Source of the DNA: Amyelois transitella
Lineage: Eukaryota; Arthropoda; Insecta; Lepidoptera; Pyralidae
Direction: 5' to 3'
Assembly (NCBI RefSeq): GCF_032362555.1
Contig: NC_083516.1
Location: forward strand, 2,567,001-2,631,000
DNA length: 64,000 bases
Both the position numbers and the translations under genes were made by a program. The notes beneath the pieces were generated by a model. It was given only the letters and a program-made list of their open reading frames with translations. It was not told the origin of the DNA and ran no database searches. Positions within the stretch are counted from its first letter, which is position 1; each line of letters begins with the position of its first letter. Positions 1-64,000 of this stretch are shown here, in pieces.

Positions 1-80
1 CTGAACGTGGCCTATCAGTCTTTTTAAGACTGTTGCCTCTGTCTACCCCGCAAGGGATACAGACGTGATTGTATTTATGG
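1..80 (+). repeat. 260-bp interspersed repeat A, 3' end
   Basis: CTGAACGTGGCCTATCAGTC .. CTACCCCGCAAGGGATA .. ACGTGATT is the right end of repeat A, cut by the window edge. Confidence 0.7.
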
Positions 81-260
81 CTTAAAACTTGACAAAGCAT
101 AGGTAAACTTTCAGTAGCGTTTTATCTTTAGCGTATCAACAGCTGATCTTCAATAATATTCAATTAAAAAATTAGTGCTGTTTTGAAAAAATAATTTTAA
201 GAATATTAACGCGTACGAATTTATAAAAGCTGGTTATAACATTTATTCCACCCATTTCAG

Positions 261-3200
261 GATTCCCTATCAAGCCCCCCAGCGACGTTAGCAGTCCGAG
301 AGCCACCCCACAACCCTCGGATCTGGTTTAACGGGTCACAGGTCATGAACGGTCAGAACATCACCATCCCTGCTGGCTCCAGAGCTTCGGTGACCTGCGA
401 AGCTAGGTTCGGGAACCCACCGGCTTATATCGAGTGGTATTTGGGTAAGTGTCCCGATTTTTGGTACAGGTATTGAATTAGACCAGTGTTGTTGTGAAAA
501 AAGATCGACGGATCTTACCTATGAATTAGATTAAAAATATAGAAAAGCCTTTTAAAAAATAAGCCCTATTAAGAAAAATAAAAATAATCTAAACCTTGGA
601 GAAGTTTAGTTTACTCTTGAGTATGATGTTTCCATTTTCATACTGACTACTGTGATATCGACACCACACCACGTTATATTCGTGTACTATATAAATTTTC
701 GGGGAGAATTGTTGTACTACTGCTTGGTTGTTCTACTCGCATAGACTACGTTACTTTAAAGCCCTTGAGAAAGTTAGCCGAAGTCCATAGTTCATAACTC
801 GTGCAACTACGAGGATGCTTTCCACTCCTTCGAAAAAATAGACAATAATCGGAAGTTAGACGAGGTAAGGCGAGATTGCACGAAGTGCAGTAAAGTATAA
901 TACTTTTTAGTTTTTAATCAACTTTGCGATGCAAGTAGTTAATTGTATAAATTGAAAAATATGATTTTGTTGTCTAATCATGCTCTTAGCCATTTCGTTT
1001 CAGCCTGGGGTTAGTATTCGACCAATTTTCTGTCACTCTTGACGCATATTCAGTGACGTCAGCTTTGTCTTCGTTCTTATGCATTACCTTGCGTAATTAT
1101 AGCAATTATTTTCTAGTCACCTTTTCTATTTGGTGCTATCTATAACTTCGCGAGTAGGTAGTGGTATTGGGCCCTTCACAACTGATTTCATTAATATAAA
1201 CATACAAAAAATCACGCCTCTTTTCCGGAGACGTAGGTAGAGATCCCTTCATACTTCATTCGCTTTATCTACATTCATAACTCTCCTCATACAATCTCGT
1301 CGGTTTTGGGTAATTAAATTATACATAATACATACATATAATCACGTTTATATCCTCCACAGAGTAGACAAAGTCAATTGTCTCGAAAAGACAAAAAGGC
1401 CACGTTCAGCTGTTTGGGTGTTTTAATTAAATTTTACTCATTTAAATTACAGAAAAAGAGCGCCTAACAGCCTGGAGTCAGACCAATACGACAGAGATGG
1501 AGAAGCCCCGGCGCTGGGCGGCCAGGTCCACCTTGGAGCTGGGAGCGACGAGGTCTGGCCACGGCAGGCAGCTGGAGTGCCGTGCTCACCACCCCTCTTA
1601 CAAACCTCCTTACTACAAGAACTCTTTTGCGTTGCTTGATGTCACTTGTGAGTTTAAACTTACGAATTAGATAGATAGATAAAACTCTTTATTGCACAAT
1701 AAGAGTGAAACATGCAAATCAGCACAAAACAGACAGAGATGGTACTAAGGCGGTCTTAACGCTAATGCAATCACTTCTTAGTCAGTCATAAATGTATAAA
1801 TGTAAAACGCAGGTTCGTTTTAAGAAAGAAGCGTTACGTTTTAAAGTTGAGAAAGAAGCGAAATCATTTCCAAATTGCTCATTGGATTCCGATGGTTACC
1901 ATGAATTTCGAAGAAATCAAATATTTTGATATAAAGCTAGCTACTTACTTATTTGGCTTTCAGGACTGTAGAAAAAAGACAATGACTTCTTTTCGATTGC
2001 GTATTAGAGACTAAAAATAATGATTTTTGCACTTCTGACAATATTAAAAAATAATAGGACCACTATTCCTTTTCCATGGATGTCGGCGACTAATGGATAG
2101 GATTATAAACTTGGGATTCTTCTTTAAGACGATGGGCTAGCAACCTGTCACTATTTGAATGTCAATTCTATCATAAAGCCTATCAGCTGAACGTGACTTA
2201 TCAGTCTTTCAAGAATGCTGGCTCTATCTACCTCGCAAAGGATATAGACGTGATTATATAGAATGGATTAACTTCTGATATCGCATTTATTTATTTTTTG
2301 TTAATTAAACTATCTATTAATATCTTAATCATAATTTTATTCCAGTCATTCCTGTGGTTTCCATCCACGGAGCTGACCCCAGCATCCTGGCCAACCTTGA
2401 AGAGGGATCCAGTGCCTTAACCCTCGAATGCCGAGCTGACGGCAACCCCAAGCCTTACGTGTGGTGGACCAGAAACGGCCAGGTCATAGCTACCAACGGA
2501 CCGAAACTTTACTTGGCTCCTGTTTCCAGGAATCATACTGGTGAGTTACCGCTTACGATGTAGACAGAGCCAACAGTCTCTTAAAGTTTCACACCGGCTG
2601 CGGCGCGGACGCAGCCACCCGCTTTACTCAACAAGGTGTTGAGAGATGCCTCCATAGCTACACTGTGTGATGTTAGAGTTATCGTTAATTGTTCGATATG
2701 GATGTCCCGAGATGATAGTAGGACATGGAGTGAGCAGTAGACATTGAGATGTCTTTATCTCTGCCAAGACCACTTTCAACTGAATAAAGATTTAGTCAAC
2801 ATTAAGTAAATAAGTACCCGAAACCGCCGAGCTTGCATGAAGAGAGTTATGAATGTGGATGAAGCAAAGGAAGTATGCAGGGATCGTGGCAAGTGGAAAG
2901 AGGTAGTCTCTGCTTACCCTTCCGGGAAAGAGACGTGATTTTATGTATGTATGTAAGTACAAAATATCGCTTATAAGCGACGGAGCGGGCACACATTACA
3001 TGTGAGAGAGAAGTATGCAAATATGTGGTACGTACTAACCTTTTGGGAAGGAGTAACCAACCACCGAGGACTTAATAACAATTCAGGATGTCAAAAAAAA
3101 TATTTCCGATTTTAACTGCCTTTGCGGCAAGCTCAATCGGCGTGATTTGTCTCAGATTTATAACTCACCTACCTGGGTTCTTGGAGTATTAGGTAATAAA

Positions 3201-6200
3201 ATACATTGTAATTTTTCAGGAATATACGGCTGCCAAGCGAGGAATACGTTGGGCACATCCGACTCAGTTAAAATCGAGATTGATATTAAATGTAAGTAAA
3301 TTTTTCCATTTATAAAATCAATGTGTTAGATAATTTTGCGAGAACAGTCTGGAGTTTACAATGAGTAATTCTTATTTTAAAACTTTATACTTACTTTTGT
3401 GTTTTTCATTTTTAATGTTAAAGCTTCAAATAGTGTACCGACAAGAAAGCGATAAAACTGGCTGGAAAGAATTGTTCACTAAGATAGAAGTTAGAAAGTT
3501 TTTCAAACTAACAAATGGTGAAATAAGTACGTGTCTTATCTTAATCCTTTGTTTCACGCTACAACTTGTGTTGAGTTTCTATAAACTTTTACTGTAATAA
3601 AAATTTTAACGAGAAAAAGAATGTATGACGTAAAATGGAAACAAATTCTAGTATATATTCATAATCTTAGTAACTTGACGATTCTTTTTTTGAATCGTGG
3701 TTATGTATGGCCCTTAAGTTGTTATGTAATGAGAGGCTTGAATAACTATGAATCGGACAAAATTCAATGACATCATGTATACTGGGTGAATTTTTTATTC
3801 GTTTTTTGAAATTTTGACAGCATGGTTGGACAAAAGTGAGTGGGTTTCCATAAACACAAATAGCAAAAAATTAAAAAAGGATCCAATTACTCTCCCATCC
3901 AGATTAATTGCTTAGTTGATCAGTCTTAGTAGGGGATAGAAAAAAAAACTTTTTTCTATTATGATTTTTATGTAAAAACTCAATTTCATTGCCCAAACAT
4001 GCTGTGAAAATTTCCAATTCACCTGTTTAAACTTTAATAACTATGGGTTTATCATAAGATTCTGTCTCTTTAAGGGATTGCATTAGCGATAAGTCCGCCT
4101 TTGTACCATATCTATCTGTTTTGTGCTGTTTCGTATGTTTTACTCTTATGGTGAAATAAAGAGTTTTATCTATCTATTTATTTTATTTGCAGACCCTCCC
4201 CGAGTGACGTGGGTGGGCCCGGACACGGCGGTGGAGGCCAACTTGTTCTCGCAAGTCACCCTGGAGTGCAAGGCTGACGGCAATCCAGAGCCTTCTTACC
4301 ATTGGTATCATAAGTAAGTGCATAATCTTTGAAAACACAAGGATGTTTCCATAGAAAATAACATACTGGTTTAAGTACATAGTGAGGTGTAACACATGAA
4401 AGTTACTAGTAGGTATCGATAAAAAAAAGTGCGATGGTATGAAGTTAATAAAAAAATCTCTTTCTCGAGTGAAAAATTGACAATAATATGACTTGTACGT
4501 CCAAAAAGTCTAATTACTAGAGCAGTCTCTGTAGCCTAGCATGCGCGAAGCCGTTTTTATCGCGTGAAAAACTCTCGCTGTTTCGCATTTTTTATGACGT
4601 AAAACGGGACAGCTATAGTTTTCGCGCGATAAAAATGACGTCGCGTATGCCACACTATAAACGGGGCTTGAATTGTATTGTACTGTACATATGCTACATG
4701 CAGTGTAAGGAAGCAATATGTATAATTATCTCAGTATTTACTTTAAGTACAAAAGAGCAAACTAAGCTTAGTACCAGGAAAGGGGCATGCATGTTAATCT
4801 CTCACAAAGTCACCCAATATGCTTTCACGCTGAATAGCCAAACTAACTATTTGAGAAACGAAAATGCCCGTCATCGGGTTAAATCGGTTGCCTCGATTGT
4901 CCTAACACGATTTAGTAAGGAAGACCTTCACTTTCCAGCCCCAAGTTGCCTCGATTATTCTGACACGATATAGTGAACTATCAACAAGTACCTTCACTTT
5001 CCAGCCCCACGTCATCAGGCTACATCACGTCTGTGGCAGACGACCGGTACCCCATCTCGACGACCTCCCAGCTGCAGCTCCACAACATATCTTACGCCCA
5101 GCACGGGCAGTACACGTGCGTTGCCATCAACCACATTGGGACGGAGGAGAGGTAACTATTTGTTTTACCACATCACTACTGTACGAGCAGAAAAAAAATC
5201 CGATAATTTTCGGTCCCCACAATTGTTATCTTAGTGTCCTCCTTGAAATATACTTATTTAAATATGTTTGGTTTTGTAAATGTCGTATCTTGCGAAAGAA
5301 CGAATTAAGTTGACTTTGATGTTTTCATAACGTGTAAGTATTACTTCGTAGATTACAAGTTTAGATGCCGCCAACACTAATGAACTATCCATGACATTAC
5401 CATCATAGGCATTGCCTAGCTGTTATCTTTTTAATTAAATCGCTTGGTTCAGTTCTGTTTTAATGCTTTGATGATAACGAAGCGAATTGGTGTCAAATCC
5501 CCTTTTTTTGCAAACTTGGTGTTTTCTTCATGCTATATCAAATCCTATGTGTTTTCCAGGAAATACGTATCGGAGCCTATCAGATTGAACGTGCTGGGCC
5601 CTCCCATCGGGGCGGAGACGTTCACGTCTCACGCGTGGAGCGGAAACGAGGCGAGAGTGCACGCGACCGTTTGTGCTGACCCTCCGCCGAGGAGGGCCAC
5701 GTGGCTGTGGGGCAGTCTTCGGTTGGAGGTGCCTTCGCAAATTGGTGAGATTATACTTATAATGGGAATAAATAGTTCAAATAGCTCATGGCACTTTTTA
5801 TGCTGATACTTTAATGAGAAGACCACTTGGATGTGGACTAGGCTGACTTTGGTAATGGTCGCCAAAACATGGAGCAGCCCGCCCGTGACTCCTTACAAAA
5901 TCTTAATAGTGCTGTTTAGTTCTGTGTTACTTACTCCCTATTCTATCGGGGGCAGTCTTCGGCTGGCAGTCCCTTCGCAAATGGCGAGATTATTATTTTT
6001 GATAACGAGGTGATTATGCAAACTCTCCACCAAGAATAGCTACTTGATTCTGGAGCTACTTTTGGTTGAGGTGCCTTCGCAGATTTGTAAGATTATACAT
6101 ATTTTATGGACAGCGCCGATGTTGATAGATCTGGTTCTATCAGTGACAAAACTTGTTCGTGAAAGTTTCTGCCAAATTCCAGATACTTAGAAAGATAGCT

Positions 6201-9200
6201 TAGAAAGATTTTAACCGAGAAGTACTATTTTGTATTGTCATATTTGCAGACTATTTAGTAGCTATGATACAAATAATAAAGCCAGATCTTATAATAGAAT
6301 ATATATATATATATATGCCGTGTGGTTCCCGGCACCAATGCAAAAAAGAATAGGACCACTCCATCTCTTTCCCATGGATGTCGTAAAAGGCGACTGAGGG
6401 ATAGGCTTACAAACTTGGGATTCATTATTAGGCGATGGGCTAGCAACCTGTCATTATTTGAATCTCAAATCTATCATTAAGCCAAATAGCTGAACGTGGC
6501 CATTCAGTCTTATCAAGACTGTTGGCTCTGTCTACCCCGCTAAGGATATAGACGTGACCATATGTATGTATGTATGTATGTATAATAGAACGTGCAACAT
6601 GTAACCCCTCTATCTGCTTCAGGTCGTTTCCGAGCGGCGGAACCTTCGGAAGCCAATGGCTGCTATCGGTACACCCTGCTGATATCCAGCTCGGGGGAGG
6701 CCGATGCCAGGATGTACGTCCTGGAGGTGGAGAACGAACGGGGGATCTCATCACATGCCGTCACTTTGACTATACATGGTAAGTCTTTGAAAGGATAAAG
6801 TTATAAGATATAGGATAAAGATATGTGCCGTGTGGTTCCCGGCACCAATAGAAAAAGAATAGGACTACTCCATCTCGCTCCCATGGATGTCGTAAAAGGC
6901 GACTGAGGGGTAGGCTTATAAACTTGGGATTCTTCTTTTAGGCGATGGGCTAGCAACCTGTCACTATTTGAATCTCAATTCTATGTTAAAGCCAAATAGC
7001 TGAACATAGCCTATCAGTCTTTTCGAGACTGTTGGCTCTGTCTTCCCCGCAAGGGATATAGTCGTGATTATATGTATGTATGTATAAAGGAAACATTTCC
7101 CACTCCTGGATCGAGAATATAGACGGAGGTTAGACAAAAGGATGTCAGGTGCTAATTTTACGATAAGGATAAGTTCCTCAACAATGATAGATGAAGTGGT
7201 GGGATAAGGCTTCTCTATTCTTCCAGCCAATTATTAAAGAAATGAAAAATTTCCGTTATCACGCATCATGAATCCAAACCCAATTTTGCAGCGTATCAAT
7301 CTAAAAAATAGATTCATACTCATAGATTATTTTGTAGACAACGACTGTTAGAATATAAACCACTATAAAATAATGAAAGAACTCCCTATCTTTAGTCTCT
7401 CAAAGTTTGAGGATCCTGAGGCTATCATAATTATTTTTATCGATAAAGATCAATGGCGAACAAAACGAGGCTTATGCCCAGCATTACATATGTACATACA
7501 TCATGCCTCTTCCCAAGAGCGGTGGGCAGGGGATTAACCTTTCCATTTGCCACGATCCCTTCATATTTCTCATCTCTTCATTCGCTTCATCCATAATTTA
7601 GAAAAGCTTATCAGTATCGGGTACTCTTGGCCTGACCTTGCCCAGCAGTCGCAAAGTAACTTTTTTTGTAACAAACTCTTTCCTATCAATTCGCTCCTAT
7701 ACCAAAGCAGTTGAGTTATGAAACCACTCATTTAAATGCTGAACATACATGTCTATATATATAATCACGACTATATCCCTTGCAGGGTAGGCAGAGCCAA
7801 CAGCCTTAAAAATACTGATAGGCCACGTTCAGGTGTTTGGCTAAATAATAGAACTGAGATTGAAATAGTGACAGGTTGCTAATCCATCGCCTAAAAGAAA
7901 AATCCCAAGTTGATAATCCTATCCCTTAGTAGCCTTTTACGATATCCATAGGAACGAGATAGAGAGATCCTATTCTTTTTCCTATTGGTGCCGGTAAATG
8001 CTGCACTAATACCATAATACGTTTTGAGACCAATTCAATGTTCTTCTGAACAGAGACGGCGTATGTGGCGCCGATCATAGCAGCCGCTCTGGTCATCGCC
8101 GCTCTTCTGGTCATACTGCTCTGTCTCATCATCAAGTGTCGCCGGCGGAGAGGTATGAGAGGATTTGTCTGATTAATCTTAAGATATATAATGCTTTTAG
8201 CTCCGAGTATTGTGCTTTCAAATCGTAATTGTACGTGTAAAGAATATAAAGTTAATAAGAAATGGGAGTCGCTTCGTGCAAAAACTGACTCACCATATAT
8301 TTGAATAAGCTACAGAAACAAAAATATTTCATATTCTTATATGATTTTACATTGCTTTTTCATCAGCTTTAGGTAAAGGTTTTCCGTGATTCTAAATCCA
8401 CAACTTTGTTCTAATGTACCTTGTATGTTTTCCTTTTATTTACAGAGAGCGTTGAATACAAGACTGATGATTTAGATAGGTAAGTGAGGTTATCTTAATT
8501 ATGTTTGATTGAATATTATTGAACATTTACGAATAATCTATGAAGAAAAAAGCTTATATGAACTTTGCGATTTTTTCTAGTACCTAACCTGTCACTAACG
8601 CTGAATCTATCATTAAGCTGTCTAGCTAAACTAAGATTTCTAGATTTGCGACTATTGGTTCATGCCATTATGTATAAATTGAATTGAAAAGGAGCTCACT
8701 GATTGACTGACAATCAAAATCGTTGGGTCTTAAGATGTCAGCATATAGAGTTCCTATGGTCTAGGATTAAATTGAAATCAACGTTTCGTAAGTACGTAAC
8801 GTAACGACAAGACAAGACATATTCGTTTTGCGCGGGCGCAGCCACGGGCGTACTCTAGTTATTGAAAAGTATTTATGTGTATCCAAACAGCAAGAAGACC
8901 TACCATTGCTCCATCAGTCCCGTAAGGGCCAAGCACATACTTATATGTAAACTAACTTTTAATACATACATATGTACATAAAATCACGCCTCTTTCCCGG
9001 AGGGGTAGGCAGAGACTACCTCTTTCCACTTGCCACGATCTCAGCATACTTCCTTCGCTTCATCCACATTCATAACTCTCTTCACGCAAGCTCGGCGGTT
9101 TCGGGTACTTTTGACCTGACCCTTTACCAGGACGTCCTTAATTAAACTTTTAATAATGTTTCACATCTAGCGAGAAGACAGTTCTGCCAGCGGACGCGGT

Positions 9201-11532
9201 TTACTCCCCCCGCGACCAGCCCCGCATTCCCCCCCCGCAGTCGCGGATGATGACGTCGAGCGTGGCGGGCGTGGCGGCGGGCGCGGGGGGCGGCGCGGGG
9301 GGCGCGGGGGGCGCGCGCTACTCGCCGGGCGCGCTGCAGGTGCGCCGCGCGGCCGTGGTGCTGCAGCCGCCCACCACCGTGTGATGCACAGGTGTGGCGC
9401 ACTACTAACATGTACACGGTTTTTTGATATAGGAACTCCTTAATGTGTGATAGATGTGATTGGAGGGGGGAGTCCGACCGTCGGAAGCGTTTGGTGTTTT
9501 TGAATACCTACTTATATGCATTGAATTTTTCAAAGACAATTTAGGAGGTGGATAGGGGTAGATCATCAGACCACCTTGCAGATGCGGCATATTACTTGCA
9601 CGAACAACCATGCTTTCCAGTCCTGAACAAGGAGAATGACGTCAAGCGTATTGTAGATCATCAGTCCTAGCAACAGACGCGGGTTGCTCGTATGATCAAT
9701 CGCATTCAGGAGCTTCTTTCGTTTGCGATGTAGGACAATTAAAAAGGGGAATATAGATCATTTCATTTGTAACGTTAGACAGTTATTTTTGGGGGTAGAG
9801 AGAATTCAGCCAGCGGACGATCTTTAATAACAAGGGCTCCTTTCATATTTTAGCGGACATGAAAGTAAATATCTGCAGTCATATTGGATTATCAATTCTA
9901 CTAGCGTACGTGATTTACTTACACAACAATATGAGGCACAAACGCTCATTTGAAATCCTAATGCTTTCCTGACACAAAAGATTTTTTAATAGGTACACAC
10001 TTCGCCGGAAGTTTTTAGATTTTTAAGATTTCTTTCCATTACTTTTTTTTTATTGATTACCTACTACTTACTATTCCTCGCGAGTTCACCTCCAAAATAT
10101 ATGGCGTTCGTTATCAGATCTTAAGCTGCCTCCATTTTAAAAATTCTCAAAAATCGGTGTAGCGTTAAGCGTGAAGGCGTTATAAACAGAGATTTATAAT
10201 ATTCGTTTTTGTTTATCACAATAGAACAACTTAAATATTCCATATCCCTGTGTTAGTATTATACCTACTCACAATGTTTAATGACTTGTTTTTATCTTGA
10301 ACACTCTAATGCACTTAATTTCTTACTAATGAGTTATTTTTTCACGGCATGTATCAACTTTCAATAGAATAAGGCTTTCGATAATTGCAAGATTCGATTA
10401 AGTGGACGCCCTTTCGGTACACATTTTATGTTTGTCAGCGAAATGTGATATTAATTAATCTTAATGGCCCATAAGTCTTAACGATCTCAAGTTACTCAAT
10501 ATAAAAGTATATTGACCTCTCGTAAAATCAAATAAACAATTTTCACAAACAGACACCAACGACTTGAAATAGGATTAGATTAAAATTCAATCTAGATAAT
10601 AGCTTCACTGTCCACGCGTACTCACCTGACATTTAATTACTCTAAGTGTTAGAACAAAGAGATTAACATAATAGCTCACAGTTTTGTTGATTTATTTCAG
10701 ATTGATTAAATCTTTGTTTTTTTTTAAATTATAGGATGCGCTCACGTCGCTGGAAAAAGAAGCCAAAGAGAATGTCTACGCGGTCCTAGACCCGCACATT
10801 CAATATGAGATAACAATAAATAAACACGGGGAACCGCCTAAATATTTGTCGCTGTCTAAGCCCCTAACACACCAAAGAACGCACGCTTTCGATCCACATA
10901 GCATATCAGCTAGCAATGAAATTAACAATAACATAGATTACAATGAAAACAGATTCTCTACATTCAAAACAGGACCACCAAAAGCCAGAAGGTCTCACAA
11001 AACGAAAAATAACACCGGTCAAAGTTACATCTGTAAGTCTAATAATGATATCGAATACTGCAAAGATCCCAAATTTGGATGTAAAGAACCTCTTGATGTT
11101 TTCTCGCAAAACTTAAGGAACAACGAAAATAGAAGTTCAAAAAACTATTCGCGCATGTATGAGAGAAATAGTTCCGATAGAAAAGATAAATACATAAATA
11201 ACAATCGCAGGGAAGATGTTTATAGGAACGATAATAAGAGAATATCTGGTCGCAGCCGAAGGAATGAAGATTTCAAGACACAAAAACATCTAGGGGCAGA
11301 AGAGACTGAAAGATCATTTGAAGAGTACAAAGATAGAATTAATACAAAGCGAGACAATGAACATAGCGACAGGCCTAAACCTGGCAAGGTTCGGGAAATC
11401 GCTTTGAGATTCGATAGAAATTGTTCAGAAGAGAAATCTTTCAATTCCAAAAAGGGTAGACCAAAGCCTTTGCAAAGTTACGGTAATCAATCTTATTTAG
11501 ACCACATTTTTCCTGATGCTATAGAAATATGA
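261..11532 (+). CDS. IgSF transmembrane cell-adhesion protein, 5'-partial, 12 exons (long isoform)
   Basis: Exons 261-444, 1453-1647, 2346-2540, 3220-3291, 4193-4313, 5005-5151, 5560-5744, 6623-6778, 8054-8152, 8446-8479, 9171-9339 and 10735-11532 join in phase to 784 residues; the start lies left of the window. At least four Ig domains are visible from Cys/Trp spacing (ASVTCEA..IEWYL; LTLECRADGNPKPYVWW..GIYGCQA; VTLECKADGNPEPSYHWY..GQYTCVA; a divergent last one with CADPPPRRATWLWG..YVLEVENERG). Exon 8054-8152 encodes one membrane helix (YVAPIIAAALVIAALLVILL) followed by a Cys-Arg-rich stop-transfer. The cytoplasmic tail has a Tyr motif (ENVYAVLDP), is rich in Asn, Lys, Arg and Asp, and ends in Ile-Glu-Ile. 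The protein probably mediates cell-cell recognition at the plasma membrane. It is nephrin/echinoid-like in build, but the exact orthologue is not recognised. Exon structure is well supported; the 9339-to-10735 junction is inferred from phase. Confidence 0.85.
445..1452. other. IgSF intron, mostly featureless
   Basis: AT-rich intron between exons 261-444 and 1453-1647. Apart from the LINE family B tail at 1200-1312 I see nothing recognisable. Confidence 0.6.
1200..1312 (-). repeat. LINE family B 3' end (C-terminal coding tail plus short UTR)
   Basis: Reverse-oriented, diverged: AATCACGCCTCTTTTCCGGA .. CATTCATAACTCTCCTCATA. Same family as the copy at 2813. Confidence 0.6.
1663..1790 (-). repeat. 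Retroelement D 3' end with GATA tail
   Basis: (GATA)n then AACTCTTTATTGCACAATAA .. AAGGCGGTCTTAACGCTAAT in reverse orientation. Read on the - strand it ends in an AATAAAGAG motif and a TATC microsatellite. Confidence 0.65.
2046..2262 (+). repeat. Interspersed repeat A copy
   Basis: Diverged near-full copy: ATAGGACCACTATTCC, ATGGGCTAGCAACCTGTCAC, GGATATAGACGTGATTATAT. In the IgSF intron 1648-2345. Confidence 0.7.
2813..2957 (+). repeat. LINE family B 3' end, coding tail readable
   Basis: In + orientation it translates ACMKRVMNVDEAKEVCRDRG then KWKEVVSAYPSGKET and TGA. This looks like the last residues of a non-LTR polyprotein, followed by (ATGT)n. 5'-truncated copy in the IgSF intron 2540-3220. 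Confidence 0.7.
4066..4181 (+). repeat. Retroelement D 3' end, next to the exon 4193 acceptor
   Basis: GCATTAGCGATAAGTCCGCC .. GTGAAATAAAGAGTTTTATC then TATCTATTTA, followed by TTTTATTTGCAG, the acceptor of exon 4193. The tail of the repeat is part of the pyrimidine-rich tract. Confidence 0.7.
4516..4673. repeat. Palindromic MITE family, copy 1
   Basis: About 140 bp made of two inverted arms of about 50 bp. The left arm has GCATGCGCGAAGCCGTTTTT then ATCGCGTGAAAAACTCTCGC. The right arm complement has GGCATACGCGACGTCATTTT then TATCGCGCGAAAACTATAGC. The centre is a short TTATGACGT-type spacer. In the intron before exon 5005. Confidence 0.65.
4888..5010 (+). repeat. Tandem duplication of the exon 5005 splice-acceptor region
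   Basis: Unit 1 (4888-4945) and unit 2 (4946-5010) both have TTGCCTCGATT..ACACGAT.TAGT and CCTTCACTTTCCAGCCCCA. Both contain a usable-looking acceptor (AG at 4938 and at 5004). Only the second keeps the reading frame open. Confidence 0.75.
5948..6107 (+). repeat. Two decayed duplicates of the 3' end of exon 5560-5744
   Basis: 5948-5997 (GGGCAGTCTTCGGCTGGCAG then TCCCTTCGCAAATGG) and 6059-6107 (TTGGTTGAGGTGCCTTCGCA then GATTTGTAAGATTATAC) copy exon end 5709-5744 plus the start of its intron. The first has lost the GT donor; the second has TTTGTAAG. Confidence 0.7.
6317..6585 (+). repeat. Interspersed repeat A, full copy with ATGT tail
   Basis: Starts GCCGTGTGGTTCCCGGCACC, includes GGCGATGGGCTAGCAACCTG, and ends TATAGACGTGACC plus (ATGT)n. 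It ends 38 bp before the acceptor of exon 6623. Confidence 0.8.
6822..7085 (+). repeat. Interspersed repeat A, full copy
   Basis: Same landmarks as the copy at 6317. It lies directly after exon 6623-6778, so that exon is flanked by two copies in the same orientation. Confidence 0.8.
7495..7680 (-). repeat. LINE family B 3' end
   Basis: ATCATGCCTCTTCCCAAGAG .. TTGCCACGATCCCTTCAT .. CTTGGCCTGACCTTGCCCAG. Confidence 0.6.
7757..7997 (-). repeat. Interspersed repeat A, reverse copy
   Basis: Reads ACTATATCCCTTGCAGGGTA .. CCTATTGGTGCCGGTAAA in reverse orientation, some 55 bp before the TM exon 8054. Confidence 0.75.
8966..9140 (-). repeat. LINE family B 3' end
   Basis: AAAATCACGCCTCTTTCCCG .. CTCTTCACGCAAGCTCGGCG .. 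TTGACCTGACCC. It lies 30 bp before exon 9171 of the IgSF gene. Confidence 0.7.
9171..9384 (+). CDS. Alternative terminal exon of the IgSF gene (short isoform, ends PPTTV)
   Basis: If the CAG|GTGCGC donor at 9339/9340 is not used, the exon reads on in frame to TGA at 9382-9384 and the protein ends Gln-Pro-Pro-Thr-Thr-Val. That ending fits the class I PDZ-ligand form (Ser/Thr-x-hydrophobic). With the donor used, the protein goes on into the 265-residue tail of exon 10735-11532. The exon is extremely GC-rich compared with its surroundings and encodes a run of Gly and Ala residues. Which form is dominant cannot be told from DNA. Confidence 0.6.
9391..10734. other. IgSF last intron, no recognisable content
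   Basis: AT-rich, no repeat family or ORF that I can name. It is an intron of the long isoform; in the short isoform part of it would be 3' UTR. Confidence 0.5.
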
Positions 11533-12310
11533 AGTTTGTGTGTTTGAGTAGAAGACGAAACATGCTTGTACAAATCTGTCGTTAGTTTTATTCAAAGATA
11601 GTCCAAAAATCTAGGAAATTCCTATCTTAATCATTATACTTATTTAATATTATGCCATATTGATGTAAGGTTTAGAAGTCATTTTGCATAATTGTACACT
11701 ATTGCATTACCTGATATTAATGAAATTGATTGTCTCTCTAAATTTAATAAAAAATATATGTAGTTTATAAGGATGTAGTAGAAGATCTATATTGATCCCG
11801 ATTCTCAATATAATGTGTACATTATTGGCTAAGAAGCTAAGGCGTGAACGGAGCTTGCACAATGTAATATTAAGTATTTATGTGAACGACTCTATTTGTT
11901 ACGATTTTGTACTTAAATGAATGCATTTATTTACCGGTAAACTAAGTATGGAATGGCATTGTTTATTGTGATAGTTGGTAATATTTGTAAAATGTCACAG
12001 GTAGATTACCATTTACATCGGATATAGCATTTTCTTTTTAATTTAATTAAAAAAAAAAATTACGACAATTAGATTTTTTGTAATGTTACCTAAATTTACA
12101 CTCTCCATAGGTATAATTTTGATTATTATAACCTTTTTGCGTTATAAAGTTATGCCATACCATACCCAATCCAATTCATCTTCCTTTTATAAATATTAGA
12201 ATAATTCGTTATTGTTTATATAATTTCTTCTGTGTATAGTCTCTATGTCTTATGTTTTATATTGTTGAATTTTAACAACATTAAAGTGATAATAAATTTT
12301 AAAAAATCTT
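11533..12310 (+). other. 3' UTR of the IgSF gene
   Basis: AT-rich non-coding sequence after the TGA at 11530-11532. AATAAA-type signals occur near 11743 and, more convincingly, near 12290 (GATAATAAATTTT), which I take as the likely poly(A) signal of the long transcript. Confidence 0.5.
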
Positions 12311-12387
12311 TTATTCACTTAAATTCTCAAGGTTTTATGTTCTAAGAATTTATTTAATAAGACAGTTGTTGTAAGTATCTAGCTCAG

Positions 12388-12600
12388 AGACAAGTCAAGA
12401 CTTGAGAGTCTTAACAGGCCACTCCAGCTATTTGGCTTAATTATATTATTGAAATTTAAACAGTAACAGGTTGCTAGAATATCGCTTAAAAGAATCCCAA
12501 GTATATAAACATATCCCTTAGCCGTCTTTTACGACATCCATGGGTATGAAATGGAGTGGTCCTATTATTTTTTCTATTGGTGCCGAGAACCACACGGCAC
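12388..12600 (-). repeat. Interspersed repeat A, reverse copy
   Basis: GACTTGAGAGTCTTAACAGG to TATTGGTGCCGAGAACCACA; follows the IgSF 3' UTR. Confidence 0.75.
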
Positions 12601-13083
12601 GACAAGTACGCGAACACCACTACCTAATTCTTACCTGTAAAGTTTTCTTATAGAAAAATTAAATTTTTGAGTCGACAACAAAGAGTATGAGACAAAACGC
12701 AGCCCATTAAACTATTGCAGCTTTTAACCCAATTTTTCCATTTGTAATTGTAATTACATTACCCTCAAATTAATCAGATAACGAAACATAAATACATGTC
12801 GTCTTGCAGAAATAATTGCGACGTTTATACAGTGATACTACAATTTCAAACGCAATTTAATAAAGAGTATCTACGTTATTATAAAATATATTATTAGTCA
12901 AAATTATGATACGTGGTTAAATGAAAATCAAAGGTAATTTTGATCAATAACACCTACGTAAGTATACACGGTTTGAGTTTAATAATGAAGTGTTGATGAT
13001 AGTTTAAGAATGAAAGGCCACATTCAGCTCTACGAATGAAATTCAATAGAGACTGGACACCAGCTCATCGCCTAAAAGAAGAA

Positions 13084-13344
13084 CATACATACATACATAC
13101 TTACAATCACGTCTATATCCCTTTCGGGGTAGACAGAGTCAACGATCTTGAAAATACTGATAGACCACGTTCAGCTGTTTGGCTTTATGATAGAGTTGAG
13201 ATCCAAATAGTGACAGGTTGCTAGCCCATAGATAGGACAAACTCAAATTAATAAGAATATCCCTTAGTCGCCTTTTACGACATCCATGGGTAAGAGATGG
13301 AATGGTCCTAATCTTTTTTCTATTGGTGCTGAAAACCACACGAA
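13084..13344 (-). repeat. Interspersed repeat A, full reverse copy with CATA tail
   Basis: (CATA)n then ATCACGTCTATATCCCTTTC .. GGTGCTGAAAACCACACG. Confidence 0.8.
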
Positions 13345-13581
13345 AGAAGAAACCTTATTTTCATTAGCCTTTCCCTTATTTGACTTTAACAATCTTTATG
13401 TGAAACGAAGGAGCTGGCCCACACAATTTTTTCTTAGCTGCTAAACTAGCATGGAAGATATTAATGTAGTTACACTCGTATATCACTACATATTATAAAG
13501 TCCCCTTATTTTCTCTGGCTGTATGTATGCGCTACTCTCGGAAAGCTGTGAAAGGATTTTGTTCCTATTTGAAATGTCCAA

Positions 13582-13801
13582 TAAAAAAAAGAATAGGACC
13601 ACTCCATCTCTTTCCACGTGAATGTCGTAAAAGGCCATTAAGGGATAAGCTTATAAACATGGGATTCTTTTTTTAGGCGACAGGCTAGCAACCTGTCACT
13701 ATTTGAATCTCAATCAGTTGAAGGTGGCCTATCAGTCTTTTTAAGATTGTTGGCTCTGACTACCCCGCAAGGGATATAGACGTGATTATATGTATTTATG
13801 T
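13582..13801 (+). repeat. Interspersed repeat A copy
   Basis: AGAATAGGACCACTCCATCT .. GGGATATAGACGTGATTATA. Confidence 0.75.
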
Positions 13802-14217
13802 TGAAATGTTGGACAGAAGGTTTTCTGAGGTAGGTTAAATATTTAAATGCTACCCGTGCGAAGCCGGGGCGGGTCGCTAGTTGCAAATAAAATAATTTAT
13901 GCAGTTTTATTGCGATGGTAACACGCTCGAAGCCATACAAACGCACAGACATGTCCGTGGGGAAATTAATGGAAGATTCGGCTAATTTGTACCCACTTTT
14001 ACTGGGCACCAAATAAAGTGACACTGTTTACAACCGACGTATTCGTTTAAGGGTTGCAAGGAAAATTCACTTAAAAATAAAATAAAGAGTTTTCTAGAAG
14101 GGTTTTTTTTTTTAATTTAAAATGAGCTTTGAATACAACGTATCCTCACTGATTTGTTATGCTAAATATATATTTGTTTATGGTGTTATTTACACTTAGA
14201 TGATTCCCAGCACTTCA

Positions 14218-14390
14218 GCGTAGGACCACTTCATATTTTCACCGTGGATGTCGTTAAAAGCGACTGGAAGAGATGGGCTAATGGGCTTGGGATTCTTTCT
14301 GTGGGCGATGGGTTAGCAACCTGTCCATCAATCTTCAGGCCATATGTACAGCTTTAACGCGGCTTTTCAGTCTTTTCAAGACTTTGGGCG
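14218..14390 (+). repeat. Interspersed repeat A, decayed partial copy
   Basis: TAGGACCACTTCATATTTTC, GGCGATGGGTTAGCAACCTG and CAGTCTTTTCAAGAC remain. Confidence 0.6.
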
Positions 14391-14632
14391 CTATAAATTT
14401 TTTGTATCAATGTGTAAGACCCTAAATTTCTGGTCTAAACTGAATTCGTTGCATAGTTGGTTTGTTGCCAGAAAGCGTGAGATATCTATTTTATACGAAG
14501 GTGTCTGTTCGGGGACAATTCCGGGATAAAAAGCTCTATTCCCTGTTAGTAAAAATGTTTTAGCTCTTGATTCTTATGATAAGTAAAAGGAAAATTCAAA
14601 AATAGTGCAATTGTATTTTTAACGTTATAAAC

Positions 14633-14970
14633 ATAAATATATCACGTCTGTATCGCCTACAAAGGAGACAGAGCCGTCTCGAAAATACTGATATGCCATA
14701 TTCAACTGAATGGCAATGATGGCATTTAACTTACTTAAGTTGCTAGTCAACGTCTAAAGAAACAGCACATACATATACCTCATATCCCTTGCAGGGTAGA
14801 CAGAGCTAGCTCGTCTTGAAAAGACTGAAAGGCCACGTTCAGCTGTATGGCCATATGAAGAAGTTGAGATTCAAATAGTGACAGGTTGCCCATCGGCTAC
14901 AAAAGGAATCCCAAGTTAATAAGGCTATCACTTAGTTGCCTTTTACAATATCCATGGAAAAGGTATAAAA
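14633..14970 (-). repeat. Two interspersed repeat A copies in tandem, reverse, decayed
   Basis: One partial copy (14633-14765, ATCACGTCTGTATCGCC .. GATATGCCATATTCAACTG) is followed by a longer one (14768-14970, ATATCCCTTGCAGGGTAGAC .. AATATCCATGG). Confidence 0.6.
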
Positions 14971-14974
14971 GAAT

Positions 14975-15703
14975 TCCAATTTTACTGGCCTTTGAGTGAT
15001 TTAAGCAATCAGCACGGGAAGAGGCATACACCCTAATTTTTTTTGCGCTAGCAGACCAGCATAGAAGCATTTTAATTAGAACTTCCAAGTAATATATTTC
15101 GGCATTCGACCCAGCTGCGTCCCCCCAGGGGAGGAATTTCGATTTTGTCTATCACTATGAGCCTGTGTATAAAGGAGAACCTAACCTAACTTGGGTCATT
15201 ATTAGTTTTTTGCGCGTTGGAAGTACTCATTTCCTTACTCACTTCATACAACATTCACGTAAAGGGCATAGACAGACCAAAACAAAATTAATTTTATTTG
15301 CTGTCGAGTGAACGCTGTAAATGTCTTTAATTTATATATTGCCATAATTAGCGACATGTTAAATCGGGACCTAACAATATTTAATATCGGCATCTAACAA
15401 TATTTTTAAGAACCGTTGCCGCGCGTGACCTTGTCTTCAGACTTTATCGAGTTTCCTGTCCATCCAGATTTGATTGTAAACCTACATAAAACAGAGCTCG
15501 GTACACGCAGCCACGTTGCACTGAGTGTATCGGCGGCACTCGAGTAGATGCCCGCGTCACGCGCAATTAAAAAAGAAAATAAAAGCTAAGAACCGCCATT
15601 CGAAATTCAAAAGTTCGCACACAAAGAGACGCGATCAAAAGAGTATCAAAGTATTTAATTTTTAATTTTGGTATTGGCGCGAAACCAAGAAATTATTTGT
15701 GAA
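14975..15703. other. Region upstream of Methuselah exon 15704
   Basis: Non-repetitive from about 15250. It probably includes the promoter and 5' UTR of the transcript starting with exon 15704, but no clear TATA or initiator was identified. Confidence 0.3.
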
Positions 15704-16147
15704 ATGTATAAAGGTATTTATATACTTTTGATTTTATTTTCGTCTGTTCTCGGAGAGCCGTGTAAGGATAGTCTCACTGTCGATATATCAAATGGTACTT
15801 TCTTCCGCGATGGTTCAGTATTTGACAATGGGGTGAGCTACCCAAGGAGTTTGGTATTTGAAAAAGAATTAGACGGTGAAAAAAGAGCATTAGGTTGTGT
15901 GTGTGAATTGAAGCCATGTTTGAGAAAATGTTGTCCGTTGGGTTCGGTTGTATATCAAAAGAAATGTTTGGAAGATCCTGACTTTGATATAATATTGAAT
16001 AGTGGACTTAATGTGTCATTTATGAACAATTATGAGAAGACTATTGATGTAAGTTCCGGGGTATTTGGATTCCTTCGAACACAACAAAATGGGACACCGT
16101 TTTACTGTCAAGTCTACAAAGAAAGGCGGCCGTGGTATGTACAGAAG
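15704..16147 (+). CDS. Methuselah-like GPCR: first coding exon 1a (N-terminal half of ectodomain)
   Basis: ATG at 15704 opens 148 codons ending at a GTAAGT donor (16147/16148) in phase 0. Residues 1-17 are a signal peptide (ILLILFSSVLG). The rest matches the Methuselah N-terminal ectodomain: Asp-Ile-Ser-x-Gly, Asp-Gly-Ser, a Tyr-containing strand, then the hallmark CVCELKPCLRKCCP. No second ectodomain half, TM exon or in-frame stop follows before the next first exon at 25266. The exon's phase fits the shared exon at 28700 exactly. It could be an alternative first exon of gene A or the remnant of a partly deleted paralogue. The Methuselah family assignment is firm; which transcript it joins is inferred. 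Confidence 0.8.
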
Positions 16148-16196
16148 GTAAGTATTTTTTATTATTTAAAAAACCGATCGGTGTTTAATTTTTTTT

Positions 16197-16328
16197 ACAT
16201 ACATACATAAAATTACGCCAATTTCCCGGAAGGGTAGGCAGAGACTACCTCTTTCCACTTGCCACGATCCCTGCATACTTCCTTTGCTTCATCCACATTC
16301 ATAACTATCTTCATGCAAGCTCGGCGGT
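16197..16328 (-). repeat. LINE family B 3' end
   Basis: ATACATAAAATTACGCCAAT .. CTTCATGCAAGCTCGGCGG, starting 50 bp after the donor of Methuselah exon 15704-16147. Confidence 0.7.
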
Positions 16329-18189
16329 AAATTAATTACAGTTTAATTTTTTTTCCTTTGTCATATATGAGTCTGGTGCAAAGCCATCAATATGAGCTTT
16401 GTCAGAAAACTTTAATAAAATTACAAACATATCTGCTGCATGCGTATGTAATAATTTTTTGATTTTACTTTTTATTTTTTATCTGACCTCAAAATTCATC
16501 TTTCTTTTTTTCTTCATTTTTTTTTTCTTTTTTCATTCTACAATGGAAACTTTCAAATGCAAATGTTTCAGGAATTTCCTTTGAAAAAGAACCATACAAT
16601 TTCGGTTTGAAATTGGCCGAGTAATCGAGTAAAATTGTTGTTTGAAATTTCAAAGTAGGATAAACATACGGACACATTTTAGATGAATAAATAAAACTAC
16701 GCCGTATTTATAATAAAAAAATAAAACTATGTACTTTTTTCTCATACTTCATTACATTTTTCACCATTATTTCCAGTCAGTTGTTAGTTTTTTCCTTTAT
16801 TGTAGTATTTAAATTTGTTCTTCATATTAGCTAGGTCAAACTAGATTCTAGGAAGAATTGTGTCGAGGTCTGACGCATCTAACTATATGTAATTGCAAGG
16901 TCACACAAAGCTTTGCACATTTATTTCAAATTTAAATGCTTGCGTAAAAATAAATAAATGGCAGACATATTTACGTACATAAATTGTAGAAAATATTCGT
17001 TAATTTGGTCTGTATCTTTATATTTATGTTATCGTTGCCTGAACTATATTTACTCAATAACGGCAATGATATTCATTAAGCCAAACTATCTACCACTATC
17101 AAGAATAACAGGATATTGACAAGGAATACGTGGGAAGTGTGGTTGAGTATATCGTAATTGTTTTACCCATGGATTATTATAAATTAACATATATTACAGA
17201 GAAAAACTATGTGATATTTGGATTTTAGAAGTATTTTTACGCCAAAAATTTTAAGACTCCTATTTGCGAAGGATTTAAAATTATTCAATTTGCAAGCTGC
17301 GCCCCGGAAAGTCACTACCGTGGGACGGTTTTAAATTATTTCACGATATATTTTACCCGTGTTGCAAATTTATTCATATTCCTTCAAATAGTTTTTTCGT
17401 GAAAATGTAATAAATATATATTTTTTTTTATATTTTTTGGTTTTTTCTCTATATAAGTATGTTCATATTATCGGGTCCTTGAATCAAAGAATCGAAAATG
17501 CAGTCGGGAATACTTATTACCTACCCTGTTTATAGATTCTCTTGTTTCGTTGTTCCTTGATTAAAGAAATCAGGACAACCATTTCAAAAATTGGTTAATT
17601 CACGCTTCATAGAGAGAAAGTATCCTCATAAATGTGGCAACATTTCTATAATTTCACCACGATATAAAAAAGCTCGACGGATTTGCGGCGCTACGCCAAC
17701 ATTCATTTATTTCATCAAATGCAAAAATGAAATGATTTTCCTTAAGATCTAAGAGAATTTGTAAATTGACGTCCGGTGAATTCAGCTCCGCCGTTTCTTG
17801 CGCTTTAGAAGCAGTAGGAGTAGATATAATTATAACTACTTAAGTTATACCTTGTATCCTTATAAAAAAATATATTTTTTTTATTTCAATTTCTAGTTTT
17901 CGAACGATGCAAAGTTGCATTGCTAATTCCAACTTCTATTTTGTTTTTTTTAATTATACACACATATGTAGATACATTTTTATTATTAGTTCTTGTATTG
18001 GCTTACTTAAGTGTCTCTATTTGCATATTAATTAAAATAAGGATGGATAACTCGCGTGTTGGCGAATTTATGACCGTTTTATGTTACTAAGGTCGCTAGT
18101 CTCGTATACGTTTGTTTACTAATAAATTGCACTTATTCGTGTGGTTTCCGCTATTTATATGTGTATTTATTCTTTATTATTACATTTAC

Positions 18190-18930
18190 AGATTTATATG
18201 ACAGAGCCTACAGTCTCAAGAAGACTGAAAGGTCACAATGAAATAAATCGATAAATAATCATAAATAGTAATTTAATATACTTAGTTCACGGCCTAACTT
18301 TTGTTTTTAATTTTTAATAAAGCAAAGGTGCTTTTTCCAATCTTTACCCCTACCGAAAAAGATGTAGAGCCCGTTCTTAAAAGTGTCGAAAACCATAGTG
18401 CACAAACCAACTTACATATAAATAAGCTAAAATGTACGTAACTCTATTATCTATAAATCTTGACAACATAATAAGTTGTTGAACCAGTTAGCGTAGCAAA
18501 GAAATCAGTCTATTTCGTTAGTCGGTAACAGATATATTGGCTTTCAATGAAAATACTTAATGACAACACCCAATAAAATTCATTCCAGACATTTGTTATC
18601 GATCCAAAAATAAACTGAGTGAATCATTTTCATAAAACTTCGGATCATTGTCTTCACCCACATACCATAACTATATAAATACAATTTAACAGTTTACAAG
18701 CCTAAATATTTTTCACTCAATCTTTCTAACACTAAAATAATTAATTACCTTTTATCATTTTCGGGGTAGAGTCAACAGTATTAAAAGAAAAGCCTGAATG
18801 GCCACGTTCAGCAGCCGCTGTATACAGAATTGAGAGTCTTATAGTAAACAATTGCTAGTCAATCGCCTAAGCTTGTAATCCTTTCACTTGATCAACTCTT
18901 TTTACAATCTACATGGGAAGAGGAGCAGAA
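18190..18930 (-). repeat. Interspersed repeat A fragments (18190-18240 and 18765-18930)
   Basis: Two reverse fragments, GACAGAGCCTACAGTCTCAA and GAATGGCCACGTTCAGC .. CAATCGCCTAAGC. The sequence between them shows no recognisable feature. Confidence 0.5.
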
Positions 18931-19859
18931 TGCAAATGGAAAATGGAAAAAAGTTGAGAAGGAAGACAAGGCATAGAATAAACCAGAAAACTTAATACAT
19001 TACTGAGCTTACTTTGGTACTTGATTTATTATATTGGAAAGTAACAAAATAGCTTTCAGCATAAAATCGTTTCGATTGTAGTAAACCATTGATTTCAGAA
19101 TACTTTTATCATTCCGATTTCTATATCTATGTAATAAGTGTGGTAGGTTCAGGAGATAATACTACGTAGCTGTGCCACCCTACTTTGATTGTTTTATAGG
19201 AGAGGCCCAGCTATTTTTCAATTCTTTGTCTGTGGAAGATTTTTCTTTTATTTTAAACTAGCGCCATCTATCATTTTCACACCCACACTAAATTCAAATA
19301 ATAGAACACACCCTCCTTGCGTGCGTACTATGTGGTTTGTGCTAACGTCACTGTCTCTGGTGCGTCATTTTCCAGTTACTAGAGTAAATGTTTTGTGTTT
19401 AGCACAGATGGCGTTAGTACTATAATTAGTTAGTGTGCGGTTACTTAAACTGCCCGGATTAGGTTTTAATCACAGTATTAGATACACATATTCAGATTTC
19501 AATACACTGTCCTTTATGATAAAAAGCACAGAATTGACAATATTCCGTCTTTAACCGCAAACATTTATCTGTTACGTGGTTGACAGAGCCATCAGAGGCT
19601 CTATCAACCACGTTTTTAATAGCCTTTCATTTAAATGATTTTTACAATATTTTCGGGAAGAGTAGAGTTTTCTTCGCTACCAGACCATCATGAAGGGACT
19701 TACTGCGTCTTTATTATCTGTAGGGAGTATAATTCAGGAAAAAAAATGCGGAATCAAACCTTGTTAATTTTAATCACCCCGGTGATTTGGCATTAGGTGA
19801 TTCCTGGACACAAAAATGTGAAATCTGATCACCCAGGTGATAAATTGGAATAACGTTGG

Positions 19860-20175
19860 TTTATGCTTCAAAAACACGTTTGTTGTATGGGAGCCCCCTT
19901 TATAATTAAGTATTTTATTATTTATTTTGGAAAGTAATCAAAAAAAAGAGTTTGTGAAAATTTATGCGTCTACCTGTTAGTATTTTAAAAAAATGCAATA
20001 AGCACGTTTATTGTATATTACCTATTGTTTTATTACATTTTTATTATTTATTATTATAGCGGCAACGGAAAAACATAATTTGTGATAAATTTCAGCTTTC
20101 TAGGTTTATGAGAAACAGCTAAGTTATAGGTAGGGTCCTGTTTTTACCTTTTAGGTACGGAACCATTAATAGTAA
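19860..20175 (+). repeat. Lepidopteran-type interspersed repeat ending in GGTACGGAACC
   Basis: GTTGTATGGGAGCCCCCTTT at the left and GGGTCCTGTTTTTACCTTTT then AGGTACGGAACC at the right. No ORF survives. Confidence 0.45.
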
Positions 20176-20467
20176 AATAAGATTTTGGTAGTGTCTAACT
20201 GTGTTTTTAGGAAACTGTAGTAGAAATGTAGTATATTTATTTTCGTAAGTTAGAGGAGCAGGAGCACTGGAGCAGATAGAAAATGCATACCCAAGAAAAC
20301 GGGTAGCGTGATGTGAGGTGTTAATAAAATAAACTAAACAAAGTACGTAATTTTAACATTGTACAAATTTCTATTAAGGCAAGCACAAAGCGAAGATTGT
20401 CTATAATTCTCACGAGAACAGAATAGAAAGAGGTTTGGCGAAATATACACTCATACTCATAGATAGT

Positions 20468-20472
<5 letters not shown>

Positions 20473-20553
<81 letters not shown>
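20473..20553. repeat. (TA)n microsatellite, about 40 units
   Basis: Uninterrupted TA alternation of about 80 bases between GTTATGTG and GGCTAGCAC. Confidence 0.97.
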
Positions 20554-20555
<2 letters not shown>

Positions 20556-20821
20556 CTAGCACTGATATCAAAACATAACGTGTTTTTCCAGATTTATTGA
20601 TACATGGTCACGTTTTATTTAAAACATGATTGAATTACATGAAGCATTATTTTACATAGATTAAATAAAGAGTACCATTACACAAATAACGTTAGTATTA
20701 TAATTGTTTTTTTTTTAACAATACGTTATTATTCTAATTGTCATTAATTAATTAAGAGATCCAGGTTGAATTATTTGTCTAATACGTAATTTTCAATATT
20801 CAGATAGACTTTTAAAAATTG

Positions 20822-20950
20822 CCTAACGCGCTGGTAATTTCGGAAATCCCCCTTTTAGTGCACCCCTATACTACTTAAGGAACTTACTTACCTAATCTTA
20901 AATATATAGACCCAGCGGTTGAAGCTGTGCGTTGTCAGTCAATCTATAAT
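20822..20950 (+). repeat. Retroelement F fragment
   Basis: Contains TTTTAGTGCACCCCTATACT .. TATAGACCCAGCGGTTGAAG .. TTGTCAGTCAATC, shared with 29305 and 48838. Confidence 0.55.
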
Positions 20951-21237
20951 GGAAATTTTATATATGTATGTGTAGATCGTAGCTCGTAGCATGGTCGTAG
21001 CCATGGGCGTAAGTAGAGGGGGGCCGAATTGTCCGTGCCCACCACAGAATGGTTTTATCATCTCATATATCATCTACAACTTTGAATTTTTTTATAAGAA
21101 TAGTCTGGTCGAGCACACAATTCACAAGGTTGTCTATGGGAAAAGGGCCTGACTGCCCTGGAGAAATTCAGTAAATACGCCCATTGTCATAATTGCTGGT
21201 CTATCATCTATCTATCATTTTCAGCGACTGACTATAG

Positions 21238-21330
21238 AAGTCAGCCCTCGTAGCAGAGCGCGCGCGATGCTGTTTTTATCGAACGAAATACTATCGCTAT
21301 CCCGTTTGACGTCATAATAAACGGGTGTAA
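21238..21330. repeat. Palindromic MITE family, copy 2 (left arm only)
   Basis: Shares CTCGTAGCAGAGCGCGCGCG, TGTTTTTATCGAACGAAATA and CCCGTTTGACGTCATAATAA with the other copies. The second arm is missing. Confidence 0.55.
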
Positions 21331-22485
21331 GATCCGCATGCCTGCATAACTGTAATTAACTAGGAAATTATTGATCCTCTCCTTTTTCCTGGCGTCAATC
21401 TCAGTTATATCTTCATTTCTACAGAGAAGAGCCATTGTTGCTCCTTTTGATAATGATCCTGGATTGAGTAAGTCAGGTTTTTTCACAAAGCGCATCTCGT
21501 TTGACCTCCGCAATCTTTCCAGGGGAAAATAACCTAGTATATTCGATCATGGCCAAAGCTGCATTAGAGGAATGTATTCCTATTCCTTTAGTCGCCTTTT
21601 ACGACCATGGTAAAAAGTGGAAGTGGGCCTGTTCTAAAGTCCCGGGAACTAAGTAACTTATGCAACACGGCAGAAATTACTGCTTTTATGGAATGCTCTT
21701 ATTTCAGTCAGTTTTTTTTAATTCGCAACCCACCCCGGCTTCGCGATGGTAGTATTTATAATTATTAACTTTCATTAGAAAACCCTCTCTCCAACAGGAA
21801 CAAAATCCGTCCACAAATTTCCAAATACTTAGTGGGACTTTTGAAAATGTATGTAGAAAAATTTATTTTATAATAACTGAACTGAAAGGCTCTTTAATTT
21901 CGTAAATGGACGTGCTTTTTTACCACGACGTGTCCACTCTCTGGGGAAAGATTTTCAGTTTACTGTGAACTTTGTGCATGCTAAAGGATTATTTCACTTT
22001 TTATTACTTGTAGGTATAGACGAGTGAAATGTATTAATTACTTTAATTCATTAAATTATTGGTATGTATATCAAGTATGTATCTAATAAGGTCTAATTAA
22101 ATAACGACTAGAAAGAAATTGTTCTCGTAAGTTTTATTAATTAGAACCCTACTTATTTGATAAATTCACGTATATGAGGTACTCGTATTTATAAATTCTC
22201 GTGTCTAAGAATCGGCCAACATCTATTTTTCATACCTCTTGGTGATAAAGATTGTCCACCCTTAACATATTTTTTAACTAGAAATTACTTAAAACATATT
22301 AATACGGCAAAACAACGTTTGCCGGGACAGCTAGCAACGTGTATATGTTATAGTATCGAGTGAAAGTCAGGTCTCTCGATCCATCCGGTCGTCCATATAG
22401 TACTTATAACCTTGGCAACTAAATGAAAAAACTAAACTTCTAGCTACAAAAATGAGAAACAATTTGATTATATTTTTACCTCTTT

Positions 22486-22681
22486 GTGCCGTTTGGTTTC
22501 CGGCAGAATAGGTTTATAAACTTGGGATTCTTCTCTTTAGCGATAGGCTAGCAACCTGTCACTATTTGAATCTCAATTCTATCATCAAGCCAAAAAGCTG
22601 AACGGAGCCTGTCAGTATATTCAAGACTGTTGGCTCCGTCTACCCGCAAGGGATATAGGCGTGAATATATGTACGTATGTT
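22486..22681 (+). repeat. Interspersed repeat A copy with internal deletion, abutting the CACTG element
   Basis: GTGCCGTTTGGTTTCCGGCA jumps to GAATAGGTTTATAAACTTGG, then continues normally to GGGATATAGGCGTGAATATA. The CACTG-ended transposon begins six bases after its tail. Confidence 0.7.
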
Positions 22682-22686
22682 GATTA

Positions 22687-23815
22687 CACTGGTCAACAAA
22701 AAGAATAAAGTTGGTTGTTTCCTATGAGATTTTTTTTTTTCTGTTTTAAATTGACGCGTATTTATCAAATACGGCAGCCATTTTCTCTAACAGCTTTTGT
22801 TTTTGAGTTATAGCTAACTACCCTCACTTGATATTTTTATTTAGATTTTCGTTTTTTTTCGGGTACTAGAACACATTTTGTTGTCGGTTTCGATATGGCT
22901 TCCTCAAGAAGATGTTGTCTGCTTAATCCAGATTGTTTTTGCTATATTTGTGGTGAATATGTATTAAAAAAATATCGAAAACCTATATCGGACTTTGTGA
23001 AAACTGCGTATCATCAGTATTTTAAAATAAAATTGTGTAATCAGGACAAGCCATGGGTTCCTCATATTGTTTGCCAGAAGTGTGTAGTATGTCTACGGTT
23101 GTGGTCCAGTGGAAAAAGAGATGGAACAATGTTCGAAACACCAATGATTTGGCGAGAACCTCAAAACCATCATAACGACTGCTACTTTTGCGTTGTGAAA
23201 ATAAACGGAATCAATCCTGGAAATCGAAGTAAGTGGCCTTATCCCAACTTAGCTTCTGCTCAACGACCTCAATTAAGATCACGAGAGGTACAACCCAGCA
23301 CATCTAAATCTTCTGATGATCCAAATATTTGTGAATCCGAACGAAATGAACGAAATATATCAAGTGAAGATTCTGATCCAGACTACAAATTCAACCTTTC
23401 AGAACCTCAACCATTCAATCAGAAAGAATTGTATGACCTATTTCCTGAAAATTTGGGTGATTTTAGTGAGGAGCAGGGTGAAAGATTTCACCAAGATCTT
23501 CGGACAATGGAAGGGCGATATCAGGGAAGATGGGACTCACATATGATGGCGGACTACTGCTGGAGTTTGAAACGAGATCTACCTAACGTCGTTCATGCAA
23601 GAAAATCATATAAAAGATCATTTGATAGTGTTTAATAGATATTTTGTTGAAATATGTATTAGTTTTTTGTCTTTATTTGGTCGAAATTATGAAACTGTAT
23701 ATTTCAAAAAGTAAAGCTGTTGGCAATCTCACAGTATTTTTTTCATAGTCAGGACCATAGAAATAACCAATAAGAGAGAAAAAAATGAAGGAAACCAGAA
23801 TCGTGTTGACCAGTG
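22687..23815 (+). mobile_element. 1129-bp CACTG-ended DNA transposon (CACTA/EnSpm-like) with 3-bp TTA target duplication
   Basis: Left end CACTGGTCAACA (22687-22698) is perfectly inverted at the right end as TGTTGACCAGTG (23804-23815). TTA flanks both sides (22684-22686 and 23816-23818). CACTR termini with a 3-bp duplication are the classic signature of CACTA/EnSpm elements, hence the inferred superfamily. It encloses one + strand ORF. It is inserted just after the tail of an interspersed repeat copy ending near 22681. Confidence 0.75.
22895..23635 (+). CDS. Transposon-borne Cys-rich ORF, apparently internally deleted
   Basis: 246 codons, ATG to TAA, inside the CACTG-ended element. The N-terminus is Cys-rich (CCLLNPDCFCYICGEYVL..HIVCQKCVVCLRLW, then WREPQNHHNDCYFCVV) and suggests zinc binding. 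A Ser-rich linker follows (PSTSKSSDD). Then FNQKELYDL runs straight into FPENLGDFSEEQGERFHQD and MMADYCWSLKRD. From memory these N- and C-terminal motifs belong to a widespread, unnamed multi-copy arthropod/cnidarian ORF in which several hundred residues separate them. If so, the middle is missing here. The biochemical function is unknown. The reading frame is open; whether it is expressed is not known. Confidence 0.7.
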   Translation: MASSRRCCLLNPDCFCYICGEYVLKKYRKPISDFVKTAYHQYFKIKLCNQDKPWVPHIVCQKCVVCLRLWSSGKRDGTMFETPMIWREPQNHHNDCYFCVVKINGINPGNRSKWPYPNLASAQRPQLRSREVQPSTSKSSDDPNICESERNERNISSEDSDPDYKFNLSEPQPFNQKELYDLFPENLGDFSEEQGERFHQDLRTMEGRYQGRWDSHMMADYCWSLKRDLPNVVHARKSYKRSFDSV

Positions 23816-23818
23816 TTA

Positions 23819-25265
23819 TCTTTTGTGTGGAAAAATATTTATACAAAACTGATGCATAAACCAATTCACGTAAAAATACCATCTAGGTCTTTATAAATAA
23901 TTACAAAAATAAAAAAACTACATAATCATTATTATTGTTAACGACTTGCGTACGAACGGGCTCAATCAAGTCGCCAAACGGAACAAGTTCATCGGTCTAC
24001 CTGACGTGGACAGAGGCAGACCAGTTTTCTGTAGTAGCATCACGTATTCCGCACTCGATACACGTATACGTGAGACGTGACATTCTCGCGAGTTTTGTAA
24101 ACAGTGGTAGTGGTTCTTTGAATCGTGATTTTAAATTTGGAAACTGTCATTTTTGGACCTCTCGGTTACTTTTTTTAAACTTAATTAATTTGATTGTCTA
24201 TTGATTTTAAACAATGAATTTGGAGTTTGATTTACTTTTAAGAACATTTTCCCTGAAAAATAATACTGAGAAATTATTTCCGAGAATTTAATGTTTAGAG
24301 CATTTTATAAAATAATATATCTACTATTTTTTGTATTTAAGTTCGATATAACCATGATTGCTATAGTTTCGCATTTTTAAGGTGTCCTAAAAGCCCTACT
24401 GAATAAAAGTCAAATTTAATATCATCGTTTTAAAAATTAGTTCGGCCATTAAAAAACGGAACCAAAATAATGAACACGCCTCTCCTGAAGAATGCCGGTT
24501 TAATATAAATTAGAAAATAGGTCAAGTATTCTGGGTAAAGAATTGCCAGCGAAATTTTAAAATAACATCAAATTTTTTGAGCAGGCTTAATTTGGTCAAC
24601 TAATATGATTGTTCAAGTTGTTACTTTCAAATTTTATAAATTTATTTTAAGTAGCCTTGGGTACACTCTATGAAAGTGATAATAATAATACTTGAACTTA
24701 CTTTAAGTTATAATATAACAACATTATGATGCAATTAATACAATATAAAAAATCTAAAGCTCCTTTTTTGACTGCTTTGGGTTGGAATATTTTAATAATA
24801 TCATTGTGAAACTGATATTACGAGTTTTAAAATATTTGCAATATTCTTAATCATTATATTTCATGACAATATTTTAGCAACTATTTCCTTCAACTTTATC
24901 TTAAACATGCAAGATAGATATCAAAAGCAGTATTGTTGTTTATCAATAGATAATAATTATTCGTAACAAATGATATGGTGATTCCTGTTACTATGACTCA
25001 GAAACCGGTTTAGTGTGAAGAAAACTTCGTATTGCATGCAATTCAAGTCTGCGGCTGGACATCTATAATTAACTTAATCTTTAACAAATAATTAAAAGAA
25101 GAAAAAAATCCATGGCCGAATGTAACCCATTCGGAATTCCCCACTGAGTAACTTATGTAACTCGCGAATTTCCAAATGGTACAAAAATGACAGCGATTTA
25201 AGGTAAATTGTTTACAGTTATTACTCTAGCAGAAATCAGTGAACGGAACGATGAATTAAAAAAAC
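23819..25265. other. Region upstream of Methuselah exon 25266
   Basis: A less AT-rich patch at 23935-24125 stands out but no gene is recognised in it. The rest is featureless and may hold the promoter of gene A. Confidence 0.35.
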
Positions 25266-28200
25266 ATGCAAGCTACAGTGACTTTGGTGTTAGCTCTGAT
25301 CTCAAGGACTTTAGCAACTGGTGTTAAAGTTTGTGACAATAACAGTTCTATAGATATAAGTCAAGGAATAAAAGGTGTAGACGGTTCTATAACATATGAT
25401 GGTGTGACTTATCATAAAAGTGAATATTATTACGATGAAAATACAAATGTTGAAAGAGGATGTATTTGTAGTAAGAAGATCTGTGTGCAGAAGTGCTGTC
25501 CAGACGGGTATTCGTATTTTAAAAAGACATCAAAGGGGATATGTGTGAACGACAGTGCTGTATTTGATCCCCCAATTTGGGATCACTTCAGGGTTGTAGA
25601 AGATGCTCATGCTGGTGATTTGTTCCATATTGTGGCAGGAAAACCGTCGTGCCAAGATCCAGAAGTTAGGGTTCGAGTTGGACAAGTATTTAAGCATGTA
25701 CACATGACTGTTGTGAGTATTGTTCTTTTTCTTATTTAACAATATGTTTCAACCTGTGACACCATTATCTTTGATCTGTCTATAAATAGTGTTATGCAGG
25801 TTTTTATTTTGGCGCACTATGAAACAATGTAATAAAGTCGCCTGATCGACATCATCGCCCCTTGGAAACATTTGATGGACAGCGTTTACTTTTCTTTAGT
25901 CATTCACAGAAAGGCATGAAAGTGCCGCTTTTAATTTAACCAGATTCAATCAATACCTACAGATCTAGCGGGAAAACACTTGAGCACTTTATAAGTGGTA
26001 ATTAATTATCCACCTTGTTCTGAATTGCCCCAAAGTTTCATTTTATAACAAGATATACATATTATCTAGGTACTTCCTTAAATTGCCGTGAATTCCAAGT
26101 TTTTGTAAACTCCGTTATTAATTGACATTTTGTGTGTCACAACAAAAACTAAATTGCTTTGTCTCCTAAATGACGTCAAAAAATCATCATCATCATCAAT
26201 GACCAGGAAATGCGATTTCACCTTTAATTTTCCATTACTAAACGGTCTTTAATTGGTGTGATGCCACAGGATGTTTTTAACCTCTTTAACACTGCGTCAG
26301 TAGTACATAATCTGAACATACATTTATACATGTCTCTATTCTTTAGGGAGTACATAGCGAGCCAACAGTTGCTAAAATGGAATGATAGAATTATCATGTT
26401 GCTATGTACGAACGTAACTTGATCAAATCGGAGACATTCTGGCGAATAGACGAGTACATTTAACTGAAGAACATGAAGAAAGTTATGAATGAAAATGAAG
26501 CGAAAAAGATATGCAGGGATCATAGCCAGCGGATAGATGGTATCTGTACCCTATCGAAGTCTTTCAAGACTGTTGGCTCTGACTACCCCGCAAGGGATAT
26601 AGAAGTAATTATATGTATGTTCTAACTGATGACATATTGGTATGAATATAGGATTTTTGGCGCAAAATATATAACCTGCATCTGGTTTTCGAAACTAGTA
26701 GGTACATAATCAATCAAAGTATTAGTGAGAGTGCTGAATGACAGCTCAAATAAATCTTGTTCAAGTAGATGTTCAATATCACCAAATACCTATGTTTCGA
26801 CAGTTTAAGATATATCTTTTCTTTGCTTGGAACAGCACTGTTATGTTTTTATCCGAGGTGGGGTAGGCAGAACCTCAGTCTGTTGAACAATATCTAACAT
26901 TATATCAGCGAGCAACAAACTAAATTTCTTTGATTACAATTTTTTGTCTAATTTTTTAAATTTATGTTTTTTCCTTATCACAAATTTAAATTTTAAACCA
27001 AATAGGATTATTTTATTTTATAATAAGAAGTATTTAAATATATTTTATTAAAATATTAAAGTTACTTTCATGTTCGATTATAAAACTGATTAAAAAAAAA
27101 GTGATGTGACAATAAAAACCCGCCTAGGAATAACCTGAGATTACTTCATAATTACTATTAATTACTTGCAACGTGCACTAGACGAATTAAGTCATTAACA
27201 CTATTGCGTTGTTATAGCGTCGTAAAGGTAACTGAATGAACCGGTAAAAGGATACAATAAAAAGTGATAAGGTGCACTGGTTCGAATCCCAGCGCGGTTA
27301 TGTCTAAATTAACTCTTTCCTAAATTACTTAAGGAGGTACCTACATACCTAATAAATGGTATAAACAAAGCGATGATCCTAGAATAAAAACAAACATCAT
27401 TAGATCACTTTCATTAACTTGGGATTTTTGAAAGGCTATAATTTCACTATCTTTGAATCTCAATTCCATATTAAAGCATTCTATCTAAATGAGGCTTTCG
27501 GCTCGGCTTAAGAAAGTAAGCCTACTAGAAAATAATGACATTTAAATTAATAGAAACAATTATATTTAGCTAATATTTGGATATTTGTTAAAATATGCTA
27601 ATATAAGTAAAATTTATGTTTTGTCAATGATATATATGTAGTGTTCCTGGTGACTTAAAGAGTTATAAACATTAATAGTGTACAAAAAAGGCTTGTAATA
27701 TTTACCTTGGACGACTCATTTGTTTACGATATTTTTAAAATCCTATGACCATTGACCATGGTCAGTAAATTTTCACCCACACGTTTTTCAAGGTTCATTC
27801 GTGTGTCATTTATTTGCACGTGAGTTTTCAATAATATCAAGTACTAAATTACTTCGTGCATTTTTCTAAGATAATGTAACCAACAAAGTGTTCGTAATTA
27901 CAAATTCAGTTCAAATCTTTGATTATTTCATGTTTACTTATAAATATATAGTAGATACTATACTTGAAACTTTATATATTTAAATAGAGTTAAGTTTTTA
28001 TCAGGTTCTTTAAGTAAGTACTTGTTTAAAAGTCGAGAATAAAGGTCCATATACAACAATAGGATTTTGATAAGCAAAAAGTTTATAATATGGCCTTTGT
28101 TGAAATGAAACTCTATTTTTATAAAAATAGAGGTTAATAAATAGTCTGGTAGCGAATAAAAACATTGTGTGTGCCAGCTGGTTCTATTCCCGCGCAGATT

Positions 28201-31200
28201 GTAAAAGTTAATGAAGTCGCTATCTCTGATAGTATTCCAATTGTATCATTTTTAGGCCGTGCTGTGCCCGGCACCTATAGAAAAAAAATAGGACCACTCT
28301 ATCTCTTACCCGTGGATGTCGTAGACTGTTGACTCTGTCTACGCCGCAAGGGTTATAGACGTGACTAGGTATATGTATGTATGTATGCAAAATGAAATTC
28401 AATGAATCCTTAATTCATCATGTCTTTGATTTTCTGTTGTCCATAGAATAACAAAACAATCCATCAAAAATACCTTAATAAAATAAGGGATTTCAATTTT
28501 ACCGATATTAAAGTAAGAATTAAAGTTCTAAAATGTTTGCATGCTTGTATTAATTCAATTCATAGTTTAAAATACATTTGTATTTTTTATGCCGTTCTGT
28601 ACGTGACGATACTGTATTGTCACATAAAGCACGACAAGGGCTTTCTCTTGAAATATCTGCTTTTATACGGCGTCACCTCAACGTCTTATTTTGTTAAAGG
28701 ATGGCCGGCTTTACATAGACCTGCCCAACAAAAACCCACCGTGGGAGCTACACGGGCCGGACAAGTACTGCGTCGATACGTTCATTCTGGAACAAAATGG
28801 TGTAAGGACTTCGAAGCTGGATGCCCTGGTTTGCTTCGGGGAGAACCAGGGAGAACACCATTTTGCGCTTAATATTACTTGTAAGTTCTTTTTAATTTTT
28901 TACAACTAAATGATCTTAGTTACAAGCAGTTTGCCATGGATTCACCTGTGGTACATACATACATAGCCTATTATATTCTCGGATAAACGTAAATTTTTAA
29001 CAGTGAAACAATTTTCATGATCTGTTTTAATTATGTGCCGTGTGGTTCCCGGCACCAGTACAAAAAAGAATAGAACCACTCCATCTCTTTTCCATGGATG
29101 TCGTAAAAGGCGACTAAGGAATAGGCTTACAAACCTGGTATTCTTTTTTAGGCGATGGGCTAGCAACCTGTCACTATTTGAATCTCAATTCTATCATTAA
29201 GCCAAATAGCTGAACGTGGCCATTCAGTCTTTTCAAGACTGTTGGCTTTGTCTACCCCGCAAGGGATATAGACGTGACCATATGTATGTATGTATAAACT
29301 GTAAAAGAGGCGTCGCATGAAAGTTCGGGATTTCGGAAAATCCTCTCTTAGTCCACCCCTAGACTATATAAGAACCTATCCATATGTCAAATTGAAAATG
29401 TCTAGACCCAGCGGTACGGGTTTTGTCACGTTGATATGTCAATCAAAAAACCTCGTGTGAAAAAGCAATAAGGACAGAATGGACGTTAAAGTCATCAGCC
29501 ATACGCCCCCCATTTATATCTCACAGCGATTTAGATCATACAGGCGCCTCTAGAGAAACTGGATCAGTATGGTTTTGGTTTGCATGAAAAGGGGTTCAAG
29601 TTCATCTGCAGGTGACATTAGCCAACAGTCTTGTAAAGACTGATAAATCACGTTCAACTATTTAACTAAATGATAGAATTGATATTCAAATAGTGACAGG
29701 TTGCTAGCGCATCACCTGTAAGAAGAATCCCATGTTTATAAGCCTATCCTTTGGTCGCTGTTTAAAACATCAATGGGAAATAAAACAGAGCGATCCTATT
29801 ATTTTTCTAGTGCTGCCGGGAACCACACGGCACATAACTATGTTAACTCTGTTACATTTTATTCCTTTAGGTATGCTGACCTCCTGCGTGTTCATCCTCG
29901 CGACCTGCGCGGTCTACGCCTGGCTACCAGAGCTTCGAAACCTTCATGGCAGGGTCCTGATGGCATACCTCCTGAGCCTCTTCGTGGCGTTCCTCTTTAT
30001 GGCCACCATGCAAATCCTCATATCATTGGACAAGACTAACAGATCCTTGTGCAGTTCTTTAAGTAAGTCTTCTTCTTCCACTTGGCTTTAGTTCCGGTTG
30101 CATCCTCATCACTCTGGAGAGGAGCCCTGGGTATGCCCTGGACCCTAGATTGGGCTAGTCAGGTTTTTCACGTTCTTTGAGTTATTACTTGTTTTCAAGG
30201 TCGAGAGCAAAAAGTTCCATATACAACTATAGTATCATTTGATAAGAAAAAAATTTAAAATGGCCTAAAACGAAGTCAAATTTATTTAACTTTTAATAGA
30301 GTTAGCCTAGCTTTATCCACCTCAATGGTTACTTATGTTCAAAATCACGTCTCTCTCCCATAAGCAGAGTCTACATCTTTCCAATTGCCACGATGCCAGC
30401 ATTGTATACTTCTTACATTTAATCGGCATTTATAACTCTCTTCATGCAAGCTCATTACTTCGTTTCGCCAGATCGTTTCCGATTTGATGAAGGTATCCCA
30501 ACATTTTCTTTACAACATACATAAATATAGTCACGTCTATATCCCTTGCGGGGCACACAGGGCCATCAGTTTTGAAAGACTGACAGGCCACGTTTAGCTG
30601 TTAGGCTTAATAATAGAATTAACCTTCACATAATGACAGGTTGTAAAGCTATCGCCTATAAGAAGAATCCCAAGTTTATAATCCTATACAAATAATATGG
30701 AGTGGTCCTATTCTTTTTTTATATTGGTGCCAGGAACCACACGGCAGGGCACAACGTTAAAAAATTACTGGCAAAGTGTGAGTCGAGCAACGCGCGATGT
30801 ACGAGTATTATCATGTTATTATTCATGTTCGATTGAGTTCCCTGAAAATTGGGTTTAACTTCTAAAATCCACGGGGTTTGCCTTTAACTACGATCCAGGA
30901 TTGGGGACTGGATGTAACCGGGACCATTGCCAGGAGCATGATGGATGATGGTCATGTACCAACCATCTGCATGGCCTCGTCACGGCTAATAATAGGATGA
31001 CAAATTATCTAATTTTTTAAACTAACACGTGTTATCAACCAGATAAAATATCGCCTGTTTCCGCCGATTAAGAGCCGTTTCATTGTCACCATCCATCATC
31101 TGTTTAACATTGAGTGTCTTACACCTTTATGTAACAATTCAAACAAAAATAATTACTCATGGTACCGTTGGTAAAAGAAGAAAGATCTAATTTAAGTTGT

Positions 31201-34200
31201 GTAATCTGCTTGAGGCTTCTCTCTTGTGAAAGTGAGTAAAAAATACCGTTACTTCTCTAGGTTTAGTCTATCCCTATGCTAAATCGATACAAATATAGGT
31301 CAGATCGCCATGAACACCTACTCAAAAAGTAGAAGTAAATTTGTATGATTCGGTTTCATTTCCATTTGTCATAGTTCAAGCCGTACAAAGGAACTATAAT
31401 GTAAGCTTTGACATTATCACATGGGAACGCTTACAAGTTTATTTGGTACCCGCTAAATAGAGACTGAATAAATTTAGGTCACAGCTACCTCTATTGACAC
31501 AGAATTTAGATGTTCGATATTCTTTGATGATCTATGTTATGATATTCTACATCATAATAACGAGTGACTGACTGTAGAAACTTTATGAAACATGCCATGT
31601 TTGCTACTAAAGGGGGAATAAGATAGATAGATTGATAAACTCTTTATTGCACCATAAGAGTTAAACATAAAAAACAGCGCAAAAGAGACAAGGATGGTAC
31701 AAAGGCGGACTTATCGCTAATGCAATCTCTTCCCAACAACCTTTGGGTAGAAGGAAACCAAACAGGAGATTGGTGTTGCCCAGAGCAAAATAAATAAATG
31801 CTTTAACACAAAACAAATATAATATATACCTATAAATACACATAAATAAGAGAAGATAGACTGACTTTACTTCCAATATCTACGGAAATAGACTCTGCTA
31901 TTGAACTACACATAATTTATGTTCGATAACTTAATTTATTGACGTATCTAATAGAAACCCATCACTACTGTATCAGAGTTAATTAAACTCAAGTATCGGA
32001 TAACCGATTGTCAATCAGGTGGCCATGAATTTTATGGCACGTCCATGTGGTGTGGATAATGGGACATTATTTTGAGAAGTGACCTCACAAGATCATTACT
32101 TAGTGACAATTTAATGCACAGTTAACGGGCACTTATCTAAATATATTTTTTTTTTATTAGTGTAGCTTAATATCACTGAAACAGTAACTTTACAATATAT
32201 TGTATAACTATAATGGGTAAATTGTGATTCGACTCACTGTTGCAAGCTTTATTTTGTGTTTTTATTATTCAACCACTTACATATAAATTACATATAGTAT
32301 GCTTACAAATTATTTCGTTATTCCATTTTCAGCTAAATTCTTATTTAAAAAAAGGGATAATATTTAAGGTAAAAATTTTGATTCAGGCGTACAAAAGACA
32401 AACCAGCTGTTTCAAAATAAAGATATAAACCTACTTATGCCAATAATTAAATTTTCACTATTTTGCGTGACTGGTGAAATAAAGTGCAATACTCGTATTT
32501 CCCTTATTACATAGCTTCCAATTAATTCACACGAAGTTAAAATATTCTCCTGAGGATTTTTACAATATTTCACACTATAATCAAAAAACCCGACCCGCGA
32601 CTAAGGTACTCTTTGAATAGCACGTGGCAAATGGAGATGTTTCTAAGTAAACCTTTAAGTTATTTTCCAACAATTTTATAATCTATTTAGAATAGAACAA
32701 AATATTCTGGTTATGCCAAACCCAACAATATTAAACAGTATTAAAAAATCTTTAAGCGTGTGAAAACAAATGTTAAAATTCCTATAAAACGAGTCGCCGT
32801 CATATAAAAACGATACAGAGGAGTGATACAAAAATAGTTTGTTTCTCTGAAATATGCTGGGCAGATGGCGAATCTGATTCGATCGGCGTAAAGAGGGACA
32901 TATCCCTTGACATTTATTAAGAAGTATCAATGTCGTCTGCGTAAACAACATAAAAATAGTAACTTCGTGAATGGATGACTAGGCGCCGCCGATAAAAAAA
33001 ACAGCTAACTCCTAAACTTGGACATTATTTACTCTTGTTTTTATTACTGATCGGTTTTTGGAATAGCTAATAATACAATGATAGATATTTAGTATGATAG
33101 TCGTTTATGCTTCAAGTTGGTTTAAGTATAATTTGCCTCATATTTTTATTATTTTTTTTATACTAATGAAGACGTAGCAAACAAACTTACTTTCGCGTTT
33201 AAAATTTAGTTCGGATTGCGGCTCTCCGACCTGACGTAAAAGTCTTTTCCAAATTACAGATGACTTGTGATATTTTAATAAAAATGTATTCGGGTTGGTT
33301 TAATAAAAATGTATTCGGGTTGGTTTAATAAAAATGTATTCGGGTTGGTTTAATAAAAATGTATTCGGGTTGGTTTAATAAAAATGTATTCGGGTTGGGA
33401 CATTCATAGTTAGTGATACGGTATTACGAATGATTTACTGTTTTAGCTATCATAAATCTACCGCAGAAGAATGTCCCCTATATTTATAGGCAAATACATA
33501 TTTAATTTCCTTTTTTTACATTTATTTTCAGCAATCGTGATCTATTTCGCGTTCGAGGCGGCTTTCTTCTGGCTCAACGTGATGTGTTTCGACATATGGT
33601 GGACTTTTAGGTAAGTTTACCTATATCAAAAAAAGGCAACAAAAATGAATTTAGTCAATCGGATTGACGATAAATTCCTACTAATGTATCAACCTGATGT
33701 GTGTGTGTTTATTTCTTTTTAACGCAAAAATTACTGAACTGATTTTCATGAAACTGCAGCAGCAGCTTAGATATTGGATTAGATATATAAATAGTTCAAA
33801 TTTTAAGAAATTTAAGGCAGACGAAGTAGCCCTCAACAGCTAGTAATAATAAACTAACTATATTTGTCAGGGCCTATTTAACCAAACCAAAAGCTACCTA
33901 ATCAATTAGCGACTTTTTCGTGTGTCTGCTTGTGCCGTACCTACAATTTATTTTCCAACGGCCATTTTGTAAATTTCCTAGTAATTAACTTGGCCGGCCA
34001 ATTATCGTAATGGTGTGAATTGTACGAAAATGAGTTAACTTTAATTCGTTCCCGCAAATAAATTTGATTGTTATCTTGGCAGGTTGGTTAAATTCAACAT
34101 AAAGTTCATACTCAGAACAATAGGTAATGTTATTTGCATGTCTATTTCATATTTTTCCATGTACGTCAACAAATAAATAGGTATACAATTAGAAGGAGAA

Positions 34201-37200
34201 CCCGAAATTCAAGTCTATAAATTAAAATTCACGCTTACCGTTAATTTATAAAAAAGCACAGATCTAAGAATAGTTTTTTGTTTTGCTTTGCACGATTAAC
34301 ATAATCAACAAAAACTGACATGGACGGCACGCACATAACTACTTCATTGAGGAATTCAGACAAGTAATAACCAAATTCATATCTTATTTTAACATAAGGT
34401 ATATCCGGGGGCACGGAAGTTTCCCCGCCAAAACGAATCAAGGGCAATACTTACCTTTTCTTGATAGGTTTTGTCATTTTTTGATACGGATATTTTAAAC
34501 TAGCTGTGCCCGCGACTTCGTCCGCGTGAAATAGTTATTTTGGGCATCATTGAAACCCTCAAGGATGAATAATTTTTCCCGTTTTTTCACATTTTCCATT
34601 ATTTCTTTGCTCCTTATAGTTGCAGTGTGATGTTATATGGCCTAAAGCCTTCCTCGATGAATGGTCTATTCAACGCAAAAAGAATTTCAATTCGAACCAG
34701 TAGTTCCTGAAATTAGCGCGTTCAAACAAACAAACTCTTCAGCTTTATAATATTAGTATAGATAGAGAATAAGTACCTAGTAGGTACTTTCAAGCAGCAG
34801 ATGTATTCTTATATTGATTAGCTTTTTAGGAAAAATATATATCCGCTTTACTAAAGAAACACGGATTGAAGATATTGATGGATACAATTTTGTAAACAAA
34901 TATTTTGCTCGATGAGGCTTGATTTAGTACCTATTTCTGAAGGTAATAATTGATAAATTTACATTAAGATAATAGTTGTATTTCGGGGCGTAAATTTCTT
35001 ACAACGGATAAATAAAAGAATTACATACTTAAACAGTTCTCAGTATTTTTAGTAAATATCTAAAAGTTTTCAATTCTAAGTTATTCTCAACGCAAGTATT
35101 CATGCGCTAGCTTACGAACCGGTTTAGAAATGCCCTGGTTTACCCATGAGTTTCCTTATATTAAATCCCACGCCGGTTGTTGTTTTTTAGCGTTTTATTA
35201 AGTGAATATTAAGTGAATAAAATGGAATGAACAATTTTTTAAATTGTTATTCTATTTATCAAAACATATTGACTTACTTGACTTTAGGTCCTATGTCCCC
35301 TAGCTGGGGCAGAGGGCATCCACAGTGCGTCGCCATCCCGCTCGGTCTTGAGCTTCGCGTTTTATTTCGCTCCAAGTCTTCCCTAGATTCTTCACCTCTG
35401 CGATGATTGTCCGCCGCCAGGTCTGTTTAGGGCGGCCACGTTTACGCTTTCCTTGGGAATTCCAGTCTAGGGCTTGCCTCGGTATGTGTTCGGGGTCCCT
35501 TCGGGGCGTGTGGCCGATCCAGTTCCATTTGCGGCGTTTGATCTGCTGGTCGATCGGAGTCTCACCGCAGCGTTCCCACAGGTCTACGTTGGAGATTTTC
35601 TCAGGCCAGTAAACACCGATAATACGGCGAAGACAGCGGTTAATGACAACTTGGAGACGATGCGAGATGTCTTTAGTGGCCATCCACGTCTCACACCTAT
35701 ACAGCAAAACGGTTTTCACATAATTATGACCGGAATATTTTGAGCTTAACTCTCCTAGTCAGTTTCCGTGATTGTCATACAGGACGGAGCTGTGCGAAGG
35801 TTGCTCTTGCCTTGGCGATTCTCGAAGTGATGTCCTCTTCGGTCCCTCCAGTTTCCGACACTACGCTACCGAGGTAGGTGAACTTGTGGACTCTCTCCAC
35901 AACCTCTGTGCCGATAAGCAATGGTAGCCGATAGCCAGTTGCCCCGCACCTCATTTCGTTCGTGCATAGCTCGTCGACTTTATACGATTGACATTTTTCA
36001 GAAAAAAAAATTGTTTATACTACATACCACAAAAAGTGCAATTTATTGCATCAAGACAAGTCACACACATTGATCTCCGTTAAAACCACAAAAGTCCCTG
36101 TTAACCACCTTGACTTACGATGATGTTGGTGTACCGCACAGTAGGTAAATATTTACTTGACTTGACCAAATTCTTGAACAACATACGAGTCCAAAATAAC
36201 TAAAGTACAGATATTTACCGTTGAATCATTAGTCATCCAATTGAGAGTATAGATATTAGATATATACCGCATATTTGGTAAATATTTACTTGTCCTTACA
36301 AACACGCAAACCCCATTGCACATTTATAATTAAAGTATAGAAAGATGTTTAGGACTTTTCTTTGTACTTAAATATCATATATATGTATATACGGGTCCTC
36401 AGATATTGCACTAACCCTGGCGAAAGAGCTAGGTAGAGAATTTAACATAGCTTTCACAAAGTGCACAGATAAATTCTGAGACAAATAAAATACATCCTTT
36501 TATATAAAGTAATATCTGTTTTCTCTATATTGATCGTGACGTGAGTCAGCGTTGCATTGGAAACTACCAGCAACTGCTAAAATGTGACTAAAGTAGGTAA
36601 ATAATAAATATCTAGAACATATTTACACTGTGAGCCACAAACGACTATGCCCTTAAAGAAGAAAACGTTTTCGTTCAAAGTCACTTAATTTTTTTTAATA
36701 TTTTGTTATCACGTTATCATATTATCTAATTCCAAGAATAAATATACCTTATTTTCTAATAGGTATTTAAGTTTCTTGAAAACTTAGCGCTTTCTTAGTA
36801 TTTCCCGGAATTCTTACTAAGAAATGGATTACATTAGTTACACGCGGATGGAGCTTGAGGGAAAAATTTAGTTCATCTTCATGAATTTTTCATATCTTTG
36901 TTTATATCTACTTTAATTTGTCATTATCTTGTCAACTTAAGGCTCTTTCTATCCCATCAACACTTAATGTATGTTTATCTATGTTTGCTACTCATCAAAG
37001 TGTAACAAGACAACACAGTACATGAACATGATCATGGTTTTTACCCGATCGAGTCGTCCTTGTACTGACCACAATCCAAGATTTAAAAGGTCAAATAGAG
37101 TGCCTACTGTGTGACCCTCATGACCTTGTTGACCATGAAACGTAACAATATAGGACCATGATGGAAAATAATCAAAATACATCATTGTGTGTGGGTAAAA

Positions 37201-40200
37201 CCCGGAACCGAAGGAAGACGGAAGACGCGAGAAGAATAACTTATTTTATTTTAATGTGAACAGTTAATTTCTGATGCTAATTAAAAGATAACATCATATA
37301 AAAGGAACGCTATCCATACTAATTCGTATTGAATAATAGGTGTGAAATTAAATCCTACTACTAATATAAAGGCGAAAGTTTGTATGGATGTATGGATGTT
37401 TGTTACTCTTTCACGCAAAAACTACTGAACCGATTACCATGAAATTTGGTATGTAGGTAGCTGAAGACCCAGAATAACACATAGGCTACTTTTTATCCCA
37501 GAGTTCTCGCGGGATTGATAGGGTTTCCATGCGGACGAAGTCGCGGGCGGCCTCTAGTTTACTTCATAATAGGGGTATTTAGATACAAATATTTAGATAA
37601 AATAACATTAGATAAGCACAATATGCTTAAAATATTAAGCATATCTAGGTAGTTAACTAACTAAACAGTGATTTTTTAGTGATCGAAAATATATTATCAG
37701 ATATTTATCCATGCCAATATATCATTTGGATTAATAAAACAGTTTAAATGGAATGGATCTAACGTATTTTGAAGCTAAAAAGCCAGTCTCCAGAGTTAAA
37801 ACTCTGGGAAAACGCAAAAATGGAATAGATCGAGATATTTAAAAAAAAATGTAGTTTAATTCCTTTATTTTCTTCTTCCAGTGGCAAACGCGGTCTATCT
37901 TTAGAGAGACTGTCAACCCGCGCAAGATTCTACGCGTACGCAGCTTATGCTTTCGGCGTCCCCACAGCACTGACCACCCTACTGGCTGCTCTGGAATTCT
38001 CCGGACTACCACCGCATCCCTGGCTACCGTTGTTGAGACATCAAGGATGTTTCCTATACGGTAAGAGAAAGATTAAATAATTTGCACGAAAATATGTATC
38101 CTATTATGTAAATGAAAAACTTATTTCAAACCCCATGGAAACGAAGTTGCGGTCGCGGCTAGTGTATTAATAAGTTCATCTGAACAATGAATCTTAATAA
38201 ATTCAGATGTGTATGGGATTTGATCAATGGATCAAATTAAATTTTTTATTATCTCTTCAAACTTATAATAGCCTTTTCTTCTCATCAATCTCAATAAAAA
38301 TAAGTAACATATAAGAAATCACTACACACTTAGTGTGTAAATCATAAAAACACTAAGTATTTTACACAAACCCTAAGTTATGGTTTTATTAAGTGGTTCT
38401 TCCATAAAACATCTTAAAATCTTACATCGATCAATGTAATATCATTTTTCCTTCAAATGTTTACAACGACACAAAATTATTACAAATTCTCTTTTGAATA
38501 TTTTCAGGAAACGCCCGCATGATCTACCTTTACGGCCCCGTGGTGATCCTCTGCATCATCAACCTGATCTTCTTCGTGCTGACCGCGATCAAGATCGTCC
38601 AGATCAAGAAACAGACGGCCGTTCTGAAGTCCAAGGAGAGCTCCACCCACGACACCCAGAGAAATGACAAACAGAGGTGGGTTTATTTCATTTACTTACA
38701 GTTATCACGACTGGAATATAGTAAGTTTGTTTGACTAATTTCTTATAAGAATTACTTGCTTGTTATATAGCTTTTTGTAAACTCAAGTTTCTTTTGAATA
38801 ATAATTGCGAATGAAAACACAATAGTTAATAAATCATTTATTTCGAAATATCAAACGAAAAATTGGATCTTAAAATTGATAACTACATACATAAACAAAA
38901 TGAGCAGAATTTTGGTGTCTTCGATTACCTAAGTATGCCAAACACATTACTTTTTCTACTGATAATACCTATCTCAAATGCATTACTATTAGTATATATT
39001 GGTGATACTGTAATGCATGAAATTGTAGAAAAAGTTTATGAGCAGTCAGATAAAATAAAATATACATTAATGGAATTCCGATTAGATGAGCTCAATGTTT
39101 ACTTGCCCTCGATTTTGACAGAACTCATAGTTCGATGATGTGCATATTTCTATTGGCCTCTGTTTAAATATAGTTATATCTTAAGTTATACGAAATATTT
39201 TGTTTTCTTTCCAAGAACCCGAAACGAGAACGTGTAAGTAAACCTTAAACACCTCAGAGCAACAACTAAAATTGATGAGCAACGTGGTAAGCCGTCGTAT
39301 CGTATGCCAGCACCTCACAAGATTCAGAGAAACGACAGAAACACTTTGTAAACTGGGAATCACAAAATGTTGTCCAATAGATAAACACCTATCCTTTACA
39401 GCATCACCAACAATACGGGTTAAAACGAAAAAATTTAAATGTGAATGATCAATTTGATCAATCTTAGATTTTTATGTTATTCTTGATTAAGGTAATCCAG
39501 GTAGGTATTTGTCGAATTTAAGACGACAAATAACAAAAGAGCTTTCTCTAATCCCCAGAGATACCTGCAAGCATAACAACCGAACATTTAATACAAATAT
39601 AAAAAATAATATAACCTAACCATCACATTTAGCTGATAATACCTTGGTGATTTCATGGTTCTTATTGGGGATAACATGAAATATAAAAATCGACCTGTGA
39701 ATGCGTGCCTGCAAACTCACCTATTGCACGATTTTCTGTCAAATAAACGTAAAGCTTCATTCTTTATTTTTCAGACTATTATTATACATCAAACTGTTCA
39801 TCGTGATGGGCATCAATTGGATACTAGAAGTGATCAGCGCTATCTACCCTGAGTTGGAAAACTTCTGGAAGATCACTGACGCTTACAATGTCCTCATTGG
39901 TGTGACTATCTTCTTAATTTTCGTCTGCAAGAGGAAAATTTTCCGACTGATCAAGAAAAGGTATGTTTTGAATTTCTCTATTTTATCTATTTGTTATATG
40001 TGTGTCTAGATTAACACACTTCATTTTTGTGACTGATTCAGATTTATCCCATGTAATTGGCTTGGTAGAAAAATGATGATATCACAAGGAATCGACTTAA
40101 GTTTACGAAGAATAAATTAAGTTTAACTTGAGGTTTTAATAACTGATCTGGGCACTAAAAATGTTACATCAAATGCATTATTTACAAACATAACAGATGG

Positions 40201-40478
40201 AACAGAATCTGGATATGAGCCACAGAGATGAAGTATCTAATATTTTCAAACAATGTATAAGTAATGTTCCTTCTGTGCCCAGGCTTAGAGATAGAGCTCA
40301 TCAAAACAAGAATGATAATGACAATAATATGAACCAGTTAGATAACAAACAACTGTCACATTGGAGACATCCAAAAGACCCAAGAAGAAGTATTGACACC
40401 GTACGATCGTACTGCCCTGACACTGATAGCATAAAAAATAATCAAGTCGTACATTTGGAGAAAAACGTCGAAATTTAA
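25266..40478 (+). CDS. Methuselah-like GPCR gene A, 8 exons
   Basis: Exons 25266-25712, 28700-28880, 29871-30062, 33532-33610, 37882-38060, 38508-38676, 39775-39960 and 40226-40478 join in phase to 561 residues. Order of parts: signal peptide (1-18), ectodomain N-half with Asp-Ile-Ser and ICSKKICVQKCCP, ectodomain C-half (DGRLYIDLPN..YCVDTF..LVCF), TM1-TM2 with ELRNLHGRVLMAY between, TM3 with NVMCFDIWWTF, TM4 and loop, TM5, TM6 with GINWILEV, TM7, then a hydrophilic tail. The family comprises plasma-membrane peptide receptors of insects linked to stress resistance and lifespan; the ligand here is unknown. The last acceptor is uncertain: joining at 40197 would stop after six residues (TGA 40216-40218), giving 484 residues. 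Large introns are filled with repeats. It lies tail-to-tail with gene B. Confidence 0.87.
26468..26625 (+). repeat. Chimera of LINE family B tail and repeat A right end
   Basis: ATGAAGAAAGTTATGAATGA .. TATGCAGGGATCATAGCC (family B) runs into TCTTTCAAGACTGTTGGCTC .. GCAAGGGATATAGAAG (repeat A). Confidence 0.55.
28255..28387 (+). repeat. Interspersed repeat A, internally deleted copy
   Basis: The left end (GTGCCCGGCACCTATAG to CCCGTGGATGTCGTA) is joined directly to the right end (GACTGTTGACTCTGTCTACG .. GACGTGACTAGG), losing about 130 bp. Confidence 0.7.
29036..29297 (+). repeat. Interspersed repeat A, full copy with ATGT tail
   Basis: GCCGTGTGGTTCCCGGCACC .. GGGATATAGACGTGACCATA (TGTA)n. In the gene A intron 28880-29871. 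Confidence 0.8.
29305..29470 (+). repeat. Retroelement F fragment
   Basis: TCGGGATTTCGGAAAATCCT, TAGTCCACCCCTAGACTATA, GTCTAGACCCAGCGGTACGG. Confidence 0.55.
29619..29843 (-). repeat. Interspersed repeat A, reverse copy
   Basis: CCAACAGTCTTGTAAAGACT .. GCCGGGAACCACACGGCAC, ending about 28 bp before exon 29871. Confidence 0.75.
30341..30490 (-). repeat. LINE family B 3' end
   Basis: AAAATCACGTCTCTCTCCCA .. TATAACTCTCTTCATGCAAG. Directly upstream of a reverse repeat A copy. Confidence 0.6.
30512..30745 (-). repeat. Interspersed repeat A, reverse copy
   Basis: AGTCACGTCTATATCCCTTG .. GGTGCCAGGAACCACACGGC. Confidence 0.75.
31622..31780 (-). repeat. Retroelement D 3' end with GATA tail
   Basis: GATAGATAGATTGATAAACT .. 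GGCGGACTTATCGCTAATGC, reverse. In the gene A intron 30062-33532. Confidence 0.65.
33276..33400 (+). repeat. 25-bp minisatellite, 5 units
   Basis: Five head-to-tail units of TAATAAAAATGTATTCGGGT plus TGGTT. The first four are identical and the last ends GGGA. It lies 130 bp before exon 33532 of gene A. Confidence 0.95.
33703..33845 (+). repeat. Retroelement G fragment (AACTGATTTTCATGAAA type)
   Basis: AACGCAAAAATTACTGAACT then GATTTTCATGAAACTGCAG and a GACGAAGTAG end, a degenerate copy of the repeat at 37370. Confidence 0.5.
34499..34765 (+). repeat. Retroelement 3' end with GCCCGCGACTTCGTCCGCG motif
   Basis: CTAGCTGTGCCCGCGACTTC at the left and TTATAATATTAGTATAGATA at the right, a common lepidopteran retroelement end. 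In the gene A intron 33610-37882. Confidence 0.6.
35290..35990 (-). pseudogene. Non-LTR retrotransposon reverse-transcriptase C-terminal fragment
   Basis: The - strand from about 35940 reads PLLIGTEVVERVHKFTYLGS..GGTEEDITSRIAKARATF, the late reverse-transcriptase region. After stops and a frame change near 35740-35800, an open frame 35719-35300 continues TVLLYRCETW..RRIIGVYWPEKI..KWNWIGHTPRRDPEHI..GKRKRGRPKQTWRRT and ends AGWRRTVDALCPS, typical of the C-terminal end of such LINE polyproteins. It is 5'-truncated and inactive. It sits in the 33610-37882 intron of Methuselah gene A. Confidence 0.8.
37370..37562 (+). repeat. Retroelement G copy
   Basis: AAAGGCGAAAGTTTGTATGG .. ACGCAAAAACTACTGAACCG .. 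ATGCGGACGAAGTCGCGGGC. Same family as 33703 and 62280. Confidence 0.65.
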
Positions 40479-40600
40479 ACATCCTTTCTAGAAAATATAG
40501 TATTTAAAAAAATATATTTACTGAAAATATAATTAAACCTATTTTTAAACACAAAAACTTGCATTTAAAAATAAAAGACTATTTCATTACACAATATTAC
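40479..40600 (+). other. 3' UTR start of Methuselah-like gene A
   Basis: Non-coding AT-rich sequence after TAA at 40476-40478. An AATAAA hexamer at 40570-40575 is a plausible poly(A) signal. Confidence 0.4.
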
Positions 40601-43600
40601 ACATTATAATAATAGTATGATATTGTCTAATATAAGACGTTTTATCAAATACCAAAAATTTATACTGGGACTATCGAATATGAAGAAACAGATCAATAAT
40701 ATGATATTAATAATGAAATTATTGGAAGAAGTACTAGAGTGGATAAATAATCTACAGATGGAAACTTTGGTGTTATTGCTGCATAAAGAGGTACAGAAAT
40801 CTGATTCCGTGATTTTGAATTTTTAACAACACCTATATAACTTATTTTTAAAGTGATATTGCACACTAATGAAATATTAATTGTAACCAATAAAGCACAA
40901 GAAAGTATAGAAGGAAATGATTGGGCACTGAATGCTTAAGAGCTTACTAAAATGTAACAAGTGCAAGATAAATTGGCACCAATAAAGAAAAATTTAGTTA
41001 GAAACACAAATCTTTTTTACACATTAACTTGTGTAGGTAAATTGTAACGGCGTTTGGGCAATTTAGATGATGTTAATATTTTCCTGGTCTCATTGCACTA
41101 ATAAATGAACATAGCTTTAACTTCACAATTACTTATAAGTATACTAACATCATTCTCGTTAAACCTGCAAAATTATTTTTCGAAAAATTGTTATCATTAT
41201 GTATAGTTTAAATTATTTTTAGTCTCCAAACTTCCAATAGATAGGATATCGTACATAAATAGACTTGTAAGAAATAAAAAACTATCTACTTCGTTCTAGA
41301 CTTGGGTTGGGACTACATCAAAATCAATTAAGTGGAAGGGACTTGCAACCACGACGGCAACTTATTTCATGATCAGTTATCTGAGAGTATGTATTGAAGC
41401 GCTTATGTCCTGTCCTAATAAGCCAAATTTATGTTCTGCTGTGCTGTTTGTTATCACTTTATAGTGCTGGATTGTCTAAAAACCTAAATCACTCCGAATT
41501 AAGGAAATTCTTCATTGAATTTTATGTACCCCGTCACTTCTTTCTCTGTTTATTCAGAATAAAATCAAATCTACACAAAAATATTCTTCGTGTTTTAAAC
41601 GGATTGACAAATCAAATTACAAGATAATTATGAAGAATCGTTAGAAACTGTTCGAAGAATTTTCACCTTAAGCTTCTCTAGAAAGAAAAAAATATTATAT
41701 CGAAGTATACACAGGAGTTTATTATAATACCTCTTTTATCTCTCCCAACACAAGTGACTGTTCAGTTTTATGTCTGTCCTACGTCTACTCCTACGATATC
41801 GATTACAAGGCTTTAATTTCCTTGTCAACGTGTGTGACTAACGTATATTTGCGACTTTTCATTGTTTTTATCAACATTAACACAATTTCGAGCCGAAAAA
41901 GATTAGAATTTTATATATTATTTAGCGATTTAAATGATTTTATCTTCATCACGAAACTATTTAACATTACCTATCTCTCACACTTTAGAGATATTTTTTT
42001 AATAATAAGCTTTGCGATAAGTACTGTCGCTGTAAAATGCAACAACTAGCAAAGTATATCAGATAAGGCATCTGAGAGACAGAGTAAGAGTCATAAGTAC
42101 AACTAATAATTATTATACGAACGCTTTGCCAACTTAAAGAAATGTGTTAACAAAGTAACTTACACCGAATTACCATTTCACTATACTAATAATAAAATGC
42201 CTATTTTAATATAGATACAAACAGGTGAAAGGGGAACCCATGTCAAGGACGCAGACCACGGTCTCTTCGCGAACCATGTCGACGAAGGAAGACTTCCAGA
42301 TGGGATCCATAAAGATCCACAACAAATAAGAAGAGTAGATATACAAAACTCGGAAGTATAATTTGAACCAAAATGGCAAGGATCTGTAAAGGAGTTATAG
42401 TCACCAGACATATCAATTCTTGCGTTTGACAACTGTATGGTATCGGAGAAGATTCACACTAAATAAGAATTCCATCAACACTAGAGAGTATAATTTGAAC
42501 AAAAATGACGGAAGCCTGTAAACAACCTTTAGTCGCCAGACATTCTCTCGCATTTCAATTGACGACTTTATGGGATCTGTGAAGATTCAAATAAGAATTC
42601 TATACAACACACCGAATTAAAGTTTTACCAAAATGGCGACAGCCCGCGCAGCAGCTATAGTCGTTACATCATGTCGAATGGCAGCTGCTGTGAATCTGTG
42701 ACTGTGATACCTAAGTCTTTTTATATTACAGACATCGTGATTACTTGCAGCACTTTTTTTTGTTAGTTTTTTGACTTAATAAATAATCATTTTTGATAAA
42801 TAATGTTTTACAAAAAAATTTAAGGTTCCATTCCATAACACCGATTTAGTTTTTTTAATTTACCAAAGATCGCCGTAGAGTTTAATGATCCCTCTTTGAA
42901 CTTCGTACATGATAAAATCGTTAGAAAGATAATGGAACAAATGAATAATATTAACTATTTAATTATGACAAATGTATCTGATGAATTATAAGCCAACGAA
43001 ACGGTTAAAATATATTTGAAATGACTACTTATGTATGTGTATTGTCGTGTGTAATTATAAGATTTTCACTAGCTAAAAGAATACTCATAGAAATTATTTA
43101 CCTCAAATGCATCGATTTTATAATAAGCATTAAAGTTCTGAAGATAGCTAAGTACAAAATTAATAATAAATTACCTCATTAGTGTAACTACTTATTAAAG
43201 GTATTAATTACAATTATAAATGTGTATCTTAAAATGTTTATGCAGCATTACACAATGCTATGCAAATAGAAGTTGAAAGTGTAACGTACTAATAAAATTA
43301 TTATTTTACTAAAACATTACTTCGAATCATCAAAGGTGTCGGATTAATGTTTTATTAAGTATAATAAAAATAAGCTTACATTGTACTGTACATATCGTTT
43401 AGGTAAGAATATTTGTGTAGTTATCGCACTAGTCTTAAGTGAATTGTGCACATCATAAACGTAGTACCTACGTGTCTTTTTTTATAGATGGTCGGATTAA
43501 ATACAGAGGATTAATATATCTACTTTTGATTTAGTATTTTTTCTTCGAAGCTAAAGGAATGAAAAAAAACGGGACCATTATTATCCTATTTTTATTAAAA

Positions 43601-44064
43601 TTCTAGTCGTTTAGGTAACTATGAATGTAATTTTATCTTGTATAGTAATAAAAGTCTTAGCTGTAAAAAGTTAATTTTTATTTACCTATCCTTATCACAT
43701 AAGATCTTATTCCTATATCTCAAAGATTATCATCATCTAATGCAGATTATTAACTAAATTAAACCCTTACTTCTAATTAATTGTAGTACTTATTAGTTAT
43801 TCAAAACTTCGTTCAACATTTAGGTACGGACGCCACCTCAGAAAGCTCTGTGAATGAGTATTTAGTGCACTAGCTTCAACCAGCGGCTCCGCTCTATAAG
43901 ACCTCTAATCTACTCCTACTAAAGGCCTTCCGAGCTCAAAATACAAAAAAAAAATTCCATCGAATCTGTTTAGAGATATCTCAATCTTATTTCAAAACAT
44001 TGACATAACCTGGTCAAACCAAGACTATTAGATCTTGGATTATTACGGTGTTAAAGCTAGTACC
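40601..44064. other. Intergenic region between convergent Methuselah genes
   Basis: No conserved ORF recognised. The notable content is the 117-136-bp tandem repeat at 42301-42700; the rest is AT-rich with scattered stops. Confidence 0.5.
42301..42700 (+). repeat. Diverged tandem repeat, about 117-136-bp units, three copies
   Basis: Units start near 42301, 42437 and 42571. Each has TGG-ATC..GAAGATTCA, then AATAAGAATTC, then AGTATAATTTGAAC-AAAATG, then ATAGTC..CAGACAT. A fourth unit starts and fades near 42690. It lies between the two convergent Methuselah genes. Confidence 0.7.
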
Positions 44065-44212
44065 ATCCCCCGAAGCATGGCACGAGCGATGTCGTTTACA
44101 CCGCGCGAAAAATAAATTATCGCTGTCCCGTTTCACTTCATAATAAAAAGCGAAACAGCGACAGTTTTTCACGCGATTAAAAAGGCGTCACGCGTGCCAT
44201 TCTACGGGGGCC
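44065..44212. repeat. Palindromic MITE family, copy 3
   Basis: Both arms are present: CCGCGCGAAAAATAAATTAT and CGCTGTCCCGTTTCAC, then centre TTCATAATAAA, then AGCGAAACAGCGACAGTTTT and GGCGTCACGCGTGCC. It lies just downstream of the stop of Methuselah gene B. Confidence 0.65.
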
Positions 44213-44241
44213 AGTTGGGTTTTGACGTTATTGACATAAAA

Positions 44242-47200
44242 TTACACCGTCCCTTTGGGATTGCTAGAGATCTGTGTGGCGTCCTGGCTGGTGTTAGACA
44301 CTGTGGTGGCGGAGGAACGGCTCTTGGAGTATGGCGACCAATGGCCGCGTCGACAGCATTGTAACCTACGCATGAAACAAACGTGAGGGAATTATGTTTG
44401 AGAAAATATCGTATAAGTTCGTCCTGCATGTAGATCTCTATAAAGTGAAAAACTAGGGAAAATATTAATTTGACGTTTTCCCAGAGATTATGTCGTCGAA
44501 ACTCAAGAGTCTACAGATATTTTAAGAAACTAGGGTCTTCAATGGGGATTTTTAATGATAATCTCAGGTGAAAACCTTACTTCGGTTATTAGGACTGTAA
44601 AATACATGGATTTATGAACAGTTTCCTATTTCAATAAAAAAGTATAATTAATCATTATCGGTATTGAACATATTTTGCATCTAAAAATATCACATGACCA
44701 AAAATACCTTCTCAATGAAAATGTTTCAATTCATGATAAAAAGAAAGTTAGATAATAAATAAATAAAACAAACTTTATGTAACTCACTCTTCGACCAGTC
44801 TCTTCAGAATCTTCTTTTTGCAGACAAAGATTAGGAAGATGGAGACGCCAATAAGCATGTTGTAAGCGTCGGTGATGTACCACACTCGTAGTTCTGGCTT
44901 GAACGAGCTGACCACTTCCAGTACCCAGTTTAGGCCCATCAGAATCGATAGCTTCAGATACACCATAAGTCTGAATGAAAATAATGGTGATATAAATTGC
45001 ATTATCCTACAAGAGTCCTTTATGCTTAAATATTTAAACGTAATAAAGTTCATTATATATAAAGCGCCGATATACGTTCAAGATATAAAAAATGTAGCTC
45101 TAAATTTGGCCAGTATTTATCAGTTTGCAAAATTTATATTTATAAATCACGCCTCTTTCCCTTAGGGGTAGGCAGAGACTACATCTTTCCACTTGCCAAG
45201 ATCCCTACATTCTTTTTTCGCTTTATAAAATTCAGGATGCTCTTCAACGTAAAAAATGTGAAAAATTAAAAAGCACATAAGTACATATATATATTAACGC
45301 CTCCTTTCCGGAGGATCAGGCAGAAACTATACCTAATAAATAAATAACTTACTCCAAATTCAAAAGTTAATGGTGTTCACACAACATTGTTCTGAGCCCA
45401 TTATTGCTTTTAAATATTACAACCTTTTTCTTTCGAAATAACCTCTTCTTTCCCTTCGCAAAACTTTTACACTCAAACTCCTACTACTTCTCGATTTTCT
45501 CTAAATTTACTACATCCACCCCGCAAACTTCTAATTAAATAAAGATGATTATATACCTGTGTCGTTGCGACCGGTGGGCCGCAGGGGTGCCAGCTGCGGC
45601 AGAGTCCAGCACTGCGGTTCCCCGACTCAGGCGCCAGATGTTGAAGGCGGTCATGAGGAAGAACACCCAGTTGAACAGATTCATGATCAACATCGGCACG
45701 TACAAATACAGTAGCTTCTGGCCCTCTGCGTAAGTGAATTAATTTATTTTATAGTAGGGCAAAACTTGGTTTCTTCGTGATAGTTTGGTTTTTGACCTAT
45801 AAAATTGTATTAACTCATCATATAATTATCAAAAATTGCTATAGAAGAGAGGATAGCAGTTACCTTGATAATACAAACTAAAAATATGGATAATACTATG
45901 ATTAAACAACATACATACATTTATTTATTCAGTTTCTAAAATCAGTTATTTAGGTAATACTTGAGTAATGATGTGATAGAGATTTGGTTAAGCTGTGATG
46001 GTTATCAAGTGATAAATAAAAATATATTTATTAAAAATCAAAATTATATTATTTTATGGTCTTTATGAATTAGACATATACTTCTTACATACTAAAGTAT
46101 GGCAAGTTAAACCAAAACCAATTTCTTGCATTTTATTAATGTAATTTAAAAGATCAAGCTCAAGTTGGGATGGCAATATAAAGGGTTTGCCACGTTTCAG
46201 TTGAGATGCTAATCTAGGTTCTTGGTGATAGCGAGTATAATATGATTTTAAATTGCTCCATGGGATACAAAACTTTTTGCAGCCTTGTACACTGTGCTTC
46301 CATTGTTTATTTCTAATATAGCTGCTTTTATACTGGAAGAATTGTAAGGTTTCATTTTTTTGGTAGAATTGTCAATTTTCTCCTTTAAATTTTTCTTCTT
46401 GGATTTGTTCAGTTAGTAAAAGAAAAGACAATTAGATAACCTACAAATAGCTTTCGCAGCCTGGCGTAAGCAAGACTAATAAGAGTATTCTATGTCTTTT
46501 TCAGAACACATTTCATTTCATGAAGATCGGTCTAGTGATTTAAAGAGCAAACAAATAAACTTATTGTGTATTTTAATATTCAGCACATTGTATTTTTCCA
46601 CTTGTCACACTTAAACACTAGAGCATCTTCTTGCTAAAACACGACCATTACGACATTTTTAAATCTGTTATTTTGATTCTCTCTCATTCTTAAGTGTTCC
46701 CTCAGCCAACTCTGTGGATGTCACTGTCTTCCACATTGTCAATTCAATTATTCCTAGTTAGGTATCTAACACATAGCATGAGAGTGTTGGTGGATAGTTC
46801 ACTCTCTAAAAAACCACAACTGAACATCAAATCTAGTTTTTCAACCAGAAAAAAGCTGGCTTACCTTCGAGGAAACATCCTTTCAGTGGAATCTGAGGGG
46901 TCACGAACCACGGCACGTGTCTCATGTCAGCGTTGTTGATGACTGCCAAGAAAATGGACATGGCCAAGGGTACTCCGAACGCGTACAGGCAGTACATGCA
47001 AAATTTAAACGTCTCCCCGCGACGATGTATGGGACGGGCCTTTGCGTAACCTCTGAAAAAAAAGAAGATTTTTTAAAGGGAGTGTTTTTAAACCATGACC
47101 TAATATAGACCAAAATTTGACGGCCTCTGTGGCGCAGCGGTAGTGTGCTTGTCTGTGACACCAGAGGTCCCAGGTTCGAATCCCGGCCAGGGCATGATAA

Positions 47201-50200
47201 GAAACGAACTTTCTCTGATTGGCCTGGTTCTTGGATGTGTATCTATATAAGTATTTATTAATAATATAGTATCGTTGAGTTAGTATCTCGTAACACAAGT
47301 TCCGTACTTACTACGAGGCTAACTCAATCTGTGTAATTTGTCCCGTGTATATTTATATTTGTGGATTAGGTTCTCCTGCAATGGTTGCGGAGATCAGACA
47401 AAAGTCGCTTCATGTAATAACCTGACTTACCCAAACCAGGATCATGATCATAAGGCGCACCCCGGGATCCTCTTCAGAAAGGTGAGGATGTAACTGGGAT
47501 TTACGACAGAAGGACGATGAAGAGGTATTGTTGCGAAATACTTAACTAACAATAAAGATTTGATTATTAAATACAGTCAATTGACAAGAACATCAAAAGA
47601 CAAAACGAAACGATATTAAATGTAAAACGTAATGTAAAGTATGTAAGTGAATAAAATTTACCTGAAAGTCCACCAGATATCGTAAGACATGACGTTCATC
47701 CAGCAGAAACTCGCAATGAAGGAATAATATACAGAAAGTGCTGAAACAAGAATTTTTATGATTTACACAACACAATAACCTAGATTATATATAATAAACA
47801 AAATTTATACAATCTCACAAAATAATAGCAAAAAATTAAAAGCGACCTATTCCAAGCTTCCTTAGAATAAGAGAAAAACAATGGACGGAAATAATTGTAC
47901 ATAATCGTTTATTTTTGTTGATCGTCACTTTTAAATTCATGAGAATGTAGAGCGAATAAAACAGTACTTATGTATTATAGAAATAGGTATTATGACATCT
48001 AATATTTAATTTTGCTATTTTTTCTCGTAGCTGTAAATTAATTTTAAATGTATTTTTTTTAAAGAAGACTTATAAAGATTATTTACTCCTATTTCAGTCT
48101 CAAAATAAATAGAATAAATCTATTCTTTTACCCAAGTTAAAGTAAGTATACTTACTAAGCCCCAAGCAGTAATTGACGTCCAGCTCGTTCTGCTGTATAA
48201 CGACGAGCAACATAAAAGCCATGAGGAGGCTCGCCACGTACGCCATGAGGACCTTCCCGCAGAGGTTGCGAAGCTCCCGAAGGAGGGAGTACACGATCAG
48301 CACCAGGATTAGGAAGACGCAGGATATTATCATGCCTAAAAGGATATAAATTTAAAAGACACAAGATTTGGTATAGAATCATAGGAACATTTGGAGCAGA
48401 TTGCAGATGCTTGTTTAAAGTAGTGGTAATGAGACGTTATGCGTTTCGCCCTATGAAGTTTTCGTCTCAAAGGGACTACGCCAAAACGCAGACAAAAAGT
48501 GCCGATGTGAAACCGCGGAAAAAGCTATATGTAATTTTCAAACATTTGACAAAAATTACGAGTGAAGACGCAGGCATACCTAAGATAGATACATTTTATT
48601 ACCAGTGGTCATGTAAACGTTGGCTTCTGTCAAATCTTCCATCTCCAAATAAGCCCATATGTGGATCTTTGTTCCCGGAGAAATATAATCTATGCAATAA
48701 TTGGAAGGTTGTAGTTGTATCCACCTCTGAAAGGCATTGGGTAACTCCAAAAACATTGAACGGTCCTGAAATAAAAATATTAAATTAGGATTTTTTTTAT
48801 AAAGAGACGTGATTTTATATACTCGTATAAACTAGAGGACACTTGTGGCTCCGCCCGTTAAAAACCCCGTCAGTTGCCGTTCCCGCGGGAATTTCGAGAA
48901 ATCCTCTCTCAGGGTGCACTAGATCAAATAAGGTACAGTTGTTTGCGCTGCACGTTTAGTCAGGCAGTCAGTCAGTCACTTGAAGGAGCTAAAGGGTTTT
49001 ATATATGTTTTCTTCTGACTTATAAGCGCGAGGGAAACCACGAGCAAAAGCTAGTTAATTTAAAAAATGATTACTAATTCCTTTTAATTACCTACTCAAT
49101 ACACACACATATAGGTATGTATATGCAGCTACTGTGGTCTACTATCAATTTGACGACGTAAATTACTTGTAAGCTCTTGTAATTCTAATTCTGTGTATTT
49201 GTTATTGACGCATGTTTATTATTTTATTATATCAAATACATTTATACTTTTAAGGTTTCATTGTTTACTAGAATTAGACAAGTAGCGGGAATATCATGAC
49301 TAATAATACAAACGGCCACTTTATGTTAATCCATCACCATTTGGAGCAATCCCTCGGTCATGTAGCCAGATACCTATGTACATACACTAGTTTGACTTCT
49401 AACCAAAGCTCTTCAGAAACATTGTGAGGAAACTTGCATTTTCAGGCAACTAGATGTATATATTCGTGACCTTATAATAAGTTAAGGCTATCCTGCACAG
49501 GTTTCAGAAGTCAGACATGTTGTAAAAACATGACTAGGTTAACTATTTGGTTTCGAAATCGTGGTCAGCAGCGCACCAACCACGGGCCTTCAGAGCGGAC
49601 GCGACCGGGACAGGTTTCTCCTCATCGTGAGGGCATCAGTTAGAAATAGAACTAAGATAATAGATACATAACTCGGAAACAGACAAACAGGCATTGGAGG
49701 ATTTGAACCTGTGCCACCATGTGCGCTTATTCTTATTAAAAATAAATATCGGACAAACAGCAAACTAATAGGAAAATTAACTACTTGTATTATGCTAACA
49801 ATAATTAAGCGGTGACCTTATCACCACAGTGAGTCATTCTCACGCACAACAAGCTTTAATAATTACTTCTGAAATATAAAGTAATTAATTTACCCAACAA
49901 GGTTAATTTTGAACCTTTTTATAACATTTTTGATAAGCATTGAAGAAAGAATTTGACAAAGTTTGACTGCAAGATTTTCTGCTTAGGGCCACTCCATCTT
50001 ATTGACTAGGTATTTCTTAGGAAGTCACCTAAAAGACAAAAGCACTAACAAATCATAACGCAAACAAAATTGCCGTTCAATTCAATTCAACTTGGTACCC
50101 CACAGACAAGAGTAAAAAAACTATAATAATTTTATGGCTTGTAAATTCACTTATAGCGAACCCTAGCCCTTGAAACTAAGAGAAATTAATAGCTACTCAA

Positions 50201-51058
50201 GACTAACTGAGAGAGAAGCGTGATTATAAGTTGGTAAGTATATCTATTAAATTGAAATAAAATATACCTTATAATAAACATTCGTTGTCACAATTATAAA
50301 TGTAAAAATTTGAACATTTTTTTTCACAATACAATCATCAAATTTAGCAATTAAAAGCATTATTGCTACGAACTGGTTGATTCAGCTACGAAATATGATC
50401 ACGCGCTACGCTAATTTGTAGAAAGCGCACCCTCTGTAGCACGGCACACGCGACGCCGTTTTTATCGCAGCAAAAAACTATTGTTGTCCCGTTCCACGTC
50501 ATAATAAAAAGCGAAACAGCGATAGATTTTGGGTATAAAAGTTTCTCAATCAATATCGAAATAGAAGCATGGTAAAACTTTAACCTTTGTACGAATTACG
50601 ACTATAGTTCGAAAAGAAGCTTATGATTACAATAAAGACACGAAAGACTTTATAAATACAAAAGGAAATAAGGGAAAGATTTACAAAGACAAAGTGTTAC
50701 TTTACGATATTGTTTGCACAAAAAAAAATGGTTCCGGTAAAATACTCACCTCAATCAAATAAATGTTGAACCCGACGCGATTCATACTTTCCGAGCCTGC
50801 TCTAAAAGTCTCATTCGAAAACTTTCCCTCTGCTACCTTGAAATAATCACCCAAACTTTTCCCCGTCAAATGAATACCGGTACTATAAACTGGGTAACTA
50901 GAAATGTTAAAATTCTTCTTAATAATTGGTTCCGTACACCTTTTTCTTTGAACATACTGATTCATAGGACAACATTTTGGAATACAGTTATCGCACAGTT
51001 CAAAAGCACTAATATTGAAAATGTTTAATGTTAAAATGTAGAAAATTATGGAGAACAT
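44242..51058 (-). CDS. Methuselah-like GPCR gene B, 8 exons, complete
   Basis: Exons in transcript order: 51058-50750, 48765-48603, 48335-48156, 47740-47662, 47052-46865, 45725-45557, 44970-44788 and 44365-44242. They sum to 1395 nt, 464 residues plus TAA. The protein has a signal peptide (FSIIFYILTLNIFNISA), a short Cys motif (ELCDNCIPKCCP), an ectodomain C-half (RSMFLELPN..YCIDYI), seven TM segments including ELRNLCGKVLMAY, NVMSYDIWWTF and GLNWVLEV, then a tail with RGHWSPYSKSRSS and SQDATQISS. It is a plasma-membrane adhesion-type GPCR, ligand unknown. Exon sizes (79, 169) and phases equal those of gene A, so the two are duplicates. Its first exon is 103 codons and lacks the Asp-Ile-Ser/Asp-Gly-Ser strand region of the first exons at 15704 and 25266. 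The donor at 44788 overlaps an in-frame TGA, so retaining that intron would drop the tail. Confidence 0.88.
45143..45330 (-). repeat. LINE family B 3' end, with a second small fragment
   Basis: AAATCACGCCTCTTTCCCTT .. CCACTTGCCAAGATCCC, then TTAACGCCTCCTTTCCGGAG at 45295. In an intron of gene B. Confidence 0.6.
46063..46355 (-). pseudogene. pogo-like transposase N-terminal fragment, frameshifted
   Basis: On the - strand an ATG at 46355 starts MKPYNSSSIKAAILE..STVYKAAKSF. After a one-base frame change it continues CIPWSNLKSYYTRYHQEPRL, then LPSQLELDLLNYINKMQEIG and FGLT, ending at TAA 46063-46065. This is the layout of a pogo/Tigger transposase N-terminus (psq-type helix-turn-helix, then the LP..E..L..YI..M...GFGLT segment). 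Only the DNA-binding part remains, and the break is in the recognition helix. It lies in an intron of Methuselah gene B. Confidence 0.6.
47118..47352 (+). mobile_element. tRNA-derived SINE, copy 1
   Basis: The head resembles a tRNA: A box TGGCGCAGCGGTAGTG, B box GGTTCGAATCCCGGCC. A non-tRNA body follows (GATAAGAAACGAACTTTCTC..GTATCTCGTAACACAAG) and a TTTGTCCCGTGTATATTTAT end. It lies in an intron of Methuselah gene B, on the opposite strand to the gene. Confidence 0.8.
48838..49070 (+). repeat. Retroelement F copy with its GC-rich head
   Basis: TGGCTCCGCCCGTTAAAAAC, TCCCGCGGGAATTTCGAGAA, CTCAGGGTGCACTAGATC, CAGTCAGTCAGTCAC. It lies upstream of exon 48765 of gene B, on the opposite strand. 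Confidence 0.55.
49080..50420. other. First intron of Methuselah gene B
   Basis: Featureless AT-rich sequence apart from low-level traces of old repeats near 49560-49720. Confidence 0.4.
50422..50545. repeat. Palindromic MITE family, copy 4
   Basis: CTGTAGCACGGCACACGCGA, CGCCGTTTTTATCGCAGCAA and GTCATAATAAAAAGCGAAAC GCGATAG-type second arm, cut short on the right. It lies just downstream of the donor of the gene B first exon. Confidence 0.6.
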
Positions 51059-51357
51059 TTTGATGTGTAACTTATGGAGGACTTGCGTATAATGAGCTAA
51101 AACTATAGCAGGATGACGTCTACGGTAGGTGAGGCCTGATAAATGAGTTTATTAGAATATAGAACGGGCTTACCGTAAACAATTACGCATGTTTCCTTCC
51201 TGGCTTCAGCTAAAATTATTTGGGGATAATTATTAATTATATTTTTTATGTATAATTTGTTCTATCGGACTTTGTAAGAGCACTTTTAACGTATGGTTCC
51301 TTATAGTTTTTATGCAACCCTTAGCTGTTGCCAGTCGTTGTCTGCCGTAATCATTAT

Positions 51358-51592
51358 GTAGGTATATACATATAATTACGTCTATATCCCTTGCGGGAAA
51401 GACAGAGCCAACAATCTTGAAAAGACTGATAGGCCACGTTCAGCTGTTTGGCTGCTAGGTTGCTAGCCCATCACCTAAAAGAAGCATCCCAAGTTTATAA
51501 GCCTATCCCTAAGTCGCCTTTTACGACATCCATGGGAACGAGATGGAGTGGTCCTTTTCTTTCTTTTAATTGGTGCCGGGAACCACACGGCG
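51358..51592 (-). repeat. Interspersed repeat A, reverse copy
   Basis: TTACGTCTATATCCCTTGCG .. GGTGCCGGGAACCACACGGC, upstream of Methuselah gene B. Confidence 0.78.
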
Positions 51593-51984
51593 TATCGTCT
51601 GTAGTAAACAAAAAACAAATAAGCTGACCGTCTGTATTGCCCTCTTAGAAGAGACCTTTTAATTTGGGCTAAGCCTCGCTCATCTTACATAAAACATGAG
51701 AGTTGATAAACCGCATTCAAATGGGTACTATACCTACATAGTTTTCGCAAATCCCAAGTTCATAATTGTACAGCTTTCCTTTTCCTTGATTGATCATTAT
51801 ATAATCTGCAGGAAAAGAGAATTAGCGGGCATACCCTACGATTTTTTCTTCACTACCGTACGAATATGTAAATTATCACTGAATTATCGTTTATATCATT
51901 ATGCTATGCTACAGAATGCTACGACATAGCTACGCGCTACGATTTCGTAGCATGAACAGAAAGTTATGAAAATTCGTACACACT

Positions 51985-52815
51985 TACAATCACATCTATG
52001 TATAGACTATCATCACGGTGGAGACAGACAATAGTCCTTAAAAAAGGCTAAAAGGCCACGTGCAGGTGTTTAGCTAATGATGGAATTGAGTTTCAAATAA
52101 TGTAAGGTTGTTAGTAAAATAAAAACTTACTACTTATAAAATAAAACTTGGTATTTTCATGCTTACAAAACATTTATATAAATTTTATTAAAGTTAGGTA
52201 CCTTATAAATAACTACATAAATCACACCTATACCTATAGGTAATATTCGAGTTATTCGCAACAGTCTCGAAAATACTCAAATACCACATTCAGCTTGTTG
52301 GCCTAGCGATGGAATTTAGATTCATAGTGACAAAATATAAATATAAATAAATATATACGGGACAAATTACACTGATTGAGTTAGCCTCGAAGTAAGTTCG
52401 AGACTTGTGTTACGAGATACTAACTCAACGATACTATATTTTATTATAAATACTTATATAGATAAACATCCAAGACCCAGGCCAATCGGAGAAAGTTCGT
52501 TTCTCATCATGCCCTGGCCGGGATTTGAACCCGGGACCCCCGATGTCACAGACAAGCGCACTACCGCTGCGCCACAGAGGCCGTCACAGATTCCAGACAG
52601 ATTCCAGCACATCGCATATAAGAAAAATTCAAAGTTTAGAAGACTTTCCCTTGATTGGCTTTTACAATTAAAGCAAGATGATAAACAGCAGATGACAACA
52701 GTGTGTATTTTCTTCGATAATGGACCAACATGGAAACTTGCATCAGATGAATGTGCTTATTTCCTAAGTCGCCTTTTACGACATCCTTGGGAAAGAGTCA
52801 GCAACCACACGGTAC
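51985..52815 (-). repeat. Cluster of decayed repeat A fragments interrupted by the SINE
   Basis: Fragments at 51985-52105, 52220-52330, 52590-52670 and 52755-52815 (GTCGCCTTTTACGACATCCT .. AACCACACGGTAC). The tRNA-derived SINE copy 2 lies among them. Confidence 0.55.
52345..52585 (-). mobile_element. tRNA-derived SINE, copy 2
   Basis: Reverse copy of the SINE at 47118: GACGGCCTCTGTGGCGCAGC and GGGTTCAAATCCCGGCC on the - strand, with the same body and TTTGTCCCGTATATATT end. It is inserted among fragments of the 260-bp repeat. Confidence 0.8.
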
Positions 52816-53420
52816 AATAGTGATGAGGCGTAATTTACGTTTCAAATGTTTGAAGGTTTTATATCAGGCGTGCGTGCGTTATGCACACTTATAAACTAAT
52901 ATATAATATCTGCGTAATGTGACATAAATTAATGAAAAAAAATACATCTGCGGAAATAAGTAAATAGAAACCTCTGAAAAAATGCGTGCTGTGAAAAGCT
53001 GTGTTTTTCCTACTCACGTTCCAATTTATCTCTGCATCCTGTCGCCGTGAACAAATTGCTAGTTGTTATAATTAGACGTAGGACTAATTATTAATTAAAA
53101 TATTTTACGGTGCCAGTCACTGAGTATTTTTGGGAACCGTTAATTGTCTATAAAATGACTATAATCTTTGAATTTAATCCTGCTACACCGGATGGCAGAG
53201 ACAAATTGCAAAAAGAGTAGACACCTTTAAAGTTTGACAGCAGTGTGGATCATAGACACAAAAAAGGAATGCTCTGATCAAATATTGTCTCTGGTCACGG
53301 AATGATTGATTTTTGTTGAGAAATTCTCCGAAATCCCAGCTGTTCAGCTGCAGCATCTGCATTGCGCCTGCCTGAACTTAATGCACTTGTGAGAAAAATC
53401 GGTTAGGTACATCAGTCATC
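52816..53420. other. Region upstream of the RNF25-type gene
   Basis: Contains the likely promoter and 5' UTR; TTGTTCAGTCAGTTAG-like or TATA signals were not clear. No repeat recognised. Confidence 0.35.
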
Positions 53421-56400
53421 ATGTCGGCCGCAATTGACGAAAGGTGTGTAAATTGTTGTTCAGTAAAATGAGCAAAAATCTGGAACCTACCTTTATTTTA
53501 CTCAATGTTTACGGTGTTTTTCAGGGTAACTGACGAAGTAGAGGCTTTGGAAGCTATTCTGTTGGACGATGTCGTCGTCAAGAGAGAGGACGATGTTCCT
53601 AAAAGCATAGAAACGGTGGTCCACCCTTCTACAGGGGATGATGTCGATCAGCAATTCGTTTGTGTGACCCTGGAGGTCAAGTTGACATCCAAATATCCTG
53701 ATAACAGTCCTGAGGTGACCCTTAGGAATCCTAGAGGCCTCGATGATGAAACACTGGCCAATATTAATTCACAAGTGAAGAAAAAATTAAAGGAATGTTT
53801 GGGGCAACCAGTAGTGTTTGAGCTTATTGAGGTGAGTTCCTGCTTTATCAATACTACAAGGCTGACCTGGAAAATATTCATATATACATATATATTCACC
53901 TCTATATCCCTTGCGGGCTAGACAGAGCTAGCTGAAATGAAAATATATTGAAAAAATACAAACTGTCTATAATATTTTTTCACTGCCTTACCTGCCAGTA
54001 CTTGATTGATATTAATTCCAAAAAGATTAATTTATAAGAAAATATATTTAAAAATCTGCTGAGACTTGCAATACATGAGTATTACTAGTCTAAGCAGCTG
54101 ACAACTTCATATTGATAAAAAAAAGCAAAATAAGTTCAAAATAATTGATGGTGATAAAAATAAATATATCTGCTTTCAGCTGATACGTGAAAGCCTGACA
54201 GAGAGCAACCTGCCCAGCGGTCAGTGCGTCATCTGCCTCTACGGCTTCACAGAGGGCGACATTTTCATCAAGACACAATGCTACCACCACTTTCACAGCC
54301 ACTGCCTAGCAAGCCATCTGATAGCCGGCAAGAAGTATTACCAGGAGGAAATGGATAAGCTGCCCAATTGGCAACAAATGCAAGCACCACCATATCAGGT
54401 ATGTTCATGTGAGGTGACTACTTATTTTATTTGGATTCTTCCTATAATGTTTATGAATTGTCATTGATGGTGAGCTGGTGACAAAGTATTTCTTGCATGT
54501 AAAATAAGTGTAAAATCTTTAATAGTAAAGAGTTAAAAAGTATAGTCTCTGCCTACCCCTTCGGGAAAAAGATGTGATTTTATGTATGTATGTTATAATG
54601 GAACTCCAGGCCATGAATAATAATTGCTGATACAACTAAAGATGTGCAAAGATGAAAAAGACATTTGTATTAATTTTTTTTTGTTACTTATACAACTACC
54701 CTTTATAAAAGTGGCTTGAGGAAAATTATTTCCACCTCATTATCTTTGAAATTAATAAAACATACTGAAATTCACACATAAACATGAGAAGGAGGTAAAC
54801 AAGTTCTCTACATATATACAGCTTTTATATCTCACAGACATATTTGTTGGTAATGTGGTAAAATAACTTGTGGAGTTAAATAAAATAGTTTTGAATTTTG
54901 AAATTTTTGAATGTAAAATCTAAGTATGCAGAGATCATGGCAAGTGGAAAGAGGTAGTCTCTGCCTACCCCTCCGGGAAAGAGGCGTGATTTTATGTATG
55001 TATGTAAAATCTAATAAGACTCATTATTTTCAGCAAACATGCCCCGTGTGCCGCTGCCCCATGGCTTGCGATGTTGAAGCCCTGAAGAGAGCCCCACTGC
55101 CCGTGCAATCCATAACCGCTAAGCCCTTCTCCTTGACAGCCGAGTTGAAGGTTGGTTAAAGATTTTCAATATTTATTTACCAATTAAAAGTTTTAGTTTA
55201 TTTATTATTAGCCTAAAATTTTAAGTAGATAAATTGTCAGCTTAAATGGTTAGGTCATATAGAGAATGAATGAAAGTAGGTTGACTAAGAGAATATACAA
55301 GGACAGTGTTAGAGAATGTTGGGAGGGAGAGACCTAAACAAACATACCTTGATCAAATCAGAGATATCCTGGCCTGAATTGGTTTATGTATTTCTTTTAT
55401 AACCATGTGCTATTTCTTGTAACTGTAAATTTCTGTGCAATAAAGATATTACAAACAAACAAAAAACAAAACAAACAAGTCTGGCGAGATTACTTAAAAC
55501 AAAAATAGATTGCATGAAGAGAGTAATACATTTTTAAAGAGACTAAAAAGAATATCTACTAATATCTCAATTAATACCAGTTATAAAGAAACTGTGTCGT
55601 CTGGTTTCCAGTTTAGAATAGATCCACTCCATATTTTTTCCATGGATGTTGTAAAAGGCGACTAAGGGATATTCTTATAAACTTGGGATTCCTCTTGTTG
55701 GCGATGGACTGTTGACTGTTGACTCTGTCCACCCCGCAAGGGAAATACCAGACGACTATATGTATGTAGTTATAAAGAAACTATAAATATGGAATACTGC
55801 TTCTTCATACATTCTTCTTCTGTATTTCAGTCATATTCTTCTAAAATATAGTTTATTTTATTCAGGCATTACAAACTAAAATGGCATCGCTGCTAGCGCA
55901 TCAGATAGCCAAAGGGGGCGTGGTGGGAATGGGAGACACGGGCCCCCCACCACTGACCATCACATCGCCGTCTGACAATGATGAGGTGGGTATCATAAAC
56001 TATTTATTTATATATGAACTGCAAGGAAAAACTTAGATGAAAATAAAACTTTGTATAAAATAAATAGATAAACTCTTTTTTGCACCAAAAGAAAAAGAAA
56101 AAAAGAAGTTATGAGGTATAAAGACGGACTTATCGCTAAAGTAATATCTTTCAGTCAACATTAGGGTGGCAGAAATCTAAAGAATAGAAAGGCGATTAAT
56201 ACAAGTAATGTAACAGTTTAAGGGCACTACTTATTTTTAAAGAATCTTCCAGTTGAACCACAATAAGAAAATTGATAGTTTGTGTATTATACAGGGTGAC
56301 TTTTAATTCAACTGCATAAATTTAACTGTTAAGTTTACTCATCTAAAGGATATTTAAAAACGTTAATAAAAAAATATCAGTTCAAATTAAGTGCGAAAAA

Positions 56401-57665
56401 AAAATAAAAGTATCTAAATCCACGATCCTAAATACGTCATATCACCCCAGCCGGCGGAAAAGCGACGCGTAAGATTCAGAGGTCAACGACACAATTCTGC
56501 TTCTGCTGCAAAGCTGAGCGATCTCGACAACTCTGTACTTTACTTGATCTTGATACTAGAAAAATAATTTATTTTTCAGACATTTACATGTTTAGTTTTA
56601 ATTTCTTTTTGTAGTATTAATCTTTAATAAAGCGCGTGACGTTGTTTTTGAGGGTTTTTTAAATGTGAAAATGATGACGTTTAATTTAAATAAAAATAGG
56701 CTCAAACGGCTCAGAAGCATGGGTATAGTCTATGTTTAAAAGGATGCAGTTGTTTTAAATGTCACCCTGTATATAACATTAAAAATTGCTATATTCTGTT
56801 CAAAATGACAGAAATGTAAACAAAAGCCATTTGTGTTCCTTTCTTGTTTCCTTTTTGGTCCAAGACAAGACTAAAAAAAGCAACTTTAAATATTTTATTT
56901 TACACTTCACACTCTGTCAGTGAGAATATGTCTTAGCAGGGGTTCCCTGTGTTCATATTAAGCATGCTCGTTCTAATCTCGCTCGCTTTCGTTACTAATG
57001 TAAATATTCAGTAATTACCTTAATTGTCTTTGTCGAATTTTGATTCAGACATTAAAATTCTATGCACCATTATCGGTTACCACATGTATAGATATTACCA
57101 CAAGTGACTTATAATAAATAAATAAAAATATTTGTAAGGAGTCTAATGCGACTTCGAGCACCGCTCCAGAGCCCACGAAGCCCGAGCCGCGTCACAACGG
57201 TCAGAACGGCGCGCACGGGAACCACTCTAACGAGAACTCCACGCCCGGATCTCCGCAGACGCGCCCTGCTTACCGCGGCCCTTACAGGTATTTTTGTACA
57301 CATGCTATTACCCGCAATTTCGTCCGTCTGATCTGGCGTAGAGAGGCACGCGCGTCGCCGATTTCATCGCGCGCAAAACTTTCGCTGTTTTTCTTTTTAT
57401 TATGACGTGATAGATTTTCGCGCGATTAAAATAGTAACAGATTCCAATTTTAGTTTGTCCGCCTTTCCCTTAGTCGCCTTATGCGACATCTATGGGTATC
57501 CTCTGAATAATACATAACAAGTTACGTATGTACTGGAAACCTTTGTTGTAACATTTGGTGATTATGGTGAGTAAAAAATGTTAATTGAATTATCAATTTA
57601 GGGGCTTCAACCGTCGCGGCAAGCCGGGGCGGCGCTCCCGCGGCGGGCAGGCCGCCACGCGGTGA
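53421..57665 (+). CDS. RNF25: RNF25-type E3 ubiquitin-protein ligase (RWD + RING), 7 exons, complete
   Basis: Exons 53421-53443, 53525-53831, 54180-54398, 55034-55150, 55866-55985, 57139-57287 and 57602-57665 sum to 999 nt, 332 residues plus TGA. Residues about 8-110 form an RWD domain (DEVEALEAILLDD..VTLEVKLTSKYPDNSPEVTL). A RING follows, with CVICLYGF, QCYHHFHSHC and, after a long insertion split by an intron, TCPVCRCPM. The C-terminal third is Pro, Asn, Gly and Arg-rich and ends in an RG-rich tail (RRGKPGRRSRGG). It is an E2-recruiting ubiquitin ligase; RNF25 of other animals acts in NF-kB signalling and ribosome-stall responses (family knowledge). The sixth acceptor could be 57139 or 57142, three bases apart. 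It lies + strand, downstream of Methuselah gene B, which is divergent to it. Confidence 0.9.
54542..55010 (+). repeat. LINE family B 3' end fragments (54542-54590, 54926-55010)
   Basis: Both carry AGTCTCTGCCTACCCCT then CGGGAAA-GA and GTGATTTTATGTATGTATG. The second also keeps GATCATGGCAAGTGGAAAGA. In the RNF25 intron 54398-55034. Confidence 0.65.
55245..55530 (+). repeat. LINE fragment, upstream part of the same C-terminal region
   Basis: Broken frames read MNESRLTKRIYKDSVREC and GRERPKQTYLDQIRDILA, the segment that usually precedes the Cys-Met-Lys-Arg tail in LINE polyproteins. A short TGCAATAAAGATATTAC piece lies inside (55430-55455). Confidence 0.5.
55595..55765 (+). repeat. Interspersed repeat A, internally deleted copy
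   Basis: GTCTGGTTTCCAGTTTAGAA .. GGCGATGG joins ACTGTTGACTGTTGACTCTG. The middle (the CTAGCAACCTG segment) is missing. In an RNF25 intron. Confidence 0.65.
56060..56165 (-). repeat. Retroelement D 3' end
   Basis: AATAGATAAACTCTTTTTTG .. AAGACGGACTTATCGCTAAA. In the same RNF25 intron as the 482-bp MITE. Confidence 0.6.
56290..56771. mobile_element. 482-bp MITE with TA target duplication, in an RNF25 intron
   Basis: Begins TACAGGGTGAC and ends GTCACCCTGTA, flanked by TA at 56288-56289 and 56772-56773. Similarity continues inside the ends: left ..TTTTAATTCAACTGCAT and right complement ..ATTTAAAACAACTGCAT, so the inverted repeat is about 30 bp. No ORF. It is probably mobilised by a Tc1/mariner-type transposase. 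It lies between exons 55985 and 57139. Confidence 0.75.
57336..57445. repeat. Palindromic MITE family, copy 5
   Basis: GGCGTAGAGAGGCACGCGCG, ATTTCATCGCGCGCAAAACT, centre TTATTATGACGT, and second arm GATAGATTTTCGCGCGATTA. It lies in the last intron of the RNF25-type gene. Confidence 0.6.
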
Positions 57666-57900
57666 CGGGGACGTCGCAAACACACGCACAGACACACACA
57701 CACATTCTGACCTACCTCTCGTGACATCTTGTGTTTCGCCCTAACTGAAGTCCCAATAATTCCTAAGTTAACCCAATTATTTGTTAAATGTGGGTATGAT
57801 TTGTTAAATGGTAATAGAAGACTCTATTTCTTCTTATAAATGCCTCTTGCTTCAGAAGAAATAAATGAAATCGTTCGTTTTAAGTGGATGGATATAATCT
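57666..57900 (+). other. 3' UTR of the RNF25-type gene
   Basis: Starts with a CA-rich stretch (CACACGCACAGACACACACA) after TGA 57663-57665. AATAAA at 57860-57865 is the first good poly(A) signal. Confidence 0.5.
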
Positions 57901-60890
57901 AGTGAGTGGATATTTTGACCCGTCTGAAAAAATAAGACGTGGGTTTTTGATGCCTTTTGGAACCCTTTTGGGTTGGTGTTGGGCAAATAAGGAGCTAAAA
58001 TATTGGACAGGTATAGAATGCCAAATGGCATTAAGTCCGCCTGTTTTACATTTTATGAAATTAATAAATAAACAATTTTTTATAAAACATTTGAGAACGA
58101 AAATCTATCAATACATATATGCAGTATAGAGTGCCATGTTTTACCATTTAACAGAACATACATTTCTTTTTTTAATTTTGTATTATAGTATAAATATATT
58201 AAAAAAGTAAAAAAAAATGTAAAGCCCATTAAGTCTAATCCCCACTATTCCTAGTTTTTCTCAGTTTTTTTTTTGTCGGGGCCAGGTCTTAGACTTGGCT
58301 TCCTCCTAATGTCAAACTAAATTGAACAATAACAGTAACTCATAAAAGTTCAATTCACTTTGATGTTATAATGAAAAAAAAACGTTATAAAAAGGACTTG
58401 TATCCAAGCCCGTAAAAAAATTGAAATAAAAATCAAAAAGAGAATAAAAATTGTCTGTGGTTTCTCTGTAATCCCCGACTTTTTGCTCTTGTCGATTTGT
58501 GCCAGCTGTCTGCCCCGCATCTATCCTATTTTTCATGTATGTTCCCTTAGAAAAGAAATTGCATCGGTCGACCAATCAGGCAATATTAACTTACAATTTT
58601 ATTTTACAATCTTCAGGCAATCTTTCTAAAGAAAGTCTTTCTTTTTTAGATATCTATTTCTCGGGTCTGCTGGAAGAGATTTCTTTTCAAATAAGAATTA
58701 TTTATGTACAACAACCGGTTCCTTGTATATTCGTTCCTATATCCACTAGTTATTTACTTTTCTTTCCACTAGATGGCGCTCTTGACATTCCAGTGTATAA
58801 TTTTTATTTCGCTAAGAATGTAGCGATGTCTTTGGTCGATTTTAGAATTACTGTAGGATCCCTTCAGTCTAATGTTTGTATTTGTTTAATGTACAGTTGG
58901 GGTCAGATTTATCTAACCCCCTATTTCGTTAATTTATTAAAAAAATCTATACAGATGTGTCTGTCCTCCACTGTACCTATCAGCTATCTATTGTGTACTT
59001 GTTGGTTTGTATATTACATTACGTTGATATGTGTATAGTGTGGCACAAACTATATAATAATAAATGTTTGTTCAATGTACGTACTCTTAGCGTAAGACAC
59101 ATTTCTGTGACGGACCCTAGTCAAACTGTAGCGTTCATGTAATCGCATAAACATAAGTATGTGTCAAATGTCTGTAGTCTTTGGTCAACTTATAGATATT
59201 TCAAATTTTATCGCAGAATATATACGACACCATGCGACAATGCCACTGAAATGATGGTGAAAAATCTGTGGCACACAGTAATAGCAGATAAATTTTATGT
59301 TGATACAATTAAAGCCATGGAGGTCAGGTTTTTCTGATGTTAACCGTACATCAATATTTCTAAGCAATTGATTTCTACATTACATTACATAAAAAGAAAA
59401 ATCGCTCGGAAGGTGAAAAAATTCTATTTCGCCTACGTCATCGTCCACTATAACATCAGAATCAACCCCACTTTTGTTTAAACAATAATAAAACTAAAAA
59501 TGTTTCTCTAAAAATCTGGTTTAAATATATTGAAGTTGACCAAACACTTCTGTAGAATGTATAACATGATGATATTTTTAGTCTTAATCTATTTTACTCA
59601 TTAAGAATATTTTACTTGTCATTATCTCTTTATTGTAAGTCTTGATATTTCTTTTTATATATATTATTGTTGTGAATATTTTCAATTTTGTATAAGCTTT
59701 TGATCGAAAATTGTAAATGAATTTAAGATTATATTTAAAGCTATTTGTTCCTATCATTAAAATGTTTAATTTTATTTTACATTTTAATACACATCTTATT
59801 TCAAAACTTCAGTTTAATTATTTTTTGTTTTAGAATGTATTATTTATAGTCCAAAAAAATTACTCTTCGTTTCGGTCGTTTCTATTGTCGGTTACTAAAT
59901 TAAAAAAATATGATTATTTTTCAAAAATATTTCTAGTAAGTAAGAAAAATAACTTAGGCATAGCGGAATCAATGATCTACAATATCTAGCTCTCTTTTGG
60001 ATTTAGTAGTACCTACAAACATATAGGACGGACAATCACTCCCATACTCCTCAACTATCTGCCGTAAACTATCGTTTACATTTGCATAAATACATACAAG
60101 CAGTAGTATGTAATATACTTCCTTATATGTGTTGTCTTTGTCGCAATCTTTGAACCATGCAATTGGAAGAAGGCGGAGGGACGTATTGGTAAAAAAATCG
60201 AATTAGCCGCGGTAGTTATAGAATATTAATAAAACGGGGAATTTTCTTTAAACTTCTGGGGACTGGATTTTGGTAGTTAACTAATGTTTCTCGGAGTTTC
60301 TCATACCGAGAAACATACAATCATCGTTTCTCCCATAATTCAATGGAAACTAGTCTGGTCCATTCGAAAAATAAGATAGTATAGTAGCCAACATACCTAC
60401 CGCAATATCAACCCGACTAAGAAGAAATTAAAGCTCATTGGAGGCTTCAAAGAGAGACAAAGAGAGAGTAATAATATGCCTTTTTATCATTGCTGAAGCT
60501 GTTCGTTACGATCTCAATCAAGCTCGTAAAAGACAGCATGTTTATGATATTTTACATGCTGTTTCTGACTTCAATAATATTCCATAATGTGAAACGCTAT
60601 TATTTTTTGATATTACAAACGCTCGTATTATTTATTTGAATGACTTTTTTAGCGATAAAAATTTTCATTTATAAAATATGTAATTAAGATAATAATTGTA
60701 TTACATCAATATTTATTGGGCTAGCTATTGATATAAGTATATGGATTAAATTTAATGCGTATCTTCATTACATAATCTTGTCATCAAACAAACAAATTTA
60801 CCTTATTTCGACATAAGTTAAATTTTATTATTAGATAAACGTACTTTGTATTATAAAAATACGTAATTAAACTTCTACCAAAGATACCAC
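57901..60890. other. Non-coding stretch between RNF25 and the mariner
   Basis: AT-rich. Open frames here (for example 58499-59038) show no family motif. A small hairpin with arms ACAGCATGT/ACATGCTGT lies at about 60530-60562. Confidence 0.45.
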
Positions 60891-60899
60891 TGTTTTTAC

Positions 60900-62221
60900 T
60901 ACTCTGTCAAGAAAGTAGCAGGAAAAGATCAATAATACACAAACTGTTTGTTATTCATCCAAATTTATTTTATCACCTTCAAAATATGCTCCTTTAGAAA
61001 CGATACACTTACGCCAACGAATAATCCAATCATCAAAACATTTTTTAAACGCTGTTTCCGGAATTGAGGTCAGTTCTCGCCGCGAATTCTCTTTTATGTC
61101 TTCTACCGATTGAAAACGGGTGCCACGAAGTGGTAATTTGAGTTTAGGAAAAAGAAAAAAGTCGGCTGGAGCCATATCTGGTGAATATGGTGGTTGCTCG
61201 ATGGTATTTGTTGAGTGTTTGGTTAAAAATTCGTTCACAATGATGGCCTTGTGCGAAGGTGCATTATCAAGGTGCAAAATCCAAGAATTTTCTTTCCACA
61301 AATCTGGCCTTTTTCGTCGGATTTGCTCTCTTAAACGCCGCATAACACTCAAATAATATTCCTTATTTACCGTTTGACCTTCCGGCAAGAATTCCGAGTG
61401 CACAACACCGCGATAGTCAAAGAAAACAGTCAACATGACTTTGACTTTTGAACGACTTTGGCGTGGTTTTTTCGGTTTCGGTTCAGTTGGAAGGCGCCAC
61501 TCCGAAGCTTGTTGACTAGTTTGCATGTCAAACTCGTAAACCCACGTCTCGTCACCAGTAACAATGCGTTTCATGAATGTTGGGTCGGAATTGACTCGTT
61601 CTAGCATGTCCTCAGCGACTCTCATGCGATTGAGTTTTTGAAAAAAATTCAGGTCTTTTGGGACTAGCCGAGCGGCAACATGTTTCATACCCAAATTATT
61701 AGTTAAAATGGTACGGATCGACTCGTGAGATACAGAAAGTTCGGTGGCTATCTCTCTCAAAGTTGAATGAGGATTTTCAGTCACTATTTCCTTCACTTTT
61801 GCGATGTTAACTTCAGTTGCAGACGTTGATGGCCTACCAGAGCGGGGCAAATCTTCCATCACATCTCGACCGCTTTTGAACGCTTTGTACCACTCATAAG
61901 CACGAGTTTTTGATAAAGTCGATTCACCGTAAGCCTTCTGTAACATTTTCAGTGACTCCGAACACGATATTCCATTGGCAATGCAAAATTTAAGACAAAC
62001 TCTTTGTTCGATGTTTTTATCCATTATGAAATTAGCAATACACACTAGATATGATATAACTAAAAATAGCACTGTATTTAATGTAAACAACAGATGCAAC
62101 TCAAACTCCGCGCCAAAATGGAAAACAGTTGTGCCAATCTAACAACAACAAAAAAAACAAAAATTTGAATTTGGAACCATAAATAAATAATCCATTCCCG
62201 ATACTTTTCTGACTGAATGTA
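60900..62221 (-). mobile_element. Full-length mariner element with imperfect terminal repeats
   Basis: The outer ends carry related inverted repeats: left CTGTCAAGAAAGTAGCAGGAA near 60903-60925, and the complement of 62193-62216 reads CAGTCAGAAAAGTATCGGGAA. They match at 16 of 21 positions. TA dinucleotides sit at both edges, as expected of a TA target duplication. Total length is about 1.3 kb, normal for mariner. Exact ends are uncertain by 2-3 bases. Confidence 0.75.
60951..62024 (-). CDS. mariner transposase, intact ORF
   Basis: The open frame begins at 62099 but the natural start is the Met at 62024 (MDKNIEQRVC), giving 357 residues, close to the usual 345-355 of mariner transposases. 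The N-terminal half has helix-turn-helix DNA-binding segments (HSTLREIATELSVSHESI). The catalytic triad is D158 (VTGDETWV), D253 (HLDNAPSH) and D288 (SPDMAPADFF), with 34 residues between the last two. That is the mariner D,D34D signature. No stop or frameshift interrupts it, so it could encode an active cut-and-paste transposase or be very recently inactivated. Confidence 0.93.
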   Translation of the reverse strand: MDKNIEQRVCLKFCIANGISCSESLKMLQKAYGESTLSKTRAYEWYKAFKSGRDVMEDLPRSGRPSTSATEVNIAKVKEIVTENPHSTLREIATELSVSHESIRTILTNNLGMKHVAARLVPKDLNFFQKLNRMRVAEDMLERVNSDPTFMKRIVTGDETWVYEFDMQTSQQASEWRLPTEPKPKKPRQSRSKVKVMLTVFFDYRGVVHSEFLPEGQTVNKEYYLSVMRRLREQIRRKRPDLWKENSWILHLDNAPSHKAIIVNEFLTKHSTNTIEQPPYSPDMAPADFFLFPKLKLPLRGTRFQSVEDIKENSRRELTSIPETAFKKCFDDWIIRWRKCIVSKGAYFEGDKINLDE

Positions 62222-62279
62222 TTAACAAACAATGTATCCATATTATAATTATTCTTTATTAAGTATGTTCTAAAAATAT

Positions 62280-62475
62280 ATAAAGAATCGGATCAGTGGT
62301 TTTGACGTGAAAGATGGACAAACAAACACACAGACATAGTTGAACATTTAGAACATCACTATTTATGTATTTGCGTGAAAAGTAACAAACATCCATACAT
62401 ACATACGTATGTATGTATGTATGGATGTTTGATTTGAGTATTCACAAACTTTCGCATTTATAATATTTGAAGGGT
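62280..62475 (-). repeat. Retroelement G copy with a foldback in it
   Basis: GAATCGGATCAGTGGTTTTG .. ACAAACATCCATACATACATAC, then its inverse GTATGTATGTATGGATGTTTG, then the family's usual right end ACAAACTTTCGCATTTATAA. Confidence 0.55.
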
Positions 62476-62536
62476 TATTCATACTAAGACATAGGTATAA
62501 CATTTTTTCATAAAATTTCCGTATCTATATATGTAG

Positions 62537-62800
62537 TGCCGTGTGGTTCCCGGCACCAATAGAAGAAAGAATAGGACCACTCCATCTCTTTCCCATGGAT
62601 GTTGTAAAAGGCGACTAAGGGATAGGCTTACAAACTTGAGATTCTTTTTTAGGCGATGGGCTAGTAATCTGTCACTGTTTGAATCTCAATTCTATCTTAA
62701 AGCCAAATAGTTGAACGTGGCCTATCAGAGTCTTTACAAGACTATTGGCTCTGTCTACCCCGCATGGGATATAGACGTGATTAATATGTATGTATGTATG
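62537..62800 (+). repeat. Interspersed repeat A, full copy with ATGT tail
   Basis: GTGCCGTGTGGTTCCCGGCA .. GGATATAGACGTGATTAATA (TGTA)n, upstream of the Methuselah exon at 63010. Confidence 0.8.
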
Positions 62801-63009
62801 TATATCTGTATAGAACTAAGAATTTAAAAATATGATGGACAGGAGAGGGATGCTTAAATGATTAGCAAAAGTACAGGCGCAACAAATGCCAATACACTGG
62901 CTTATTATACATAAAATCTTTTATTGTTTTTCCTGCCTTGTTATACTTCACAATAGAACTCCGATGTGAGACGTTGTCTATTAAATTGCCTTATTTATAT
63001 TCATTGTTA

Positions 63010-63417
63010 ATGGCTTATTCAATAAAACAGTTTTTATTCTTGCTGATTATAATACAAAACCAGTGTTTTAGTGAAAAAGTTAAGTGGTGTATTAACAGCG
63101 ATTATGTAGTCGACGGGCACATTATTGATAAGAAGAGTTGTAAAAATCAACCCTGCGTAATAAGCACTTGTCCTTCAGGACAGATGAACTATAATCGCGC
63201 ATGTATAAGAATGGATAGCAAATCAGTAAATTTTTCGGAAATTCTTACGCTATTTACACTTATAAATGGCGAGCCAATAAAAAGCTTGAAGACTTTCAAT
63301 AGTTTCCAAGTAGTAACTTACAAAGATAAAACTGTCCATTTGAAAGAGAATAACAATTGTACTAATTCTAATTTTTATACGATTGGGAAAGGCGAAATAG
63401 ATGGGAATTTCTTAGAT
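63010..63417 (+). CDS. Methuselah-like GPCR: first coding exon of a third gene, runs off the window
   Basis: ATG at 63010 opens 136 codons ending at a GTAAGT donor (63417/63418) in phase 0, as in the other Methuselah first exons. The start of the ORF is a signal peptide (FLFLLIIIQNQCFS). Next come a shortened Cys module, Trp-Cys-Ile-Asn..CKNQPCVISTCPSGQ, and a Cys-Ile-Arg segment. The usual Cys-Cys-Pro is Thr-Cys-Pro here. No second ectodomain exon is visible in the remaining 580 bp, so the rest of the gene, if it exists, lies to the right. It may instead be an orphan exon of the same cluster. Confidence 0.7.
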
Positions 63418-64000
63418 GTAAGTTTTTTCATTTATAAGTTTAACAAAAAGTTGCTAGTGCTACAAAATAAAAACGGGTCTAATGCCTAAACCCTAAAATT
63501 CAAAATTATTAATAGTACTAGTTACTCCAATGTGTAAGAACTTCCCCAAATTGTCCTTAAAATGAAATTTGTCTATGTTTGGTATTGGCTGGCAAACGCG
63601 AGAGCGTTTTACTGTAAGACCATGTATACTTAACATAAGGAAAAGTTAAATAACAATGTTCGTATCAAAGGTATCTGAATTTTTATTGACCAATAATTAT
63701 TGAAAAACCCGAGAAATCTCCTTTTTGTGGCGTGTCAAAAATTATGCACAATTTTTTAAACTGAATTTTTTAATCTGTACCATTTGAATGGTCCTTTTTC
63801 AAAAAGAAAAGAACAAACATCGTACTTATGAGTAGGCTATACTGGATAATTTGTAGTCAATTATGTATAATGATTAGCATTGATATGATACCAGCCACCA
63901 AAATAAATAAATAATTGAATATAAAATTGTAAGTACGTTACAAGGAAGGAAAAAAAGCTATAATAATAATACCCTTAAATCAATAGGCCCTGCGGCAGGG
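63418..64000. other. Start of the intron after Methuselah exon 63010
   Basis: No exon, repeat family or ORF recognised before the window ends. Confidence 0.45.

Follow-up and report, generated by a model that had tools for sequence, protein, structure and literature searches.

A Chapaev3-like internal-deletion derivative with a 246-codon remnant of its transposase in Amyelois transitella

Results

The window analysed here is a stretch of 64,000 nucleotides from Amyelois transitella, and its positions 22687..23815 (plus strand) hold an element of 1129 bp whose ends, CACTGGTCAACA (22687..22698, plus) and TGTTGACCAGTG (23804..23815, plus), form a perfect 12-bp inverted repeat. TTA stands on either side (22684..22686 and 23816..23818), the left copy in the context A-TTA-CACTG, and a 246-aa ORF lies between the ends (22895..23635, plus). 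Within 22001-24500, this was the one pair of perfect 12-bp inverted repeats with a 3-bp duplication at a spacing of 800-1500 bp; 8 such pairs arose in 2000 order-1 resamples of the 2.5-kb neighbourhood, and the local evidence at this element alone is good, not overwhelming. The ends are settled because they recur at copies elsewhere in the genome. The pattern of TWA, end and AAAG occurs 11 times genome-wide (control, 0), each time at a copy already located by DNA similarity. A first-pass annotation had described the inverted repeats, the duplication and the enclosed ORF, and all three stand.

Immediately left of the element, approximately 22597-22680 is part of a dispersed repeat with at least 41 matches at 78-91% identity, most of them ending at or near 22680. 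The element sits between two ORFs matching Methuselah_N (15668-16210, E 2.9e-10; 25266-25739, E 1.2e-4), to which the ORF at 62938-63489 is similar by eye, but Pfam gave it no match at E<=0.01. A protein search with the second of the two, at 25266, had 28 candidates, and none passed. The window also carries an uninterrupted mariner-type transposase ORF at 60951-62099, minus (Pfam Transposase_1, E 9.8e-19; HTH_48; DDE_3), and, judged by eye, a reverse-transcriptase fragment (35300-35719, minus) and an RWD-like ORF (53505-53921, plus).

The assembly that contains the window (327 Mb in 33 contigs) was searched by DNA similarity; with 40 of 66 candidates scored, three kinds of two-ended copy emerged. 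Hits beyond the copies near 1.13 kb included some that split the query. At least five are near 1.13 kb (the window copy and L009-L012, the latter four at 99% identity), four are full-length at 2,046-2,078 bp (L013-L016), and four belong to another derivative type of 1,243-1,304 bp with the same ends (L017-L020); L021 retains the right end only. Identical TAA or TTA flanks 11 of these 13 two-ended copies, the other two being L015 (ATT/TTG) and L016 (TTA/ATA), and all 11 matching duplications lie in ATTAT or ATAAT, that is, between A and T. Neither condition under which the first-pass annotation would have been refuted holds: other copies share the ends, and longer relatives sit within the same termini. 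Its tie between the protein family and a DNA transposon is borne out.

The copies themselves, together with the empty sites found for one sister derivative, show which target is chosen and that TWA is duplicated. When the joined flanks of 11 insertions were searched, 40 of 41 matches crossed the L017 junction at 99-100% identity, which shows that L017 inserted into repetitive sequence with a TAA duplication; the search scored 40 of 6833 candidates and hardly covered the other ten insertions. The repeat that hosts L017 (on contig C32) is young and of high copy number: at least 40 copies match over 180 bp at 99-100% identity. A second joined-flank search found no empty site for the five short copies among its 51 matches, of which 10 were the copies' own flanks and 41 belonged to the repeat lying left of the window copy, with a few of these 41 extending up to 9 bases past the junction.

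The ORF of L015 runs for 562 codons without interruption and served as the reference for mapping the deletion. Relative to it the short copies lack 948 bp, exactly 316 codons, and the window ORF joins the parent's N-terminal 182 codons in frame to its C-terminal 64. The junction, GACCTA/TTTCC at 23440..23441 (plus), has 1 bp of exact homology and an imperfect homology, GACC[T/A]A. The middle that the first-pass annotation had found missing is present in full-length copies of the same genome. Three of the five short copies keep the frame open; it is interrupted by a stop in L009 and, in L012, by a stop as well as a 7-bp deletion. A distinct deletion of 775 bp, with ATTT at its junction, is common to the 1.24-1.30-kb copies and takes them out of frame.

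The N-terminal domain is conserved, rich in Cys and His, and modelled with a pLDDT of 91-97 across 10-residue blocks from residue 11 to 100. Residues 11-76 (22925..23122, plus) carry C16-x2-C19 and C60-x2-C63, a layout shared with the ZAD (zf-AD, PF07776) of insect zinc-finger transcription factors; this is a resemblance only, scoring 13.9 bits for the window ORF and 19.8 for the best relative, below the curated Pfam cut-off of 28. These weak Pfam matches recur, and ZADs supply the best structural matches. Alignment of untrimmed profiles with hhalign gave a score of 7.4 (probability 0.3%); one trim of both profiles to 74 columns raised it to 21.9 (31%), against 21.4 for the best shuffle with cysteines kept, and swapping the order of the trimmed profiles gave 20.3, under that shuffle. 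A second cluster, H92, C96 and C99 (residues 92-99; 23168..23191, plus), is identical in 42 of 42 aligned sequences. The retained C-terminal piece with SEEQGERFHQD (23441..23632, plus) includes E193 and E196, the parent's E509 and E512 and, from their position, candidates for the third catalytic acid.

In L015 numbering, D260, D314 and E509/E512 are invariant in all 42 aligned sequences, and their position suggests putative catalytic roles; both aspartates sit in the deleted middle and are absent from the stub. The best structural neighbours of the fold of one relative (P0121) are RAG1 and HzTransib. On the full-length 562-aa ORF Pfam returned no family at E<=1, and sequence searches of solved structures gave no match at E<=1 (A2) or E<=10 (A3). 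A literature search did not find the motif EEQGERFHQD, nor 'zf-AD' among the matches listed.

Among named proteins, those scoring best against the window ORF (P0001-P0005) come from the spider Trichonephila clavipes, with 68-83% of the query aligned at 77-85% identity; the top-scoring one matches at 85% over 74%, and P0002 matches the L015 ORF at 83% over 73%. These matches may point to horizontal transfer.

A second Chapaev3-like family in this genome has 555-aa frames at 17 places, scoring equally or nearly so, and carries the same 12-bp end, CACTGGTCAACA (read in L036, 759-2851, and in L043). Among 60 sites found by an end search, 24 are paired at loci of this family (12 pairs, spaced about 2.1 kb), and another 23 were assigned to the window family. 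L080 is an internal-deletion derivative of the 555-aa family at 99.8-100% identity. These data suggest that the 555-aa family was recently active. Another Chapaev3-like family has open 594-aa frames at 16 places (L028 and 15 others), most of them equal-scoring; TIR scripts did not find its ends in L027, L028 or L035. L022-L025 form a decayed derivative family of 1.30-1.33 kb with ends CACTAGTTTACA and TWA duplications. Elsewhere in the assembly, the 15,205-bp contig C33 is mitochondrial by eye: trnQ adjoins a nad2-like frame, and a further frame, COI-like, opens RKWLFSTNHKDIG. CCTAA arrays stand at the start of two of the four contigs read; together these signs point to Lepidoptera.

Discussion

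What kind of transposon is this? CACTA elements share CACT ends and a 3-bp duplication with the window element, and the EnSpm/CACTA transposase has a TNP2-type domain. The window family differs in that its full-length ORF yielded neither TNP2 nor any other Pfam family at E<=1 and in its structural neighbours, RAG1 and HzTransib. Of the first-pass label, CACTA-like, we keep a DNA transposon of the CMC (Chapaev-Mirage-CACTA) group, to which EnSpm/CACTA also belongs, and drop CACTA proper, as the features fit Chapaev3. Our placement rests on ends, target-site duplication, target and fold, set against published descriptions of families. In excerpts of PMC4079192, Chapaev3 elements have CAC..GTG ends, a TWA duplication and insertion between A and T, a mostly single-exon transposase and known internal-deletion derivatives, with Merrow, Garfield and Conan among the families. 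The window family shares these traits: its termini are 5'-CAC..GTG-3', TWA is duplicated at 11 of 13 two-ended copies and at the L017 empty sites, and all 11 insertions with matching duplications lie in ATWAT. The derivatives described in those excerpts are MITEs, generally under 600 bp, whereas the window element is 1.13 kb long with an in-frame protein. Chapaev3 and Transib, the source of RAG1, form one superfamily according to excerpts of PMC4411706, which also mention an N-terminal Chapa zinc domain, and the fold predicted from P0121, together with the invariant D/D/E, would place the window family's DDE transposase in that assemblage. The longer protein is thus named: a transposase of Chapaev3-like type whose core resembles that of RAG1/Transib.

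That the window element is a real internal-deletion derivative of a Chapaev3-like transposon is well supported, and we propose, with high confidence, the following model for its origin. A full-length parent of about 2.08 kb, with a 562-aa transposase in a single reading frame, would have lost 948 internal bp, probably through abortive repair after excision at short imperfect homology, while retaining both ends. The product would then most likely have reached at least five sites in trans, carried by the transposase of intact relatives and duplicating TWA at ATWAT each time; we infer movement in trans because the catalytic core is missing at all five sites, which have one junction in common. The 246-aa ORF would be a by-product that should not cut DNA, because both core aspartates are absent. 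If expressed, its protein could bind the ends or partner with transposase, and could in principle interfere with intact relatives. L015 is the sole uninterrupted full-length copy found with 40 of 66 candidates scored; at one position it departs from the residue common to the other 41 sequences of the alignment, and its present-day activity is therefore uncertain.

Is the short protein more than a by-product? The first-pass annotation had offered a deletion derivative and a separate short protein as alternatives, and the former is what the copies show. A domesticated host gene, stable amid transposon-like ends, might account for the conserved Cys and His positions of a 246-aa frame that is still open, but five near-identical copies at unrelated sites, each with target duplications, a frame broken in two of the five, and no sign of strong purifying selection across these short copies make it very improbable. 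Even less credence is due to an intron in place of the missing middle, with the short copies stemming from spliced RNA. While the parent's left breakpoint, CTA/GTAAGAG, is donor-like, the right one, CAA/TTTCC, lacks the AG of an acceptor, use of the TTTAG close by would leave five extra bases and break the frame, and the parent ORF continues through the middle, which carries the core aspartates; with a junction that is not GT-AG, the intron or retrocopy reading of the gap was rejected.

A selected function deserves fuller consideration. ZADs are reportedly protein-protein interaction modules, as the title of Jauch et al. 2003 has it, and the stub's N-terminal domain is well modelled and ZAD-like. 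By analogy with the KP derivative of the Drosophila P element, the in-frame stub might have been kept because its protein, with an N-terminal zinc domain and helices at the C-terminus, prevents the full-length family from transposing. KP, in excerpts of PMC4938643, is an internal-deletion product of 207 aa that binds P elements and represses them; it sets a precedent for an amplified, repressing deletion that keeps the transposase N-terminus, as the window stub does, although it belongs to another superfamily, the window stub retains the C-terminus too, and no sign of selection is seen here. The deletion is exactly in frame, three of five short copies remain open, and 9 of 120 listed relatives join N- and C-terminal parts without one or both aspartates, at varying junctions (P0007, P0009 and P0011 among them, on contigs of 1.1-1.9 kb). 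Such protein matches are biased towards open frames, because a protein search sees nothing else, and some are gene predictions. At the DNA level, two of the eight deletion events encountered in the genome are in frame (the window type and L029, as against the 1.3-kb type, L022-L025, L030/L031, L079, L080 and L081), about the chance level; these eight are no full census and leave aside five lone end sites, and the frame at birth is uncertain for the decayed L022-L025, L030/L031, L079 and L081. Substitutions in the whole ORF among the five short copies comprise 7 missense, 2 stop and 1 synonymous, superseding an earlier count over the arms common to all 13 copies (5 missense, 1 stop, 0 synonymous). 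The count has P 0.22-0.38 under neutrality and P 0.0007-0.004 at omega 0.2, which disfavours strong constraint on the stub; P 0.04-0.11 at omega 0.5 is compatible with mild constraint, the numbers being small. The frame-losing sister derivative (L017-L020) likewise reached four copies. We consider a KP-like repressor improbable, and the window ORF's frame was most likely retained by chance. The idea that deletions spare the N-terminal domain was also dropped: the first five breaks fall at about residues 126-182, but L079, L080 and L081 break at about 29, 63 and 69.

We may speculate further that the N-terminal domain and the insect ZAD share ancestry, and that the stub, as a natural ZAD protein, could pair with the transposase of this family and poison it. 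We regard this combined proposal as doubtful, if less so than a KP-like repressor; were it true, one of the largest insect regulator families would share its dimerisation module with a RAG1-like transposase.

What, then, is the relevance of this element? It is mostly ordinary, a Chapaev3-like deletion derivative that lost the cutting part of its transposase and kept its ends. A widespread ORF without a Pfam name is now placed as a Chapaev3-like transposase with a RAG1/Transib-like core. The in-frame and out-of-frame derivatives, of the same parent and at similar copy numbers, form a natural pair for the KP-type repressor idea. Should the ZAD resemblance be confirmed, it would shed light on the origin of insect ZAD regulators.
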